From Mesorhizobium huakuii (GTDB lineage: Bacteria > Pseudomonadota > Alphaproteobacteria > Rhizobiales > Rhizobiaceae): a stretch of 64,000 bases of DNA. The stretch lies in assembly GCF_014189455.1 (NCBI RefSeq), contig NZ_CP050296.1, forward strand, positions 4,894,001 to 4,958,000. The letters are read 5' to 3'. Both the position numbers and the translations under genes were made by a program. The notes beneath the pieces are model-generated. The model ran no database searches, had not been told where the DNA came from, and saw only the letters and a list, made by a program, of their open reading frames with translations. Shown piece by piece: positions 1 through 64,000 of this stretch. Each line of letters opens with the position of its first letter. Within the stretch, counting starts at the first letter, position 1.

Positions 1-89
1 TTTCGACTGGATAGGTTCCATATCCATGGAGTGGCAGCAGCCGCGGAAACCGTCAAGCGGCAAGCGGATGCGGGGCTGCCGCCAACCCG

Positions 90-1001
90 TCAGGCGGTGA
101 AGATGTCGCGCGTGGAAAACCAGTCTTTCGCCGTCTCGACGAATGCCAGCGCTGCATTCGACACGCGCTGATGCGTGTCATAGGTGAGGATGATCCGCTG
201 CATCGGCAGCGGATCCGACAACGGCTTGCAGATCAGCGGCAGTCCGTCATAGCTGCGGTCGCCGTGCGGCCGGGTGTAGCTGACCGCGACACCAAAACCG
301 TTCGCCACCATGCTGCGCTGGAGTTCGAACGAACTCGTCGCCCTATCGGCCACCGGTGAGAGACCGCGGCCGCAGAACAGGTCGAGCATGTGCTGCCAGC
401 TCTGCGGCTGGTCCGTCGTGATCAGCGGATAGGCGGCCAGATCGGCCAGGCTGACCTCAAGGCGGTCCGCCAGCTTATGGCCTGCCGGCAACAGCGCATG
501 CGGCCGCAGCTCGTGCAGCAGGATGCGGGCGAAATGCGACGGCAGGCCGAGATCGTAACTCAGGCCGAGATCGATGGCGGCGTCCGCCAGACGCCGCCCG
601 AGCGTCTCGAACGTTTCATCGCGAACGATCACCGCGACGCTTGGATGGCGCTCGGAGAAGGCGCGGATGAGACCCGGTGCGAAGTAGGGCGCCAAATCCT
701 CGAAACATCCAAGCACCAGCTCGCCGCCGACAACTGAACTGCCTGAACTCAGGCTCATCAGTTCATCCGCCTCGGTAAGAACCTGTTTTGCCTTGGCCAC
801 GACGATACGGCCGAACGAGGTCAGCGAAACACCGCTTCCGCGCTGGCGCACGAACAGTTTTTGGCCGAAATCCTTTTCGATGGCGTCGATCGCCACCGAA
901 ATCGACGGCTGCGAGATGTTCAGAGTCTTGGCCGCACCGGTGACGCTGCCGTGGCGGGCGACGGCGACCAGGTAGCGCAGTTGTGTCAGGGTGAGGCTCA
1001 T
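90..1001 (-). CDS. LysR-family transcriptional regulator
   Basis: A 303-residue LysR-type regulator. Residues about 3–62 form the winged helix-turn-helix (LRYLVAVARHGSVTGAAKTL, then NISQPSIS). The rest is a periplasmic-binding-protein-like effector domain of normal family length. An in-frame TTG lies two codons upstream, but the ATG at 1001 is preferred. The gene diverges from a phytanoyl-CoA dioxygenase gene starting at 1092, the usual arrangement when a LysR protein controls its neighbour. The shared 90-bp gap holds a T-N11-A type palindrome at 999–1015. The effector cannot be read from the sequence. Family assignment is sure; the target is inferred. Confidence 0.93.
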   Translation of the reverse strand: MSLTLTQLRYLVAVARHGSVTGAAKTLNISQPSISVAIDAIEKDFGQKLFVRQRGSGVSLTSFGRIVVAKAKQVLTEADELMSLSSGSSVVGGELVLGCFEDLAPYFAPGLIRAFSERHPSVAVIVRDETFETLGRRLADAAIDLGLSYDLGLPSHFARILLHELRPHALLPAGHKLADRLEVSLADLAAYPLITTDQPQSWQHMLDLFCGRGLSPVADRATSSFELQRSMVANGFGVAVSYTRPHGDRSYDGLPLICKPLSDPLPMQRIILTYDTHQRVSNAALAFVETAKDWFSTRDIFTA

Positions 1002-1015
1002 AGTCAAAATCTATG
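999..1015. promoter_or_regulatory. Candidate LysR box in divergent promoter
   Basis: The 5-bp arms CATAG and CTATG are perfect inverted repeats separated by 7 bp and fit the T-N11-A pattern typical of LysR operators. The site overlaps the start codon of the LysR gene, so it would suit autorepression. This rests on pattern alone. Confidence 0.35.
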
Positions 1016-1091
1016 TGTCGGATGAGAAGTTATTATTTTACTGAATGAATGCGGGTTGCGATAGTCGTCCCGATCCTGAAAGGAGGACACC

Positions 1092-1913
1092 ATGGCTTCC
1101 CAGACTGCTACCCGCGCCATCGACACTGACCTGATCGATGCGCAAACTATTGCCGACTACCAGCGTGACGGCGCGGTTTGCATCCGTGGCGCCTTCAAGG
1201 GCTGGGTCGATACGATTGCCGCGGGCATCGAGCGCAACATGCAGAACCGCAGCACCACCGCGTCCGACATCGCCAATGGCCGCGGCAGTTTCTTCGACGA
1301 TTACTGCAATTGGGAGCGCATTCCCGAATTCGTCGAGGTGGTGCGGAAATCGCCGGCCGCGCAAATCGCGGCGGCGGTGATGCAGTCGCGCACCGCGCAG
1401 TTCTTCCACGATCACGTGCTGGTCAAGGAACCCGGCACGCAGAAGCCGACGCCCTGGCATCAGGACATCCCCTATTACTTCGTCGATGGCCAGCAGACGG
1501 TGAGCTTCTGGATTCCCATCGACCCGGTGAAGGAGGCGACGCTGCGGCTGATCGCCGGCTCGCACAAATGGGACAAGATGATCCTGCCGGTGCGCTGGCT
1601 CGACGACAGCAATTTTTATGCCGGCGAGGGCGACTATCTGCCGGTGCCCGATCCCGATAACGATCCGTCGTTGAAGGTGCTCGAATGGGAGATGGAGCCG
1701 GGCGACGCCATCCTGTTCGACTTCCGCACCGCGCATGGCGCGCGCGGCAATCTGACCGCTGCACGGCGCCGGGCGCTGTCGCTGCGCTGGGTGGGCGACG
1801 ATGCCCATTATGTCGATAGGCCGGGCCGCACCTCGCCGCCCTATCATGGCCACGGCATGCAGCCGGGCCAGAAACTGCGCGAGGACTGGTTCCCGGTGGT
1901 TTTTCCCGGCTAG
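1092..1913 (+). CDS. Phytanoyl-CoA dioxygenase (PhyH) family protein
   Basis: A 273-residue Fe(II)/2-oxoglutarate-dependent oxygenase of the PhyH family. The iron-binding facial triad is visible: H-x-D in TPWHQDIPYY and the distal His in FRTAHGARGN, followed by an Arg-rich stretch suited to 2-oxoglutarate. The start is marked by a near-perfect ribosome site (AAAGGAGG) 6–7 bases before the ATG. The gene diverges from a LysR regulator that probably controls it. PhyH proteins hydroxylate very different substrates (acyl-CoA, ectoine, phosphonates), so the substrate is unknown. A strong hairpin follows the stop codon. Confidence 0.9.
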   Translation: MASQTATRAIDTDLIDAQTIADYQRDGAVCIRGAFKGWVDTIAAGIERNMQNRSTTASDIANGRGSFFDDYCNWERIPEFVEVVRKSPAAQIAAAVMQSRTAQFFHDHVLVKEPGTQKPTPWHQDIPYYFVDGQQTVSFWIPIDPVKEATLRLIAGSHKWDKMILPVRWLDDSNFYAGEGDYLPVPDPDNDPSLKVLEWEMEPGDAILFDFRTAHGARGNLTAARRRALSLRWVGDDAHYVDRPGRTSPPYHGHGMQPGQKLREDWFPVVFPG

Positions 1914-1925
1914 GTCGAGTTGCCA

Positions 1926-1958
1926 GAAAATCGGCGGCGAGGGCCGCCGCCGATTTTC
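1926..1958 (+). terminator. Stem-loop terminator after PhyH gene
   Basis: A perfect 13-bp inverted repeat (arms 1926–1938 and 1946–1958, 7-base loop) whose distal arm ends in GATTTTC. It sits 12 bases after the dioxygenase stop codon. The A/T-rich stem base supplies the U-run. Confidence 0.7.
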
Positions 1959-2069
1959 GGCTGGGATGACGTTCCCGTGCGCAATTTCGATCAAAACACC
2001 CTGATGCCTTGACCCGTCGCCCGGAGAGCAATAGCGGGTGCTCTCCAGGGTTTGCATCAAGAGGTGGCC

Positions 2070-3347
2070 ATGAACGTTCTTCTTCTAGGCTCCGGTGGCC
2101 GCGAACATGCGCTTGCCTGGAAGCTTGCCGCCTCACCGCTGCTAACCAAGCTCTACGCGGCCCCAGGCAATCCCGGCATTGCCGCCGAGGCAGAACTGGT
2201 GAAGCTCGACATCATCGATCACGCTACTGTTGCCGCCTTCTGCCGGGAGAAGAAAGTCGACCTCGTCGTCGTCGGTCCGGAAGGGCCGCTGGTCGCCGGC
2301 ATTGCCGACGATCTGCGCGCCGAAAACATCCGCGTCTTCGGCCCTTCCAAGGCCGCCGCGCGGTTGGAAGGCTCTAAGGGGTTCACCAAGGATCTCTGCG
2401 CTCGATACAACATCCCCACTGCCGCCTATGGTCGTTTCAACGATCTGGCCTCGGCCAAAGCCTATGTCGAAAAGACGGGTGCACCGATCGTCATCAAGGC
2501 CGACGGGCTCGCCGCCGGCAAGGGTGTCACCGTCGCCATGACGCTGGACGAGGCGCGGGCAGCACTCGATGCCTGTTTCGAGGGCTCCTTCGGCGCCGCC
2601 GGCGCGGAAGTGGTGGTCGAGGAATTCATGACCGGCGAGGAGGCGAGCTTCTTCTGCCTCTGCGACGGCACCACCGCGTTGCCCTTCGGCACGGCACAGG
2701 ACCACAAACGCGTCGGCGATGGCGACACCGGCCCCAACACCGGCGGCATGGGCGCCTATTCGCCGGCGCCGGTGATGACGCCGGAAATGGTCGAGCGCAC
2801 CATGCGCGAGATCATCGAGCCGACCATGCGCGGCATGTCAGAGCTTGGCGCACCCTTTGCCGGCATTTTGTTCGCCGGGCTGATGATCACCGACAAGGGG
2901 CCGAAACTGATCGAATACAACACCCGCTTCGGCGATCCGGAATGCCAGGTGCTGATGATGCGGCTGAAGGACGATCTGCTGGTCCTGCTCAACGCCGCCG
3001 TGGACGGTCAACTGGCGCACACGTCCATACGCTGGCGCGACGAGGCGGCGCTCACCGTGGTGATGGCGGCGCGGGGCTATCCCGGCACGCCGGAAAAGGG
3101 CTCGGTCATCCGCGGCGTCGAGGACGCGGCGAGCGATGGCGTCCAGATCTTCCACGCCGGCACCGCCATCAATGGTGGTGCGCTGGTCGCCAATGGCGGC
3201 CGCGTCCTCAATGTCACCGCGACCGGCGCCACGGTCGGCGAGGCGCAGGCGCGGGCCTACGCCGCCCTCGACCGGATCGACTGGCCGGACGGATTCTGCC
3301 GCCGTGACATCGGCTGGCAGGCTGTGGCGCGCGAGCGGGCGAGCTGA
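2070..3347 (+). CDS. purD: Phosphoribosylamine–glycine ligase (GAR synthetase)
   Basis: A 425-residue cytoplasmic ATP-grasp enzyme that joins glycine to phosphoribosylamine in the second step of purine synthesis. The N-terminus [17 protein letters not shown] is diagnostic. The ATP-grasp core follows ([18 protein letters not shown] near the metal site), with the C-terminal domain ending in RDIGW. The ATG at 2070 is preceded by GAGGTGG and is chosen over an in-frame upstream Met at 2052. Length is normal for PurD. It converges on the GH25 gene 17 bp downstream. No purine riboswitch was seen upstream. Confidence 0.97.
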
Positions 3348-3364
3348 GATTTCGGAGCGGCAGT

Positions 3365-4528
3365 TTACGGCTGACCGCGATCGATTTCGGTCGAGCCGGT
3401 GCTGACGGGGTCGGCAGCGGCAAAGGCGGCGTCCAACTGCTCGGGCGAGCGTTGCCCGGTCCGCTTCCAGGCGACATATTGCACAATGCCAAAGCCCGGC
3501 CTGCGCGGCACCGTCTTCACCACAGGCATGCGGAAGCCGTCGCGGAATTTGGACCAGCGCGAGCCGAGCACCGCGACCATTTCCTCGAAGGTCGGCGGCG
3601 TTGCCACATCGGCATAGATGATGGTGGTCTTGCCGGCCAGCGCTGCCTCGCGCGAGAGCGGCACCGGCACGCTGGCGAGATAGTCGGATGGCACATCGAT
3701 CAGCCCGCCAAAGGGCCATTGCTGGCGCAGTGTGGCGGCATCTGTCGGCGCGACGTTGACGTCGATATCGTTAGGCGTGCCGGCAACCCTGTAGGGGCAA
3801 CGGAAACGGCCGCAATTGGCCTGCGCCGAGAATTGCCAAAGTGCGTAGCTCCGCCAGTTGCCCATCGGAAAATGCACGTCGATGTCAGGCTTGTAGCGTG
3901 CGTACCAAAGCGGCAGCCGCGACAGGAGCCGGTATTTGTAGCGGCTGTCGGCGATATACTGGGCGGTCTTGCCGTTGGTGTAGAGCACCGGGAAGCGGCC
4001 GACGCGCCGATGCACCTGGCGCACGAACTCCTCGGCATCGTCGAGCGACATCCATTGCGAGGGATCGATGCCTTCGATATCGAGCACCATGAGATCGTCC
4101 GGCGCGGGATCAGCGAAATCGAGGAAATTGTTGGCCTGCTCAACCGGATTGCCGGGGCGGGCAAGATGATAGGCGCCCCATTTCAGGCCGAGCGCCTTGG
4201 CCACGACCCGACGCGTCTGAAACAGTTCGCGCGTCACGGCATGGCGTTTCCACAGCGCCTTGCAGAGCTTCACGTCAGTGTCGCTGCCGAAACAGAAATA
4301 GGGCGGCGGCATGCCGTCCGACGCCTTGTTGATAAAGGCGACGATGCGCTTGTCGGTGGCCAGCTGCGCCCAGTCGATGGAATTGTACTCGTAGGCGTCG
4401 ATGACCAGCGCGCGGTCGGCACTCTTCCACGGCTCGGAAAAGTCCGAAGCCTTTGCCGCCGATATCAGCGCCATCATCGCCGCGAGAGCGATCGCTGAGC
4501 GGCGAAGAAGATGCGCCGGCGTTTTCAA
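3365..4528 (-). CDS. Secreted GH25-family lysozyme-like protein
   Basis: A 387-residue exported protein. A signal peptide (about residues 1–27, ending SAAKAS-D) precedes a glycoside hydrolase 25 fold: VIDAYEYNSIDWAQL gives the first beta strand with its Asp, and MVLDIEGIDPSQW carries the D-x-E catalytic pair expected in muramidases. GH25 enzymes cleave the MurNAc–GlcNAc bond of peptidoglycan. About 110 residues after the barrel form an unassigned C-terminal extension. It acts in the periplasm or outside the cell. The gene stands alone, convergent with purD. Catalytic activity is inferred from the preserved acidic residues. Confidence 0.85.
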   Translation of the reverse strand: MKTPAHLLRRSAIALAAMMALISAAKASDFSEPWKSADRALVIDAYEYNSIDWAQLATDKRIVAFINKASDGMPPPYFCFGSDTDVKLCKALWKRHAVTRELFQTRRVVAKALGLKWGAYHLARPGNPVEQANNFLDFADPAPDDLMVLDIEGIDPSQWMSLDDAEEFVRQVHRRVGRFPVLYTNGKTAQYIADSRYKYRLLSRLPLWYARYKPDIDVHFPMGNWRSYALWQFSAQANCGRFRCPYRVAGTPNDIDVNVAPTDAATLRQQWPFGGLIDVPSDYLASVPVPLSREAALAGKTTIIYADVATPPTFEEMVAVLGSRWSKFRDGFRMPVVKTVPRRPGFGIVQYVAWKRTGQRSPEQLDAAFAAADPVSTGSTEIDRGQP

Positions 4529-4604
4529 ACAGGGGATCCCCGTTGATCAAACACCGATGGTGAACCGGTATGGTTAAGGAAGTGCTTCGAGGCAATGCGG
4601 TGCG

Positions 4605-5108
4605 TCAGCCGAACAGCTTCAATGCCGTTGCCACCGACAGGAACATCGACAACAGGCGGCCTTGAAATGGCGTGAAACCATGCTTGCGATAAAAAGCGGC
4701 AGCCTTGTCGTCCTTGGCGTCGACGATCAGTGCGAAGGAGGCGGGAGCAGCTTGGGCGCAGCGCCGAAGCGCATCCACGACAAGTATCGATCCAACTCGT
4801 TGTCCTTGATATCGGGTATCGACCGCCAACCTCCCGATCAATATGGCGGGCAGAACTGGATAGCGCGGTAGGCGTTTTGTCAGGTCGTCCGGCAGGGAAG
4901 CGATGGGCACACTCGATGCTGCAAGAGTGTAATATCCGGCAATCAGATCGACATTACGGTCTGCAGCGACGAAGCAGTTGCTGATTCGGCGTTTGACGTC
5001 CTGGCTCGCCTGCTCGCGCAGATAATGGTCGAGTGCCACCACGCCACAGCTGAATGCCTTACGATCATGCGACCCGCCCAGCGGCTCGATGATCAGGTTG
5101 AGACTCAC
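4605..5108 (-). CDS. GNAT toxin of a TacT/KacT-type toxin–antitoxin pair
   Basis: A 167-residue GCN5-related acetyltransferase of the TacT/AtaT group, which block translation by acetylating the amino acid on charged tRNA. Features are the N-terminal FSCGVVALDHYLREQASQD signature, the acetyl-CoA loop region RLAVDTRYQGQRVG (motif A) and AFYRKHGF near the C-terminus. Its start overlaps the stop of the DUF1778 antitoxin gene by 4 bp (ATGA), so the two are translationally coupled, antitoxin first. Which tRNA is modified cannot be told. Assignment as a toxin rests on family plus gene order. Confidence 0.9.
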   Translation of the reverse strand: MSLNLIIEPLGGSHDRKAFSCGVVALDHYLREQASQDVKRRISNCFVAADRNVDLIAGYYTLAASSVPIASLPDDLTKRLPRYPVLPAILIGRLAVDTRYQGQRVGSILVVDALRRCAQAAPASFALIVDAKDDKAAAFYRKHGFTPFQGRLLSMFLSVATALKLFG

Positions 5109-5392
5109 CGGGATTCGGCGACAAGTCGCTTGTAGGCGTCGGCGGCTTTGCGCAGCGCTTCATTGGGTTCGGGCGGATTGAGAATGGCCTCTACCAGAGC
5201 GCGCTGATCCTCGATGGAAAGGCGGATGATAGCGGTTTCCTCAATGGTGCGTTGTGCAGCTTCCTGCGCTGCGGAGACCACGAAGTCGCTGACGCTGCGG
5301 CCCTGGATTTCGGCGGCACGTTTCACCACACTCAGCATATCCGGTGATATCCGAGCTTCGATACGGGCGGTACGGGTCTGTTGGTTTGGCAT
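5105..5392 (-). CDS. DUF1778 (TacA-like) antitoxin
   Basis: A 95-residue ribbon-helix-helix antitoxin. RTARIEARISPDMLSVVKRA forms the DNA-binding strand and helix, and GRSVSDFVVSAAQEAA completes the RHH fold. The acidic C-terminal part should wrap the GNAT toxin encoded just downstream with a 4-bp overlap. The ATG at 5392 is preferred to an in-frame GTG at 5401 because GAGGTG lies 8–9 bases before it. Such antitoxins repress their own operon, and a perfect palindrome lies about 20 bp upstream. Confidence 0.9.
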   Translation of the reverse strand: MPNQQTRTARIEARISPDMLSVVKRAAEIQGRSVSDFVVSAAQEAAQRTIEETAIIRLSIEDQRALVEAILNPPEPNEALRKAADAYKRLVAESR

Positions 5393-5413
5393 CGCTATCA
5401 CCTCTAGCGCAAC

Positions 5414-5436
5414 ATGTACGGTTTTTGCCCGTACAT
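5414..5436 (-). promoter_or_regulatory. Palindromic operator of the GNAT/DUF1778 operon
   Basis: A perfect 8-bp inverted repeat, ATGTACGG (5414–5421) and CCGTACAT (5429–5436), with a 7-bp A/T-rich spacer. It lies just upstream of the antitoxin start, where the RHH antitoxin would be expected to bind and autorepress. The role is inferred from position and symmetry. Confidence 0.7.
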
Positions 5437-5450
5437 ATCAAGCGCAGCGC

Positions 5451-5687
5451 TCACCGCCGGCTGAATGACTGAACCTCAAACGGGTCGGGCGCCGGCTCTT
5501 GCTGCAGCGTGCCCTCGGCGGCGCGTTTGCGATGGTGGGCGAGAGAACATTGCGGCGAGCACAATATGCCGCGATCCGACCAGTAGGCGGCGCCATGTTC
5601 CAACTGGCCGCCATGATGCCAGAATCCCGTTGCGCGGTAAGGCAAGCCGCATTCGATGCAGCGATAGGCGTCGGGTCTGGCGAGCAT
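5451..5687 (-). CDS. Small Cys-rich hypothetical protein
   Basis: A 78-residue protein with two Cys pairs, C-x2-C (CIECGLPY) near residue 10 and C-x3-C (CSPQCSLAHH) near residue 45. With several His residues, this suggests a small zinc-ribbon-like fold. The tail is Lys/Arg/Glu-rich. The ribosome site is weak. It lies between the toxin–antitoxin operator and the acyl-CoA dehydrogenase promoter. The function is not recognised. The patterned Cys residues are the main reason for calling it a real gene. Confidence 0.55.
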   Translation of the reverse strand: MLARPDAYRCIECGLPYRATGFWHHGGQLEHGAAYWSDRGILCSPQCSLAHHRKRAAEGTLQQEPAPDPFEVQSFSRR

Positions 5688-5792
5688 GGGCAGGTTCCGG
5701 TCGGCTGGTTCTGGTCGTCGCCGGTCGATTTGATGCGGCGTCCGTCGAACTTAATACAGGCCGGCGCGATTGCAAAATCCGCGTGACAAAAT

Positions 5793-5808
5793 TTGACGTT
5801 TACGTAAA
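5793..5808 (+). promoter_or_regulatory. Candidate LiuR/fatty-acid-regulator type operator
   Basis: A 16-bp near-palindrome (TTGACGT-TT-ACGTAAA) lies about 90 bp before the acyl-CoA dehydrogenase start. It resembles the motifs described for MerR-type regulators of branched-chain and fatty-acid degradation (LiuR) in proteobacteria. The gene it would control is now broken by an insertion sequence. Attribution to a named regulator is by recollection of the motif only. Confidence 0.4.
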
Positions 5809-5900
5809 AAGAAGATGGGAGACCGCCCAAAGGCGGATGGTTTTGCGACCGCACCGGCTCTAGGGTCGGCGAGGCCGATGCATCAGGAGGATCGAGCGGC

Positions 5901-6128
5901 ATGTATCGGGCACCGGTCGAGGATATCGCATTCACGCTGAAGCACGTTGCCGGCATGAAATCCGCTCTCGATGCCGGCACCTTCGGCGATCTCGGCGAGG
6001 ATCTGGTCGATGCTGTCCTTGGCGAGGCCGGCCGTTTCGCCACCGACGAGGTGGCGCCGCTCTACAAGATCGGTGACGAGCACGGTGCCGTGTTGAAAGA
6101 CGCCGGAGCTATGCTGCAATTTGGGTGA
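5901..6128 (+). pseudogene. Acyl-CoA dehydrogenase, 5' fragment (IS-interrupted)
   Basis: The first 68 codons of a FadE/DmdC-type acyl-CoA dehydrogenase (MYRAPVEDIAFTLKHVAGM is the typical N-terminus), preceded by AGGAGG. Native sequence ends at 6105, where an IS256-family element begins. Translation then runs seven codons into the element and stops at 6128. Removing the element and one copy of the 9-bp target duplication joins this fragment in frame to the 3' part beginning at 7514, giving a 589-residue enzyme. The truncated product lacks all catalytic and FAD-binding parts. Confidence 0.93.
6097..6105. repeat. Left 9-bp target-site duplication of IS
   Basis: AAGACGCCG here is repeated at 7505–7513 on the other side of the element. 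An 8–9 bp duplication is normal for IS256-family transposition. Confidence 0.95.
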
Positions 6129-7504
6129 CGAGGCTGATCAAGCGGCGCTCTGCGGCTTCAGTTCAATGACCTCGATTCCATCCTGGAACGTTGCACCTGC
6201 GATGAGTTTAGGCAACTGATTTTGTCCTTTCAGTCGTCGCCACGTCCTGGCCGCGGCCATGACCAGCTTGAAGACCATCAGCCTGGCGGTTTTCGAGGAG
6301 AGTGAGCCCTTGGTACGCACCGTGCGATGGCGAACGGTCGCAAAGACGCTCTCGATGGGATTGGACGTTCGCAGATGATCCCAATGTTCGGCGGGGAAAT
6401 CGTAGAACGCCAGCAAGGCATTCTGATCTTTGGTCAGGCAGTCGACCGCCTTGCCGTATTTCGCATCATATTTCTCGACAAAGACGGCAATCGCCGTCTC
6501 GGCTGAGGCTCGGTTCGGGGCGGAAAAGATTTCGCGCAAGTCCGTCTTCATGGCGGCCTGCACCGATTTCGGCACCTTGTTGAGCACGTTGGCTGTCTTG
6601 TGCACCCAGCATCGCTGGTGCTTGGTGCCGGGAAGGAGCTCATCGAGCGCTTTCCAGAAGCCAAGCGCGCCGTCGCCGACGGCAAGATCGGGCGCGATCT
6701 GCAGGCCACGACGCTTGACGTCGACCAGCAGCTCGCGCCAGCTCTGTGCGCTCTCACGAATGCCGGTCTGGAAGCCGAGCAGCTCTTTCTTGCCCTCGGG
6801 CGTGGCGCCGATCAGGACCAGCATGCATTCGGCATGATCTTCCATCCGGGCCTGCAGGTAGACCCCGTCCGCCCACACATACACATAGCGGCGCGCCGAA
6901 AGATCGCGCTTTTGCCAACGATCGTATTCGATGCCCCACTCCGCCGTCAGTCGCGTGATCACCGAGGGTGAGAGGTTCGGCGCCTCCTTGCCCAACAGAG
7001 CTGCCAGAGCTTCCTGAAAGTCGCCCGTCGAAATGCCGCGCAGATAGAGAACGGGAAGAAGCGCATCCAGACTTCGTGTCCGACGCGCCCATTTCGGCAG
7101 GATCGATGAGGAAAAACGGATGCGCTCCGCTTCACCGTTCGCGCCGCGATCCCGGACCTTCACCCGGCTGACGGGCACCGCCCCGATCCCCGTCTGGATG
7201 CTCCGCTCCGGCCCGTGACCGTGCCGGACCAGCCGGTCACGTCCGTCCGGAAGCTTGAGATCCCGCATCTCGGCAAGAAACGCTTCGGCCTCCATCTCGA
7301 TCGCCTGCGCCAGCAATTTGCGCGCGCCGGTGCGAAGCACATCCGTCAGGGGATCATCGATTTCGTCGGGCTGACGAAGGCGAACAATGTTGATAGTCTC
7401 GTTCATGGCGTATCGCTCTCCTTGAGAGGTTCTGGCAGGCTTCATCACCCGCCTCGATACGCCGCCCTTCTCAAACCGTCATCACCCAGTTTCAGCCATA
7501 GCTC
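6106..7504 (-). mobile_element. IS256-family insertion sequence, complete
   Basis: A 1,399-bp element with imperfect terminal inverted repeats: both ends read GAGCTATG inward, then share AA and TGGGTGA, about 19 of 26 positions matching without gaps. It is flanked by the 9-bp direct repeat AAGACGCCG and carries one intact transposase gene on the minus strand. All parts needed for transposition seem present, so the element may still be active. It disrupts an acyl-CoA dehydrogenase gene. The intact ends and identical target duplications suggest a fairly recent insertion. Confidence 0.95.
6138..7406 (-). CDS. IS256-family transposase
   Basis: A 422-residue DDE transposase of the IS256/Mutator type. 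The first Asp is in YVWADGVYL, the second in AVGDGALGFW, the CWVHK motif typical of the family follows, and the Glu is in TSNPIESVFATVRHRT. The ATG at 7406 is chosen because GGAGAG lies 8 bases upstream; an in-frame Met at 7448 would add 14 residues. The gene fills the 1,399-bp element. No frameshift or internal stop is seen, so the enzyme should be functional. Confidence 0.96.
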   Translation of the reverse strand: MNETINIVRLRQPDEIDDPLTDVLRTGARKLLAQAIEMEAEAFLAEMRDLKLPDGRDRLVRHGHGPERSIQTGIGAVPVSRVKVRDRGANGEAERIRFSSSILPKWARRTRSLDALLPVLYLRGISTGDFQEALAALLGKEAPNLSPSVITRLTAEWGIEYDRWQKRDLSARRYVYVWADGVYLQARMEDHAECMLVLIGATPEGKKELLGFQTGIRESAQSWRELLVDVKRRGLQIAPDLAVGDGALGFWKALDELLPGTKHQRCWVHKTANVLNKVPKSVQAAMKTDLREIFSAPNRASAETAIAVFVEKYDAKYGKAVDCLTKDQNALLAFYDFPAEHWDHLRTSNPIESVFATVRHRTVRTKGSLSSKTARLMVFKLVMAAARTWRRLKGQNQLPKLIAGATFQDGIEVIELKPQSAA

Positions 7505-7513
7505 AAGACGCCG
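7505..7513. repeat. Right 9-bp target-site duplication of IS
   Basis: The second copy of AAGACGCCG, identical to 6097–6105. The codons that follow (A-V-T-T-P-P-G-W-K) continue the interrupted dehydrogenase. Confidence 0.95.
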
Positions 7514-9078
7514 CCGTCACCACGCCGCCCGGCTGGAAAGACCTCTATCGCCGCTGGATCGGTGGCGGCTGGAACGCGCTGTCCGGGCCGGAAGAGTATG
7601 GCGGCCAGGCGCTGCCGACCATGCTCGGTGTCGCCGCGCTCGAAATGTGGAACTCGGCCGCCATGGCCTTCGGCATCGGCCCGACGCTGACCATGGGCGC
7701 GGTCGAAGCGCTCGACAAGCATGCCTCCGAAGCGCTCAAGGCCAAGTATCTCGCAAAGCTCGTCTCCGGCGAGTGGATGGGCACGATGAACCTGACCGAG
7801 CCGCAGGCAGGCTCGGATCTCGCCGCTTTGCGCAGCCGAGCCGAGCCCGTCGGCGACGGCACTTACCGCATTTTCGGCCAGAAGATCTTCATCACCTATG
7901 GCGAGCACGATTTCACCGACAACATCATCCATCTGGTGCTGGCGCGGCTGCCGGATGCGCCGGCCGGCACGCGTGGCATCTCGCTGTTCCTGGTGCCGAA
8001 ATTCCTGGTTGGCGACGATGGCTCGCTCGGTGCCCGCAACGACGTGTTCTGTTCCGGCCTCGAGCACAAGCTCGGCATTCATGCCTCGCCGACCTGCACC
8101 ATGATCTATGGCGATGGGTTCCAGGGGGCCAAACCCGGCGCCATCGGCTGGCTGATCGGCGAGGAGAACAAGGGCCTCGCCTGCATGTTCACCATGATGA
8201 ACAATGCCCGGCTTTGCGTCGGCATGCAGGGTGTCGCGGTTGCGGAAGCCGCCACCCAGAAGGCGATCGCCTACGCCAATGAGCGTCGCCAGGGCAAGGC
8301 GGCGGATTACGCCGGCGCTGGCATGGCGCCGATCGTCCATCACCCCGACGTGCAGCGCAATCTCCTCACCATGAAGGCGCTGACGCAGACGGTGCGGGCG
8401 ATCAGCTATTCCTGTGCCCACGCCATCGACATGGCGCGGGTCTCGGATGGTGATCAGGCCGCGCATTGGCGCGACCGCGCCAACCTGTTGACGCCACTCG
8501 CCAAGGCGTTTTCAACCGACGTCGGCGTCGACGTCGCCTCCCTGGGGGTCCAGGTGCATGGCGGCATGGGCTTCATCGAAGAGACGGGTGCCGCAGCCTT
8601 CTACCGCGACGCCCGCATCGCGCCGATCTACGAGGGCACCAACGGCATTCAGGCGATCGATCTGGTCACCCGCAAGCTGCCGCTTGGCGGCGGCGAGCAT
8701 GTGCATGGCTTCATTGGCGAACTGGCCGCGATCGCCAACACCGTGCGCACCTCCAACCTGCAGGGTTTCGGCCGCACCGCCGATGCGCTCGAAGCAGCCC
8801 TTGGCGACCTGACGCAAGCGACACGCTTCCTGCAGAAACTGTCGGCCGACGGCCGGGTGGATCAGGCGCTGGCGGGAGCGACGCCGTATCTCAGGCTGAT
8901 CTCGCTTGCCGCCGGCGGCACCTATCTGGCGCGCGGCGGTCTTGCCGATCAGGGCCGTATTGCGCTGTGCCGCTTCTTTGCCGAGAACCTGCTGGGCGAG
9001 GCACGCACCTTGAAGGAACGCGTCATCGACGGCGCGGAGAGCCTCGCTGCCGCCGGTAAGACGCTGATATCAGCTTGA
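7514..9078 (+). pseudogene. Acyl-CoA dehydrogenase, 3' fragment
   Basis: The remaining 88% of the interrupted acyl-CoA dehydrogenase. The middle and C-terminal acyl-CoA dehydrogenase domains are intact, with MNLTEPQAGSDLAALR at the FAD/substrate region and QVHGGMGFIEETGAAAF plus YEGTNGIQAIDL in the C-terminal helical domain. The frame is open from the IS junction. The first in-frame ATG is 7621, without a clear ribosome site, so an N-truncated product is possible but would lack the N-terminal helices. A crotonase gene follows 31 bp later, so the pair formed a beta-oxidation operon. The insertion is probably polar on it unless the IS supplies a promoter. Confidence 0.92.
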
Positions 9079-9109
9079 ATTCTCACAGCGCTCACCAGGG
9101 AAAAAGACC

Positions 9110-9859
9110 GTGACAGACCATATCCTCGTCGAGCGCCAGGGCGCCATCCAGATCATCCGCATGAACCGCCCGGACAAGAAGAACGCGCTGACGCGCGCCA
9201 TGTACGCGAAAATGTCCCAAACCCTGGCCGAAGGTGATGCCGATCCGGCGATCCGCGTCCATGTTTTCCTCGGCGTGCCCGGCGCCTTCTCCTCCGGCAA
9301 CGACCTTGCCGATTTCATGGTTGTCGTCACCGGCGGTGATGGCGGCACGGAGGTCTGGGATTTCCTGATGGCGCTGGCCAGGGTGGAAAACCCCATCGTC
9401 TCCGGCGTCGACGGCATCGCGGTCGGCATCGGCACGACGATCAACCTGCATTGCGACCTGACCTTCGCCACGCCGCGCACCGTGTTCAGGACGCCTTTCG
9501 TCGATCTCGGCCTTGTTCCCGAGGCAGGATCGAGCCTTTTGGCGCCGCGCATCCTGGGGCAGCAAGGTGCTTTCGCCCTGCTCGGCCTCGGCGAGGGTTT
9601 TTCCGCCGAGCGCGCCAAGGCCGCCGGCCTGATCTATGATGTGGTCGAGGAGGGCGCCCTGGAGGCCTCGGTGCTGGCGGCGGCCGCGCAGATCGCCGCC
9701 AAGCCGCCGCAGGCGCTGAAGATCGCGCGCGACCTGATGCGCGGCTCGCGCGACGACCTCGTCGCCCGCATTGGCGAGGAAAGCGCGCATTTCCGCGAGC
9801 GGCTGAAGTCGGACGAGGCGCGTGCGGCGCTCACCGCATTCATGACCAGAAAGAAGTAG
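9110..9859 (+). CDS. Enoyl-CoA hydratase/isomerase (crotonase) family protein
   Basis: A 249-residue crotonase-fold enzyme starting with GTG. The oxyanion-hole strands are visible ([21 protein letters not shown]), and the catalytic-region Glu is in LVPEAGSS. Members hydrate or isomerise enoyl-CoA in beta-oxidation. It lies 31 bp after the interrupted acyl-CoA dehydrogenase, probably as the second gene of the same operon. The exact substrate is not readable. Expression may now depend on readthrough or a promoter in or near the IS. Confidence 0.88.
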
Positions 9860-9870
9860 CTCGGCCTCCC

Positions 9871-9906
9871 ACCTCCCCTCGATGGGGAGGTCGGCCCGCA
9901 GGGCCG
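9871..9906. repeat. Intergenic palindromic repeat with two hairpins
   Basis: Two adjacent perfect stems, ACCTCCCC/GGGGAGGT around a 5-base loop and CGGCCC/GGGCCG around GCA, lie between the convergent crotonase and pdxH genes. The CACCTCCCC…GGGGAGGTCGG design is of a kind seen scattered between rhizobial genes. It could also end transcription from both sides. Confidence 0.6.
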
Positions 9907-9928
9907 GGTGGGGTGAAGCGCCGACTTG

Positions 9929-10545
9929 TCAGGGATAAAGCCGCGTCTTGCCCCAGTCGCCTTTCGCGTCGCGGGAAAAGACGACCCGGTCATGCAGCCG
10001 GAACGGGCGGTCGTGCCAGAACTCGATCGTCTTCGGCACGATGCGGAAACCCGACCAGTGTTTTGGCGCGGGATCTCGCCGATGGCGTAACGCGCCGTGT
10101 ATTCGGCGACAGCCTTCTCCAGCGCAAAGCGGCTTTCCAGCGGCCGGGACTGTTTTGAGGCCCAGGCGCCGATACGGCTGCCGCGCGGCCGTGTCGCATA
10201 ATAGGCGTCGGCTTCGGCCTCGCTGACGATCTCCACCGGACCGCGGATGCGCACCTGGCGGCGCAGCGATTTCCAATGGAAACACATCGCCGCCTTCATG
10301 CTGCCAAGAATCTCCTGGCCCTTCGCGCTTTCGAAATTCGTGTAGAAAACAAAGCCGCCTTCATCGAACCCCTTGAGCAGCACCATTCGCACATCCGGCA
10401 TGCCTTCGGCATCGACGGTCGCCAGTGCCACGCCATTGGCGTCGTTGATTTCACTCTTGGTGGCGTCATCCAGCCATGCGGCAAAGAGGCGAAACGGCTC
10501 GGCCGCTTCGGTAAAGTCACTGGTTGTTAACTCTGTGTCACTCAT
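9929..10545 (-). pseudogene. pdxH: Pyridoxamine 5'-phosphate oxidase, frameshifted
   Basis: PdxH oxidises pyridoxine or pyridoxamine 5'-phosphate to PLP using FMN. About 160 codons from the ATG at 10545 match the family ([42 protein letters not shown]). After …RYAIGEIPR the frame changes. The expected C-terminus ([19 protein letters not shown] … RLYP) continues in another frame and stops at 9929. The break lies at about 10061–10066, where one C appears to be missing from the CGCGCC-AAAA stretch (minus strand). The unshifted frame would give a chimeric protein running to 9634. This is either a real null allele or a sequence error. Confidence 0.85.
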
Positions 10546-10585
10546 ACTTTTTCTCAAATTGTCACGAGATCAGGGAGGTTGCCGA

Positions 10586-11047
10586 TTGTCGCGTATCGCG
10601 CAAGCTTTTGACAGCAGGCAATGGGGCGTTATCGCTTCGGCCAGCGCGAAAGCGGCGATCGTGGCGGCCGCCTTGCCACTTGCCGCCTGCGGCGCGGGTG
10701 GCTTCAGCCTGGAAAAGGCCGAAGTCGACCGATCGATCCTGACCAGCAGCACGCAGGCTTCAGCAGGACCGACCGATTCGGATCGCGACTCCGACCAGAC
10801 GACGATCGGCAATGCGGTGTCCTCCGCCGACATCGAGCAACTCGGTGGCCAGGCCGTGCCGTGGGCGAATGCCGGCACCGGCTCACGCGGCTCCATCACC
10901 GAACTGGCGGAATTGAAGGACAGGGGCCAGACATGCCGCCGCTTCAAGGCCTCGCGCGAGAGCTTTGACGGCGTTGCCATGTTCGAAGGTGAACTCTGCC
11001 TGGCCAGTGCCGGCGGCTGGCGTATGCAGGGCTTCAAGGCGCTCTGA
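10586..11047 (+). CDS. RT0821/Lpp0805-type surface-antigen lipoprotein
   Basis: A 153-residue protein whose C-terminal 75 residues (WANAGTGSRGSITELAEL … TCRRFKASR … GGWRMQGF) match the RT0821/Lpp0805 surface-protein family. The start is taken as TTG at 10586 because GGGAGG sits 7 bases upstream; translation then begins MSRIAQAF. A hydrophobic segment ending LPLAACG forms a lipobox, so it is likely lipid-anchored in the envelope. It diverges from pdxH with a 40-bp gap. The molecular role of the family is unknown. Confidence 0.8.
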   Translation: MSRIAQAFDSRQWGVIASASAKAAIVAAALPLAACGAGGFSLEKAEVDRSILTSSTQASAGPTDSDRDSDQTTIGNAVSSADIEQLGGQAVPWANAGTGSRGSITELAELKDRGQTCRRFKASRESFDGVAMFEGELCLASAGGWRMQGFKAL

Positions 11048-11114
11048 GCCTGGTCCGAAAGTCGATCGGGTCGGCTTGGCGGGCCTTTTCGCCGCCCGGC
11101 GCGTCGCCAATCTT

Positions 11115-11134
11115 GCCGATATCCCGATATCGGC
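11115..11134. repeat. Perfect 9-bp palindrome upstream of dnaJ-like gene
   Basis: GCCGATATC and GATATCGGC are separated by CC. It lies about 145 bp before the leader reading frame of the DnaJ-like gene and 68 bp after the surface-antigen stop. It may be a weak terminator for the upstream gene (no T-run) or a protein site. Confidence 0.35.
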
Positions 11135-11277
11135 TGCGATCGGCTCCTTCCGGATCGACAAAAATCCCTCGCCAATCCTCGGCCGCCGACTTCCGGATCA
11201 GGCTCTGATTTTCCCCCTCTGATATGACGTTCCGCTACTGGAATTTCTTCCTATGCGAGCGCATATAGGAGGCAAGT

Positions 11278-11325
11278 ATGGACTCAACTCATTTCCAGGG
11301 CAGGAAGCATGCGCGACCCGTATGA
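11278..11325 (+). CDS. Possible 15-residue leader peptide before dnaJ-like gene
   Basis: ATG at 11278 is preceded by a strong AGGAGG (5 bases away) and encodes a 15-residue peptide ([15 protein letters not shown]) ending at 11325. It overlaps the start of the DnaJ-like gene (ATG 11309) in another frame by 17 bp. The DnaJ ATG has only a modest AGGA of its own, so coupling through this short frame is plausible. No homolog is known to me. Confidence 0.4.
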
Positions 11326-12235
11326 GGTCCTGGGCGTTGCAAAGAACGCATCGGCCAAGGACATAAAATCGGCATACCGGAAACTCGCCAAGAAGCATCA
11401 TCCGGACCAGAATCCGAATGATCCCAAGGCGAAGGATCGTTTTGCCGCGGCCAACCAGGCCTATGAGATCGTCGGCGACGAGAAGAACCGTGCCGCTTTC
11501 GATCGCGGCGAGATCGACGCTGACGGCAAGCCGCGCTTCCAGGGATTTGAAGGCGCTGCCGGTGGCGACCCCTTCGGCGGGTTTCGCCGCCAGCAAGGGG
11601 CTGGCGGCTCGCGGTTCGAATTCCGGTCGGGTCGCCCGGGCGGTGATCCGTTCGATGGCAACAGCGATATTTTCAGCCAGATTTTCGGCGACGCCTTTTC
11701 GGGCGCGCGCGGTGCCGGTGCTGGCGACCGCCGCCAGCCGGCGACCGCAGCCGATCTGAACGTCACGCTCGATGTCACCATCGAGGAAGCGGCGACCGCC
11801 GAAAAGGTGACGGCGATGTTCCCGGATGGCCGCAAGGTGGCGGTCAAGCTGCCGGCCTTTGTCGAGGATGGCCAGACCATCCGGTTGAAGGGACAGGGCG
11901 AGCAGGGTCCAGGGCAGCCTGGTGACGCGCTGGTCAAGATCCATATACGCCGGCATCCGCGCTACCGCATCGAGGGCCGCGACCTGCATGCCGATCTGCC
12001 GGTGTCGCTGGCGGATGCTGTGCTCGGCGCCAAGGTGCCGGTCGACACACCGACCGGCAGACTCGCGGTCAATGTTCCCGCCTGGTCGAGTTCGGACAAG
12101 GTGCTGCGGCTCAAGGGCAGGGGCCTGCCGGAAAAGGCCGGCGGCCATGGCGACCTCTATGCCCATGTCCGCATCATGCTACCGGAAGGCGGCGACAGCG
12201 CGCTCGAAGCGTTGCTGCGTGGCCAAAAAGGCTGA
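11309..12235 (+). CDS. DnaJ-like co-chaperone without zinc finger (CbpA type)
   Basis: A 308-residue class B J-protein. The J-domain spans residues 1–66 with the HPD triad in [13 protein letters not shown] Gly/Phe/Arg-rich linker follows ([15 protein letters not shown]), then the DnaJ C-terminal substrate-binding domains ([38 protein letters not shown]). The Cys-rich zinc finger of DnaJ is absent. It would stimulate DnaK ATPase in the cytoplasm. Next comes fabI, and this neighbourhood (pdxH, surface antigen, dnaJ, fabI) recurs in rhizobia and brucellae. Confidence 0.92.
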
Positions 12236-12340
12236 TCCAGCGCCTTTGTCCCCCGAACTGTCCGGTTTGAGCGCTTGAAGGGGCTCTGTGCCTGTGCGAT
12301 AGGCACTCCACAAAGCAGAAACCTTGCGGAGAGCGCTCAC

Positions 12341-13162
12341 ATGGCGGGTGGACAGGGCCTGATGGCCGGCAAGCGCGGCCTGATTCTTGGCGTCGCGAAC
12401 AACAGGTCGATTGCCTACGGCATCGCCAAGGCATGCGTCGATCATGGCGCCGAGATTGCGCTGACCTATCAGGGCGAGGCGTTCAAGAAGCGCGTCGAGC
12501 CGCTGGCGGCGGAACTGGGCGCCTTTGTCGCCGGCCATTGCGACGTCACCGATCCGGCGAGCCTCGACGAGGTTTTCGCCAATGTCGCCAAGCATTGGGG
12601 CGGCAAGCTCGACTTCCTCGTCCATGCCATCGCCTTCTCGGACAAGGACGAGCTGACCGGCCGCTATGTCGAGACGACGCGCGACAATTTCCTGCGCACC
12701 ATGGACATTTCGGTCTATTCCTTCACCACCATTGCCAAGCGCGCCGAGGCGCTGATGACCGATGGCGGTTCGCTGCTGACGCTGACCTACTACGGCGCCG
12801 AGAAGGTGATGCCGCACTACAACGTCATGGGCGTCGCCAAGGCAGCGCTCGAGGCCAGCGTGCGTTACCTCGCCGTCGACCTCGGCGCCAAGAAGATCCG
12901 CGTCAATGCGATCTCCGCCGGCCCGATCAAGACGCTCGCAGCCTCCGGCATTGGCGATTTCCGCTACATCCTGAAGTGGAACGAATACAATTCGCCGCTG
13001 AAGCAGACGGTCACACAGGAAGAGGTCGGCGATTCCGGCGTCTATTTCCTGTCCGACCTGTCGCGTGGCGTCACCGGCGAAGTGCATCATGTCGATTCCG
13101 GCTATCACGTCGTCGGCATGAAGGCGGTCGACGCGCCCGATATTTCGACGGTCAAGGATTAA
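12341..13162 (+). CDS. fabI: Enoyl-[acyl-carrier-protein] reductase (NADH)
   Basis: A 273-residue short-chain dehydrogenase-like FabI that reduces trans-2-enoyl-ACP in the last step of fatty acid elongation. The N-terminus GKRGLILGVANNRSIAYGIA is the FabI-specific NAD-binding motif, and the active site Y-x6-K is seen as YNVMGVAK. ISAGPIKTLAASGI and the substrate-binding loop follow. The ATG at 12341 with GGAGAG upstream is preferred over an in-frame Met at 12275. Rhizobia may carry more than one FabI, so this may be a paralog. Confidence 0.95.
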   Translation: MAGGQGLMAGKRGLILGVANNRSIAYGIAKACVDHGAEIALTYQGEAFKKRVEPLAAELGAFVAGHCDVTDPASLDEVFANVAKHWGGKLDFLVHAIAFSDKDELTGRYVETTRDNFLRTMDISVYSFTTIAKRAEALMTDGGSLLTLTYYGAEKVMPHYNVMGVAKAALEASVRYLAVDLGAKKIRVNAISAGPIKTLAASGIGDFRYILKWNEYNSPLKQTVTQEEVGDSGVYFLSDLSRGVTGEVHHVDSGYHVVGMKAVDAPDISTVKD

Positions 13163-13214
13163 TTCCCTCCGCCTATCCTCAGCCCAGGCCCAGGCCCGAC
13201 CTCCGGAAGACCTG

Positions 13215-13802
13215 ATGTATCCGCTGGTTTATATCGTGCGCCACGGCCAGACCGCGTGGAACGCCGAGGCCCGGCTTCAGGGGCAGGCCGACACCGATCT
13301 CAATGCTCTTGGCCGTGAGCAGGCGAGCGAAAACGGGCATCGGCTGGCCGAGCTTGTCGGCGATCCCGAGGATTTCGATTTCGTCGCCAGCCCGATGCGG
13401 CGGACGCGCGAAACGATGGAACGCATCCGCGCCGCAATGAAGCTCGATCCGCTCGCCTATCGAACCGATCCCAGACTGATTGAAGTCAATTTCGGTGACT
13501 GGCAGAGCTTTACCTTTGCCGAGTTGGAGACGCAGTCTCCCGGAGCAAAGCGGTCACGCGCACGGGACAAATGGAACTTCCAGCCGCCCGGAGACGGTGC
13601 GGAGAGCTACCAGATGCTGCTCGAACGGGTGAAACCCTACTTCGACGGGATCGACCGCAGGACGGTCTGTGTGACACATGGCGGCGTCATGCGCACCCTG
13701 TTTCGCTTCGTGCTCGATATGGCCGAGGACGAGGCCGCAAACCTGGAGATACCGCAGGATCGCGTGCTCAAACTTGAAGGCAAGAGCCTGGAGTGGCTGT
13801 AG
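13215..13802 (+). CDS. Histidine phosphatase family protein
   Basis: A 195-residue phosphoglycerate-mutase-like phosphatase. The catalytic RHG motif is in YIVRHGQTAWNAEARLQGQ, MRRTRETMERI supplies the second Arg, and CVTHGGVMRT the second His. Bacterial members are mostly phosphatases rather than true mutases. The substrate is unknown. It lies 52 bp after fabI on the same strand. Confidence 0.9.
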   Translation: MYPLVYIVRHGQTAWNAEARLQGQADTDLNALGREQASENGHRLAELVGDPEDFDFVASPMRRTRETMERIRAAMKLDPLAYRTDPRLIEVNFGDWQSFTFAELETQSPGAKRSRARDKWNFQPPGDGAESYQMLLERVKPYFDGIDRRTVCVTHGGVMRTLFRFVLDMAEDEAANLEIPQDRVLKLEGKSLEWL

Positions 13803-13923
13803 GCCGCCTGCAATGGCCCAGGAAATGACACGGCAGTTTGCGGCCGTAATCGCGTAAGAGACGGCTGGGCCGGCTCGGCGGAATGTCGAACCGACGGCAC
13901 GTATCCAATTTGGGTCGGAAGCT

Positions 13924-14184
13924 TTAGTTCGTGTCGCCGTCCGGCAACTGCATGTCAGTGATCACGTTCTCGCCATTGGTCACATCAAAAGCGATGACGA
14001 TGTCCATGCCTGGCTTGAGCGCGTCGAGATCGGTTTCGGCGTTCAGCTTGTAGGATTTGCCGTCGTCCAGCGTCAGGGTCAGCGCGTCCTTGTCGATCTT
14101 CTTGATCAGGCCTTCGGTCTGGCCGGCGAAAGCGGCGGTGGAAAGCAACAGGGTGGCGGCAACAGCGCCAATCAGGGTACGCAT
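13924..14184 (-). CDS. DUF1344 exported small protein
   Basis: An 86-residue protein with a clear signal peptide (MRTLIGAVAATLLLSTAAFA) and a short beta-rich domain of the DUF1344 type (GLIKKIDKDALTLTLDDGKSY). It should be periplasmic. DUF1344 proteins are common in rhizobia and their role is unknown. The gene is alone on the minus strand, convergent with the histidine phosphatase gene and divergent from aroC. Confidence 0.85.
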   Translation of the reverse strand: MRTLIGAVAATLLLSTAAFAGQTEGLIKKIDKDALTLTLDDGKSYKLNAETDLDALKPGMDIVIAFDVTNGENVITDMQLPDGDTN

Positions 14185-14368
14185 ATTCGTCCTCTTTGGT
14201 CATTGCGCCGGCACTGTGGCGGCGGATCCTCAACGGCGGATGGAAGAAAGCAGAAACCAGCCGAATGTGTCAAAACTTAAACGGCAGGGATGACAGTTTG
14301 ACCACCGCAAAAAACGCCAATAGAAGGCAGGCTTCAACCGGCTCCGCTGCCGGGCAGGGCACTTTTCC

Positions 14369-15475
14369 ATGTCTCACAACACGTTCGGCCACCTTTTCCG
14401 CGTCACCACCTGGGGCGAAAGCCATGGCGCAGCGCTTGGCTGCGTGGTCGACGGCTGCCCGCCCGGCATCCGCTTCACGCGTGACGAGATCCAGGCCGAA
14501 CTCGACAAGCGCCGGCCGGGCCAGTCGCGTTTCGTCACGCAGCGCCGCGAGCCGGACGAAGTGAAGGTGCTGTCGGGCTTCGTGCTTGACGATGACGGTG
14601 AGACGATGATCACCACCGGCACGCCGGTCTCGATGCTGATCGAGAATGTCGACCAGCGTTCGAAGGACTATGGCGAGATCGCCCGCCAGTACAGGCCAGG
14701 CCATGCCGACTACACCTATGACGTCAAATACGGCATACGCGACTATCGTGGCGGCGGCCGCTCCTCGGCTCGCGAGACCGCGGCCAGGGTCGCCGCGGGC
14801 GCGCTTGCCCGCAAGGTGGTGCCGGGCATGGTGGTGCGCGGCGCGCTGGTGTCGATGGGCGAAAAGTCGATCAACCGCGCCAACTGGAACTGGAATTTCA
14901 TAGGCGACGCAGAAAACCCGTTCTTCACCCCCGATCCCGCTTCGGTTCCCGTCTTCACCCAGTATCTCGACGGCATCCGCAAGGCCGGTTCTTCGGTCGG
15001 CGCGGTGATCGAGATCGTCGCCGACGGTGTTCCGCCGGGGCTTGGCGCGCCGATCTACGCCAAGCTCGACCAGGACATTGCGTCGGGCTTGATGTCGATC
15101 AACGCCGTCAAGGGCGTCGAGATCGGCAACGGCTTCGAGGCCGCGCGCATCACCGGCGAACAGAATGCCGACGAGATGCGCATGGGCAATGACGGCAAGC
15201 CGGTGTTCCTGTCCAACAATGCCGGTGGTATCCTCGGCGGCATCTCGACCGGCCAGGCGATCATCGCCCGCTTCGCCGTCAAGCCGACCTCGTCGATCCT
15301 GACGCCGCGAAAGTCGATCGACAAGGATGGCCACGATGTCGAGGTGATGACCAAGGGCCGGCACGACCCCTGCGTCGGCATCCGCGCCGTGCCGATCGGC
15401 GAGGCGATGGTTGCCTGCGCGATTGCCGACCACTATCTGCGGCATCGGGGACAGACGGGGAAGGGAGGGGAATAA
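14369..15475 (+). CDS. aroC: Chorismate synthase
   Basis: A 368-residue enzyme that forms chorismate from EPSP, the last step of the shikimate pathway, using reduced FMN. Family signatures are [19 protein letters not shown] at the N-terminus, the central [19 protein letters not shown], and [13 protein letters not shown] near the C-terminus. The start [17 protein letters not shown] is typical. Length is normal. ribBA follows after a repeat-filled 109-bp gap. Confidence 0.97.
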
Positions 15476-15565
15476 GGCAGTAAGGCAGTATGTTACGCTG
15501 CCTGCCGAAACAGCCAAAATTTTCCTTTCTCCCACTGCCCTACTGCCCTATTCCCCTACTGCCCT
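15473..15565 (+). repeat. Octamer repeats in inverted arrangement between aroC and ribBA
   Basis: Starting at the aroC stop codon, TAAGGCAG is repeated twice (15473–15490). About 43 bp on, ACTGCCCT occurs in four tandem octamers, one degenerate (15534–15565). The two blocks are reverse complements apart from one base per unit, so the transcript can fold into a long stem just before ribBA. It may reduce readthrough. No FMN riboswitch was recognised in this gap. Confidence 0.7.
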
Positions 15566-15584
15566 GCGAGCAAAGCGAGCGTCC

Positions 15585-16685
15585 ATGCCTTACGACCAGA
15601 AGAAGATTGTCGAAGCCATCCGCGCTTTCGAACGCGGCGAGATCGTCGTCGTCATGGACGATGACGGGCGCGAGAATGAGGGCGACCTGATTGTCGCCGC
15701 CGTCCACTGCACACCGGAAAAGATGGCCTTCATCATCCGCAACACCTCGGGCATCGTCTGCACGCCGATGCCGCGCGAAGAAGCCAAACGGCTCAACCTG
15801 CAGCCGATGGTCGCCGACAATGATTCCGCCCACACCACCGCTTTCACCGTCAGCGTCGATTTCAAGCATGGCACGACGACAGGCATTTCGGCCGACGACC
15901 GCACGCTGACCGTGCGCAACCTCGCCAACGGCAATGTCGGCGCCTCCGATTTCGTCCGCCCCGGCCACATCTTTCCGCTGATCGCGCGCGAAGGCGGCGT
16001 GCTGATGCGTTCGGGCCATACGGAAGCGGCGGTCGACCTTTGCAAGCTCGCCGGCCTGCCGCCGATCGGCGTCATTTCTGAGCTTGTCAATGATGACGGC
16101 ACCGTCAAGCGGGGCCCGCAAGTGCAGGCCTTCGCCGAAGAGTATGGTCTCAAGCAGGTGTCGGTCGCCGACCTCATCGCCTACCGCCAGCGCAAGGAAA
16201 CGCTGGTCGAGCGCGTCGCCTGCTCCGATATCGACACGCTCGGCGGCAAGGCGCAGGTCTTCACCTACACGCTGCCCTGGGACACGATGCATCACGTCGC
16301 CGTCGTCTTCGGCGATATCCGCGACGGCGAGGAGGTGCCGGTGCGGCTGCATTCCGAGGATGTGGTGACCGATGTCTTCGGCACCAGCCATCGGCTGGAC
16401 GGCATCATGAAGGCGATGGGCGAGCGCAAGCGCGGCGTCATCGTCTATCTCAGAGAAGGCTCCGTCGGCGTCGCGCATCAGGAGCGCAAGCGCCCGCTGA
16501 GCGGCGACCGCGAGGATCATGAGGAGGCCCGCCGGCGCGAGAATGAATGGCGCGAAATCGGCCTCGGCGCGCAGATCCTGAAGGACCTCGGCATTTCCTC
16601 GATCAACCTGATTGCCTCGCGCGAGCGCCACTATGTCGGCCTCGAAGGCTTTGGCATCCACATCGCCAAGACCGAGATCCTCTGA
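15585..16685 (+). CDS. ribBA: DHBP synthase with degenerate GTP cyclohydrolase II domain
   Basis: A 366-residue protein. Residues 1–205 are 3,4-dihydroxy-2-butanone 4-phosphate synthase (MDDDGRENEGDLIVAA; RSGHTEAAVDLCKLAGL), which makes the four-carbon riboflavin precursor from ribulose 5-phosphate. The C-terminal domain looks like GTP cyclohydrolase II, but the zinc site is gone: HSE at 256–258 is followed by D, R and D where active enzymes have three Cys. The RibB half should work; the other half is probably structural or regulatory. ATG 15585 is chosen because RibB homology starts there. Confidence 0.93.
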   Translation: MPYDQKKIVEAIRAFERGEIVVVMDDDGRENEGDLIVAAVHCTPEKMAFIIRNTSGIVCTPMPREEAKRLNLQPMVADNDSAHTTAFTVSVDFKHGTTTGISADDRTLTVRNLANGNVGASDFVRPGHIFPLIAREGGVLMRSGHTEAAVDLCKLAGLPPIGVISELVNDDGTVKRGPQVQAFAEEYGLKQVSVADLIAYRQRKETLVERVACSDIDTLGGKAQVFTYTLPWDTMHHVAVVFGDIRDGEEVPVRLHSEDVVTDVFGTSHRLDGIMKAMGERKRGVIVYLREGSVGVAHQERKRPLSGDREDHEEARRRENEWREIGLGAQILKDLGISSINLIASRERHYVGLEGFGIHIAKTEIL

Positions 16686-16720
16686 AGGGGATAACTGCCC
16701 CATTGCCGGGAGATGGCGGC

Positions 16721-17263
16721 ATGAACGCGTCATTGCCTCTGAGCCAGCAAAGGGGACGGCTTTTGCTGCGCAGGCCGGCGCAGGCCGATCTGGATTTCCT
16801 GGTCGACCTCTTCTCGCGCCGTGAACTTGTCGCCCATCGCCCCGATCCTGTTGCGGACACGCCGCAGCAGAGCGCCGCGCGGCTAGCGCGTGACATCGGC
16901 CACTGGGACAAGCATGGCTTTGGCCGCTGGGCGGTCGAGGCCGATGGCAAGCTGGTCGGCTTCGGCGGTGTCACCGTATCGGCGGATTTCGACGGCCTGA
17001 ACCTGTCCTACCACCTTCATCCGGAGAGTTGGGGACATGGCTATGCCACGGAACTGGTCAGGGCGACGCTGCAGGCTGCGTTCGGCCCTCTGCATGCCGA
17101 ACGGGTCATTGGCCTCGTCCGTCCCGCCAATCCGGCATCGCGGCGCGTGCTGGAAAAATGCGGCTTCGCCTTCGAGCGGGAGGTGATATTGCACGGCGCG
17201 CCAACAATGCTTTTTGCGCTGGCGCGGCCGCGCTGGGTCCGTATTTCGGATCCGGCCGCGTAG
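16721..17263 (+). CDS. GNAT acetyltransferase (RimJ/RimL-like)
   Basis: A 180-residue N-acetyltransferase of the RimJ/RimL group. The acetyl-CoA site region is HPESWGHGYATELVRATLQAAF, followed by RPANPASRRVLEKCGF, the usual C-terminal signature. The ATG at 16721 lies 36 bp after ribBA and starts the homologous region. The substrate is unknown; relatives acetylate ribosomal protein N-termini or small metabolites. Confidence 0.88.
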   Translation: MNASLPLSQQRGRLLLRRPAQADLDFLVDLFSRRELVAHRPDPVADTPQQSAARLARDIGHWDKHGFGRWAVEADGKLVGFGGVTVSADFDGLNLSYHLHPESWGHGYATELVRATLQAAFGPLHAERVIGLVRPANPASRRVLEKCGFAFEREVILHGAPTMLFALARPRWVRISDPAA

Positions 17264-17274
17264 GGCGGAACGCC

Positions 17275-17290
17275 CGGCCCAACAGGGCCG
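17275..17290. terminator. Hairpin between convergent GNAT and MFS genes
   Basis: A perfect 6-bp stem CGGCCC/GGGCCG with loop AACA, preceded by a smaller GGGCG/CGCCC stem. It lies in the 33-bp gap between two convergent genes and could serve both. There is no clear T-run. Confidence 0.4.
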
Positions 17291-17296
17291 AGCGCA

Positions 17297-18520
17297 TTAT
17301 TGCGCGGGAACGGGGGCGGCTTCGCAGCCATCCAGCTCGCATTTATGGGTGGCCAGGATGCGCTGGCCGGCGAGCACGGTGGCGAGCGCGATCGTGCCTG
17401 ATGCCACCGAGACCCAGAACCCGTTCTGGGCGCCGAACGCATCCACCACCGCGCCGGCGGCGAAGGAGCCCAGCGCCATGCCGATGCCGATCCCGGTGGT
17501 GACCCAGGTGATGCCCTCGGTCAGCATCGCTTCCGGCACATGCCGCTCGATCAGGCCGAAGGCCGTGATGAAGGTCGGCGAGATCGCCACGCCGCTGATG
17601 AAGACGGTCAGCGCCAGAAGCGGCACGCTGCCGGCGGTAAGCGGCATCAGCGTGCCGAGCGCGACCAGGGCGACTGCGATGGCCAGCTGGCGCTGCAGCG
17701 GTGCCTTCAGGCAAAGCGCGCCGACAATGACGCCGAGCACGAAGGACCCCAGGGCATAGACGCCGATGACGAGGCTGGCGGCGCCGGGCTGGCCGAGTTC
17801 TTTGGTGATCGCGACGGTGCTGACTTCCGTCGTTGCGAAGGTCGCACCGATGAAGATCAGGGCGAAGGTGATGATCTGCACCGGCCGCAGGCGGATCGCC
17901 GAGCCGTCCGAGCCATGGCCCGCCGGACGAACTTGCGGCTCGGTCGATCGCTGCAGGATGAACGCCGTCGAGCCCAAGGCCAGGAACAGCGTGCTCGCCA
18001 GCATGCCCGCTTCGGGAAACAGGGCGGCACTCAGGCCCACCGACAGCGATGCTCCGGCGATGTAGACCAGTTCGTCCGCCGCCGATTCGAAGGCGAATGA
18101 GGTGTTCATCTCCGGTCGGCCCCGGAAGAGCTCGGTCCAGCGCGCGCGCACCATGGCCGGCATGCTGGGCATGGCCGCCGCCAGCAGCGCCGACACGAAC
18201 AATGTCCAAGTCGGCCAGTCCTGATTGGCCGCGGCAATCAGCGTGATGAACGCGAGCACGGAGATGATTGTCGTGGGCACGACAACCCGCGTCTGGCCCA
18301 GGCGGTCGACCAGCCTTGATATTTGCGGTGCCAGGAAAGCGTTGGCCAGCGCGAATGTCGCCGAGACAGCACCCGCCAGCCAGTATTCGCCGCGCGTCTG
18401 CGACAGCATCGCCACGATGCCGATCGGAGCCATGGCGATCGGCAGGCGCGCCATGAAGCCTGCGGCTGCAAAGCCCTTGGCTCCAGGGGCGCGGAAGATT
18501 TCCGAATAGGGGTTTTGCAT
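17297..18520 (-). CDS. Major facilitator superfamily transporter
   Basis: A 407-residue membrane protein with about 12 hydrophobic segments in two bundles. The loop SRLVDRLGQTRVVVP after the second segment resembles the MFS loop 2–3 signature. The ATG at 18520 has AGGA six bases upstream; an upstream Met at 18586 would run through the operator region. It diverges from a TetR repressor gene with three shared operators, a layout typical of drug-efflux or signal-export pumps. The substrate is unknown. Confidence 0.9.
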   Translation of the reverse strand: MQNPYSEIFRAPGAKGFAAAGFMARLPIAMAPIGIVAMLSQTRGEYWLAGAVSATFALANAFLAPQISRLVDRLGQTRVVVPTTIISVLAFITLIAAANQDWPTWTLFVSALLAAAMPSMPAMVRARWTELFRGRPEMNTSFAFESAADELVYIAGASLSVGLSAALFPEAGMLASTLFLALGSTAFILQRSTEPQVRPAGHGSDGSAIRLRPVQIITFALIFIGATFATTEVSTVAITKELGQPGAASLVIGVYALGSFVLGVIVGALCLKAPLQRQLAIAVALVALGTLMPLTAGSVPLLALTVFISGVAISPTFITAFGLIERHVPEAMLTEGITWVTTGIGIGMALGSFAAGAVVDAFGAQNGFWVSVASGTIALATVLAGQRILATHKCELDGCEAAPVPAQ

Positions 18521-18554
18521 GGTGGTTCCTCGACAAAGGCCGGTTCGACAATTA

Positions 18555-18569
18555 CATACGTAGCGTATG
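18555..18569. promoter_or_regulatory. TetR operator 1 (CATACG-N3-CGTATG)
   Basis: A perfect 6-bp inverted repeat with a 3-bp spacer (TAG), 35 bp before the MFS start. It is one of three sites with identical arms in the divergent promoter. Confidence 0.85.
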
Positions 18570-18583
18570 AGGATTAGATAGGG

Positions 18584-18598
18584 CATACGCGACGTATG
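18584..18598. promoter_or_regulatory. TetR operator 2 (CATACG-N3-CGTATG)
   Basis: Arms identical to operator 1, spacer CGA, centred 29 bp from operator 1. It is midway between the two genes. Confidence 0.85.
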
Positions 18599-18606
18599 TC
18601 AATTGG

Positions 18607-18621
18607 CATACGGAACGTATG
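18607..18621. promoter_or_regulatory. TetR operator 3 (CATACG-N3-CGTATG)
   Basis: The third copy with identical arms, spacer GAA, centred 23 bp from operator 2 and ending 19 bp before the TetR start codon. Its position suits autorepression. Confidence 0.85.
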
Positions 18622-18640
18622 TGAATAGGACCAGACGGAA

Positions 18641-19249
18641 ATGCACAGACCCCGCAAGGAAATGATCGCCGAGACGCGCGCCAAGCTGATCGCCGCGGCC
18701 CGCCAGGCCTTTGGCACGATTGGTTATGCTGAGGCGTCGATGGATGATTTCACCGCATCCGCCGGACTGACACGCGGCGCCCTCTATCACCACTTCGGCG
18801 ACAAGAAGGGACTGCTGGAAGCGGTTATCGCCGAAATCGACGGCGAGATGGCGGCCAGGGTGAATGAGGTCGCGTCGAGAGCGCCGACCCGCTGGCAACA
18901 TTTCGTCGACGAGTGCACAACCTATATCGAAATGGCGCTGGAGCCGGAAATCCAGCGCATCATGTTCCGGGACGGTCCGGCCGTGCTGGGCGATCCGGCA
19001 CAATGGTCGAATGCCAATGCCTGCGTTGGTTCAATGACCGATCATCTGACCGCGCTGCAGGGGGAAGGGGTGGTCGTCCCGGGCGTCGACCCCGAGACCG
19101 CGGCACGGCTGATCAACGGTGCGAGCAGCCAGGCAGCGCAGCGGATCGCCAATTCGAACGACCCGGAAGCGACGTCGAGAAAAGTGGTGGCGGCGTTCAA
19201 GCAGCTGCTCGAGGGCCTGCTCAGAAAACCAGCTTCGCAACAGAACTGA
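18641..19249 (+). CDS. TetR/AcrR-family repressor
   Basis: A 202-residue regulator. The N-terminal helix-turn-helix is typical: RAKLIAAARQAFGTIGYAEASM, then GLTRGALYHHFGDKKGLLEAV. The remaining all-helical part binds an unknown ligand. It diverges from an MFS transporter, and three CATACG-N3-CGTATG palindromes lie between them. It probably represses both genes until its ligand, likely a substrate of the pump, is bound. Confidence 0.94.
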   Translation: MHRPRKEMIAETRAKLIAAARQAFGTIGYAEASMDDFTASAGLTRGALYHHFGDKKGLLEAVIAEIDGEMAARVNEVASRAPTRWQHFVDECTTYIEMALEPEIQRIMFRDGPAVLGDPAQWSNANACVGSMTDHLTALQGEGVVVPGVDPETAARLINGASSQAAQRIANSNDPEATSRKVVAAFKQLLEGLLRKPASQQN

Positions 19250-19344
19250 AATCCCCGTCGGGCGCTCCGCTGGCCACTGCTCACGATTGACAATCTTCGG
19301 GGTGAGCGCATCCTCTGCAGCCATCTCTGAGGGGAGATTCGGGC

Positions 19345-20328
19345 ATGTGGGATTTCGAGATCGGCAGGTCGGTGTCCATCATGATGCGGACCTGGCCTTT
19401 CATTGTCTTTCGCATGATCATCTATTTCGGCATCACGCTGGCCTACATCGTGGCGACCGGCACCGGCGCTTCCGTCGGCTATGGTGTCGGCAATATCTCC
19501 ACCGATCCCGATGGACCGATGTCCTTCGCCCTGTGGGGCGGCGTGGTCGGCTTCGGCGTTGTCTCGATCGCCGTCTACTGGATCCGGGAATACATTCTCT
19601 ATGTCGTCAAGGCCGGCCATATCGCCGTCATGGTCCATCTGATCGACGGCCGGGATGTCCCCGACGGCCAGAACCAGATCGCCTATGCCCGGCAGGTCGT
19701 GACGGAGCGTTTCGCCGAGGCCAACATCCTTTTCGTCGTCGACCAGCTGGTCAAGGGCGCCATTCGCGCCATCACCGGCCTGCTCGGCGGGATCGCCGCT
19801 TTCCTGCCCATTCCGGGCCTGAGCGGCCTTGTTTCCTTCATCAACACGGTGATTCGCCTGTCGCTGACCTATGTCGACGAGATCATCCTCGGCTACAACA
19901 TCCGCATCAATTCGTCCTCGCCCTTCGAAACGGCGCGTCAGGGCGTGGTGCTCTATGCCCAGAACGGCAAGACCATGGTCAAGAACGCCGTCTGGCTGGC
20001 GGTCATCATGTGGGGCGTTTCCTTCGTCATCTTCCTGCTGATGCTGGCTCCGGCCGCAGCCATTTTATTCATGATGCCCGGCCAACTCGCCGGCTGGGCC
20101 TTCGTGCTCGCTATCGTCTTCGCCTGGGCCTTCAAGGCGGCCTTTATCGAGCCCTTCGCCATCGCTTGCCTGATGCAGGTCTATTTCAAGACCATCGCCG
20201 GCCAGGTGCCTGATCCGGCCTGGGACATCAGGCTGGCCGAGGCGTCGTCGAAATTCCGGGAATTGAAGGACAAGGCGCTGGCCTCCTTCGGCGGCTCGCG
20301 CTGGGGCACGGCCGGCGCAACGCGCTGA
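19345..20328 (+). CDS. Multi-pass membrane protein of unknown function
   Basis: A 327-residue protein with about six long hydrophobic segments, beginning around residues 18–42 (WPFIVFRMIIYFGITLAYIV) and ending near residue 275. A soluble charged tail of about 40 residues follows. No catalytic motif is visible and no family was recognised. Its last 148 bp overlap, on the opposite strand, the 3' end of the bluB reading frame. It stands alone downstream of the TetR gene. Confidence 0.75.
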   Translation: MWDFEIGRSVSIMMRTWPFIVFRMIIYFGITLAYIVATGTGASVGYGVGNISTDPDGPMSFALWGGVVGFGVVSIAVYWIREYILYVVKAGHIAVMVHLIDGRDVPDGQNQIAYARQVVTERFAEANILFVVDQLVKGAIRAITGLLGGIAAFLPIPGLSGLVSFINTVIRLSLTYVDEIILGYNIRINSSSPFETARQGVVLYAQNGKTMVKNAVWLAVIMWGVSFVIFLLMLAPAAAILFMMPGQLAGWAFVLAIVFAWAFKAAFIEPFAIACLMQVYFKTIAGQVPDPAWDIRLAEASSKFRELKDKALASFGGSRWGTAGATR

Positions 20329-21065
20329 TCGGCGGGCGCGCAGGCGACGGTGTTGAGGTGCGCCACAGCTAACTTGAGCGGTGCCTCGCCTTGCCCGCAA
20401 AAGGTCTCGCTCATGATCAGTTCGGGCAGCGGCAGGCGCCGACCCCAGCCATGCGTTTCAAGGTCCGGTTTCGGTGCGAACTCGGAAACCCGGCCAACGC
20501 AGAGATAGGCGATCGGCGTTACATGCTCGGGAATGGACAGCAGGCTTTTCAGCGCTTGCGGTTCAATGATGCTAACCCAACCGACGCCGATGCCTTCGGC
20601 GCGCGCTGCCAACCAGAAATTCTGCACCGCGCAGACCGTGCTGTAGAGATCCATCTCCGGATTGTGCCAGCGCCCCAGCGGCGAACCCTGCGAGCGCCGG
20701 CGGTCGCAGGTGATGCAGATGTTGAGGGCGCTTTCGCAGATGCCTTCCAGCTTGAGCTTGCGGTAGAGCGCCTGCCGTTCTTCCTCGATTTCAGGCAGTT
20801 CCTGTTCGCGCGCGGCCAGGAACAGGTCGCGCACATCAGCCCGTCGCGCGGCATCGCGGATGACAATGAAATTCCACGGCTGCATGAAGCCGACCGATGG
20901 CGCATGGTGCGCGGCAAGCAGCAGCCGTGCCAGCACCTCGTCGTCGAGCCCTGTGGGCAGGAAATGGCTGCGCACATCGCGCCGCGTGAACATCGCGCGA
21001 TAGACCGCGTCGCGCGCCCTTTGGTCAAATCCGTCGCCCATAGGAGCGGTCATATCTTCCGGCAT
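20181..21065 (-). CDS. bluB: 5,6-Dimethylbenzimidazole synthase
   Basis: A 294-residue flavin-destructase that cuts FMNH2 with oxygen to make the lower ligand of vitamin B12. Homology to the nitroreductase-fold BluB family covers about residues 15–225 (RRDVRSHFLPTGLDDEVLARLL; HHAPSVGFMQPWNFIVI; GVGWVSIIEP). The family is usually near 220–230 residues, so the last 65 or so look like an extension from a lost stop or a frameshift, and they overlap the convergent membrane-protein gene by 148 bp. A cobalamin riboswitch lies upstream. AGGGGAC precedes the start. Confidence 0.92.
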   Translation of the reverse strand: MPEDMTAPMGDGFDQRARDAVYRAMFTRRDVRSHFLPTGLDDEVLARLLLAAHHAPSVGFMQPWNFIVIRDAARRADVRDLFLAAREQELPEIEEERQALYRKLKLEGICESALNICITCDRRRSQGSPLGRWHNPEMDLYSTVCAVQNFWLAARAEGIGVGWVSIIEPQALKSLLSIPEHVTPIAYLCVGRVSEFAPKPDLETHGWGRRLPLPELIMSETFCGQGEAPLKLAVAHLNTVACAPADQRVAPAVPQREPPKEASALSFNSRNFDDASASLMSQAGSGTWPAMVLK

Positions 21066-21095
21066 CGCTTGTCCCCTTGCGATTGCTATGGTTTC

Positions 21096-21150
21096 ACATC
21101 GTCAGAGCGTACTTTGTGCGTCCAACTGGACGCACGTCACTCTGATGTCA
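21096..21150 (-). promoter_or_regulatory. Hairpin between B12 aptamer and bluB (expression platform)
   Basis: The core is a perfect 8-bp stem, GTGCGTCC/GGACGCAC (21116–21123 and 21128–21135), with a 4-base loop. Flanking CAGAG/CTCTG can extend it. It sits between the riboswitch aptamer and the bluB start, where a switching helix is expected. There is no U-run, so control may act on translation or by Rho. Confidence 0.5.
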
Positions 21151-21174
21151 CCCGCCTGACCATGCGGATGACGA

Positions 21175-21345
21175 TGCCTGCCAGGCCGGTCTTCTGGCTT
21201 GGGATCAACCCGCGTCCGGTGCCTTCCCGTCATCGACAGTGGCATTTACCGGCGCGGTCCCCCTCACAGCGTTGGGCACGCCACGGAATTCAACCGTGTT
21301 CCCGATTCTCCCGCTTGCGGCGAGCACCAGGCAGTGGCGGCGACC
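21175..21345 (-). ncRNA. Cobalamin (B12) riboswitch upstream of bluB
   Basis: Read on the minus strand, the conserved elements occur in order: AGAATCGGGAACACGG, AATTCCGTGGC with GTGCCC, GCTGTGAGGGGG, the B12-box region GCCACTGTCGATGACGGGAA, and CCAAGCCAGAAGACCGGCC near the 3' end. This is the classic adenosylcobalamin aptamer order. It lies about 110 bp before bluB, a B12 synthesis gene, so high cobalamin should switch off bluB. The boundaries are approximate. Confidence 0.93.
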
Positions 21346-21467
21346 TTACGCCGAAGCCGCCGCGGCGCCAATCCCCGCAGCGACGCCAATGGACGCAGGC
21401 GTGATTTTCCCCAGCGATCGAGCCGCAATGCATGGCCATCGCAGCGCCGGGGCACTAGATAGGGAGC

Positions 21468-22394
<927 letters not shown>

Positions 22395-22649
22395 ATGATG
22401 GCTGCTGAGACCAACGAAGACGTCAAGGCGATGAGCTTCGAGCAGGCACTCGACGCACTGGAAAAGATCGTCGATGATCTGGAGCGTGGCGACGTGCCGC
22501 TCGACCAGTCGATCAAGATCTATGAGCGCGGCGAGGCGCTGAAGGCGCATTGCGATCGGCTGCTGAAGGCCGCCGAGGACAAGGTCGAGAAGATCAGGCT
22601 GTCGCGCGACGGCAAGCCGGTCGGAACCGAGCCGCTCGACGCGGAATGA
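22395..22649 (+). CDS. xseB: Exodeoxyribonuclease VII small subunit
   Basis: An 84-residue helical subunit. The family core is [20 protein letters not shown] then [15 protein letters not shown], with ALDAE at the C-terminus. XseB binds XseA to form the single-strand exonuclease used in repair. xseA is not in this window. It starts directly after the deacetylase stop codon. In-frame ATGs at 22395 and 22398 are equivalent. Confidence 0.95.
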
Positions 22650-22747
22650 GGCGCAAGCCGTTCACCGAGTTTTGGACATCATCGTGTTTGAGGATAGAGT
22701 TCGTCGCCGTTGATATGGCGCCTTGGACAAGAGGAGATACGGAAGCG

Positions 22748-23014
22748 ATGTGCAGAAACATCAAGACCCTGTTCAATTTTGATCCGCCGGCAACCAATGA
22801 CGAAGTGCGCGACGCGGCCCTTCAGTTCGTCCGCAAGCTGAGCGGAACGACACGCCCGTCGAAACAGAACCAGCATGCGTTCGACCACGCCGTCGAGGCC
22901 ATCGCGGCATCGGCGCGCGAACTTCTCGATTCACTCGAAACCCATCAGCATCCGCGCAATCGCGAAGAGGTGGCGGCCAAACTGCGGGCAAAGGCGGCGA
23001 TCCGCTTTGCCTGA
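22748..23014 (+). CDS. DUF2277 family protein
   Basis: An 88-residue protein with the DUF2277 core: MCRNIKTLFNFDPPATNDEV, RDAALQFVRKLSG and AVEAIAASARELLDSL. It is predicted helical and soluble. The ATG at 22748 marks the start of the conserved MCRNIK sequence; GGAAG lies 3–4 bases upstream. It is located 98 bp after xseB and 40 bp before the pirin gene. No function is established for the family. Confidence 0.88.
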   Translation: MCRNIKTLFNFDPPATNDEVRDAALQFVRKLSGTTRPSKQNQHAFDHAVEAIAASARELLDSLETHQHPRNREEVAAKLRAKAAIRFA

Positions 23015-23054
23015 CGCTGCCAAAGCGGTCCACGACCGCTGACAAGGAGAGTCC

Positions 23055-23975
23055 ATGAGCTTCTTTCCCGGGAAAGACCCTGAAGCCGGCGACGCCTTCG
23101 CCAGCGACCAGATCGAGCTGATGGTCATCCCGAACGCCAAGGACATTGGCGGCTTCGAGGTCCGTCGCGCTTTGCCGACCGCCAAGAGGCGGCTGGTCGG
23201 GCCCTTCATCTTTTTCGATCGGATGGGCCCGGCGATCCTGCGCGGTGGCCAGGCGATGGATGTCCGTCCGCATCCGCATATCGGCCTGTCGACGGTGACC
23301 TATCTGTTCGACGGCAAGATCAGGCATCGCGATTCGCTCGGCACGGAAATGGTGATCCAGCCCGGCGACGTTAACCTGATGACCGCCGGCCGCGGCATCG
23401 TCCACTCCGAACGCACGCCCGAGGAGTTGCGCGGCGCGCCGATGTCGATCTCCGGCCTGCAGACATGGCTGGCGCTGCCCGACGGCAAGGAGGAAGTGGC
23501 GCCGGTGTTCGAGAACACCGCGGCCTTGCGGCTCCCTGAAATCGACGCCGAAGGCGTCCGCGGCCGCATCGTCATCGGCGATTTCCAGGGGCTGCGCTCC
23601 CCGGTGCGGGCCGATACCGAGACGCTCTATGCCGATCTCAGGCTGACGCCTGGCGCCAGCGTGAAAATCCCGGCCGATGCCGAAGAACGCGCCATCTACA
23701 CACTGGAAGGCGAGGTTTCGATTTCAGGCGACGTCTTTCCGGCCGAGCGACTGCTGGTGTTCCGGCCCGGTGACGAGATCATCATATCGTCGCAAAGCGG
23801 CGCGCATTTCATGCTGTTCGGCGGCGCCTCGCTCGGCTCGAAGCGCTACATCTGGTGGAATTTCGTCTCCTCGTCCAAGGAGCGCATCGAACAGGCCAAA
23901 CAAGAATGGAAGACGGGCCGCTTCGATATCGTTCCTGGAGATGAGGAAGAGTTTATTCCGCTGCCGGAAAACTAA
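23055..23975 (+). CDS. Pirin family protein
   Basis: A 306-residue double-cupin. The N-terminal cupin carries the metal-binding His pattern (MDVRPHPHIGLSTVTYLF; RHRDSLG; AGRGIVHSER) and the second cupin spans about residues 185–270. Pirins bind iron, and some act as quercetin dioxygenases or redox-sensing partners. The start is preceded by AAGGAGAG. An intergenic repeat begins right after its stop. The substrate is unknown. Confidence 0.92.
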   Translation: MSFFPGKDPEAGDAFASDQIELMVIPNAKDIGGFEVRRALPTAKRRLVGPFIFFDRMGPAILRGGQAMDVRPHPHIGLSTVTYLFDGKIRHRDSLGTEMVIQPGDVNLMTAGRGIVHSERTPEELRGAPMSISGLQTWLALPDGKEEVAPVFENTAALRLPEIDAEGVRGRIVIGDFQGLRSPVRADTETLYADLRLTPGASVKIPADAEERAIYTLEGEVSISGDVFPAERLLVFRPGDEIIISSQSGAHFMLFGGASLGSKRYIWWNFVSSSKERIEQAKQEWKTGRFDIVPGDEEEFIPLPEN

Positions 23976-24075
23976 TGAATATCGCCCAAAAGCGGCCCGG
24001 TTTCGGGGCCACGATATGCATGAAAACAAGGACTTGGAAGCGCGGGCATAGACTGTTTCGACGCACTGTCCTTTT
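23976..24075. repeat. Dispersed intergenic repeat, copy 1
   Basis: This stretch begins with ATCGCCCAAAAG, contains GGTTT-GGGG and TATGCATGAAAAC, and ends with a stem AAGGAC/GTCCTT around an AAGCGC…TTTCGACGC loop. The layout matches the element at 48284–48388. It lies between the pirin gene and dxs. Confidence 0.65.
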
Positions 24076-24159
24076 GGGAGCAGGCCCGCGTCACTGACAC
24101 GCATTTACTTTCGCAGGCCGGCGGCCTATCCCGCCGTTGAACAGAAAGCCTGAGCACCC

Positions 24160-26073
24160 GTGAACGCAACGCCGCATACGCCGCTTCTCGACAAGGTCCG
24201 CATTCCGGCGGATTTGCGCGCGCTTGACGAGAGCGAGCTGCCGCAACTGGCTTCCGAGCTTCGCCTCGAACTGGTCGACGCGGTGTCGCGCACCGGCGGC
24301 CATCTTGGCGCTGGCCTTGGCGTCGTCGAACTGACGGTGGCGCTGCATTACGTCTTCAACACGCCGGATGACCGGCTGATCTGGGATGTCGGCCACCAGG
24401 CCTATCCGCACAAGATCCTGACCGGCCGGCGTGACCGCATCCGCACGCTACGTCAGGAAGGTGGCCTGTCCGGCTTCACCCGCCGTGCCGAGAGCGAGTA
24501 CGATCCCTTCGGCGCCGCCCACTCCTCGACATCGATCTCGGCCGGTCTCGGCATGGCCGCCGCCCGCGACCTCTCCGGCGGCCGCAACAATGTCATCGCC
24601 GTCATCGGCGACGGCGCCATGTCGGCCGGCATGGCCTATGAGGCGATGAACAATGCTGGCGCGCTCGACGCCCGGCTCATCGTCATCCTCAACGACAACG
24701 ACATGTCGATTGCGCCGCCGACCGGCGCCATGAGCGCCTATCTGGCGCGGCTGGCCTCGGGCAAGGCCTATGCCGGCCTGCGCGACTTCGGCAAGAAGTT
24801 GACGTCCTATCTCGGCAAGCGCGCCGATCGCGCGATCACCCGCGCGGTCGAGCATGCACGCGGCTATGTCACCGGCGGCACACTGTTCGAAGAGCTCGGC
24901 TTCTACCACATCGGCCCGATCGATGGTCACAATCTCGAACATCTGATCCCGGTGCTGAAGAACGTCCGCGACAATGGCGAAGGCCCAGTGCTGATCCATG
25001 TCGTCACCCAGAAGGGCAAGGGCTACGCGCCGGCGGAAGCCGCCGCCGACAAATATCACGGCGTCAACAAGTTCGACGTCATCACCGGCGCACAGGCCAA
25101 GGCACCGGCCAACGCACCGGCCTACACCAAGGTGTTCGCCGAAAGCCTGATCCAGGAGGCCCGTGAGGACGACCGCATCGTCGCCGTCACCGCCGCCATG
25201 CCGAGCGGCACGGGGCTGGACCTGTTCGGCGAAGTCTTCCCGTCCAGGACCTTCGATGTCGGCATTGCCGAACAGCATGCGGTGACCTTCGCCGCCGGCC
25301 TCGCCACCGAAGGCTACAAGCCGTTCGCGGCGATCTATTCGACCTTCCTGCAGCGCGCCTATGACCAGGTCGTGCACGATGTCGCGATCCAGAAACTGCC
25401 GGTGCGCTTTCCCATCGATCGCGCCGGTTTCGTCGGCGCCGATGGCGCCACCCATTGCGGCGCGTTCGACACCACCTTCTTGGCAAGCCTGCCGGGCTTT
25501 GTCGTGATGGCGGCCGCCGACGAGGCGGAGCTGCGCCACATGGTGCGCACTGCGGCAGCCTATGATGATGGCCCGATCGCCTTCCGCTATCCGCGCGGCA
25601 ACGGCGTCGGCGTCGACATGCCGGAGCGTGGCTCGGTTCTCGAAATCGGCAAAGGCCGCGTCGTGCGGGAAGGCACAAAGGTGGCGCTACTGTCCTTCGG
25701 CACGCGCTTGCAGGATTGCCTGATCGCCGCCGAGGAACTCGGCGCGGCCGGGCTTTCCACCACCGTTGCCGATGCCCGTTTCGCCAAGCCGCTCGACCAG
25801 GATCTGATCCGGCGGTTGGCCCGCTCGCATGAGGTTCTGGTGACGGTGGAAGAGGGCGCCATTGGCGGCTTCGCCAGCCATGTGCTGCAGTTTCTGGCCC
25901 ATGAAGGACTGCTGGAAAGCGGCCTGAAGGTACGCCCGCTGGTGCTGCCCGACGTCTTCACCGACCACGCCAAGCCGGAAAAGATGTATGCCGATGCCGG
26001 CCTCGATGCCGCCGGCATCGTGCGCACCGTATTCACGGCGCTCGGGCATACGGCCCGCGCCCAGCGCGCCTGA
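24160..26073 (+). CDS. dxs: 1-Deoxy-D-xylulose-5-phosphate synthase
   Basis: A 637-residue thiamine-diphosphate enzyme that makes DXP from pyruvate and glyceraldehyde 3-phosphate, the entry step of the MEP isoprenoid pathway. The ThDP motif is [19 protein letters not shown], the transketolase-like motif [14 protein letters not shown], and the N-terminal His site region [15 protein letters not shown]. It starts with GTG at 24160. Length is normal. ispH, the last MEP enzyme, is also in this window but 18 kb away. Confidence 0.97.
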
Positions 26074-26099
26074 TTCAGAACCTCAAGCGCTTGAATCAG
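26070..26099 (+). terminator. Stem-loop after dxs
   Basis: Arms CTGATTCA and TGAATCAG are perfect inverted repeats, with CAAGCGCTTG, itself a palindrome, between them; TTT follows. It overlaps the dxs stop codon. Confidence 0.5.
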
Positions 26100-26222
26100 T
26101 TTGCCGGCTTGATTTTGTAACGCATTGTTAACACTGCCGTTTGGCGTTTTGCTTACCGTGTCCCTTGGCCGTTTTTCAACGGCGCCCTGCTAGATCAGTT
26201 GTCAGGCAGGGAGACAATTGGA

Positions 26223-26510
26223 ATGAAGACGCTTCTGTGCGGCGTGGCCCTATCGGCCATCATAATTGCGCCGGTCGCCGCCGAGACGCGCTATGACCGC
26301 AATCTCGAAAAAGCAGCGCTGGGCATCGTCGCCGGCAAGATGGGCAATATCAGGGGCGGCTTTTCCTACAAGCAGGTGCCGCAACTCGTGATCGTGCCGG
26401 ACCCCGCGCCTCCGGTTGCGGCTGAGCATCCACGTGAGCAAGCTTCGGGGGAGCGAGACGACGGTTTGTCTCCAGCCGTCGAGCGCCAGGTGTCGCGCAC
26501 CATCTTCTAG
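26223..26510 (+). CDS. Exported hypothetical protein
   Basis: A 95-residue protein with a signal peptide (MKTLLCGVALSAIIIAPVAA-E) and a short mature part containing AALGIVAGKMGNIRGGFSY, then a Pro-rich and acidic tail. The ATG at 26223 follows GGGAGACAATT; an in-frame GTG-like start at 26199 lies outside the signal peptide. It converges on the GFA gene with a 4-bp overlap of their 3' ends. No function recognised. Confidence 0.7.
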   Translation: MKTLLCGVALSAIIIAPVAAETRYDRNLEKAALGIVAGKMGNIRGGFSYKQVPQLVIVPDPAPPVAAEHPREQASGERDDGLSPAVERQVSRTIF

Positions 26511-26908
26511 AACCACATATCGCGCACGCAGCGGCCATCACGCGGCAAGTCGTCGTAGGTGTCGAGGCCATCGAAATGGTCGATTGGCAGATCGGCGACG
26601 GCCTCGGGCGGCGCCAGCCGCACATTGACGGCGATGCGTGTTCGATCAGACGCGCCGGCGCCCAAGCCGCGCCAGGCCAGCACGCAGGCGCAGGTCGGGC
26701 AGAACAGGATTTCGAGCGACGGCGTATCCTTTCCGGCGCGCGTATAGCTGGTCATCGGTCCGGAAACGCGTATGCGTTCGTCGATATAATCATAGGCCCA
26801 GAGCACGCCATAGCGACGGCAAAGTGTGCAGTTGCAGGCTGTGATCGGCCCGGGATCGCCTTCAAGGGTCCAGTGGGCCGCGCCGCAGTGGCAGGTTCCC
26901 GTCAGCAT
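26507..26908 (-). CDS. GFA (glutathione-dependent formaldehyde-activating) family protein
   Basis: A 133-residue zinc protein of the GFA/CENP-V fold. The seven zinc-ligand Cys are seen in order: CHCG, CNCTLC and CPTCAC. GFA-fold proteins bind glutathione adducts, though most members have no proven formaldehyde activity. It is a single gene between convergent and divergent neighbours. The substrate is unknown. Confidence 0.9.
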   Translation of the reverse strand: MLTGTCHCGAAHWTLEGDPGPITACNCTLCRRYGVLWAYDYIDERIRVSGPMTSYTRAGKDTPSLEILFCPTCACVLAWRGLGAGASDRTRIAVNVRLAPPEAVADLPIDHFDGLDTYDDLPRDGRCVRDMWF

Positions 26909-27070
26909 TCATTCTCCCCCGAGTTGCGACGATGGAGGTTCTCCTATTACCATTTTGCCGGACCCGATGCGATGCACGCAAGCCGCTACGCGGCCTGATG
27001 TGCTCGACGGTCTTTCCTTGTTCCGTCCCAATGTCCTTGCCTTCGCTGCCGGCTTTCGCCATGAAGGCCG

Positions 27071-27835
27071 ATGAACTCGCCTCTGCCAGCCAGCACACGC
27101 CAGCGGCTCGACGACCTGCTCGTCCAGCGCGGCCTGTTTGCCAGCCGCTCGCGTGCCCGCGACGCGGTCGAGCGCGGCACGGTGACGGTTGACGGCACCA
27201 TTGCCCGCAAGCCCGGTCAGAACGTTTCGCCGCAATGCCTTGTTGCCATCGATGATCCGGCGCAGGGCTATGTGTCGCGCGCGGCGCTGAAGCTGATCGG
27301 CGGGCTCGACCATTTCAGCCTCGATCCGGCCGGCCGCGAGGCGCTAGATATTGGTGCCTCGACAGGCGGGTTTACCCAGGTGCTGCTCGAACGCGGTGCG
27401 TCCCATGTCACGGCAATCGATGTCGGTCATGGCCAGATGCATCCCGATGTCGGCAAGGACCCGCGCGTGACGGTCATCGAGGGGCTGAACGCCCGCGATC
27501 TCACCGCTACGGATCTTGCCGGCCGCATTCCGGATTTCATCGTTTCCGACGTCAGCTTCATTTCGCTCAAACTGGCGCTGCCGCCGGCGCTCGCGATTGC
27601 GAAGCCCGGTGCCGCCGCGATCTTTCTGGTCAAGCCGCAATTCGAGGCGGGTCGCGAGGCGATCGGCAAGGGTGGTCTGTTGAAAGATCCCTTCGATGCC
27701 GCCCGTGTCGCCGGCCTGCTGCAGGATTGGCTGGATGCCGTTCCTGGCTGGCGCTCGCTCGGCCTGCATCTGTCGCCGATCGAAGGCGGCGACGGCAATC
27801 GTGAATTCCTGCTCGGTGGGATCAAGGATCGATGA
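27071..27835 (+). CDS. tlyA: TlyA-family rRNA 2'-O-methyltransferase
   Basis: A 254-residue protein. The N-terminal S4 RNA-binding domain covers about residues 8–66 (QRLDDLLVQRGLFASRSRARDAV), followed by an FtsJ-like methyltransferase with SAM motif LDIGASTGGFTQVLLERG and VSDVSFISL. TlyA enzymes methylate the 2'-OH of cytidines in 16S and 23S rRNA; older annotations call them hemolysins. It overlaps the next RNA methyltransferase gene by 4 bp, so both form one RNA-modification operon. Confidence 0.92.
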   Translation: MNSPLPASTRQRLDDLLVQRGLFASRSRARDAVERGTVTVDGTIARKPGQNVSPQCLVAIDDPAQGYVSRAALKLIGGLDHFSLDPAGREALDIGASTGGFTQVLLERGASHVTAIDVGHGQMHPDVGKDPRVTVIEGLNARDLTATDLAGRIPDFIVSDVSFISLKLALPPALAIAKPGAAAIFLVKPQFEAGREAIGKGGLLKDPFDAARVAGLLQDWLDAVPGWRSLGLHLSPIEGGDGNREFLLGGIKDR

Positions 27836-29067
27836 GCGCGCGCTTCACCATCAAAAAGCTGGGCGCCCAGGGCGACGGCATTGCCGAGACCGAAAGCGGC
27901 GACCTGTTCATTCCCTTCACGCTGCCGGGCGAGGTTGTCACCGCCGCGCGCGAACGGGATCGCGCCACGCTGATGGCGGTGCTGGAAGCCTCACCACTGC
28001 GCATCGATCCGGCCTGCCGCCATTTCACCGAATGCGGCGGCTGTGCCCTCCAGCATTTCGAGACCGAGGCCTATCGCCAGTGGAAACGCGACAAGGTGGT
28101 GCACGCCCTGAAGGGCTTCGATTGCGACATCGATCCGCTGGTCGCCTGCGCGCCGCACACGCGCCGCCGTGTCGTGCTTGCCGCGCGGCGCGCCGAGACG
28201 GGCATGCTGCTCGGCTTCAACCGCCATCTGTCGCCGGAAATCATTTCCATATCGGAATGCCCGATCTCGCTGCCCGAGATCGTCGCCGCGCTCGACCGGC
28301 TGAGGGCGCTCGCCGATTTGATATGCGCCACCACCAAATCGTTCCGGATGGCGGTCACCGTGACCGGTTCCGGCCTCGACGTTGCGGTGCATGAGTCCGG
28401 CAAGCTCGGCGAACACCAGCGCCGCATCGCCTCCAACTTCGTCCTTGCGCAAGGCTTTGCCAGACTGTCCATCGATGACGAGATCGTCATCGAACCGAGG
28501 AAGCCCGTGGTGATGTTCGGCAGCGTTGCCGTCGCCGTGCCGCCTGGCGCCTTCCTGCAGGCGACCGAGGCCGCCGAACAGACCATGGCCGAGATTGTCG
28601 GCACACATCTGAAGCGCGCCAAGAAGGTCGCCGATCTTTTCGCCGGTTGCGGCAGCTTTGCCTTGCGGTTGGCCGCGAAGTCGGAAGTCCATGCGGTGGA
28701 AGGCGATGCGGCCGCACTTTCAGCGCTCGACCGGGGGGCACGTTTCGCCACCGGCTTGAAGCGGGTGACGGGCGAACGCCGCGACCTGTTTCGCCGTCCG
28801 CTGACGTTCAAGGAATTGAATGCCTTCGACGGCCTTGTCTTCGACCCGCCGCGGGCAGGTGCCGAGGATCAGTCGAAGCAGATCGCCCGCTCTGATGTTC
28901 CCTTCGTTGCCGCGGTGTCCTGCAACCCGGTGACGCTGGCGCGCGACCTGCGCATCCTCATCGACGGTGGCTATCAACTGAAAAGCGTGACGCCGATCGA
29001 CCAGTTCCTGTGGTCGCCCCATGTCGAGGCTGTCGCGCTACTGGAAAAGCCCAAGAAGCGCCGATAG
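27832..29067 (+). CDS. TrmA/RumA-family RNA (uracil-5-)methyltransferase
   Basis: A 411-residue enzyme. A TRAM-like RNA-binding start (KKLGAQGDGIAETESGDLFIPF) is followed by a [4Fe-4S] Cys cluster in CRHFTECGGCALQHF. The SAM motif is VADLFAGCGSFALRLA, and the catalytic Cys is in VSCNPVTLARDL. Members methylate uridines in rRNA or tRNA. Whether the target resembles RlmD, RlmC or TrmA cannot be told. It is coupled to tlyA by an ATGA overlap. Confidence 0.92.
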   Translation: MSARFTIKKLGAQGDGIAETESGDLFIPFTLPGEVVTAARERDRATLMAVLEASPLRIDPACRHFTECGGCALQHFETEAYRQWKRDKVVHALKGFDCDIDPLVACAPHTRRRVVLAARRAETGMLLGFNRHLSPEIISISECPISLPEIVAALDRLRALADLICATTKSFRMAVTVTGSGLDVAVHESGKLGEHQRRIASNFVLAQGFARLSIDDEIVIEPRKPVVMFGSVAVAVPPGAFLQATEAAEQTMAEIVGTHLKRAKKVADLFAGCGSFALRLAAKSEVHAVEGDAAALSALDRGARFATGLKRVTGERRDLFRRPLTFKELNAFDGLVFDPPRAGAEDQSKQIARSDVPFVAAVSCNPVTLARDLRILIDGGYQLKSVTPIDQFLWSPHVEAVALLEKPKKRR

Positions 29068-29258
29068 GCGGATCTCGGTTCGACTGCCGCGCGGACAGAA
29101 AGCGATCACTTTTCCTTGAAATCGCCAGTTGGGCTATACTCGATCCCAACCTGCCGAGATCGCGCCGCAAAGCCGCCTCTTTGCGCCCATCTAGTCCAGA
29201 TCGCTGGAGGAGGGGAAGGGCCTCGACAGCGTCGGCTCTTTACCCATGGTGGCCTGAA

Positions 29259-31733
29259 ATGCGGATGCTCCAGAAATTCCTCAGTTTATTCGTCCTCTTG
29301 CTTGTCGTCGCCGCCTCGGCGACGGGCGCGCTCGCGCAACAGCAAAAACGCCTCGCTTTCGTCATCGGCAACGCTGCCTATCCGTCCGGCGCGCTGGTGA
29401 TACCCGCCAACGACGCCGGACTGATCGCGCAGACCTTGCAGGCTGCCGGTTTCGATGTGGTCGGCGCCCGTGATGTAGATCAGGAGTCGCTGCGCGGCGC
29501 GCTGCGCGACTTCCTCGGCAAGGTCTCCGCCGCCGGACCCGACGCGGTCGTCTTCGTCTACCTCGCCGGCCAAGGTGTGCAGTTCGAAGGCGAGAACTAC
29601 TTCCTGCCGGTCGATGCCCAGATCGCCAATCCAGCCGACGTCCCGCTCCAGGCGATGCGGCTCTCCGACGTCACCAAGTCGCTGGCTGGCCTGCCGACGA
29701 AGGTCAACATCGTCGTGCTCGACGCGGCGCGACCGAATGCATTCCCGCAAACGAACCAGCCGCTGGCCGGCGGCCTCGCACTGGTCGATCCCGACCCGAA
29801 CATGCTGATCGCCTTCAACGCCGCCCCGGGCACCGTCGCGCTGGAAGGCAAGGGCCCGTACGGCGCCTATGCCCAGGCGCTGGCCGAGATGATGCGCGAC
29901 GGCGGCCTGTCGCTCGACGATGTGTTCGACCGCACGCGCCTGCGCGTCAACGAAGTGACGCAAGGGGCCGAAGTGCCTTGGAACGCCTCGAAGATCAGCG
30001 CGCCCTTCGTGTTTTTCGATCGTGCCCCGGATGCGCCCGCGCCGAAGGTTTCGGAGGCCGAATCCCAGGCCAACCGGACCAGGGAAATCCGCGACTTCGA
30101 TGCCCACGACGCTTATGTAGCGGCGCTCGATCGCGATACGCTGCGCGGTTATGAGGATTTCGTCGGCGCCTATCCGCACGATCCGATGGCCAAGCGCGTG
30201 CGCGCCATCATCGCAGCGCGGCGCGAGGCGATCACTTGGCGCGAAACCTGGCTACGGGACACGCCGGAAGCCTACTGGTCATATCTCCGGCGCTACCCGC
30301 ATGGCCCGCATGCCTGGGATGCCCGCCGCCGGCTCGAGCATTTCGAAGCGGCCCTGGAGCCCCCGGAAGATTTCACCGTCTACGCCTATGACGTGCCGCC
30401 GCCGCCGGAGGAGGAAATCGTCTACGTCGACCGTCCCGTACTCTATTTCGACGACCCCGATTTCGATTTCGATCCGCCGCCGCCCGTGACGGTGATCTTC
30501 CTGCCGCCACGGCCGCGCGACTTCATCGAATTGCCGCCACCGCCGCCGCCGGTCGGTGTCTTCCTTCTGCCGACACCGGTCTTTGTGCCCGTGCCGGCGT
30601 GGGTCAACCCGCCGCATGACATCTTCCCACCGCCGGACAATGTCATCTTCAACAACATCCACAACACCACGATCATCAACAACACGACGGTCAACGAGAA
30701 CAACAACCAGGGCGGCGGCCTCACCACGGGCCAGAAACTGACCGCCGGCGCCGTGGGCCTGGGTGCGGCCGCACTGGCGACCAAGGTGGCGCTGCCAGCT
30801 CTTCTGCAGAAGAAAGAAGCCGTGCTGTCCAAGCAGAACCCGGGCGGCCTGCCGCTGAAGCCGGGGCAGGGTGGCCAGCAGCCCGGAGGTGCCACGCCGC
30901 TGTCGAAGACCTTGCCTGCCGACAAGCTGACAGGTCATGCCTTGCCCGGCGCCGACGGCAAGACGCTGCCGCTCGTCAATGGCAAGCCGGTGCTGAATGG
31001 ACAGAACCTGCCCAACAACCCGAACCTGCCCAACAACAAGTCTAAGAAGCTGTTGAACAAGCAGGGCACGACAGGTGGAAACGCCGTGACCGGGAACCCG
31101 GTGCTGAATGGACAGAACCTGCCCACCAACCCGAACCTGCCCAACAACAAGTCCAAGAAGCTCTTGAACAAGCAGGTCACGACAGGTGGAAACGCCGTGA
31201 CCGGTAACCCGGTGGTGAATGGGCAAAACGGGGCCAATGGCCAAGGCAATGGGCAGGGCCAGAACGGTACCGGCAAGACTGGCAAGAAGCTCCGCAAGAT
31301 TCCTGACGCCAACGGCACGCCTGCGGCGAATGGAGCGAACAACGCTTCGGCGCTCAATGGCCAGAATTCAGGCCAGAATCCGCCCAATGGCAAGTTCAAG
31401 AAGCTTCACAACCAAGGCAGTGGCCAGACGAACGGCCAGGCCAATGGGCAAGGCGGTGGGGCACAGGGCAATGGCAACGGTCCCAAATTCCACAAGCTGC
31501 CCGCCAACGGAAACGGTGGTGGCAATGTCCAGCAGAAATTCAAGGTCAACAATGGCAATCCGCAGCTGAAGGTGCAGGGTCAACCGAAGCCGCAGAGGCC
31601 GGAGTTCCACGCCCAGCCGAAGCAGGAGATCCAGCAGGTGCACCGGCAGCCGCAGGCGCAGCCAAAGCCGCAGCCGCCAGCCGTCAAGAAGCCGTCTTGC
31701 GGGCACCCCAATGAGCCCGCTTGCAAGAAATAG
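29259..31733 (+). CDS. Exported caspase-fold protein with dead active site and repeat tail
   Basis: An 824-residue protein. A signal peptide (about 1–27) precedes a caspase/metacaspase p20-like domain (KRLAFVIGNAAYPSG … NYFLPVDAQI), about residues 28–255. Both catalytic residues are replaced: the His of the usual AGHGVQ is Gln105 (AGQGVQ) and the Cys of LDACR is Ala157 (LDAAR). Then come helical repeats, a Pro/Asp-rich region, an Asn-rich stretch, a hydrophobic segment near 495–515, and an Asn/Gly/Gln/Lys-rich tail with 37-residue repeats, ending SCGHPNEPACKK. It is probably a scaffold or binding protein. It stands alone after the RNA methyltransferase operon. Confidence 0.85.
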   Translation: MRMLQKFLSLFVLLLVVAASATGALAQQQKRLAFVIGNAAYPSGALVIPANDAGLIAQTLQAAGFDVVGARDVDQESLRGALRDFLGKVSAAGPDAVVFVYLAGQGVQFEGENYFLPVDAQIANPADVPLQAMRLSDVTKSLAGLPTKVNIVVLDAARPNAFPQTNQPLAGGLALVDPDPNMLIAFNAAPGTVALEGKGPYGAYAQALAEMMRDGGLSLDDVFDRTRLRVNEVTQGAEVPWNASKISAPFVFFDRAPDAPAPKVSEAESQANRTREIRDFDAHDAYVAALDRDTLRGYEDFVGAYPHDPMAKRVRAIIAARREAITWRETWLRDTPEAYWSYLRRYPHGPHAWDARRRLEHFEAALEPPEDFTVYAYDVPPPPEEEIVYVDRPVLYFDDPDFDFDPPPPVTVIFLPPRPRDFIELPPPPPPVGVFLLPTPVFVPVPAWVNPPHDIFPPPDNVIFNNIHNTTIINNTTVNENNNQGGGLTTGQKLTAGAVGLGAAALATKVALPALLQKKEAVLSKQNPGGLPLKPGQGGQQPGGATPLSKTLPADKLTGHALPGADGKTLPLVNGKPVLNGQNLPNNPNLPNNKSKKLLNKQGTTGGNAVTGNPVLNGQNLPTNPNLPNNKSKKLLNKQVTTGGNAVTGNPVVNGQNGANGQGNGQGQNGTGKTGKKLRKIPDANGTPAANGANNASALNGQNSGQNPPNGKFKKLHNQGSGQTNGQANGQGGGAQGNGNGPKFHKLPANGNGGGNVQQKFKVNNGNPQLKVQGQPKPQRPEFHAQPKQEIQQVHRQPQAQPKPQPPAVKKPSCGHPNEPACKK
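30990..31211 (+). repeat. Two tandem 111-bp coding repeats, third partial copy follows
   Basis: Units 30990–31100 and 31101–31211 are near-identical and encode 37 residues each (VLNGQNLP-NPNLPNNKSKKLLNK…). A third unit starts at 31212 but diverges after about 10 residues. They lie in the tail of the caspase-like protein and may vary in number between strains. Confidence 0.9.
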
Positions 31734-31972
31734 CACATGTCGCCCGGAGGTGGCCCGGCTCGGGTCGTGACATGCGTAAGGCTTGAAACGCATCGCCGGT
31801 CGCGTTGTGTGAGGTGAGGCGGCTGTGCCGGGTTGGCGGCAAGATATGGCCGGGCCGCTGCGGCAACCCCCGATCAGATCACAACTGCGTGGTTGGCTAC
31901 AGCCAAGATTGCGCGGCGCCCCGGCTCGCTGATACCCAGTCAGTGCCGGGGGGCCTCAAGGGAGTAACCATA

Positions 31973-32245
31973 ATGAGGATTGCAAGCGTTCTGACGTCTA
32001 TCGCCGTGGCCGGTTTCATCGCGACGGGAGTCGCCGCGGCAGCGACGACGGCGGCCACGACGACCACTGCGCCGGCCGCCACCACGGCCGCCCCCATGAA
32101 GAAGGCGCCGGCGACTGCCATGACGCCGGAGAAAACCGCTATTTCGAAGCAATGTTCAGCCCTTGCCGACGCCAAGAAGCTGCACGGCAAGGCGCGCGAG
32201 AAATTCCGGGCCGACTGCAAGAAGAACGGCGGCAAACCCACCTGA
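31973..32245 (+). CDS. PsiF-repeat-like exported protein
   Basis: A 90-residue protein. A signal peptide (MRIASVLTSIAVAGFIATGVAAA) is followed by a Thr/Ala-rich linker and one PsiF-like motif (SKQCSALADAKKLHGKAREKFRADCKKNG) with two Cys that could pair. PsiF proteins were named for phosphate-starvation induction in E. coli; their function is unknown. The ATG at 31973 lies 9 bases after GGGAG. No Pho box was identified. Confidence 0.75.
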   Translation: MRIASVLTSIAVAGFIATGVAAAATTAATTTTAPAATTAAPMKKAPATAMTPEKTAISKQCSALADAKKLHGKAREKFRADCKKNGGKPT

Positions 32246-32273
32246 TCAACCGCCGTCGCGGCGGAGGTTCGCT

Positions 32274-32301
32274 GCCAGCCTGCTCTACCGGGGAGGCTGG
32301 C
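32274..32301 (+). terminator. Stem-loop after PsiF-like gene
   Basis: GCCAGCCT (32274–32281) and AGGCTGGC (32294–32301) form a perfect 8-bp stem with a 12-base loop, followed by GGCAATTTC. It starts 29 bases after the stop codon. Confidence 0.5.
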
Positions 32302-32449
32302 GGCAATTTCGGAAAATATGAGCCCGGTTTCGTTTGAAGCCGCTCCCACATAGGCCGGACTAGGGCAGAAAGTACGCGGGTGGCATTCGCCATCTTGACG
32401 GTTGGGTAACTCGCCCAACAGCATTGACCGCTGCGGCCCTGACAGCCTC

Positions 32450-33214
32450 TCAGTCTACGAGTTTGGCAACGTTTGTTAGGGTCTTCGGCGTGCCACCCCG
32501 CTGGTTGATCGACAGCCAGATATTCGGGTTCTGCTGCGACTGGCGTTTCAGGAAGTAGTAGCCGGTCGCGTTCCAGGGCCTGATTTCGTCGACCAGATTG
32601 TCGAGGACGAGATCGCCCTTGTCGGTTTTCACCGTCAGGATGGTGTGGCCTTCATTGTCAAGATCGTGCACCACGGTCATCAGCAGCGCCTGCCGGGGGA
32701 ACCCAGCCTCCTGAAGAAGCTTGCGCTTGTAGAGTGCGTAGATCTTGCAGTCGCCCTTGCCGTCAACCGGGTAATCCCAGTGGTCTACCATCGTGCCCCA
32801 GTGCTCGAAATTGCTGACGGGCTTGATGTCGTTGTTTGCCTTGAGGTTTATCCGATTGAGGATGCGCAGGTTCTGTGCGGTCAGCTTGACGTTCGTGGCC
32901 GGCAGCGCGGGGACCTTGCACTCTTTTGGCCGGCGATGGCAGAAATCGAGCCAGCCGTAAGGAACGCTGGTACGTCCACCAACCGAGGCGAAGCGCAAGG
33001 CATCCGCGGATGGTTGCGTCTTCCTGAGCAATGTCGACTGTTTGAGTAAAGTGGATTGCGCTGAAGCCGAACCGACATCCAACGAAGTTGCACCAATCAG
33101 CGAAACACTGCCAAGCAGGAACGAGGAAGTCAGGACGCCGAGGGAACGCAGCACTGGCAACACCACCGTACGAGAGCACCGATCAACGGTAATGTGGTGA
33201 CGGCGCACGATCAA
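32450..33214 (-). CDS. Transglutaminase-like cysteine peptidase (BTLCP)
   Basis: A 254-residue exported protein with a signal-like hydrophobic N-terminus (about 18–45) and a transglutaminase-like fold. The catalytic triad is visible: Cys in GKGDCKIYALYKR, His in EGHTILTV and Asp in LVLDNLVDE. BTLCP proteins (the LapG group) are periplasmic; LapG cleaves a biofilm adhesin under c-di-GMP control. No adhesin or LapD gene adjoins it here, so the substrate is open. It lies alone on the minus strand. Confidence 0.88.
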   Translation of the reverse strand: MIVRRHHITVDRCSRTVVLPVLRSLGVLTSSFLLGSVSLIGATSLDVGSASAQSTLLKQSTLLRKTQPSADALRFASVGGRTSVPYGWLDFCHRRPKECKVPALPATNVKLTAQNLRILNRINLKANNDIKPVSNFEHWGTMVDHWDYPVDGKGDCKIYALYKRKLLQEAGFPRQALLMTVVHDLDNEGHTILTVKTDKGDLVLDNLVDEIRPWNATGYYFLKRQSQQNPNIWLSINQRGGTPKTLTNVAKLVD

Positions 33215-33307
33215 TTAAACATTTAAGAAGGCGTTAACATGTTCGTGTTCGCGGTCTGCAAACGCGTCGGGACGCCAGCACGAGGCCACTGTGCCACGGC
33301 GTCATCA

Positions 33308-33697
33308 CTATGCTTCTTGCACGTCCCCAAGCCCCGCCGCTTGCGCCGCCTTGATCAATTTGCGGTCGAAGGTCACGAATCCCGTACAATGCGCCGACTT
33401 GCCGAGGTGTAGCGCATCCGCGAGATCCACACCGGCCTCGACCAGATCGAGCGCGGAAGAGACAAGCGCCGCGTCTTCGATTTCAACCGTGGGAAGGCCG
33501 CCGAACGCCCGCAAAGCTCTGACGACAGTGGCCTGGTGATAGCCGTAGGCGCTGCGCAGCACCCACTCGGCTTCCAGGATAACCGTCACAGCGACAAATA
33601 CCTGTCGGTCATCGATGACGCGCCGGGCGCGCGAGGATTGCTCGGGATGGTCGTTGGTCAGGTACCGAACGACAATATTGGTATCAATCGCGAGCAT
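33308..33697 (-). CDS. VapC-like PIN-domain toxin
   Basis: A 129-residue PIN-domain ribonuclease. The four acidic metal-site residues appear in order: Asp in LAIDTNIVVRYL, Glu in ILEAEWVL, Asp in GVDLADALHL and Asp in FVTFDRKLI. The ATG at 33697 overlaps the AbrB-type antitoxin gene by 14 bp. VapC toxins cut tRNA or rRNA; the target is unknown. Confidence 0.92.
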   Translation of the reverse strand: MLAIDTNIVVRYLTNDHPEQSSRARRVIDDRQVFVAVTVILEAEWVLRSAYGYHQATVVRALRAFGGLPTVEIEDAALVSSALDLVEAGVDLADALHLGKSAHCTGFVTFDRKLIKAAQAAGLGDVQEA

Positions 33698-33959
33698 GCC
33701 GCCGCCGTGCTTCGGCGAGAACGCCCGCATCCATGTCTTCAAGTGTCTTCGGCCTGCCGTTATGGGGCAGGAAACCAAAGACGTCTTGAGGCCGGGTTGC
33801 GGCGAAGGCAGGTGCTGGCTTCAAAAGAACGCCCTCCGGCGTGTCTTCGACCTCCAGGCGGGTGCCGGCGCCCCATTCCCTGCGTTTGCGGATCGCGCTC
33901 GGCAGGATCACTTGCCCCTTGGTCGAGACGGTGGTGGTGAGCTTTTCGGAGCCGGCCAT
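33684..33959 (-). CDS. AbrB/MazE-type (VapB) antitoxin
   Basis: A 91-residue antitoxin with an N-terminal SpoVT/AbrB swapped-hairpin DNA-binding domain (TTTVSTKGQVILPSAIRKRREW, GTRLEVED). The C-terminal part should bind the VapC toxin encoded downstream with a 14-bp overlap. Such proteins repress their own promoter. Two TCTTAC direct repeats 11 bp apart lie just upstream. Confidence 0.92.
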   Translation of the reverse strand: MAGSEKLTTTVSTKGQVILPSAIRKRREWGAGTRLEVEDTPEGVLLKPAPAFAATRPQDVFGFLPHNGRPKTLEDMDAGVLAEARRRHARD

Positions 33960-33975
33960 TGTAGCCTACCTCAGT

Positions 33976-33992
33976 GTAAGACAAAGGTAAGA
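33976..33992 (-). promoter_or_regulatory. Direct-repeat candidate operator of vapBC
   Basis: TCTTAC occurs twice (minus strand) with an 11-bp period, one helical turn, 17 bp upstream of the antitoxin start. It is a plausible AbrB-type antitoxin site, inferred from spacing alone. Confidence 0.4.
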
Positions 33993-34043
33993 TATACCCT
34001 TAGCGGTTGGAATTCAATCCACGAGATCCCGCGCGCGGCAGCG

Positions 34044-34751
34044 TCAGCCTGCTTCCGAAAGGATACGCTCGACGAAGGCAGGAACCACTTGCGTCGCCGG
34101 TCCTTCCATCTGCTCGTCGAAGCGCGAGGCCCAGCCTGCGCATTTCAAATTGAGTTCGATCGTCAAGGCGCCGGCGGCACGGGCCTCCTCGACGAAACCG
34201 GCCGCCGGGTAGACGCTGCCGCTCGTTCCGATCGCCAGGAACAGGTCGCAATGCGTCAGCGCTTCGCCGATCTCTTCCATGCGGTAAGGCATCTCGCCGA
34301 ACCAGACCACATCAGGCCGCAGCTTGCCTCTTGAGCCGCAGGCCGGGCATCCGGATTGAACGGTGATGTCACCTGTCCAGGCGCTGCTTGCGCCACAGTC
34401 CTGGCAAAGCGCGCGGCCGAGTTCGCCATGCATATGGATCAGTTTCCGCGAGCCGGCGCGCTCATGCAGATCGTCGATGTTCTGGGTGACGAGGAGGATG
34501 TCGCCCTGAACTTCGCGCTCGAGCCTGGCCAGTGCGGCATGGGCGGCGTTCGGCTCGACGCTGTCCATCTGCCGCCGGCGCATATTGTAGAAATCCTGCA
34601 CTTTGGCGGGATCGCGGGCAAAGCCTTCGGGTGTCGCAACGTCTTCGAGATCGAATTTCGCCCAGACGCCATCGGGATCGCGAAAGGTCGCGACGCCCGA
34701 TTCCGCCGAAATGCCAGCGCCTGTCAGGATGACGATCTTGGATCTGGACAT
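34044..34751 (-). CDS. cobB: Sir2-family NAD-dependent protein deacylase
   Basis: A 235-residue sirtuin that removes acyl groups from lysines using NAD+. The NAD-binding motif is ILTGAGISAESGVATFRD, the catalytic region TQNIDDLHERAGS then IHMHGEL, and the zinc-binding Cys pairs are CQDCG and CPACG. Length matches bacterial CobB. It is 65 bp downstream of tldD on the same strand and may be cotranscribed. Confidence 0.94.
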   Translation of the reverse strand: MSRSKIVILTGAGISAESGVATFRDPDGVWAKFDLEDVATPEGFARDPAKVQDFYNMRRRQMDSVEPNAAHAALARLEREVQGDILLVTQNIDDLHERAGSRKLIHMHGELGRALCQDCGASSAWTGDITVQSGCPACGSRGKLRPDVVWFGEMPYRMEEIGEALTHCDLFLAIGTSGSVYPAAGFVEEARAAGALTIELNLKCAGWASRFDEQMEGPATQVVPAFVERILSEAG

Positions 34752-34816
34752 GGTCGGGGCCGCTTGGATTCGGAAACATCACTTTGGCGGGTGATATACC
34801 GGAACGGCCCCGAGCC

Positions 34817-36229
34817 TCAAACCCGTGTGCCGCCGACCGTCATCTGGTTCATCCGGAGATGCGGCTGGCCGACGCCGACCGGTACGCCCTGTCCGGCCTT
34901 GCCGCACATGCCGATGCCATTGTCGAGTTTCATGTCGTTGCCGACCATCGAGACGCGGTGCATGGCATCCGGCCCGTTGCCGATCAGCATCGCCCCCTTG
35001 ATCGGCTGCGTCACCTTGCCGTTCTCGATCATGTAGGCCTCGGTGCAGCCGAACACGAATTTGCCCGACGTGATGTCGACCTGGCCGCCGCCGAAGGAGA
35101 CGGCGTAGATGCCGTTCTTGACCGAAGCGATGATCTCATCCGGCTCCATGTCGCCGGACGTCATATAGGTGTTGGTCATGCGCGGCATCGGCTGGTGCGC
35201 ATAGCCTTCGCGCCTTCCGTTGCCGGTGGCTTTCATGCCCATCAGCCGGGCGTTTTGCCGATCCTGCATGTAGCCGACCAGTTTGCCGTCCTCGATCAGC
35301 ACGTTGCGGGCCGAAGGCGTGCCTTCATCGTCGACGGTGAGCGAGCCGCGTCGCTCGGGGATGGTGCCGTCGTCGACGACGGTGACGCCCTTGGCGGCGA
35401 CCTGTTGGCCCAGCAGGCCGGCAAAGGCCGATGTCTTCTTGCGGTTGAAGTCGCCTTCGAGCCCGTGTCCGACGGCTTCGTGCAGCATGACCCCCGGCCA
35501 GCCGCTGGACAGCACGATGTCGAATGTGCCGGCCGGGGCGGGGATCGCCTCGAGATTGACCAGAGCTTGCCGCAGCGCTTCCTTGGCTGCGTGCTTCCAG
35601 CTGTCCTCGATCAGGAAGTCGCCGAACGCCTTGCGTCCGCCCATGCCGTAGGAGCCACTTTCCTGGCGGTCGCCGTCGCCGACCACGACCGAGACGTTGA
35701 TGCGCACCAGCGGCCTGATATCGCGCACCACCTGGCCGTCGGCGCGCACGATCTCGACATGCTGCCAGGACGCGGCGAGCGAGGCCGTCACCTGGCGCAC
35801 GCGCGGATCCTCGGCGCGCAGCCAGGCGTCGATTTCCTGCAGCAGCTTTGCCTTGGCCTCGAAGGAGGGCGAGGGGATCGGATTCTCGTCGCCGTAGAGA
35901 TGGCGGTTGGTGCGGGCAGGTGCAGCGGCAAGCGTACCGGAATAGCCGCCCTTGACGGTCGAGACGGCAGCCGCCGCGCGCAGCAGCGAGGCCTCGGACA
36001 GGTCGCTCGAATGGGCGTAGCCGCTGGCTTCACCGGCGACCGCGCGCAGGCCAAAGCCCTGGTCGGTGTTGAAATTGGCGGTCTTCAGCCGACCATTGTC
36101 GAACATCAGCGCTTCGCTCTCGCTGTATTCGAGAAACAGTTCCCCGTCATCGGCGCCGTTGATGGTGTCGGCGACGATCTGCTTGATACGATCGTCTGAA
36201 ATGTCGAATTGGCCGATCAGGCTGTTCAT
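34817..36229 (-). CDS. tldD: Metalloprotease TldD
   Basis: A 470-residue zinc protease of the TldD/PmbA family. The H-E-x3-H metal site is in MLHEAVGHGLEGDF, and the C-terminal Cys ligand region is in FVFGCTEAYMI. TldD pairs with TldE (PmbA) to degrade unfolded peptides and mature some ribosomal peptides; tldE is not in this window. The ATG at 36229 is chosen over an in-frame Met at 36295 because family homology starts with NSLIGQFDIS. Confidence 0.95.
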   Translation of the reverse strand: MNSLIGQFDISDDRIKQIVADTINGADDGELFLEYSESEALMFDNGRLKTANFNTDQGFGLRAVAGEASGYAHSSDLSEASLLRAAAAVSTVKGGYSGTLAAAPARTNRHLYGDENPIPSPSFEAKAKLLQEIDAWLRAEDPRVRQVTASLAASWQHVEIVRADGQVVRDIRPLVRINVSVVVGDGDRQESGSYGMGGRKAFGDFLIEDSWKHAAKEALRQALVNLEAIPAPAGTFDIVLSSGWPGVMLHEAVGHGLEGDFNRKKTSAFAGLLGQQVAAKGVTVVDDGTIPERRGSLTVDDEGTPSARNVLIEDGKLVGYMQDRQNARLMGMKATGNGRREGYAHQPMPRMTNTYMTSGDMEPDEIIASVKNGIYAVSFGGGQVDITSGKFVFGCTEAYMIENGKVTQPIKGAMLIGNGPDAMHRVSMVGNDMKLDNGIGMCGKAGQGVPVGVGQPHLRMNQMTVGGTRV

Positions 36230-36391
36230 GGCGCATCCGTTCGTGGGAAGAGAGCTCGTTTCCCCCGATGTAGGCGCGAAGCCGCGCCGAGACAATCAGC
36301 AATGAGGATCGGCGTCAGCGAATGGCAACGGCCGGCTGATGCGGCATTCAGGAATTCTGCGTCAGAACCCGGTTCTGCGCCAAGCTCGGGA

Positions 36392-36952
36392 TCAGGGGAG
36401 GGCGGCAAAGCCGTCGGCAAAACCCTTGAGGTCGACAGGGATGCCGATGCCTTCTTCAGGCGTCTGGAAGACGATGAACGTCGCCGACGTGCCGGTCTTC
36501 AGCGTGTCCAGCAGCGGCTTTTCGAGAATGACTTCGGCATAGCAGCCATCCTGGAAGCAGCGCACGAAATAGGCGCGGCCGATGTCCTTGCCGTCGACAT
36601 TGAGTCCGAGTCCGTTCGGCAAAAGCACGCCGAGCGGCGCCAGCACGCGCAGGATCTCGGCCTTGTTGTCGGCGGTGCGCAGCACGACGACCGACAGCCC
36701 CATCTCCGGACGATCCTCGGCGACGACATTCTGCATCATCACGCATTGTTCGGAGGTGGCACCCGCCGGCGTGTCGCAAATGATCGACCAGGCGCCATGC
36801 GTCGAGCGCACCGTGCCGCTCGGCTGGGCGGCATTGGCCTGACTGGCGACCAGCAGACCGGCCGCGGACAGGGCAATCACAAAAATGGCTTTCGCCAAGG
36901 TGATCGAACGTCCCAGTCTCGTATGCCTCAGTCTCGAAAGCCAAGAGTTCAT
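36392..36952 (-). CDS. Invasion-associated locus B (IalB) family protein
   Basis: A 186-residue exported protein. A hydrophobic signal segment (residues about 18–42, ending ANAA-Q) precedes the IalB-like domain, with Cys pairs in SIICDTPAG/SEQCVMMQ and RCFQDGCYAEV that may form disulfides. Bartonella IalB aids erythrocyte invasion; in free-living rhizobia the role is unknown. The ATG at 36952 has GGAG seven bases upstream. It diverges from coxB. Confidence 0.85.
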   Translation of the reverse strand: MNSWLSRLRHTRLGRSITLAKAIFVIALSAAGLLVASQANAAQPSGTVRSTHGAWSIICDTPAGATSEQCVMMQNVVAEDRPEMGLSVVVLRTADNKAEILRVLAPLGVLLPNGLGLNVDGKDIGRAYFVRCFQDGCYAEVILEKPLLDTLKTGTSATFIVFQTPEEGIGIPVDLKGFADGFAALP

Positions 36953-37328
36953 GACGGCTCCATTGCGAATCACGGCACTTTAAGCCGCGCCAATGCCAAG
37001 TAAAGGACGAGACCACGGCCGAACTGTCCCGAAACAGGCAATACCGCGCTTTTCCCTGCCAAATTCGCCTGAATTACGACGCTTCGCGAACCCCGCCGGC
37101 ATGAGGCAGGCAACCTTCCGGACATACGCGATTCGCCGCCACGGCCGCTGCCCCGGAAGAGCCGTGTCAGCTTGCGCGCAAAAATGCCGCACAGTTTCCT
37201 CCGCTCCTTTCTTGCGGAGGGAAAAAGAGTATGGTTTGAACCACCTTGAGACTGTCGGGATTCCCGTCCTGGCATTGTTCGTTATTCTCGTTGGCGCAGC
37301 CGCGAGGAACTGGGAGACGAAGAGGGCG
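36953..37328. other. Intergenic region between ialB-like and coxB genes
   Basis: 376 bp with no convincing gene. The strongest structure is a 7-bp stem CCTCCGC/GCGGAGG (37198–37204 and 37214–37220, 9-base loop), which may lie in the coxB leader. The coxB frame stays open upstream of its ATG through this region, but its residues there do not resemble CoxB. Promoters for both divergent genes should lie here; I could not place them. Confidence 0.5.
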
Positions 37329-38213
37329 ATGAGAAATTTCCTAGCAGACGCCAAGTTTCTAGCCAGTGCTGGGGCTGCCACCGCGTTTTTCGCCGGCACG
37401 TCCGCCCATGCCGATCAGCCCGTGGCTTGGGAGACGACTTTCCAGGCGCCGGCGACCGACATGATGCGGCAGATCGAGTGGTTCGGAAACTACACGATGT
37501 GGTTCATCGTTCCGATCACCATTCTGGTGCTCCTCCTCCTCGCCTACTGCATCGTCAAATTCCGCGCGAGCGCGAACCCGGTTCCCTCCAAGACCAGCCA
37601 CAACACGCTGATCGAGGTGATCTGGACTGTCGGCCCGGTCGTGATCCTGCTCTGCCTCGCCATTCCCTCGTTCCAGCTCCTGACCGCGCAGTACACCCCG
37701 CCGGAAGAAGCCAAGCTCACTGTCAAGGCGACCGGCAACCAGTGGAACTGGGACTACGAATACCAGACCGACAACACGCTCGCCTTCAATTCGGCCATCC
37801 TCCAGGACGGCGATCGCGCCAAGGCCGGCAAGGAGGATCGCAAGGTCTACCCGCGTCTGCTCGCCGTCGACAATGAGTTGGTGGTGCCGGTCAACACGAT
37901 GACGCGCGTGCTCGTCACCGCGACCGACGTGATCCACTCCTTCGCTATGCCGTCCTTCGGCATCAAGATCGACGCCATTCCGGGACGTACCAACGAGACC
38001 TGGTTCAAGGCGGAGAAGGAAGGTCTTTATTATGGTCAGTGCTCGCAGCTCTGCGGTAAGGACCACGCTTTCATGCCGATCGCCATCCGTGTCGTCTCCG
38101 ACGCGCAGTTCAAGACCTGGCTGGCTGCGGCCAAGACCGACCTGCCCGGCGCCAACAAGACGCTGATGGCCGAGGTCGATGGCCAGAACAAGGTAGCGGC
38201 CGCCGGCAATTGA
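37329..38213 (+). CDS. coxB: Cytochrome c oxidase subunit II
   Basis: A 294-residue inner-membrane subunit that takes electrons from cytochrome c through its CuA centre. A signal-like start (ATAFFAGTSAHA-D) and two membrane helices (near 52–78 and 95–115) precede the periplasmic cupredoxin domain. The CuA ligands are in YGQCSQLCGKDHAFMPI and the upstream His in DVIHSFAMP. The ATG at 37329 is chosen because GAGG precedes it and the signal peptide starts there. It is the first gene of the aa3 oxidase locus. Confidence 0.96.
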   Translation: MRNFLADAKFLASAGAATAFFAGTSAHADQPVAWETTFQAPATDMMRQIEWFGNYTMWFIVPITILVLLLLAYCIVKFRASANPVPSKTSHNTLIEVIWTVGPVVILLCLAIPSFQLLTAQYTPPEEAKLTVKATGNQWNWDYEYQTDNTLAFNSAILQDGDRAKAGKEDRKVYPRLLAVDNELVVPVNTMTRVLVTATDVIHSFAMPSFGIKIDAIPGRTNETWFKAEKEGLYYGQCSQLCGKDHAFMPIAIRVVSDAQFKTWLAAAKTDLPGANKTLMAEVDGQNKVAAAGN

Positions 38214-38236
38214 TGCCGCGGGTTAGCAAGATTTAG

Positions 38237-39904
<1,668 letters not shown>

Positions 39905-39925
39905 GCGGCTTCCCGCCCGAATACG

Positions 39926-39950
39926 AAACCGCCGGCCCGCCGGCGGTTTT
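39926..39950 (+). terminator. Strong stem-loop between coxA and ctaB
   Basis: A perfect 11-bp stem, AAACCGCCGGC/GCCGGCGGTTT, with loop CC and ending TTTT. It looks like an intrinsic terminator inside the oxidase operon, so ctaB and later genes may be read at a lower level or from their own promoter. Confidence 0.75.
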
Positions 39951-39978
39951 GGCCAACGGAATGATGGACTGAGTACGC

Positions 39979-40923
39979 ATGGCCCTAGTCGACGAAACCA
40001 GCATTGACGAAGCGGGCTTCCGCATGTCGGAAGCGACGGCGGGCGATTTCTTCGCCCTGCTGAAGCCGCGCGTCATGTCGCTGGTGGTGTTCACCGCCTT
40101 TGTCGGGCTGGTCGCCGCCCCGCTGACCATCAACCCGCTGCTGGCTGTGATCGCCATATTGTCCATTGCCATCGGCGCCGGCGCCTCGGGTGCGCTCAAC
40201 ATGTGGTACGACGCCGACATCGACGCGGTGATGACCAGGACGGCCAGCCGTCCGGTGCCGTCCGGTCGCATCCAGCCGCACGAGGCGCTCAGCTTCGGCC
40301 TGGTGCTCTCGGTGCTGTCGGTGATGACGCTCGGCGTGCTGGTCAACTGGCTGTCGGCGACGCTGCTGGCCTTCACCATCTTCTTCTATGCCGTCGTCTA
40401 CACGATGTGGCTGAAGCGCTGGACGCCGCAGAACATCGTCATCGGTGGCGCTGCCGGTGCGATCCCGCCGGTCATCGGCTGGGCCGCGGTGACCGGGTCG
40501 GTCAGCCTCGAAAGCATCGTCCTGTTCCTGATCATCTTCCTATGGACGCCGCCGCATTTCTGGGCACTGGCACTGTTCAAGTCCGAGGACTATGAGCGCG
40601 CCGGCATCCCGATGATGCCCAATGTCGCCGGCCATGCGTCGACGCGCCGTCAGATCTTCGCCTATGCGCTGGCGCTGGCCCCGGTCGGCGTGCTGCCGTG
40701 GCTGCTCGGTTACACCACGCCTTTCTATGGCGTGGCCGCCGTGCTGCTGGGCGTTGGCTTTGTCTGGTATGCGTGGAAAGTGCTCGGCATGGCCGACGAT
40801 GACCGCGTCATGAAGCCGGCCAAGGCGCTGTTTGCCTATTCGCTGCTTTATCTCTTCGCCATCTTCGCTGCCTACCTGGCCGACAGCGTTGTCGAACGCG
40901 CGCTTGCCATGGGTGGGGCATGA
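39979..40923 (+). CDS. ctaB: Protohaem IX farnesyltransferase (haem O synthase)
   Basis: A 314-residue UbiA-family membrane enzyme that adds a farnesyl group to haem B to form haem O, needed for the aa3 oxidase. The two Asp-rich sites are [20 protein letters not shown] and [15 protein letters not shown]. About nine hydrophobic segments are visible. Its stop overlaps the start of the small membrane gene at 40920. Confidence 0.97.
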
Positions 40924-41084
40924 TCATGGTCGAGGAAAAGCTTGAAACGGTCACGCTGACCGATCGCCAGAAGAAGGCCCAGCGCAGCCGTTCGGTTGCC
41001 ATCGGCGTGGCGCTGGCGGTGCTGGTCGTCATTTTCTACATCGCCACGATCATCAAGTTCGGCCACAATCTAGGCACGATGTGA
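40920..41084 (+). CDS. Small single-pass membrane protein in cox locus
   Basis: A 54-residue protein with a charged N-terminus ([20 protein letters not shown]), one membrane helix ([21 protein letters not shown]) and a short tail. It starts within the ctaB stop (ATGA) and its own TGA overlaps the ctaG ATG, so it is translationally coupled on both sides. Position and shape match the small CoxF-like proteins found between ctaB and ctaG in rhizobia. An assembly or subunit role is inferred. Confidence 0.88.
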
Positions 41085-41845
41085 TGAGCGTCGAGATCTC
41101 CAAGAAGCCAGCCGGCAAGAACAGCAACGCGATCGTCGCGGCGGTCTGCCTCGCCTTCTTTACCGGCATGATCGGCATGGCCTATGCCGCCGTGCCGCTC
41201 TACAAGATGTTCTGCCAAGCAACCGGCTATGGCGGCAAGACGCAACGCGTCGAGAAGCAGTATGCCGGCCGCGTGCTTGACCGCGAGATCACCGTGCGCT
41301 TCGACGCCAATATTGCCGGCGTGCCGTGGGAATTCCAGCCGGTCCAGCGCTCGATGACCATGAAGATCGGCGAGACCGTGCAGGCGCATTATCAGGCGAC
41401 CAACAAGTTCGATCGCCCCGTCACCGGCCGCGCCACCTTCAACGTGCAGCCGGAACTGGCGGGTCCGTATTTCAACAAGGTCGAGTGCTTCTGCTTCACC
41501 GATACGTCGCTGAAGCCCGGCGAGACGCTGGACATGCCGGTCCTGTTCTATGTGGACCCCGATATCGTCAATGTGCCGGAACTGAAGGACGTGAAGACGA
41601 TCACCTTGTCCTACACGATGTTCCCGGTCGAGAAGACCAAGCCGGTCGCCTCCTCGGAGCCGGTCCAGGGCAACAGCAAGACAATTTCCAATACCGAAGC
41701 AAATCTCGGGGGGTTGATATGGCAGACGCGCACGCAAAACCACAGCATGACTATCATCTCGTCGACCCAAGCCCGTGGCCTTTCCTGGGGTCGGTGGGGG
41801 CGCTCGTCACCGCCTTTGGCGGTGTCTGCCTCATGGAGTACCTGA
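41084..41845 (+). CDS. ctaG: Cytochrome c oxidase assembly protein CtaG/Cox11
   Basis: A copper chaperone that delivers Cu to CuB of subunit I. It has one N-terminal membrane helix (IVAAVCLAFFTGMIGMAYAAV) and a periplasmic domain with the copper motif CFCFTDTSLKPGETLDMPVLF. Family proteins are about 200 residues, whereas this frame gives 253 and overlaps coxC by 127 bp. The run of six G at 41708–41713 is suspect: with five, the protein would end …NTEANLGG and TGA would sit directly before the coxC ATG. The start ATG overlaps the preceding stop. Confidence 0.92.
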   Translation: MSVEISKKPAGKNSNAIVAAVCLAFFTGMIGMAYAAVPLYKMFCQATGYGGKTQRVEKQYAGRVLDREITVRFDANIAGVPWEFQPVQRSMTMKIGETVQAHYQATNKFDRPVTGRATFNVQPELAGPYFNKVECFCFTDTSLKPGETLDMPVLFYVDPDIVNVPELKDVKTITLSYTMFPVEKTKPVASSEPVQGNSKTISNTEANLGGLIWQTRTQNHSMTIISSTQARGLSWGRWGRSSPPLAVSASWST

Positions 41846-42600
41846 AGGGTGGTTCCTTCCCGATCTTCGGCTTCAACATTGCCAATCCGTGGCTGTTCTT
41901 CATCGGCATCGTGATCGTCCTCTACACCATGTTCGCCTGGTGGTCGGACACGATCAAGGAAGCGCATGAGGGCCATCATACGCGGGTCGTGTCGCTGCAT
42001 CTGCGCTACGGCATGATCATGTTCATCGCCTCGGAGGTGATGTTCTTCGTCGCTTGGTTCTGGGCTTATTTCGACGCCAGCCTTTTTGCCGGTGAGGTCC
42101 AGAACTACGCGCGCCACACCTTTACCGGTGGTGTCTGGCCGCCGAAGGGCATGGAGGTTCTCGATCCCTTCCACCTGCCGCTCTACAACACCATCATCCT
42201 GCTCTTGTCAGGCACCACGGTCACCTGGGCGCACCATTCGCTCATCCATGGCGACCGCAAGGGCCTGGTCAACGGCCTGGTGCTGACCGTCGGCCTCGGC
42301 ATGCTGTTCACCATGGTGCAGGCCTACGAGTACATCCACGCTCCGTTCGGCTTCAAGGATTCCATCTACGGCGCCACCTTCTTCATGGCGACCGGCTTCC
42401 ACGGCTTCCATGTCATCATCGGCACCATCTTCCTGCTGGTCTGCCTAGTCAGGGCGATGAAGGGCGATTTCACCCCCAAGCAGCATTTCGGCTTCGAGGC
42501 GGCCGCCTGGTACTGGCACTTCGTTGACGTGGTCTGGCTGTTCCTGTTCTCGGCGATCTATGTTTGGGGATCTGCCGGCGCGGTGATCGAAGGTCACTGA
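41719..42600 (+). CDS. coxC: Cytochrome c oxidase subunit III
   Basis: A 293-residue, seven-helix oxidase subunit. Conserved stretches include HHTRVVSLHLRYGMIMFIASEVMFF, the Glu-containing WAYFDASLF region, TWAHHSLIHGDR and WYWHFVDVVWLFLF at the C-terminus. It stabilises subunit I and the proton entry path. Its ATG follows the expected ctaG stop directly. A perfect hairpin terminator follows 32 bp later. Confidence 0.97.
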   Translation: MADAHAKPQHDYHLVDPSPWPFLGSVGALVTAFGGVCLMEYLKGGSFPIFGFNIANPWLFFIGIVIVLYTMFAWWSDTIKEAHEGHHTRVVSLHLRYGMIMFIASEVMFFVAWFWAYFDASLFAGEVQNYARHTFTGGVWPPKGMEVLDPFHLPLYNTIILLLSGTTVTWAHHSLIHGDRKGLVNGLVLTVGLGMLFTMVQAYEYIHAPFGFKDSIYGATFFMATGFHGFHVIIGTIFLLVCLVRAMKGDFTPKQHFGFEAAAWYWHFVDVVWLFLFSAIYVWGSAGAVIEGH

Positions 42601-42632
42601 TCCAGTCTTTGGGGACTTTGATTTCAAGGAGG

Positions 42633-42667
42633 GGCGGCCGCGGCGACGCGGCCGCCTTCTTGTTTTC
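42633..42667 (+). terminator. Intrinsic terminator after coxC
   Basis: A perfect 10-bp stem GGCGGCCGCG/CGCGGCCGCC with GCGA loop (42633–42656), followed by TTCTTGTTTTC. It ends the main oxidase block. Confidence 0.85.
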
Positions 42668-42673
42668 GGCGCA

Positions 42674-43186
42674 ATGATCGCCGATCGATTGCCGATGCGG
42701 CTGACAATTCCCTGGGCGATTTGCGCATTCATCTTCCTGGCATTCCCGGCGCTTGCGGCTGAGAAGGCCGATCTGGTGCGTGTCCACAAGGCGGGACGGC
42801 GGCTGGAACTGATCGGCGACGGCAAGGTGCTGCGCAGCTACAGCATTGCGCTCGGCGGCGATCCCGTCGGCCACAAGCACCAGGAGGGTGATCAGCGCAC
42901 GCCCGAGGGGCGCTACATGCTCGACTGGCGCAACCCCGACAGCATCGCGCACAGATCGATCCACATCTCCTATCCCAATGCCGACGATCTGGCGGCGGCG
43001 AAGGCGCGCAATGTCGATGCCGGCGGCATGATCATGATCCATGGCCAGCCGAATGGTTTCGGCTGGTGGGGCTGGCTGCTTCAATTGGTCGACTGGACCG
43101 ACGGCTGCATTGCCGTTACGGACTCCGACATGGACGAAATCTGGGCAATGGTGGCCGATGGGACACCGATCGAGATCGAGCAATAG
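42674..43186 (+). CDS. L,D-transpeptidase (YkuD) family protein
   Basis: A 170-residue exported enzyme. A signal peptide (IPWAICAFIFLAFPALA) precedes a YkuD domain with the His in MIMIHGQPNG and the catalytic Cys in DWTDGCIAVT. These enzymes make 3-3 peptidoglycan cross-links or attach lipoproteins. It sits between coxC and DUF983 but behind a terminator, so it may be independent of the oxidase. An in-frame Met at 42695 is an alternative start. Confidence 0.88.
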   Translation: MIADRLPMRLTIPWAICAFIFLAFPALAAEKADLVRVHKAGRRLELIGDGKVLRSYSIALGGDPVGHKHQEGDQRTPEGRYMLDWRNPDSIAHRSIHISYPNADDLAAAKARNVDAGGMIMIHGQPNGFGWWGWLLQLVDWTDGCIAVTDSDMDEIWAMVADGTPIEIEQ

Positions 43187-43207
43187 CGATGAGTGAAGGC
43201 CCTATCC

Positions 43208-43594
43208 ATGACTGAAGATAAGGCGATCTGGCCGCCGATCGATCCGATATCGGCCGGCCTGCATGGCCGTTGCCCGCGCTGCGGCGAGGGGCGGCTGTTT
43301 TCCGGCTTCCTCACCGTCGGCAAACGCTGCGTCAATTGCGGCCTCGACTATTCCTTCGCCGATGCTGGCGACGGGCCAGCGGTCTTCGTCATCCTGATCA
43401 TCGGCTTCATCATCGTCGGTCTGGCGCTCTGGGTCGAAGTGACACTGAGCCCGCCGCTGTGGCTGCATCTGCTGATCTGGATCCCCTTGGCCCTGGTGCT
43501 GTGCCTGACGGCGCTGCGGCTGATCAAGGGCGTGCTGCTCACCCTGCAATATGCCAACAAGGCGGCCGAAGGCAGGCTGGACCGCGGCGAATGA
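43208..43594 (+). CDS. DUF983 family membrane protein
   Basis: A 128-residue protein. The N-terminal zinc-ribbon Cys pairs (CPRCGEG and CVNCGLDY) are followed by two membrane helices (about 58–80 and 84–108). DUF983 genes sit in cox loci across alphaproteobacteria, which suggests a role in oxidase assembly, not proven. The ATG at 43208 follows GAAGG; an in-frame GTG lies at 43193. It overlaps SURF1 by 4 bp. Confidence 0.88.
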   Translation: MTEDKAIWPPIDPISAGLHGRCPRCGEGRLFSGFLTVGKRCVNCGLDYSFADAGDGPAVFVILIIGFIIVGLALWVEVTLSPPLWLHLLIWIPLALVLCLTALRLIKGVLLTLQYANKAAEGRLDRGE

Positions 43595-44346
43595 GCGAGG
43601 CGTCCATCAAAGAAAGCGGCCGTTCGCGGCCACGATCGGCATTGCTGCTCGGCCTTGGCCTGGTGCTGCTGTTGATCCTGCTGGCGCTCGGCACCTGGCA
43701 GGTCCAGCGCCTGCACTGGAAGGAAGGTCTCCTGCAGACCATCGACCAGCGCACCCACTCGGCACCACGGCCGCTGGCCGAGGTCGAGAAGCAATTCGCC
43801 GCGACCGACGACGTCGACTACACGCCGGTCACGGTCTCCGGCACGTTCCTGCATTCGGGCGAGCGGCATTTTTATGCGACCTGGGAGGGTGACGCCGGCT
43901 TCAACGTCTACACGCCGCTCTCCCTTGATGACGGCCGCTTCGTCCTGATCAATCGCGGCTTCATCCCCTATGATCTGAAAGACCCGGCCAAGCGTGCCAA
44001 GGGGCAGGTCTCCGGCAAGGTGACAATCACCGGGCTTGCCCGTAATCCGCTGCCGGCAAAACCGTCGATGATGCTTCCCGACAATGATGTGGCGAAGAAC
44101 ATCTTCTACTGGAAGGACCGCGACGTGATGGCGGCGAGCGCCGGCCTGCCGGCCGGTTTCACGCTGGTGCCGATCTTCATCGATGCCGACAAGACGCCCA
44201 ATCCCGGCGGTTTGCCGATCGGCGGCGTCACCATCATCGACCTGCCGAACAGCCACCTGCAATATGCTGTCACCTGGTATGGGCTTGCCGCGGCACTCGC
44301 CGCTGTGCTCATCCTGCGGCTTCGCCGCCCCGCGAAAGAGGAATGA
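43591..44346 (+). CDS. SURF1 family oxidase assembly protein
   Basis: A 251-residue protein with two membrane helices at the ends (about 17–37 and 222–242) flanking a periplasmic domain. SURF1 signatures are LGTWQVQRLHWKEGLL, VNRGFIPYDL-like LINRGFIPYDL, and HLQYAVTWYGLAAAL. It helps place haem a in subunit I. It starts within the DUF983 stop codon (ATGA). Confidence 0.94.
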   Translation: MSEASIKESGRSRPRSALLLGLGLVLLLILLALGTWQVQRLHWKEGLLQTIDQRTHSAPRPLAEVEKQFAATDDVDYTPVTVSGTFLHSGERHFYATWEGDAGFNVYTPLSLDDGRFVLINRGFIPYDLKDPAKRAKGQVSGKVTITGLARNPLPAKPSMMLPDNDVAKNIFYWKDRDVMAASAGLPAGFTLVPIFIDADKTPNPGGLPIGGVTIIDLPNSHLQYAVTWYGLAAALAAVLILRLRRPAKEE

Positions 44347-44449
44347 ACGCAAGGAGCGCCCCTTTCTACCGATGCCCTTGACAGGGCCCGCTCTTGACAG
44401 AACAGGGGTAGGCACCTCATTTCGGCGCTGACGAACCGGCCAGGATTCA

Positions 44450-45460
44450 ATGCTTCAGACAATCGCCAAGCCTCCTCTGACGATCCGGCTCTGCCAGCCG
44501 CGCGGTTTCTGCGCGGGCGTCGACCGTGCTATCCAGATCGTCGTGCTGGCGCTGAAGAAATACGGCAAGCCGGTCTATGTCCGCCACGAGATCGTGCACA
44601 ACCGCTACGTTGTCGAGGGACTGCAAAGCCTGGGCGCGGTCTTCATCGAGGAACTCTCCGAAATCCCGGCCGAACACCGGCAGTCGCCGGTCGTCTTTTC
44701 GGCGCACGGCGTGCCGAAATCGGTGCCGGCGGATGCGCAGGCGCGCAACCTGTTCTATCTCGACGCCACCTGTCCGCTGGTCTCGAAGGTCCACAAGCAG
44801 GCGATGCGCCATCAGCGGCTTGGCCGCCATGTGCTGTTGATCGGTCATGCCGGACACCCCGAGGTGATCGGCACGATGGGACAATTGCCGGAGGGCGCGG
44901 TCACGCTGATCGAGACCGAGGCCGATGCCGCCAGGCTGGTGCCCGCCGATCCGAAGGCGCTCGGCTTCGTCACCCAGACCACGCTGTCGGTCGAGGACAC
45001 CGCCGGCATCATCCGTGCGCTGCAGGACCGCTTTCCCGACCTGAAGGCGCCGGCGGCGGAATCGATATGCTACGCCACCACCAACCGCCAGGAGGCGGTC
45101 AAGGATACCGCCCCCGGCGCTGATCTCTATCTGATCGTCGGCGCCCCCAATTCCTCCAATTCGCGCCGCCTTGTCGAAGTGGCGGAGCGTGCCGGCGCCA
45201 CCATGTCGCTTCTCGTGCAGCGCGCCGCCGAGATTCCGTGGAATGACATCGGCAACATTTCGACGCTCGGCCTGTCGGCCGGGGCATCGGCGCCGGAGAT
45301 CATCGTCGACGAGATCATCGACGCGTTCCGCCAGCGCTTCGATGTCACCATCGACCTGGCCATCACGGCCACCGAAACAGAGGATTTTCCGGTCATGCGG
45401 GTACTGCGCGATGTCGAACTGACGCCGGCCGACATGGCCTTCGTCAATGGGGCCGCGTAA
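44450..45460 (+). CDS. ispH: 4-Hydroxy-3-methylbut-2-enyl diphosphate reductase
   Basis: A 336-residue iron–sulfur enzyme that makes IPP and DMAPP in the last MEP step. The three cluster Cys are in [23 protein letters not shown] and [14 protein letters not shown]. The HGVPK and final [15 protein letters not shown] motifs fit. It lies 103 bp after SURF1 and 5 bp before thrB, so it leads an ispH–thrB–rnhA operon common in rhizobia. Confidence 0.97.
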
Positions 45461-45465
45461 GGCAG

Positions 45466-46443
45466 ATGGCGGTCTATACCGACGTTGCGGAGGGCGAACT
45501 CGGCGCTTTCCTGAAACACTATCCGGTCGGCGATCTCCTGTCCTACAAGGGCATCGCGGAGGGCACGGAAAACTCCAACTTTCTGCTCCACACCTCCAGC
45601 GGCTCCTACATCCTGACGCTCTATGAGAAGCGGGTCGAGAAGGCGGATCTGCCGTTTTTCCTTGGGCTGATGGGTCATCTCGCCAACAAGGGTGTGTCCT
45701 GTCCGCTGCCGGTGATCGCGCATGACGGCAGCGTCATCGGCACGCTGGCCGGCCGGCCGGCGGTTATCATCACCTTCCTCGAAGGGCTCTCGCTGCGGCG
45801 GCCGACGGCAACGCACTGTGCCGAGGTCGGCAAGGCGCTGGCCGCCCTGCATCTGGCCGGTGCCGATTTCCCGATGACCCGCCCGAACGCGCTCGCCATC
45901 GACGGTTGGCGCAAGCTTTGGAACGCGGCCCGCGACCGCGCCGACGAGGTCGAGCCGGGCCTCGCAGCCGAGGTCGACGCCGATTTCGCCGATTTCGAGC
46001 GCAACTGGCCGAAGGACCTTCCGGCAGGCATCATCCATGCCGATCTTTTTCCGGACAATGTCTTCTTCCTCGGCGAAAAGCTGTCGGGCCTGATCGACTT
46101 CTATTTCGCCTGCGACGACCTCTACGCCTATGATGTCGCCACCTGCCTCAACGCGTGGTGTTTCGAGAAGGATTTTTCCTTCAACCTCACCAAGGGGAAG
46201 GCACTGCTTGCCGGCTATCAGAGCGTGCGTTCCCTGAGCGGGCAGGAAAAGGCGGCATTGCCGATGCTGGCGCGCGGTTCGGCGTTGCGTTTCATGCTGA
46301 CCCGGCTCTACGACTGGCTCACCGTTCCCGATGGCGGGCTGGTGATGAAACGCGACCCGACCGAATATATCAGGCGGATGCGATTCCATCGGGCAATCAA
46401 ATCGGCTTCGGAATATGGATTGGCCGAATACGGGGTATCATGA
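45466..46443 (+). CDS. thrB: Homoserine kinase (APH-fold ThrB)
   Basis: A 325-residue kinase of the aminoglycoside-phosphotransferase-like ThrB type, which phosphorylates homoserine for threonine synthesis. The nucleotide loop is [18 protein letters not shown], and the catalytic loop [14 protein letters not shown] is followed by [10 protein letters not shown]. It lies 5 bp after ispH and overlaps rnhA by 4 bp. thrC, the next step, is 10 kb away in this window. Confidence 0.96.
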
Positions 46444-46973
46444 GCAAACAGGTTGAGATCTTCACCGACGGCGCCTGCTCGGGCAATCCCGGTCCTGGCG
46501 GCTGGGGTGCCATCCTGCGCTTCAACGGCACCACAAAGGAGCTTTCCGGCGGCGAGGCCGAAACGACCAACAACCGCATGGAGTTGCTGGCCGCCATCTC
46601 GGCGTTGAATGCGCTGAAGGAGCCTTGCACCGTCGAGCTTCACACCGACAGCAAATATGTCATGGACGGCATTTCCAAGTGGATCCATGGCTGGAAGAAG
46701 AACGGCTGGAAGACCGCCGACAAGAAGCCGGTCAAGAACGGCGAGCTGTGGCAGGCGCTGGATGAAGCCAATCGGCGCCACAAGGTCACCTGGAACTGGG
46801 TCAAGGGCCACGCCGGCCATACCGAGAACGAGCGCGCCGACGAGTTGGCCAGGGAAGGAATGGCGCCGTTCAAGAAAGGCTCTTTCAAGCCAGCGGTGTC
46901 GGCGCCGAAGCCGGATGCCCAGCCGAAGCAGCCGGCAGCCACGAAGGCTCGTCGTTCGACCCAGAGCTATTGA
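46440..46973 (+). CDS. rnhA: Ribonuclease HI
   Basis: A 177-residue RNase H1 that cuts the RNA strand of RNA–DNA hybrids. The acidic active-site residues are in [37 protein letters not shown] and [15 protein letters not shown]. The family core ends near residue 148; about 28 extra residues rich in Lys, Pro and Ala form a flexible tail. It overlaps thrB by 4 bp. Confidence 0.96.
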
Positions 46974-47013
46974 GTTCCAGCAGCTGGTCGGCGCTCAGGC
47001 GGGAACCTTAATC

Positions 47014-47592
47014 ATGCCGATCCTCTACTATGTCACGCATCCCCAGGTGCAGATCGATGCCGCCATTCCCGTGCCGGAATGGGGGTTATCAGACGTCGGG
47101 CGGGCGAGAGCCGTTGCCATGCTCGATCAGCCATGGGTCGGTTCAATCAGGCGTATCGTGTCATCGGGCGAGCGAAAGGCGATAGAAACCGCTGAGATAC
47201 TCGCAGGCCATCTCCGCCTTGCCGTGGAGGTCAGGGAACGGATGCATGAGAACGACCGGTCCGCGACGGGCTTTCTGCCGCCGCCGGAGTTCGAAGCGGT
47301 TGCCGACCAGTTCTTCGCCAATCCGCACAAAAGTATTCGCGAGTGGGAGCGGGCGATCGATGCGCAGCAACGCATTATCAGCGAGGTCGAGGCCGTGCTC
47401 GGCGGCGATGAGGCCGGCGACATCGCTGTCGTTGGCCATGGAGGAGTTGGAACGCTCCTGTTGCTGTCTCTCAGCGGACGGGAAATCAGCCGCGAAGCGG
47501 ATCAGCCGGCCGGCGGCGGCAACTATTTTGCCTACGATATCGGCGCGCACCGTGTCATGCATGGATGGCGGCCGATCGACAGGCTGCCTTGA
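47014..47592 (+). CDS. Histidine-phosphatase-fold protein with altered RHG motif
   Basis: A 192-residue phosphoglycerate-mutase-like protein. The usual R-H-G at the N-terminus is T-H-P (LYYVTHPQVQ). The second motif keeps its His (VVGHGGVGTLL), and SSGERKAIETAEIL matches the Arg/Glu segment. Loss of the first Arg and Gly would weaken phosphate binding, so activity is doubtful. It lies 40 bp after rnhA. Confidence 0.83.
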   Translation: MPILYYVTHPQVQIDAAIPVPEWGLSDVGRARAVAMLDQPWVGSIRRIVSSGERKAIETAEILAGHLRLAVEVRERMHENDRSATGFLPPPEFEAVADQFFANPHKSIREWERAIDAQQRIISEVEAVLGGDEAGDIAVVGHGGVGTLLLLSLSGREISREADQPAGGGNYFAYDIGAHRVMHGWRPIDRLP

Positions 47593-47652
47593 CCCGCGAG
47601 AGTGCGCATAGGTTAGGATAGGCTCTTCCGGTGGCGTTGCTCAAGGACATGG

Positions 47653-47675
47653 ATGGGAGTAATATTTCCTACCAT
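47653..47675 (+). promoter_or_regulatory. Candidate ParD operator
   Basis: A 23-bp imperfect palindrome (ATGG-x-AG-x-AA … TT-x-CT-x-CCAT) 24 bp upstream of the parD-like start. Its position fits autorepression by an RHH antitoxin. The match is imperfect. Confidence 0.35.
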
Positions 47676-47690
47676 GGAGCAATGCCATAA

Positions 47691-48282
<592 letters not shown>

Positions 48283-48283
48283 T

Positions 48284-48388
48284 GCATGTCGCCCAAAAGT
48301 GACCTCGGTTTTGGGAGAACGACCTGCACAAAAAGATGCACCTAAAGCGCTTCGCATGAATCCGTTTCAACGCGACGCGCTTTAGGTG
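48284..48388. repeat. Dispersed intergenic repeat, copy 2
   Basis: A 105-bp element starting GCATGTCGCCCAAAAG, with CGGTTTTGGGAGAACGACC in the middle and a perfect 11-bp inverted repeat at its end: ACCTAAAGCGC (48340–48350) and GCGCTTTAGGT (48377–48387). It is homologous to 23976–24075, but the stem bases differ while pairing is kept. It fills the gap between parE and a convergent DUF2938 gene and could act as a terminator. Confidence 0.8.
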
Positions 48389-48389
48389 T

Positions 48390-48866
48390 CTAGCGGATCA
48401 CCAGCGCCGTGCCCCAAAGCCCGAGCGCGAACACTGTGTGAGAGACCAGGTTGAGCGCCCGGATCTGCATCGGATTGGGCCGCTTCGAGGCTGCCCATCC
48501 GGCGCCCATGCCGGGTGCCAGCAGGAACCAGCCGGCGCCGACGGTGACGATGCCGAGGATGAAGGCCGGCATGAAGGTCGGCGCGGCAAGCCAGCCGGCT
48601 CCGGCCAGCACGACCAGGATGATGCCGTAGACGATGCCGACGAAATAGTGAAAGGCCCAACCGAGCGCGACTTCATGCGCGTAAGGCTCTGCCTCGCCAA
48701 TATCGTTGTGAAAGACCTTGTCGGTGAGGTGCCAGACCCAGCGACCGACAGGTCCCCAGTTCGGCCGTGGCTGGCCAAACGCCTTATGCAAAAAGAGGGC
48801 CCAGAGATCCATCAGTATGGTGGCGCCGATGCCGATCGCGATAGCGCGCCAGATGACGTCAAACAT
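48390..48866 (-). CDS. DUF2938 family membrane protein
   Basis: A 158-residue protein with four hydrophobic segments (about 6–27, 68–92, 94–112 and 140–156). DUF2938 features include ATILMDLWALFLHKAFGQPRPNW and WAFHYFVGIVYGI. It is an inner-membrane protein of unknown role. It stands alone and ends 2 bp from the dispersed repeat. Confidence 0.85.
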   Translation of the reverse strand: MFDVIWRAIAIGIGATILMDLWALFLHKAFGQPRPNWGPVGRWVWHLTDKVFHNDIGEAEPYAHEVALGWAFHYFVGIVYGIILVVLAGAGWLAAPTFMPAFILGIVTVGAGWFLLAPGMGAGWAASKRPNPMQIRALNLVSHTVFALGLWGTALVIR

Positions 48867-48958
48867 TGCTGGATCCCCCGAAAGCCGGCAATTCTCAAGC
48901 GCAAGCGGTTGTCGGTCAGGCCGACTGTTGCGGCCTCGCCCGACGCCGTCGTTGAAGC

Positions 48959-49441
48959 TCAGAGCTGTCCGAGAATATGAGCCGCGCCGGACTCGTCGAC
49001 GCCGGGCTTGGTCTCGACATTGAGCGCGGTGACCTTGCCGTCGTCGATGATCATCGAAAACCGCTTCGAGCGCAGGCCCATGCCGGCGGCGGAAAGGTCG
49101 TTGTCGAGCCCGACCGCCCTGGCGAAATCACCACTGCCGTCGGCGAGGAACAAGATCTTGCCTTCGCCGCCGGTGAAGTGCGCCCAGGCGCCCATGACAT
49201 GAACGTCGTTGACCGAAACGACGGCGATGGTGTCGACGCCACGCGCCAGGATGGCGTCATGGTTTTCGAGATAGCCGGGCAGATGGTTGTTGCTGCAGGT
49301 CGGCGTGAAGGCGCCGGGAACACCGAACAGGACTACCTTCTTGCCCGGGAAAATCTCGGCCGACGTGATCGCCTTGGCGCCGTCGGCGGTCATTGTCTTG
49401 AAGGTTACCTCGGGCAGCTTGTCGCCAACGGAAATGGTCAT
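48959..49441 (-). CDS. Peroxiredoxin (Prx5 type)
   Basis: A 160-residue thiol peroxidase of the AhpC/TSA Prx5 group. The peroxidatic Cys is in GVPGAFTPTCSNNHLPGY, and the conserved Arg lies in the GMGLRSKRFSM region. It reduces hydroperoxides using glutaredoxin or thioredoxin. The ATG at 49441 has GAGGA 5–6 bases upstream and begins at the family N-terminus. Length is normal. Confidence 0.95.
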   Translation of the reverse strand: MTISVGDKLPEVTFKTMTADGAKAITSAEIFPGKKVVLFGVPGAFTPTCSNNHLPGYLENHDAILARGVDTIAVVSVNDVHVMGAWAHFTGGEGKILFLADGSGDFARAVGLDNDLSAAGMGLRSKRFSMIIDDGKVTALNVETKPGVDESGAAHILGQL

Positions 49442-49524
49442 GAGTTCCTCGCTTGGGGAATGGGAAGGATGCATGCTTGCGTAGCGAACTCAGCGGCGTC
49501 CTGCAACCGTTCGGGCAAGCTGGA

Positions 49525-50331
49525 TCAAGGGAAAGGCAGCAGCCCTTCGACCGCGCCCGCCGAACTCGTCAGCGTGTAGTGAAGCCCGCCATCCGTCGGC
49601 GTTGCCGAGGGGCGGTCGAGGATCGGCACGGTGAAGATCAGCTTGCCGTCCTTTTCGCTGCGGGAAGGGGTGCCGAACATATAGTCCCGCTCGCCAGCGA
49701 CGAAGAAATCCGCTGCCTCCGGGTCACCGGGAAAGCTCGCCTCGACGACCAGAGTCTCGTGATCGCCCGGCAGCACGTTGATGCCGAAATCAGGCTTTGC
49801 CGGCGCCGGCAACGCCGTGAAGCTCGCCTTCACCAGGGCCGCGTCGTCGGCATTGTCAGGATCGGAAGTGGGATCGACGGTCAGCCGTGTCTGCACGGGG
49901 ATGCAGATCGTCTCGCAAATGCCGAGAAAGATATCGGCATCGATGACAGCCGGCTGGTTCGGGGTTGCCAGCGTAAAGGTCACAGGCAGCGAAATCGGAT
50001 AGTTGTAGCCTGCCCATTTGCCATAACCATCGTCGTGGCGTTGCGGTGCCGGAAACGAGAGTGTGGCATCGGCGATGTTGGTGCTGGCCGAAACATCGAG
50101 CTGCGGCGGCACGCCGGCGTCGCCCGGGTCGCGCCAATAGGTCTTCCAGCCTGGCTTGAGCGCGATGTCGAGAACGCCCTGGATGCGGCCGGCCTCGTCG
50201 GGCTTGCCTGATGTCACCAACCGCACCTTGCCGCCTTCGCTGTTGTACCAGGCGGACGAGGAGGCGGAGGCAGGGAGAGCGGCCGCTGATCCCATGGCGG
50301 CGCCGAGCAGCAGGATTTTCAAGCTTTGCAT
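49525..50331 (-). CDS. DsbD alpha-domain-like exported protein
   Basis: A 268-residue protein with a signal peptide ([23 protein letters not shown]) and a beta-rich domain matching the N-terminal domain of DsbD ([32 protein letters not shown]). The two Cys in GICETICIP are placed as in DsbD-alpha, which passes electrons to periplasmic partners. No membrane domain or thioredoxin domain is attached. It diverges from yqgE. Confidence 0.85.
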
Positions 50332-50502
50332 GGCGGTGATTTGATCGTCCGTTCGTGGCTTCGCAATGTTTTCACGGCTTTGTTGATATCATATTTGCGT
50401 GACCTTCGCGGGCAAGCCATGGCGGCCTGGCACCATGGGCTTTGGTCGAATCCGGCGCGGCGCATCTTTTCGGCGCCGGGGAAACACGGTACCCTCGCTG
50501 CC

Positions 50503-51111
50503 ATGGATTTGTTGCGCCACAAAAAGACGGCTGCTGGACGCGGCTTTCTCGACGATCAGTTCCTGATTGCCATGCCCGGCATGAAGGACGATCGTTTCAC
50601 GCGCTCGGTCATCTACATCTGCGCGCACTCAGATGAAGGCGCGATGGGCCTGATCATCAACCAGACACAGCAGATGCTGTTTCCGGATCTTCTGGTGCAG
50701 CTTGGCATCATGAACGAGCAGGAGGCGATCCGCCTGCCGGCGCAGGCGCGCGATTTCGTCGTGCGCAATGGCGGGCCTGTCGATCGCAGCCGGGGCTTCG
50801 TCCTGCATTCGGGCGACTACCGCGTGGAATCGTCGCTGACCGTTTCCGACGATATCTGCCTGACCGCGACGGTCGACATACTGCGCGCCATATCGTCGGG
50901 CCGCGGCCCGCGTCACGCGCTGATGGCGCTGGGCTATTCGGGCTGGGGTGCCGGCCAGCTGGAAACCGAAATCGCCGAAAATGGCTGGCTGACCTGCCCG
51001 GCCAGCCCCGAGCTTCTGTTCGACGCCGACATCGAGCGCAAATACGATCGCATCCTCGCCTCGATCGGCATCGATCTGGCGCATCTCAGCCTGGCCGCCG
51101 GACACGCCTGA
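50503..51111 (+). CDS. YqgE/AlgH family protein
   Basis: A 202-residue protein of the UPF0301 family: [30 protein letters not shown] and [16 protein letters not shown] are diagnostic. The function is unclear; AlgH was linked to alginate regulation in Pseudomonas. The ATG at 50503 gives the normal length; earlier in-frame Mets at 50419 and 50326 would add non-conserved residues. It converges on the GGDEF/EAL gene. Confidence 0.92.
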
Positions 51112-51135
51112 CCCATTAAGCCGACGCAGAGGCCT

Positions 51136-54024
51136 CTAAGCCTGCGTCAGCGGATACTGCTCCTTCAGCGTCTTCAGCACCTGGTCGCCCGGCATCGGCG
51201 CGCCGAACATGAAGCTCTGCACATATTCGCAGCCCATCTGGCGCAATTCCAGCGCATCGCGTTCGTCCGAAATGCCTTCGGCGACCACCGACAGGCCGAG
51301 CTCATGCGCCATGTTGACCATGGATTTGAGCAGCACGGCGCGTTTGGGCGTGCTGTCGTCGACAAAGCTCTTGTCGATCTTGATCGTGTCGAACGGGAAC
51401 CGCGTCAGATAGGCGAGCGAGGAATAGCCGGTGCCGAAATCGTCCAGCGACAGGCCGATGCCGAGCTGCTTCAGTTTGGTCAGCACATGCGCCGTCTGCT
51501 CGGGGTTATCCATCACCAGGGACTCGGTGAGTTCGAGCCGGAAGCAGCGCGGCTTCAGATTGGCCCGCGCGATGACGGAGCGGACATCGCTGACCAGGTC
51601 GCGGCGGATGAGCTGGCGGCTGGACAGGTTGACCGAGACCGACAGCGGTGCGTCGCCGATCTGCTTTTGCCATCCGGCGAGGTCCTCGGCCGCCTGCTGC
51701 ATGGCAAACAGCCCAAGCTGCACGATCAGCCCGCAGCTTTCGGCGACCGGGATGAAGTCGGCCGGGGGGATCATGCCGCGGCGCGGATGGTCCCAGCGCA
51801 GCAAGGCTTCGAAGCCGGCAACGCTGCCGTCTTCCAGCCGCACGATCGGCTGGTAGGCAAGGGTAAATTCGCGCCGCTCGATGGCGCGCCGCAGGTCGGA
51901 TTCGAACTGCAACCGGTCGGTGCCGACGGTGCGGAAGGCCGGGCGGAACGGCTCGATCCGGTCGCCACCAAAGCGCTTGGCCTGATGCATGGCAAGCTCG
52001 GCGTCCTTGACCATGTCCTCGGCCGAGGTCTGCGCCGAGGTCCAGGTGATCAGGCCGATCGAGGCGGTCAGCACGATCTCGCGCTTGGCAAAGGTGATCG
52101 GATTGTTGATCGCATGCTTGATGGCGTCCGCCACGCCGGCGATGCGGGCAGGGTCCTGTTCGGACAAAAGCATGAGCGCGAACTGGTCGCCGGCGAAGCG
52201 TGACAGAGAATCCTTCGGCTTCAACAGCCGGTGCAGGCGACGCGCTATGGTGAGCAGGATGGTGTCACCGGCCGAGATGCCGAGCCCGTCATTGACCTGC
52301 TTGAAGCGGTCGATGTCGATGACGAAGACGGTCGGGCGCACCTTCTCTTCGGTGCGGGCGATCGAGATGATCGCTTCCAGCCGGTTCATGAACAGTTCGC
52401 GGTTCGGCAGGCCGGTCAGATTATCGTGCACGGCGTCGTGCAGAAGCCGCTCCTCGGACTTCTTCTGCTCGGTGACGTCGACCATGGTGCCGACGCAGCG
52501 TATGACCTCGCCGTCCGATCCGATAACCGGCCGCGCCCGCAAGTTGAACCAGTGATAATGCCCGTCGGCGCCGCGCAGGCGGAAGTTCTGCGACACCCGG
52601 CCGCGCCGGTGTTCAAGCACCACGTCGAGCGTCGTGCGGAACGTGTCGCGGTCGTCGGCATGCAGCACGGGCAGCCAGTTGCGTGCAGCACCCCCAAGGC
52701 TGTTGGGCGCGAGGCCGAGCTGGATGCTGACGTCGGGCTTGGTGACGACGCGGTCGCGCAGCACGTCCCAGTCCCACACCGTGTCGCCCGACCCGGCAAC
52801 CGCCAGCGCCTGGCGTTCGAGGTCGGAGAACAGCCCCTGATGCAGCGCGCCACCGGCAAAGGCGTGCTGCATGACGGTGAAGCCGATCAACAGGATAATC
52901 AGGATCAGCCCGCCGCCGAGTGCAGGCTGGGCGATGTCGTTGTCGAGCATGCCGGTGATCGCCATCCACGACCCGCATAGCCACAACAGCACCATGACCC
53001 AACTGGGCACCAGCATGATCGCACGATCATAACCCCGAATCCCGAGGAAGATGATCAGGCCGAGCCCGGTCAGCGCGGTGGCGGCAAAGGAGATGCGGGC
53101 GATGCCGGCGGCGACCGCAGGATCGACGATGGCGACGCCCGCAATCAACACCAGCCCGAGAATCCAGACCAGGGCGCCATAGCTGAAATGGCCGTGCCAT
53201 CGGTTGAGGTTGAGGTAGGCGAACAGGAAGACGACGAAGGTCGCCGCAAGCGCCACCTCCGTTCCCGCCCGCCACATCTGCTCATTGCCGGGCGAGATCT
53301 CGATGACCTTGTTGAGGAAACCGAAATCGACGCAGATATAGGAAAGCACCGCCCAGGCAAGTGCCGCGGTCGCCGGGAACATCGAGGTCCCCTTGACCAC
53401 GAAAAGGATGGTCAGGAACAGCGCCAGAAGGCCGGCAATGCCGATGACGATGCCGCGAAACAGCGTGTAGGAGTTGACCGAGTCCTTGTAGGCTTCCGGT
53501 TCCCACAGATAGACCTGCGGCAGCTTGGGCGAGGCGAGCTCGGCGATGAAGGTGATCACCGTTCCCGGGTTCAGCGTCACCCGGAACACATCGGCGTCAG
53601 GGCTGGTCTGGCGGTCGAGCGCAAAGCCCTCGCTGGGCGTGATCGCGGCAATGCGGGTGGCGCCGAGATCGGGCCAGAAGATGCCGGAATTGACCAATCG
53701 GAAATGCGGCGCCACGATCAGCCTGTCGATCTGCTGGTCGGTGCTGTTGGCCAGCGCGAACACCGCCCAGTCGCCGGTCGAGCGGGCGTCTTTGGCCTCG
53801 ACCTCGATGCGCCGCACGATGCCGTCCGGCCCCGGCGCGGTCGACACCTGGAAGTTTTCGCCCTGATTGCGGTAGATTTCGAAGGCGCGCGACAGGTCGA
53901 GCGCGACGTCGTCGCGGGCAATCTTGATCGGTTCGACGGCAAAGGCCGACGAAGCCGCGCACAGCGTCAGCATTGCCGCGAGGACAAAGGCGAACAGCGG
54001 CCCGTTTCGCAGGAAATTCGTCAA
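51136..54024 (-). CDS. Membrane GGDEF/EAL c-di-GMP protein with degenerate GGDEF
   Basis: A 962-residue protein. A signal peptide and periplasmic domain (1–190) are followed by about seven membrane helices (about 195–395), a PAS/PAC domain (about 410–525), GGDEF (530–685) and EAL (700–950). The GGDEF motif reads AGDQF at 611–615, so cyclase activity is unlikely. EAL (739–741), SVNLSSRQL, LELTES and DDFGTGYSS are intact, so c-di-GMP phosphodiesterase activity is expected. The layout resembles 7TM-sensor proteins. The start is a TTG with AAGGA upstream, 3 bp after the GNAT stop, so it is coupled to that gene. Confidence 0.92.
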   Translation of the reverse strand: MTNFLRNGPLFAFVLAAMLTLCAASSAFAVEPIKIARDDVALDLSRAFEIYRNQGENFQVSTAPGPDGIVRRIEVEAKDARSTGDWAVFALANSTDQQIDRLIVAPHFRLVNSGIFWPDLGATRIAAITPSEGFALDRQTSPDADVFRVTLNPGTVITFIAELASPKLPQVYLWEPEAYKDSVNSYTLFRGIVIGIAGLLALFLTILFVVKGTSMFPATAALAWAVLSYICVDFGFLNKVIEISPGNEQMWRAGTEVALAATFVVFLFAYLNLNRWHGHFSYGALVWILGLVLIAGVAIVDPAVAAGIARISFAATALTGLGLIIFLGIRGYDRAIMLVPSWVMVLLWLCGSWMAITGMLDNDIAQPALGGGLILIILLIGFTVMQHAFAGGALHQGLFSDLERQALAVAGSGDTVWDWDVLRDRVVTKPDVSIQLGLAPNSLGGAARNWLPVLHADDRDTFRTTLDVVLEHRRGRVSQNFRLRGADGHYHWFNLRARPVIGSDGEVIRCVGTMVDVTEQKKSEERLLHDAVHDNLTGLPNRELFMNRLEAIISIARTEEKVRPTVFVIDIDRFKQVNDGLGISAGDTILLTIARRLHRLLKPKDSLSRFAGDQFALMLLSEQDPARIAGVADAIKHAINNPITFAKREIVLTASIGLITWTSAQTSAEDMVKDAELAMHQAKRFGGDRIEPFRPAFRTVGTDRLQFESDLRRAIERREFTLAYQPIVRLEDGSVAGFEALLRWDHPRRGMIPPADFIPVAESCGLIVQLGLFAMQQAAEDLAGWQKQIGDAPLSVSVNLSSRQLIRRDLVSDVRSVIARANLKPRCFRLELTESLVMDNPEQTAHVLTKLKQLGIGLSLDDFGTGYSSLAYLTRFPFDTIKIDKSFVDDSTPKRAVLLKSMVNMAHELGLSVVAEGISDERDALELRQMGCEYVQSFMFGAPMPGDQVLKTLKEQYPLTQA

Positions 54025-54027
54025 AAA

Positions 54028-54624
54028 TCAGTCCTTCGTTCCTGCGGCCGGCGGATCGTCCGCGATCCGGGCGTAGAGGTAATGGTCCTGCCAGATGCCG
54101 TTGATCCTCAGATAGGATCTTAACAGTCCTTCGCGCCGGAATCCGGCTTTTTCAAGCACGCGGATCGACCGGATATTGTCGGGAATACAGGCCGCCTCGA
54201 TCCGGTGCAACCTCAGAGTATCGAAGGCGAAGCGGGACACGACCTTGACCGCGTCGGTCATCAGCCCGCGCCCGCCGAAGCGCTCGCCGATCCAGTAGCC
54301 GACATGGCCGCTTTGCGAGACGCCATGGCGTATGTTGCCGAGCGTGATGCCGCCAGCCAGCTTGCCGCTCGACTTCTCGAAGATGAAGAAGGCGATCGCC
54401 GTTCCCTGCGCATAGTCTTCGCGGTAGCGGCTGATGCGCAGGCGCCATGCCGCGCGGTCGAGCTCGTCGGGAGTCCAGCGTGGCTCCCACGGCTCCAGAA
54501 AGGCGCGGCTTTCACCGCGCAATATCGACCATTCCCGGAAGTCATTGGTGAATGGCACGCGCAGCGTGACGAGATCACCCTTCAGTGCCGGCAGGTCACG
54601 GCGAAAGAAAGGGAGCGCGAACAC
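54028..54624 (-). CDS. GNAT acetyltransferase (RimJ-type)
   Basis: A 198-residue N-acetyltransferase. The acetyl-CoA region is VGYWIGERFGGRGLMTDAVKVV and the C-terminal signature IPDNIRSIRVLEKAGF. It resembles RimJ, which acetylates ribosomal protein S5. It starts with GTG, 14 bp after the M16 peptidase stop, and leads directly into the c-di-GMP gene. The substrate is inferred only. Confidence 0.9.
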   Translation of the reverse strand: MFALPFFRRDLPALKGDLVTLRVPFTNDFREWSILRGESRAFLEPWEPRWTPDELDRAAWRLRISRYREDYAQGTAIAFFIFEKSSGKLAGGITLGNIRHGVSQSGHVGYWIGERFGGRGLMTDAVKVVSRFAFDTLRLHRIEAACIPDNIRSIRVLEKAGFRREGLLRSYLRINGIWQDHYLYARIADDPPAAGTKD

Positions 54625-54638
54625 GACGCTTGGGGGAC

Positions 54639-55931
54639 TTAGACGGCGAGCCTGCGGGCCGTGGTCTGCGTGCCCGGAAGCGAATCGAGAATCGCCTCAT
54701 ATGGTGCCAGCGTACCCACGGGCCCGACAGCGGTAAGCGTCGGCTTGGTCGAGAACATCCGCGATGACAGGTCGGTCAGCCGCTCCACCGTCAGCGCCGA
54801 GAGGCGCTCCATCAATTCCTCCTTGGCGATCGGCCTGCCGAACAAAAGCAGTTGCCTTGCAATCTGCGAGGCGCGGCTGGCCGGGCTTTCGGCGGACATG
54901 ATCAGCCCGGCGCGATATTGGGCGCGCGCGCGGTCGAGTTCTTCCTGCAGGATGTTCTCGCCGGCCTTCTGCAGTTCGTCGATAATGACAGGCACGAGTT
55001 CGGCAATGTCGCTCTGCCCGGTCGCGGCATGGACGCCGAAGATGCCGGTGTCGGAAAAGCCCCAGTGGAAGGCATAGACGGAGTAACACAGGCCACGCTT
55101 CTCGCGGACTTCCTGGAACAGGCGCGATGACATGCCGCCACCGAGGATCATCGACAGCACCTGCGAGGCGTAGAAGTCGCGAACATGGTAGGCGCGGCCC
55201 TCGAAGCCCAGCACGATCTGCGCGTCCATCAAGTCGCGGTCCTCGCGGAAATCGCCACCGACATATTGCGCATATTGCGGGATGGTGCTGTCAGCCTTGC
55301 TGCGGAAGCCGCCAAGCTGCTTCTCGACTTCGCGCACGAAATTGTCGTGCTTGATGTCGCCGGCAGCGACGATGACCATCCGCTCGGCGCCATATTGGCG
55401 TTCGATGAAATCGTGCAATTGCTTGGAAGTGAAGGACTTGACGGTTTCCGGCGTGCCCAGGATCGAGCGGCCGATGGTCTGGTGGCGAAAGGCCGTCTCG
55501 GTGAAACGGTCGAAGACGATATCGTCTGGCGTATCGTGCGCGGCGCCGATCTCCTGCAGGATGACGTGCTGCTCGCGCTCGAGTTCCTGCGGGTCGAATT
55601 CGGACTCCTGCAGGATGTCGGCGAGAATATCCACTGCCAGCGGTACGTCATCGCTGAGCACCCTGGCGTAGTAGGAGGTGGTCTCGACGCTGGTGGCAGC
55701 GTTGATCTCGCCGCCGACATCCTCGATTTCCGAGGCGATTTCGAAGGCCGTCCGCCGCTTCGTACCCTTGAACGCCATGTGCTCGAGCAGATGGGCCATG
55801 CCATGCTCTTCGTCACGTTCATTGCGGGCGCCGGACTTGACCCAGGCCCCCAGGGCAACCGATTCGATACTTGGAAGGGTTTCGGTGGCGACTGTCAGGC
55901 CGTTCGACAGACGGCTTACCTCAACACCCAT
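54639..55931 (-). CDS. M16 family zinc metallopeptidase
   Basis: A 430-residue peptidase of the mitochondrial-processing-peptidase-like group. The inverted zinc motif H-x-x-E-H is in MAHLLEHMAFKGTKRRT, and the distal Glu follows about 75 residues later. The C-terminal half is the second M16 domain (SVYAFHWGFSDTGIF). It is probably cytoplasmic. It lies 14 bp after thrC in a thrC–M16–GNAT–EAL run. Confidence 0.94.
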   Translation of the reverse strand: MGVEVSRLSNGLTVATETLPSIESVALGAWVKSGARNERDEEHGMAHLLEHMAFKGTKRRTAFEIASEIEDVGGEINAATSVETTSYYARVLSDDVPLAVDILADILQESEFDPQELEREQHVILQEIGAAHDTPDDIVFDRFTETAFRHQTIGRSILGTPETVKSFTSKQLHDFIERQYGAERMVIVAAGDIKHDNFVREVEKQLGGFRSKADSTIPQYAQYVGGDFREDRDLMDAQIVLGFEGRAYHVRDFYASQVLSMILGGGMSSRLFQEVREKRGLCYSVYAFHWGFSDTGIFGVHAATGQSDIAELVPVIIDELQKAGENILQEELDRARAQYRAGLIMSAESPASRASQIARQLLLFGRPIAKEELMERLSALTVERLTDLSSRMFSTKPTLTAVGPVGTLAPYEAILDSLPGTQTTARRLAV

Positions 55932-55945
55932 ATGGCTCGTACTCC

Positions 55946-57343
55946 CTAACGCGCCGCCCGCGCGCGGCGGCTGACGTAATCTTCCACCATTTTCAGGTCG
56001 GATGGAAGTACCGTGTATTTTTCCTCAAATGTCATCAATCCCCCTAGCCATGCGGGCAGGGCAGGCGAGACGCCGCTGGCGGCCTCGACGGCGGCCGGGA
56101 ATTTTGCCGGATGGGCGGTGCCCAGCACCACCATGGGCACAGCACCTGCCGCCTTGCCCGCCGCGACATGCACGGCTGCGGCTGTATGCGGATCGAGCAG
56201 GTAGTTGCTGGCCGCGAGCGTCGAGCGGATGGTGGCGGCGACCTCGTCCATGGTGGCACGGCCGGCGTCGAATTCGGACCGCATCCCATTGATTTCGCGG
56301 GCTTCTATGGTGAAGGCGCCGGACTGCTTCAGGCCGTCCATGTAGCGCCGCACCGTCGCAGCGTCACGGTTCGAGGCCTCGAACAGCAGGCGTTCGAAAT
56401 TCGATGACACCTGGATATCCATCGACGGCGAGGTGGTCGCAAAGACGCCCTTGGTGCGGTATTCGCCGGTCGCGAAGGTGCGCGCCAATATGTCGTTGTC
56501 GTTGGTGGCGATGACCAGCCTTTCGATCGGCAGGCCCATCTTCTTGGCGGCGTAGCCGGCGAAGATATCGCCGAAATTGCCGGTCGGCACGGTGAAGGAC
56601 ACCGGCCTGTCCGGCGCGCCGAGCGACAGGGCCGAGGAGAAATAATAGACGATCTGGGCCATGATGCGGGCCCAGTTGATCGAATTGACCCCCGACAGCG
56701 CCACCCGGTCGCGGAAGGCGTGGTCGTTGAACATGTCCTTGAGCAGGCCCTGGCAGTCGTCGAAATTGCCTTCGATCGCCAGCGCATGGACGTTCTCGGC
56801 CTTCGACGTCGTCATCTGCCGCTGCTGCACCGGCGAAACGCGGCCATGCGGGAACAGGATGAAGATGTCGGTGCGGCTGCGTCCGGCAAAGGCATCGATC
56901 GCCGCGCCGCCGGTGTCGCCCGAGGTGGCACCGACGATGGTGGCATGCTGGCCGCGTTCGGCAAGCACATGGTCCATCAGCCGGGCGAGCAACTGCATCG
57001 CCACATCCTTGAACGCCAGCGTCGGCCCATGGAAGAGTTCGAGGACAAAGGTGTTGGAGCCGGTCTGCACCAGCGGGCAGACGGCTTCGTGGCGGAAGGT
57101 GGCATAGGCTTCGCGCACCAGGCGTTCGAAGACCGGCGCTGCGATTTCACCGCCAAGGAACGGCGTCAGCACGCGGATCGCGAGATCGGGATAGGCAAGG
57201 CCACGCATGGCGCGGATCTCGGATGGCGAAAACTGCGGCCACTCGCGCGGCACGTAAAGCCCGCCATCGCGCGCCAGCCCCGCCAGCACGGCATCGGAAA
57301 ATCCAAGCGCGGGTGCTTCCCCGCGCGTACTCACATATTGCAT
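55946..57343 (-). CDS. thrC: Threonine synthase
   Basis: A 465-residue PLP enzyme that converts O-phosphohomoserine to threonine. The PLP Lys is in FHGPTLAFKDVAMQLL, the phosphate-binding region is ATSGDTGGAAIDAF, and the N-terminus MQYVSTRGEAPALGFSDAVL is typical. Length matches the class II (bacterial/yeast) form. It leads an operon with the M16 peptidase. Confidence 0.97.
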   Translation of the reverse strand: MQYVSTRGEAPALGFSDAVLAGLARDGGLYVPREWPQFSPSEIRAMRGLAYPDLAIRVLTPFLGGEIAAPVFERLVREAYATFRHEAVCPLVQTGSNTFVLELFHGPTLAFKDVAMQLLARLMDHVLAERGQHATIVGATSGDTGGAAIDAFAGRSRTDIFILFPHGRVSPVQQRQMTTSKAENVHALAIEGNFDDCQGLLKDMFNDHAFRDRVALSGVNSINWARIMAQIVYYFSSALSLGAPDRPVSFTVPTGNFGDIFAGYAAKKMGLPIERLVIATNDNDILARTFATGEYRTKGVFATTSPSMDIQVSSNFERLLFEASNRDAATVRRYMDGLKQSGAFTIEAREINGMRSEFDAGRATMDEVAATIRSTLAASNYLLDPHTAAAVHVAAGKAAGAVPMVVLGTAHPAKFPAAVEAASGVSPALPAWLGGLMTFEEKYTVLPSDLKMVEDYVSRRARAAR

Positions 57344-57473
57344 GTCTCAGTCCCGTTGCCGCTTGGCTTTTCCGTTCACCACAAGGTGGTTAATTTCTGT
57401 GCCGGCTCCAGTCGCATTTTTGCCGCGCCGTTGATATACGTCACCAGCTTTACGAGAGGGAAGTGGGAGTTTC

Positions 57474-58202
57474 ATGGCGTTTCGTACATCAAGTGGTCGC
57501 TTTTTGGCGGGTCTTGCGCTCACCGGCTTTATGCTCGCCGCCGCCGGCTGCCAATCGGGCGACAATGGCATCCTTAACCTCGGTTTCGGCAAGAAGGACC
57601 CAACAGCGCCACCGCCGCCGCAGGATCCCAAGATTCTGGCCAGCCAGTTGAACGCCTATTGCCCGAGGGTGGCGGTGCGTGACGGTACGGCCTTCTTCAA
57701 CACCTATGTCAACGAGGTCAAGAAGCCCAAGCCGAAGCTCAAGAAGACCGGCGACGCCGAGGCGGATGCGGCTGCCCAGGCCGCGGCTGACGCCGCCGCT
57801 GCCACTCCGCCCGACGATTCGGCGAGGATCATTTACCAGGCCTCGATTGCCGACGTGACCCGCGATTGCAGTCGCGCCGACGGCCAGCTGACGATGAAGA
57901 TCGCGGTCGCCGGCAAGATCGTGCCGGGACCGAAGTTCACACCCGGCACCATCACCATGCCGATCCGCACAGCGGTGATGCACGGCACCGATGTGCTCTA
58001 CTCGCAGATTCACCAGTATCAGGTTCAGGTCACCGATCCGTCGGTGGCCACCCAGTTCGTCTTCACCGATTCCAATGTCGTCGTGCCGGCACCGACCGCG
58101 CAGGATTATCAGGCCTATGCCGGCTATGACGAAACCGCGCCGAAGGCGACGACCGACAAGCCGAAGAAGACCCATAGGAAGAAGGCCGCGGCCACGAACT
58201 AG
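57474..58202 (+). CDS. Putative lipoprotein of unknown function
   Basis: A 242-residue protein. A lipobox (GFMLAAAGC, Cys near 26) predicts lipid attachment. The mature part has a Pro-rich start, an Ala/Asp-rich low-complexity linker (DAAAQAAADAAAATPPDD), a conserved-looking beta region (ITMPIRTAVMHGTDVLYSQIHQYQVQV) and a Lys-rich tail (KKTHRKKAAA). No family is recognised. It diverges from thrC and converges on a HAD phosphatase. Confidence 0.82.
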   Translation: MAFRTSSGRFLAGLALTGFMLAAAGCQSGDNGILNLGFGKKDPTAPPPPQDPKILASQLNAYCPRVAVRDGTAFFNTYVNEVKKPKPKLKKTGDAEADAAAQAAADAAAATPPDDSARIIYQASIADVTRDCSRADGQLTMKIAVAGKIVPGPKFTPGTITMPIRTAVMHGTDVLYSQIHQYQVQVTDPSVATQFVFTDSNVVVPAPTAQDYQAYAGYDETAPKATTDKPKKTHRKKAAATN

Positions 58203-58214
58203 TATTGGGGACAG

Positions 58215-58232
58215 CGTGCGCCTTGGCGCACG
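58215..58232. terminator. Hairpin between convergent lipoprotein and HAD genes
   Basis: A perfect 8-bp stem CGTGCGCC/GGCGCACG with loop TT fills the 32-bp gap. It could stop transcription in both directions; no T-run is present. Confidence 0.5.
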
Positions 58233-58234
58233 TC

Positions 58235-58924
58235 TCAGGCGTCGGCCGACCATTCCGAGAGCGCCGCGATCACGCTTTTCAGCTCGGCCCAGCGGCGGAT
58301 CACCGTCTCGGCACCGGCTTCGGTCAGCGCGTCGGCATGGCCGGGATAGCTGTGGCTGGCGCCGGTGAAGCCGATCACCCGCATGCCGGCCGCCCTGGCG
58401 CCGGTGACGCCGTGCACGGAATCCTCGATGACGAAAGTGTTCACCGGGTTCGCGCCGAGTTTTTCCGCCGCGAGCAGGAACACGTCCGGCGCCGGCTTGG
58501 TCTTTTTGCTCGGTATCTCCAGCGCCGAGAAGATGCGGCCGGCGAAGAACGGCAGCAGATGCACTTTCTCCAGCATGAATTCTATCCGCTCCGAGCGTGA
58601 GTTGGAGCAGATGCAGAGTTGCGCGGTGACCGAGGCGACCGCCTCGCGCACGCCTTCTATGGCACGCACATCGCTGCGCAGTTTGCGGTCGACGAGCTCT
58701 TCGGCGCGGTCGATCAGCGACGCCTGGAACGGGATTTTGGACTTCTCCTCGATCCGCATCAGGATGTCCTTGAACGTCAGGCCGGCATAGGTCTCGGCAA
58801 CCTCCTCGGCGGAGATTTCATATCCGGCCAACGTTATCAGCTCAGCCTCGACCCGCGCGGCGATGATTTCGGAATCGACGAGCACGCCGTCGCAATCGAA
58901 GATGACAAGGTCTGGCTGGGGCAT
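58235..58924 (-). CDS. HAD-family phosphatase (subfamily IA)
   Basis: A 229-residue haloacid dehalogenase-like hydrolase. The nucleophile motif is LVIFDCDGVLVDSE, motif II is in LCICSNSRSER, motif III Lys in KPAPDVFLLAAEKLG, and motif IV in FVIEDSVHGVTGARAAG. It resembles phosphoglycolate and sugar-phosphate phosphatases. The ATG at 58924 is chosen because the nucleophile motif starts six residues later. The substrate is unknown. Confidence 0.92.
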   Translation of the reverse strand: MPQPDLVIFDCDGVLVDSEIIAARVEAELITLAGYEISAEEVAETYAGLTFKDILMRIEEKSKIPFQASLIDRAEELVDRKLRSDVRAIEGVREAVASVTAQLCICSNSRSERIEFMLEKVHLLPFFAGRIFSALEIPSKKTKPAPDVFLLAAEKLGANPVNTFVIEDSVHGVTGARAAGMRVIGFTGASHSYPGHADALTEAGAETVIRRWAELKSVIAALSEWSADA

Positions 58925-59018
58925 GGTGATCCGGGACAAGGAAGATGGAGGAAGGCCGCGATGGGCCCAGGCGGCGCGGCATACACCAACGGTCCGGCCT
59001 TCGCAAACGGAGCGAGCG

Positions 59019-59023
59019 ATTCC
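59019..59023. promoter_or_regulatory. GANTC site upstream of ccrM
   Basis: GATTC lies 80 bp before the ccrM start. CcrM methylates GANTC, and methylation sites in its own promoter are part of its cell-cycle control in Caulobacter. A single site may be chance. Confidence 0.3.
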
Positions 59024-59099
59024 TTCGACCTTCACCGAATATTTACGCTGATCGGTAACCATAACGGGGAGTAAACAGTAACGCGTGCCCTGGGTGTAA

Positions 59100-60236
<1,137 letters not shown>

Positions 60237-60276
60237 TCCCCTGCCGAATTATTGCGTATCGCGTTGAATCAAAATC

Positions 60277-60915
60277 TCAGCGGATCGCCGCAAGCGATTC
60301 AGATCGCGCCTTGATTCCAAAGCGCTCAAGATCTGCTTGAAGCGTCCTGGCATCGGTGAACAGCACCGATTGCCAGCCCGCTGCTCGGGCGCCGTCGACA
60401 TTCTTCTGGCTGTCGTCGATGAACAGCGTGGCTGACGGCTCAAGGCCGAACGCCGCGACGTGATGGTCGTAGATGGCGCGGTCTGGTTTGATCTGGCGGA
60501 TATCGGCCGAGACCGTCACGCCGCGCGGGCGGCTGAGAAAGTCGAAACGCTGCCTGGCTTCGGCAAGCGTGTCGGCGGCGAAGTTGGTCAGCATGGTCAC
60601 ATCGTGGCCGCTCTCGATCAGGTCGAGCATGATGGCGACGCTGTCATCATAGGCGTGCGGTACCATTTCGTGCCAGTGGCGGCGGAAATTGCGGATATTT
60701 TCCGCGTGATCGGGATGGTCCGCGATCAGCAGCGCCTCCGCCTCTTCCCAGGTCCGGCCGCGATCCTGCTCGATGTTCCAGTCATGCGTGCAGACATTGT
60801 CGAAAAACCACTTTCTCTCTTCGGCATCGGGAATGAGGCGGCTGAACGGGATATTCGGGTCGTAGTGGATCAGCACCTTGCCGATGTCGAAAACGATGTG
60901 GCGGATCTCGGTCAT
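60277..60915 (-). CDS. HAD-family hydrolase
   Basis: A 212-residue HAD phosphatase-like protein. The nucleophile loop is HIVFDIGKVLIHYDP, where the second motif Asp is replaced by Lys (D-I-G-K instead of D-x-D). LTNFAADTL is motif II, the Lys of motif III is in IKPDRAIYD, and FIDDSQKNVDGARAAGW is motif IV. The missing second Asp is seen in several HAD-IA relatives and may change or weaken activity. It lies 10 bp after mutY on the same strand. Confidence 0.88.
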   Translation of the reverse strand: MTEIRHIVFDIGKVLIHYDPNIPFSRLIPDAEERKWFFDNVCTHDWNIEQDRGRTWEEAEALLIADHPDHAENIRNFRRHWHEMVPHAYDDSVAIMLDLIESGHDVTMLTNFAADTLAEARQRFDFLSRPRGVTVSADIRQIKPDRAIYDHHVAAFGLEPSATLFIDDSQKNVDGARAAGWQSVLFTDARTLQADLERFGIKARSESLAAIR

Positions 60916-60925
60916 GAAGCCTCTT

Positions 60926-62043
60926 TCAATGCGGGCGTTGCTTTTTCGTCGCGCCGGGTATCGCAGCCTCGATTGCCTTTTTCATGACAGTGGGCAGGGC
61001 CTCCCCGGAAATCTCACGGGCGGGTGACCAGAAATGCCCTGCCGGCGCATCACCTTTGATATGGGCGCGAAAGACTTCGAGCTCGAGTGCGAAATGGGTG
61101 AAGACATGCGTGATTGCCCCGGCACGCCGCCAGTCGCCGGGAAAGGGTGCTGCCGCCTGCGTGGTGGCTCCGTCCACTCGCGCCGTCCAGGCCGTTGTCG
61201 GCACCTCGGTCATGCCGCCGAGCAAACCTTTCTCGGGCCGTTTGCGCAGAAGAATGGCGCCGTCCTCACGCACGGCGACGAAAGCGGCACCGCGCCGCTG
61301 CGGCTTGTCGGCCTTTGGCAGCCGCACCGGGAAATTTTCGGGGTCGCCTAAGACGACGGCGCTGCAGCCGTCCCGCAGCGGGCACAGCATGCAGCGCGGA
61401 CGGCGCGGCGTGCAGATCGTGGCGCCGAGATCCATCATCGCCTGGGCGAAGTCGCCCGGCCTTGCCGCCGGCACCATGGCTTCGACATGGGCACGTATCT
61501 CGGGCTTGGCTTCGCTGAGCGGCGTCGTGATTGAAAACAGCCTCGATATGACGCGTTCGACATTGCCGTCGACAACGGCGGCGGGGCGGTCGAAGGCGAT
61601 CGCGGTAATTGCCGCCGAGGTGTAGGCGCCGATGCCGGGCAGGTCTCTCAAACCGGCCTCGGTATCGGGAAACCGGCCGCCACGCGCCGCCACCAGATCG
61701 GCGCAGGCCTTGAGGTTGCGTGCGCGGGAATAATAACCGAGCCCCGCCCAGGCCTTCATTACGTCCTCGGTCGGCGCCGCGCCAGCGCTTCGACATCAGG
61801 CCACTTCTCGACAAAGGTGCGGAAATAGGATTTCACCGCCTCGACGGTGGTCTGCTGCAGCATGACCTCGGACAGCCAGATACGGTAGGGATCGGGCCGC
61901 ACGCCGCGTGCATGGTCGCGCGGGCTCACGCGCCACGGCAGTTCACGGTGGTGCACGTCGTACCAGGCCAGAAGGCGCGATGCGGTATCGTCCGGCATAG
62001 CCTTAGGGGTCTGGGCCTTGCGGGTCTGGTCTGCTGGTGCCAT
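60926..62043 (-). pseudogene. mutY: Adenine DNA glycosylase, frameshifted
   Basis: MutY removes adenine paired with 8-oxoguanine. The first ~90 codons (from ATG 62043; YRIWLSEVMLQQTTVEAV with the catalytic Glu) end in the wrong frame as …LARRRPRT. The rest (MKAWAGLGYYSRARN, LPGIGAYTSAAI, catalytic-region VVDGNVERV, Fe–S Cys CTPRRPRCMLCPLRDGC, NUDIX-like C-terminus) continues in another frame from about 61759. One base seems missing within GGCGCCGCGC at 61772–61783. Restoring it gives 372 residues, normal for MutY. If real, this would be a mutator allele; a sequence error is equally possible. Confidence 0.88.
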
Positions 62044-62094
62044 TGATCGTGTAGGCCTGGCCGGTATTGCTGGGGTCGTGGCTGGAGAACGTAC

Positions 62095-62604
62095 ATGGCA
62101 GGGAGAACGCCCTACGGCAATCCCGTCCCGGTGAGCGATCTCGCCACCAAAATCCTCGATCCGGTGCTGCGCAAGCGGGCAGGCATGTCGATTGGTCTCG
62201 TTCAGTCCTGGGAAGAGATTGCCGGACCGCGGCTTGCCAGCCGCTCGCGGCCCGAAAAGATCCAGTGGCCGCGCCGCTTGCATGAGGACGATCCGTTCGA
62301 GCCGGCAGTGCTGGTTGTCGCTTGCGAGGGCATGGCGGCACTTCACCTGCAGCACGAGACCGGCGAGATCATCAACCGCGTCAACGCTTTCCTCGGCTTT
62401 ACGGCAATAGGCCGCATCAGGATCGTGCAAAAACCGGTGACGACGGACAAAGGACGGCCTAAACCGACCTTCAGGCCTTTGACGGCGGCGGAGCAGACGA
62501 AATTGTCCAGCACGGTCGAACTGATCGAGGATGACGGACTGCGCGCCTCGCTGGAAAGGCTTGGCGCAACCATTTTGGGTGAAAGGAAGTCAAAAACCCC
62601 TTGA
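62095..62604 (+). CDS. DUF721 (DciA-like) domain protein
   Basis: A 169-residue protein. The DUF721 domain covers about residues 20–110 (RAGMSIGLVQSWEEIAGPRLA … INRVNAFLGF). Some DUF721 proteins (DciA) load the replicative helicase DnaB in bacteria lacking DnaC, which fits alphaproteobacteria, but this is inferred. It diverges from mutY by 51 bp and precedes the dsbA-like gene and smc, a common rhizobial order. Confidence 0.88.
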   Translation: MAGRTPYGNPVPVSDLATKILDPVLRKRAGMSIGLVQSWEEIAGPRLASRSRPEKIQWPRRLHEDDPFEPAVLVVACEGMAALHLQHETGEIINRVNAFLGFTAIGRIRIVQKPVTTDKGRPKPTFRPLTAAEQTKLSSTVELIEDDGLRASLERLGATILGERKSKTP

Positions 62605-62758
62605 AGACAGTCATGGATTTGTCGTCAACATCTCGCATTCGTGATCGCCTCTGTCAGGTTTCACGATTGGATTGGGGATGGAGATGCCTTAATTCGCGCC
62701 AACTCTCGCCTTTTCGTGCCTTTGCATTGCAAAATTCAACCCTTGTCAGGTGATTCGT

Positions 62759-63502
62759 ATGAACCGTCCTCCGTTCGGCAAAAGTCTGTCTCGCAGAAAC
62801 GTCCTGTCTTCGCTGGCCGCCATTCCGGCGGTGGCCCTGCTCGCCGCCTGCAGCGACTCCGGCGAACAGGCCAAGGCGGCGGATGTGAAGCCCGCCGATC
62901 CGGCCGCTCCCGCGAAGCCTGCCACGCCGGCTGCCGCTCAGGTTCCCGAGTCTCAGGGCAACGTCGACATGGCTGAACTGCTGAAGCCGGGCGCGCTGCC
63001 TGACAAGCAGCTCGGCAAGGATGACGCCAAGGTCACCATTGTCGAATACGCCTCGATGACCTGTCCGCACTGCGCGCATTTCGCCGCAACCACCTTCCCG
63101 GACCTGAAGAAGAAGTATATCGACACCGGCAAGGCGCGCTACATCCTGCGCGAATTCCCGTTCGATCCGAGCGCGGAAGCCGGTTTCATGCTGGCGCGCT
63201 GCGCCAAGGATAACTATTTCCCGATGGTGGACGTGCTGTTTGCCCAGCAGGCGAACTGGGTTGGCGTGTCGAACACCAAGGATGCGCTGCTGCAAATCTC
63301 GAAGCTCGCCGGTTTTACACAGGAGTCCTTCGAAGCCTGCTTGACGGACCAGAAACTTCTGGACGATGTGAGATCGGTCCAGAAGCGCGGCGCCAATGAA
63401 TTCAAGGTCGACTCGACACCGACCTTCTTCATCAACGGTAAGACCTACAAAGGGGCGATGTCGATTGAGGAAATGTCGGCCATCATCGACCCTCTGCTCT
63501 GA
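62759..63502 (+). CDS. DsbA-family thioredoxin-fold lipoprotein
   Basis: A 247-residue exported protein. A twin-Arg-like start (SLSRRNVLSSLAAIPAVALLAAC) ends in a lipobox Cys. A Pro/Ala-rich linker leads to a DsbA/DsbG-like thioredoxin domain with redox site MTCPHCAHFA and cis-Pro in VDSTPTFFING. It probably acts as a thiol oxidoreductase at the outer face of the inner membrane. The ATG at 62759 follows AGGTG; an in-frame GTG is at 62750. Confidence 0.93.
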   Translation: MNRPPFGKSLSRRNVLSSLAAIPAVALLAACSDSGEQAKAADVKPADPAAPAKPATPAAAQVPESQGNVDMAELLKPGALPDKQLGKDDAKVTIVEYASMTCPHCAHFAATTFPDLKKKYIDTGKARYILREFPFDPSAEAGFMLARCAKDNYFPMVDVLFAQQANWVGVSNTKDALLQISKLAGFTQESFEACLTDQKLLDDVRSVQKRGANEFKVDSTPTFFINGKTYKGAMSIEEMSAIIDPLL

Positions 63503-63559
63503 CATCAGGTCAGCGCTGAAGCGGCAGCGTTTCGGCGCTCGCCTTTATGGGGCGCGTGA

Positions 63560-64000
63560 ATGAAGTTTTCGCGCCTCCGCCTCCTTGGTTTCAAGTCCTT
63601 CGTCGAGCCCGGCGAGTTCGTCATCGAACGCGGGCTGACGGGTATTGTCGGGCCGAACGGCTGCGGCAAGTCGAACCTTGTCGAGGCGCTGCGCTGGGTG
63701 ATGGGCGAAAGCTCGTACAAGAACATGCGCGCGTCCGGCATGGACGACGTCATCTTTTCCGGCTCGGGCACGCGGCCTGCGCGCAACACCGCCGAAGTCA
63801 CGCTTTTCCTCGACAACAGCGACCGCTCGGCACCGGCCGCCTTCAACGACGCCGATGAATTGCAGGTGTCGCGCCGCATCGAGCGCGAGGCCGGCTCGCT
63901 CTACCGCATCAACGGCAAGGAAGCTCGCGCCAAGGATGTGCAGCTTCTGTTCGCCGACCAGTCGACCGGTGCACGCTCGCCGTCCATGGTCGGGCAGGGC
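63560..64000 (+). CDS. smc: Chromosome segregation protein SMC, N-terminal part (runs off window)
   Basis: 147 codons are present and the gene continues past the window end. The start [20 protein letters not shown] and the Walker A motif [22 protein letters not shown] mark a structural-maintenance-of-chromosomes ATPase. SASDVIF-like [13 protein letters not shown] and the lobe ending SRIERE match the N-terminal ATPase lobe. Full SMC proteins are about 1,150 residues. They condense and align the chromosome with ScpA and ScpB. It lies 57 bp after the dsbA-like gene. Confidence 0.95.

Follow-up and report, generated by a model that had tools for sequence, protein, structure and literature searches.

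Dead caspases have been described in animals, trypanosomes, and cyanobacteria, and pseudo-orthocaspases of the Rhizobiales, including members with Tyr-Ala and His-Ala dyads and some with long tails, were surveyed by Klemencic et al. (2019; PMC6426788). Many substituted dyads were also recorded in the Alphaproteobacteria (Asplund-Samuelsson et al., 2012; PMC3501461). Elsewhere, knock-out of the Synechocystis pseudo-orthocaspase SyOC raised H2O2 tolerance (PMC7889975), and human FLIP(L) is a caspase paralog without catalytic activity (PMC7586951) that serves as a dimerization partner of caspase-8 (PMC6426788). The protein analyzed here resembles the Rhizobiales pseudo-orthocaspases of the survey in being alphaproteobacterial and in combining a caspase p20 domain with the absence of the His-Cys dyad, and its relatives were probably included in the survey set, the main text of which does not name Mesorhizobium. 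It differs in its Gln-Ala pair, a dyad absent from those listed in the passages of the survey at hand, which also do not describe its helical YWSYL module or its terminal Cys pair (PMC6426788). SyOC is likewise a dead orthocaspase, likened here by description only and cyanobacterial (PMC7889975), while FLIP(L) is a non-catalytic caspase relative of animal origin (PMC7586951). An earlier note on this DNA had ranked the gene as its best candidate for undescribed biology; the kind is in print, but a tested function for its rhizobial members was not found in those survey passages (PMC6426788), and a literature search, excluding subscription papers and preprints, found no functional study of this rhizobial protein among the papers listed. 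A peptidase C14 match in PMC4550343 was set aside, as the part of the paper at hand concerns another gene.

The window, i.e., the whole 64,000-nucleotide stretch of Mesorhizobium huakuii DNA that was analyzed, contains the gene as an intact frame of 824 residues plus a stop codon, and reading further upstream meets no stop codon as far as a GTG at 29010 (Table 1). The sole Pfam match of the protein was Peptidase_C14 (PF00656; residues 30-250, E 3.8e-35). Both the full open frame and the caspase p20-like fold that had been proposed from the letters alone were confirmed. In NCBIfam, caspase_w_EACC1 matched far under its cut-off alongside one chance-level match, and a promoter scan found none. 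The proposed signal peptide was upheld as putative: residues 7-25 are hydrophobic (mean Kyte-Doolittle 2.39) and 'ALA' precedes Gln27, so that the N-terminus looks like a signal peptide. These signal-like residues (2-26) evolve fast, with a median dN/dS of 0.54.

Table 1. Positions in the window of the pseudo-orthocaspase gene and of the features read within it.
Feature	Position	Strand	Basis
Whole gene, 824 aa, exported-looking pseudo-orthocaspase	29259..31733	+	Open frame; Pfam PF00656
Signal-peptide-like segment, residues 1-26	29259..29336	+	Sequence; hydrophobicity
Catalytically dead caspase domain, residues 28-262	29340..30044	+	
Asp52, substrate-pocket acid	29412..29414	+	77/77 orthologs; 50/52 dead rows of the order
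Gln105, at the catalytic His position; H/Q/R/Y/E/N among orthologs	29571..29573	+	
Asp155, second pocket acid	29721..29723	+	77/77 orthologs; 52/52 dead rows of the order
Ala157, at the catalytic Cys position	29727..29729	+	Ala in 77/77 orthologs
All-helical module, residues 265-362	30051..30344	+	Helices in the model; dN/dS 0.133 for residues 265-400
Pro-rich stretch, residues 368-462	30360..30644	+	Sequence; P 0.21 in residues 401-505
Asn-rich stretch, residues 461-484	30639..30710	+	Sequence
Gly/Ala-rich hydrophobic segment, residues 496-516	30744..30806	+	Hydrophobicity
111-base (37-residue) tandem repeat, 2.2 copies, 93% match	30987..31229	+	
C-terminal Cys pair, Cys814-Cys822	31698..31724	+	End motif conserved in the genus

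Residue 105 is Gln within YLAGQGVQ and residue 157 is Ala within VVLDAAR. In a phmmer alignment these two are paired with the His of GHG and the Cys of LDMC in human MALT1, which we take to be the catalytic residues of that paracaspase, and the replacement of both catalytic residues claimed in the earlier note was therefore corroborated. MALT1 has His and Cys as well as Ig domains, in contrast to the window protein, which lacks the His-Cys pair. The p20 domain of orthocaspases is present by both the Pfam match and the fold match, and the His-Cys dyad of active orthocaspases is absent (Cys in 0/77 orthologs), which places the protein among the pseudo-orthocaspases, defined as having a p20 domain in which at least one residue of the dyad is substituted. 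A structure model built from 86 sequences predicted a confident caspase fold, intact in the model and nearest to MALT1, aligning with MALT1 residues 340-563 at approximately 21% identity over the aligned part. The alignment behind this model includes His-Cys relatives, so the predicted fold is partly informed by them, and the fold comparison was little informative on the middle helical module; an earlier model from 17 sequences (pLDDT 53.6) was too poor and was not used.

The 77 orthologs comprised 75 copies in at least 72 of the 146 genomes of the genus, a lower bound as six candidates were scored per genome, and two copies from another genus of the family. They represent 76 distinct sequences over the compared stretch, where L001 and L031 from different genomes are alike (L112 was dropped as the same locus as L033). 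Ala157 was present in all 77 and encoded by all four Ala codons, whereas residue 105 was His in 34, Gln in 24, Arg in 11, Tyr in five, Glu in two, and Asn in one, the seventh highest entropy among the 233 sites of the domain. In a protein database set of 121 (the window protein plus its 120 best matches, overlapping the 77), residue 157 was Ala in 120 and Ser in one, and residue 105 was His in 45, Gln in 42, Arg in 18, Tyr in 14, and Glu in two. The fixed feature is thus the absent Cys, while the absence of the His varies among orthologs; of the two residues whose fixation the earlier note had asked about, Ala157 is fixed and Gln105 is not. No ortholog carries both His and Cys, so the homologs with an intact pair in near-identical strains that would have indicated a decaying gene were not encountered. 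On a quick tree calculated with column 105 left out, residue 105 changed in 15 steps, a count that depends on many weak forks, and the starred branches alone force at least four changes of His.

Upstream of the gene, RlmD was found on the same strand in 67 of the 75 genus copies (65 within 250 bases and two at approximately 1.2 kb; median gap of the 67, 172 bases), and a BTLCP cysteine-protease gene was convergent downstream in 56 of the 75, as counted from 73 of the 85 BTLCP rows and part of the 146 RlmD rows (the other 12 BTLCP rows alter none of the counts). RlmD and BTLCP were rejected as operon partners, since 31 loci outside the genus yielded none of the eight window neighbors within flanks of at most 4 kb; in 19 of these loci a neighbor resembles tyrosyl-tRNA synthetase by eye. 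The RlmD/BTLCP neighborhood is therefore read as location and not function. In the window, the BTLCP gene (32450-33214, reverse strand) encodes a bacterial transglutaminase-like cysteine proteinase (Pfam C93, E 4.4e-58), with relatives at E 1e-50 in 79 of the 146 genus genomes. A small exported-looking Ala/Thr-rich protein is encoded at 31973-32242 (forward strand), with a weak sub-cut-off match to 'New glue', and at 33308-33959 (reverse strand) a PIN-domain gene (Pfam E 2.3e-9) overlaps the end of a 91-residue ORF that is AbrB-like by eye, likely constituting a VapBC-type toxin-antitoxin pair. Two dead-caspase copies each were observed in G007, G046, and G062, the second copy lying away from RlmD. 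Eight other caspase-domain places were read in the window's genome (L058-L065 and 3539894-3540673), all with His and Cys, and a tenth caspase match was counted there beyond those read.

The caspase domain is under purifying selection, with a median pairwise dN/dS of 0.116 and a maximum of 0.229 among 2661 pairs with dS from 0.1 to 1. Sorted by residue 105, the medians were 0.115 for His, 0.097 for Gln, and 0.078 for Arg. Similar values (0.074-0.148) were obtained for intact His-Cys paralogs in 21 same-group pairs that were picked by hand (dN < 0.11) among the pairs listed, and the 31 loci outside the genus gave a median of 0.065 and a maximum of 0.309 (295 pairs). No sign of the relaxed selection that the earlier note had named as a warning was detected, and the low median together with the absence of Cys from all 77 orthologs supports its proposal of a kept non-enzymatic role. 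That the gene is instead decaying could be argued from its dispensability, as for 74 of the 146 genomes of the genus none of the matches scored (six candidates per genome) reached E 1e-100. Twelve loci without the gene were examined at RlmD or BTLCP sites, one of them in G148, a genome that carries the gene at another place, and three of the 12 retain traces: tail pieces in G015, where the caspase domain was not found, and short pieces with weak E-values in G131 and G012. Against decay, the frame is open wherever the gene is present (0 of 75 listed matches with an internal stop), dN/dS stays near 0.12 with the bearers of Gln and Arg no higher than those of His, and gene loss resembles deletion rather than slow decay. 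Among the genomes lacking a match, 14 have RlmD on the same contig as the downstream BTLCP gene, the two being 20 to 2206 bases apart. Decay is thus very unlikely and already largely refuted, and it is with high confidence that we regard the protein as neither a Cys protease nor a product of a decaying gene. It is a real, conserved protein belonging to an already known kind, its function unproven.

Comparison beyond the genus suggested that the loss of the Cys is old. A named-genome scan, of which the best 80 of 417 loci were kept, gave loci from Mesorhizobium, Rhizobium, Phyllobacterium, Agrobacterium, Labrys, a Pseudolabrys bin, and Rhizobiales/Hyphomicrobiales records, all 80 with Ala157 and 50 of them identical to one of the 77 orthologs over the compared stretch. 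Tyr105 was shared by the 31 least similar of the 80 (L176-L206), which show 64-70% identity and include no locus named Mesorhizobium. Two candidates were scored per genome in the order and class searches, which therefore give minimum counts of presence: among 397 order genomes, at least 82 had matches at E 1e-55, dead and active relatives together, and among 385 genomes across the class at least six had matches at E 1e-70, namely the window's own, four of the order, and G789 of another order. The 69 order loci that were read comprised 13 with His-Cys and 56 with dead pairs, among which Tyr-Ala was commonest (31), followed by Tyr-Gly, Leu-Ser, Tyr-Ser, Val-Ser, Glu-Ala, and others. Judged by eye, the locus from the other alphaproteobacterial order (L278 in G789) combines a His-Ala pair with a YWTYL module and two Cys close to the end.

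Columns 105 and 157 were left out of an unrooted tree of 106 caspase domains, in which one branch with support 100 separated 68 dead rows (67 distinct) from 38 His-Cys rows (37 distinct). After removal of eight long-branch rows (L062-L065, L243, L246, L262, and L272), the split of 65 versus 33 rows (64 and 33 distinct) had 100/100 support and was present in 200/200 bootstrap trees. Copies and near copies (L207, L208, L210, L235, and L274) were left out of the tree, the parsimony, and the end-Cys counts, L262 also of the parsimony; L063 and L064 are one gene, so that 25 His-Cys loci correspond to 24 genes and 38 to 37, and L204 equals L215. The profile used for the order, class, and named-genome scans, the source of most dead rows, was built from dead members, and the His-Cys rows were the 13 next matches of this search plus 25 from a search with the window protein; the A2 set held the window protein and 85 of 105 references. 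The single split between dead and His-Cys rows points to the Cys having been lost once, probably in an old ancestor, after which Tyr probably became the usual residue at position 105. Under equal-cost parsimony on 175 rows (171 distinct), the ancestor shared by Mesorhizobium and its closest relatives was reconstructed with Tyr and the base of the genus itself with His, although the order of Tyr before His at that base hangs on one step. Based on this reconstruction, Gln105 of the window protein probably arose late, from a His that had been regained but served no purpose, and the states within Mesorhizobium are probably later drift. The history implied by the earlier note, a change from His/Cys to Gln/Ala, is unlikely under the sequence Cys loss, Tyr at 105, and later Gln.

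Around the old active site, Asp52, Asp155, Gly104, Gly106, Gln108, and Arg158 are invariant in the 77 orthologs. Asp52 is presumably the counterpart of MALT1 Asp365, and Asp52 and Asp155 lie opposite what we take to be the MALT1 acids holding a basic residue. A third pocket acid, Asp196, was Asp in 13/13 His-Cys rows and in 4/52 dead rows of the order set (the 52 exclude L207, L208, L210, and L274 and include L235), indicating that the pocket was not kept whole. Two pocket Asp residues are reported as highly conserved in pseudo-orthocaspases (PMC6426788), and in our own mapping these would correspond to Asp52 and Asp155.

Beyond the caspase domain, the helical module carries a conserved hallmark, YWSYLRRYPxGPHxxDARRRL, and resembles TPR/BamD repeats by eye. 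Residues 263-374 had no Pfam match at E 5, and among six relatives scanned one His-Cys relative matched YfiO at a sub-cut-off E of 0.019. Protein length ranged from 476 to 944 residues (median 845, truncated ones included) and tail length varies; in the window protein, residues 498-516 are the most hydrophobic 19 past residue 290 (mean 1.74). The 37-residue repeat noted earlier is real, yet it does not look like a family feature, since in a crude count over 15 proteins its motif occurred twice in the window protein, once in five, and in none of the remaining nine. The terminal Cys pair, scored with at most three residues past the last Cys and with identical-sequence duplicates dropped, was found in 73/75 genus copies, 55/81 other dead copies, and 0/37 distinct His-Cys relatives, and was hence absent in 26/81 copies outside the genus. 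The two genus misses were L107, which lies at the edge of a contig, and L111, a copy of 476 aa, and 71/75 genus copies have exactly two Cys past residue 27. The pair is presumed to form a disulfide loop.

Taken together, the dead caspases of these related soil bacteria probably bind something rather than cut. We consider the odds about even that the window protein is a non-catalytic caspase-fold binding protein of the envelope, with pocket acids, a spacer tail, and a C-terminal disulfide anchor. In such a mechanism, the protein would be exported to the cell envelope, and the dead caspase domain would act as a binding module in which Asp52 and Asp155 could hold an Arg- or Lys-bearing peptide or protein. 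The helical module would supply a further surface for contacts, the tail with its Pro-rich, Asn-rich, and low-complexity stretches would be a flexible spacer, and the C-terminal Cys pair might become a disulfide loop or anchor in the oxidizing periplasm. We know of no binding partner or phenotype for the protein. The binding reading is favored by the fixed Ala157, the purifying selection on the domain, the single split from His-Cys relatives, the confident caspase model, the constancy of Asp52 and Asp155 in the 77 orthologs although residue 105 drifts, and by the end Cys pair occurring in dead copies and in no His-Cys relative; it is weakened by the copies outside the genus that lack this pair, by the scarcity of Asp196 in dead rows, by the neighbors of the 31 loci outside the genus, which offered no partner, and by the dispensability of the gene.

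The main rival is that the caspase domain is a stable N-terminal cap with an empty pocket, the helical module and tail being the useful parts. Residue 105 among the most variable sites, the mostly missing third pocket acid, and a helical part conserved to a degree similar to that of the caspase domain (dN/dS 0.133 vs. 0.116) all fit a cap, but a cap should permit drift at the six residues found invariant around the old site, and we regard it as doubtful though serious. A decoy or partner regulating active caspase paralogs, as human FLIP(L) does for caspase-8, could draw on the eight further caspase-domain places read in this genome, each of which retains His and Cys; with the nearest approximately 490 kb away, this role is improbable. 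At least 72 of the 146 genomes of Mesorhizobium, to our knowledge not a phototroph, carry the gene, which makes a link to photosynthesis extremely improbable. Such a link was proposed for pseudo-orthocaspases in the 2019 survey, from an order-level coincidence with anoxygenic phototrophs (PMC6426788).

Relative to the passages of PMC6426788 and the other papers at hand, the single clean split, the drift of residue 105 within a genus, the hallmark of the helical module, and the terminal Cys pair were not seen in print. More speculatively, and on balance unlikely, the widespread and anciently dead caspase clade of the Hyphomicrobiales may be an envelope receptor for basic peptides, its pocket a pure binding site at one end of a long disordered arm with a disulfide loop at the far end. 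If true, bacteria would have a receptor built on the caspase fold but lacking protease chemistry, and Mesorhizobium would display the natural drift of an ex-catalytic residue. The split from active relatives and the C-terminal Cys pair provide concrete handles for bench work, and the occurrence of the dead clade in many Hyphomicrobiales families, beside eight other caspase genes with intact dyads read in the genome of the window, constitutes a natural experiment on what the caspase fold does when it does not cut.
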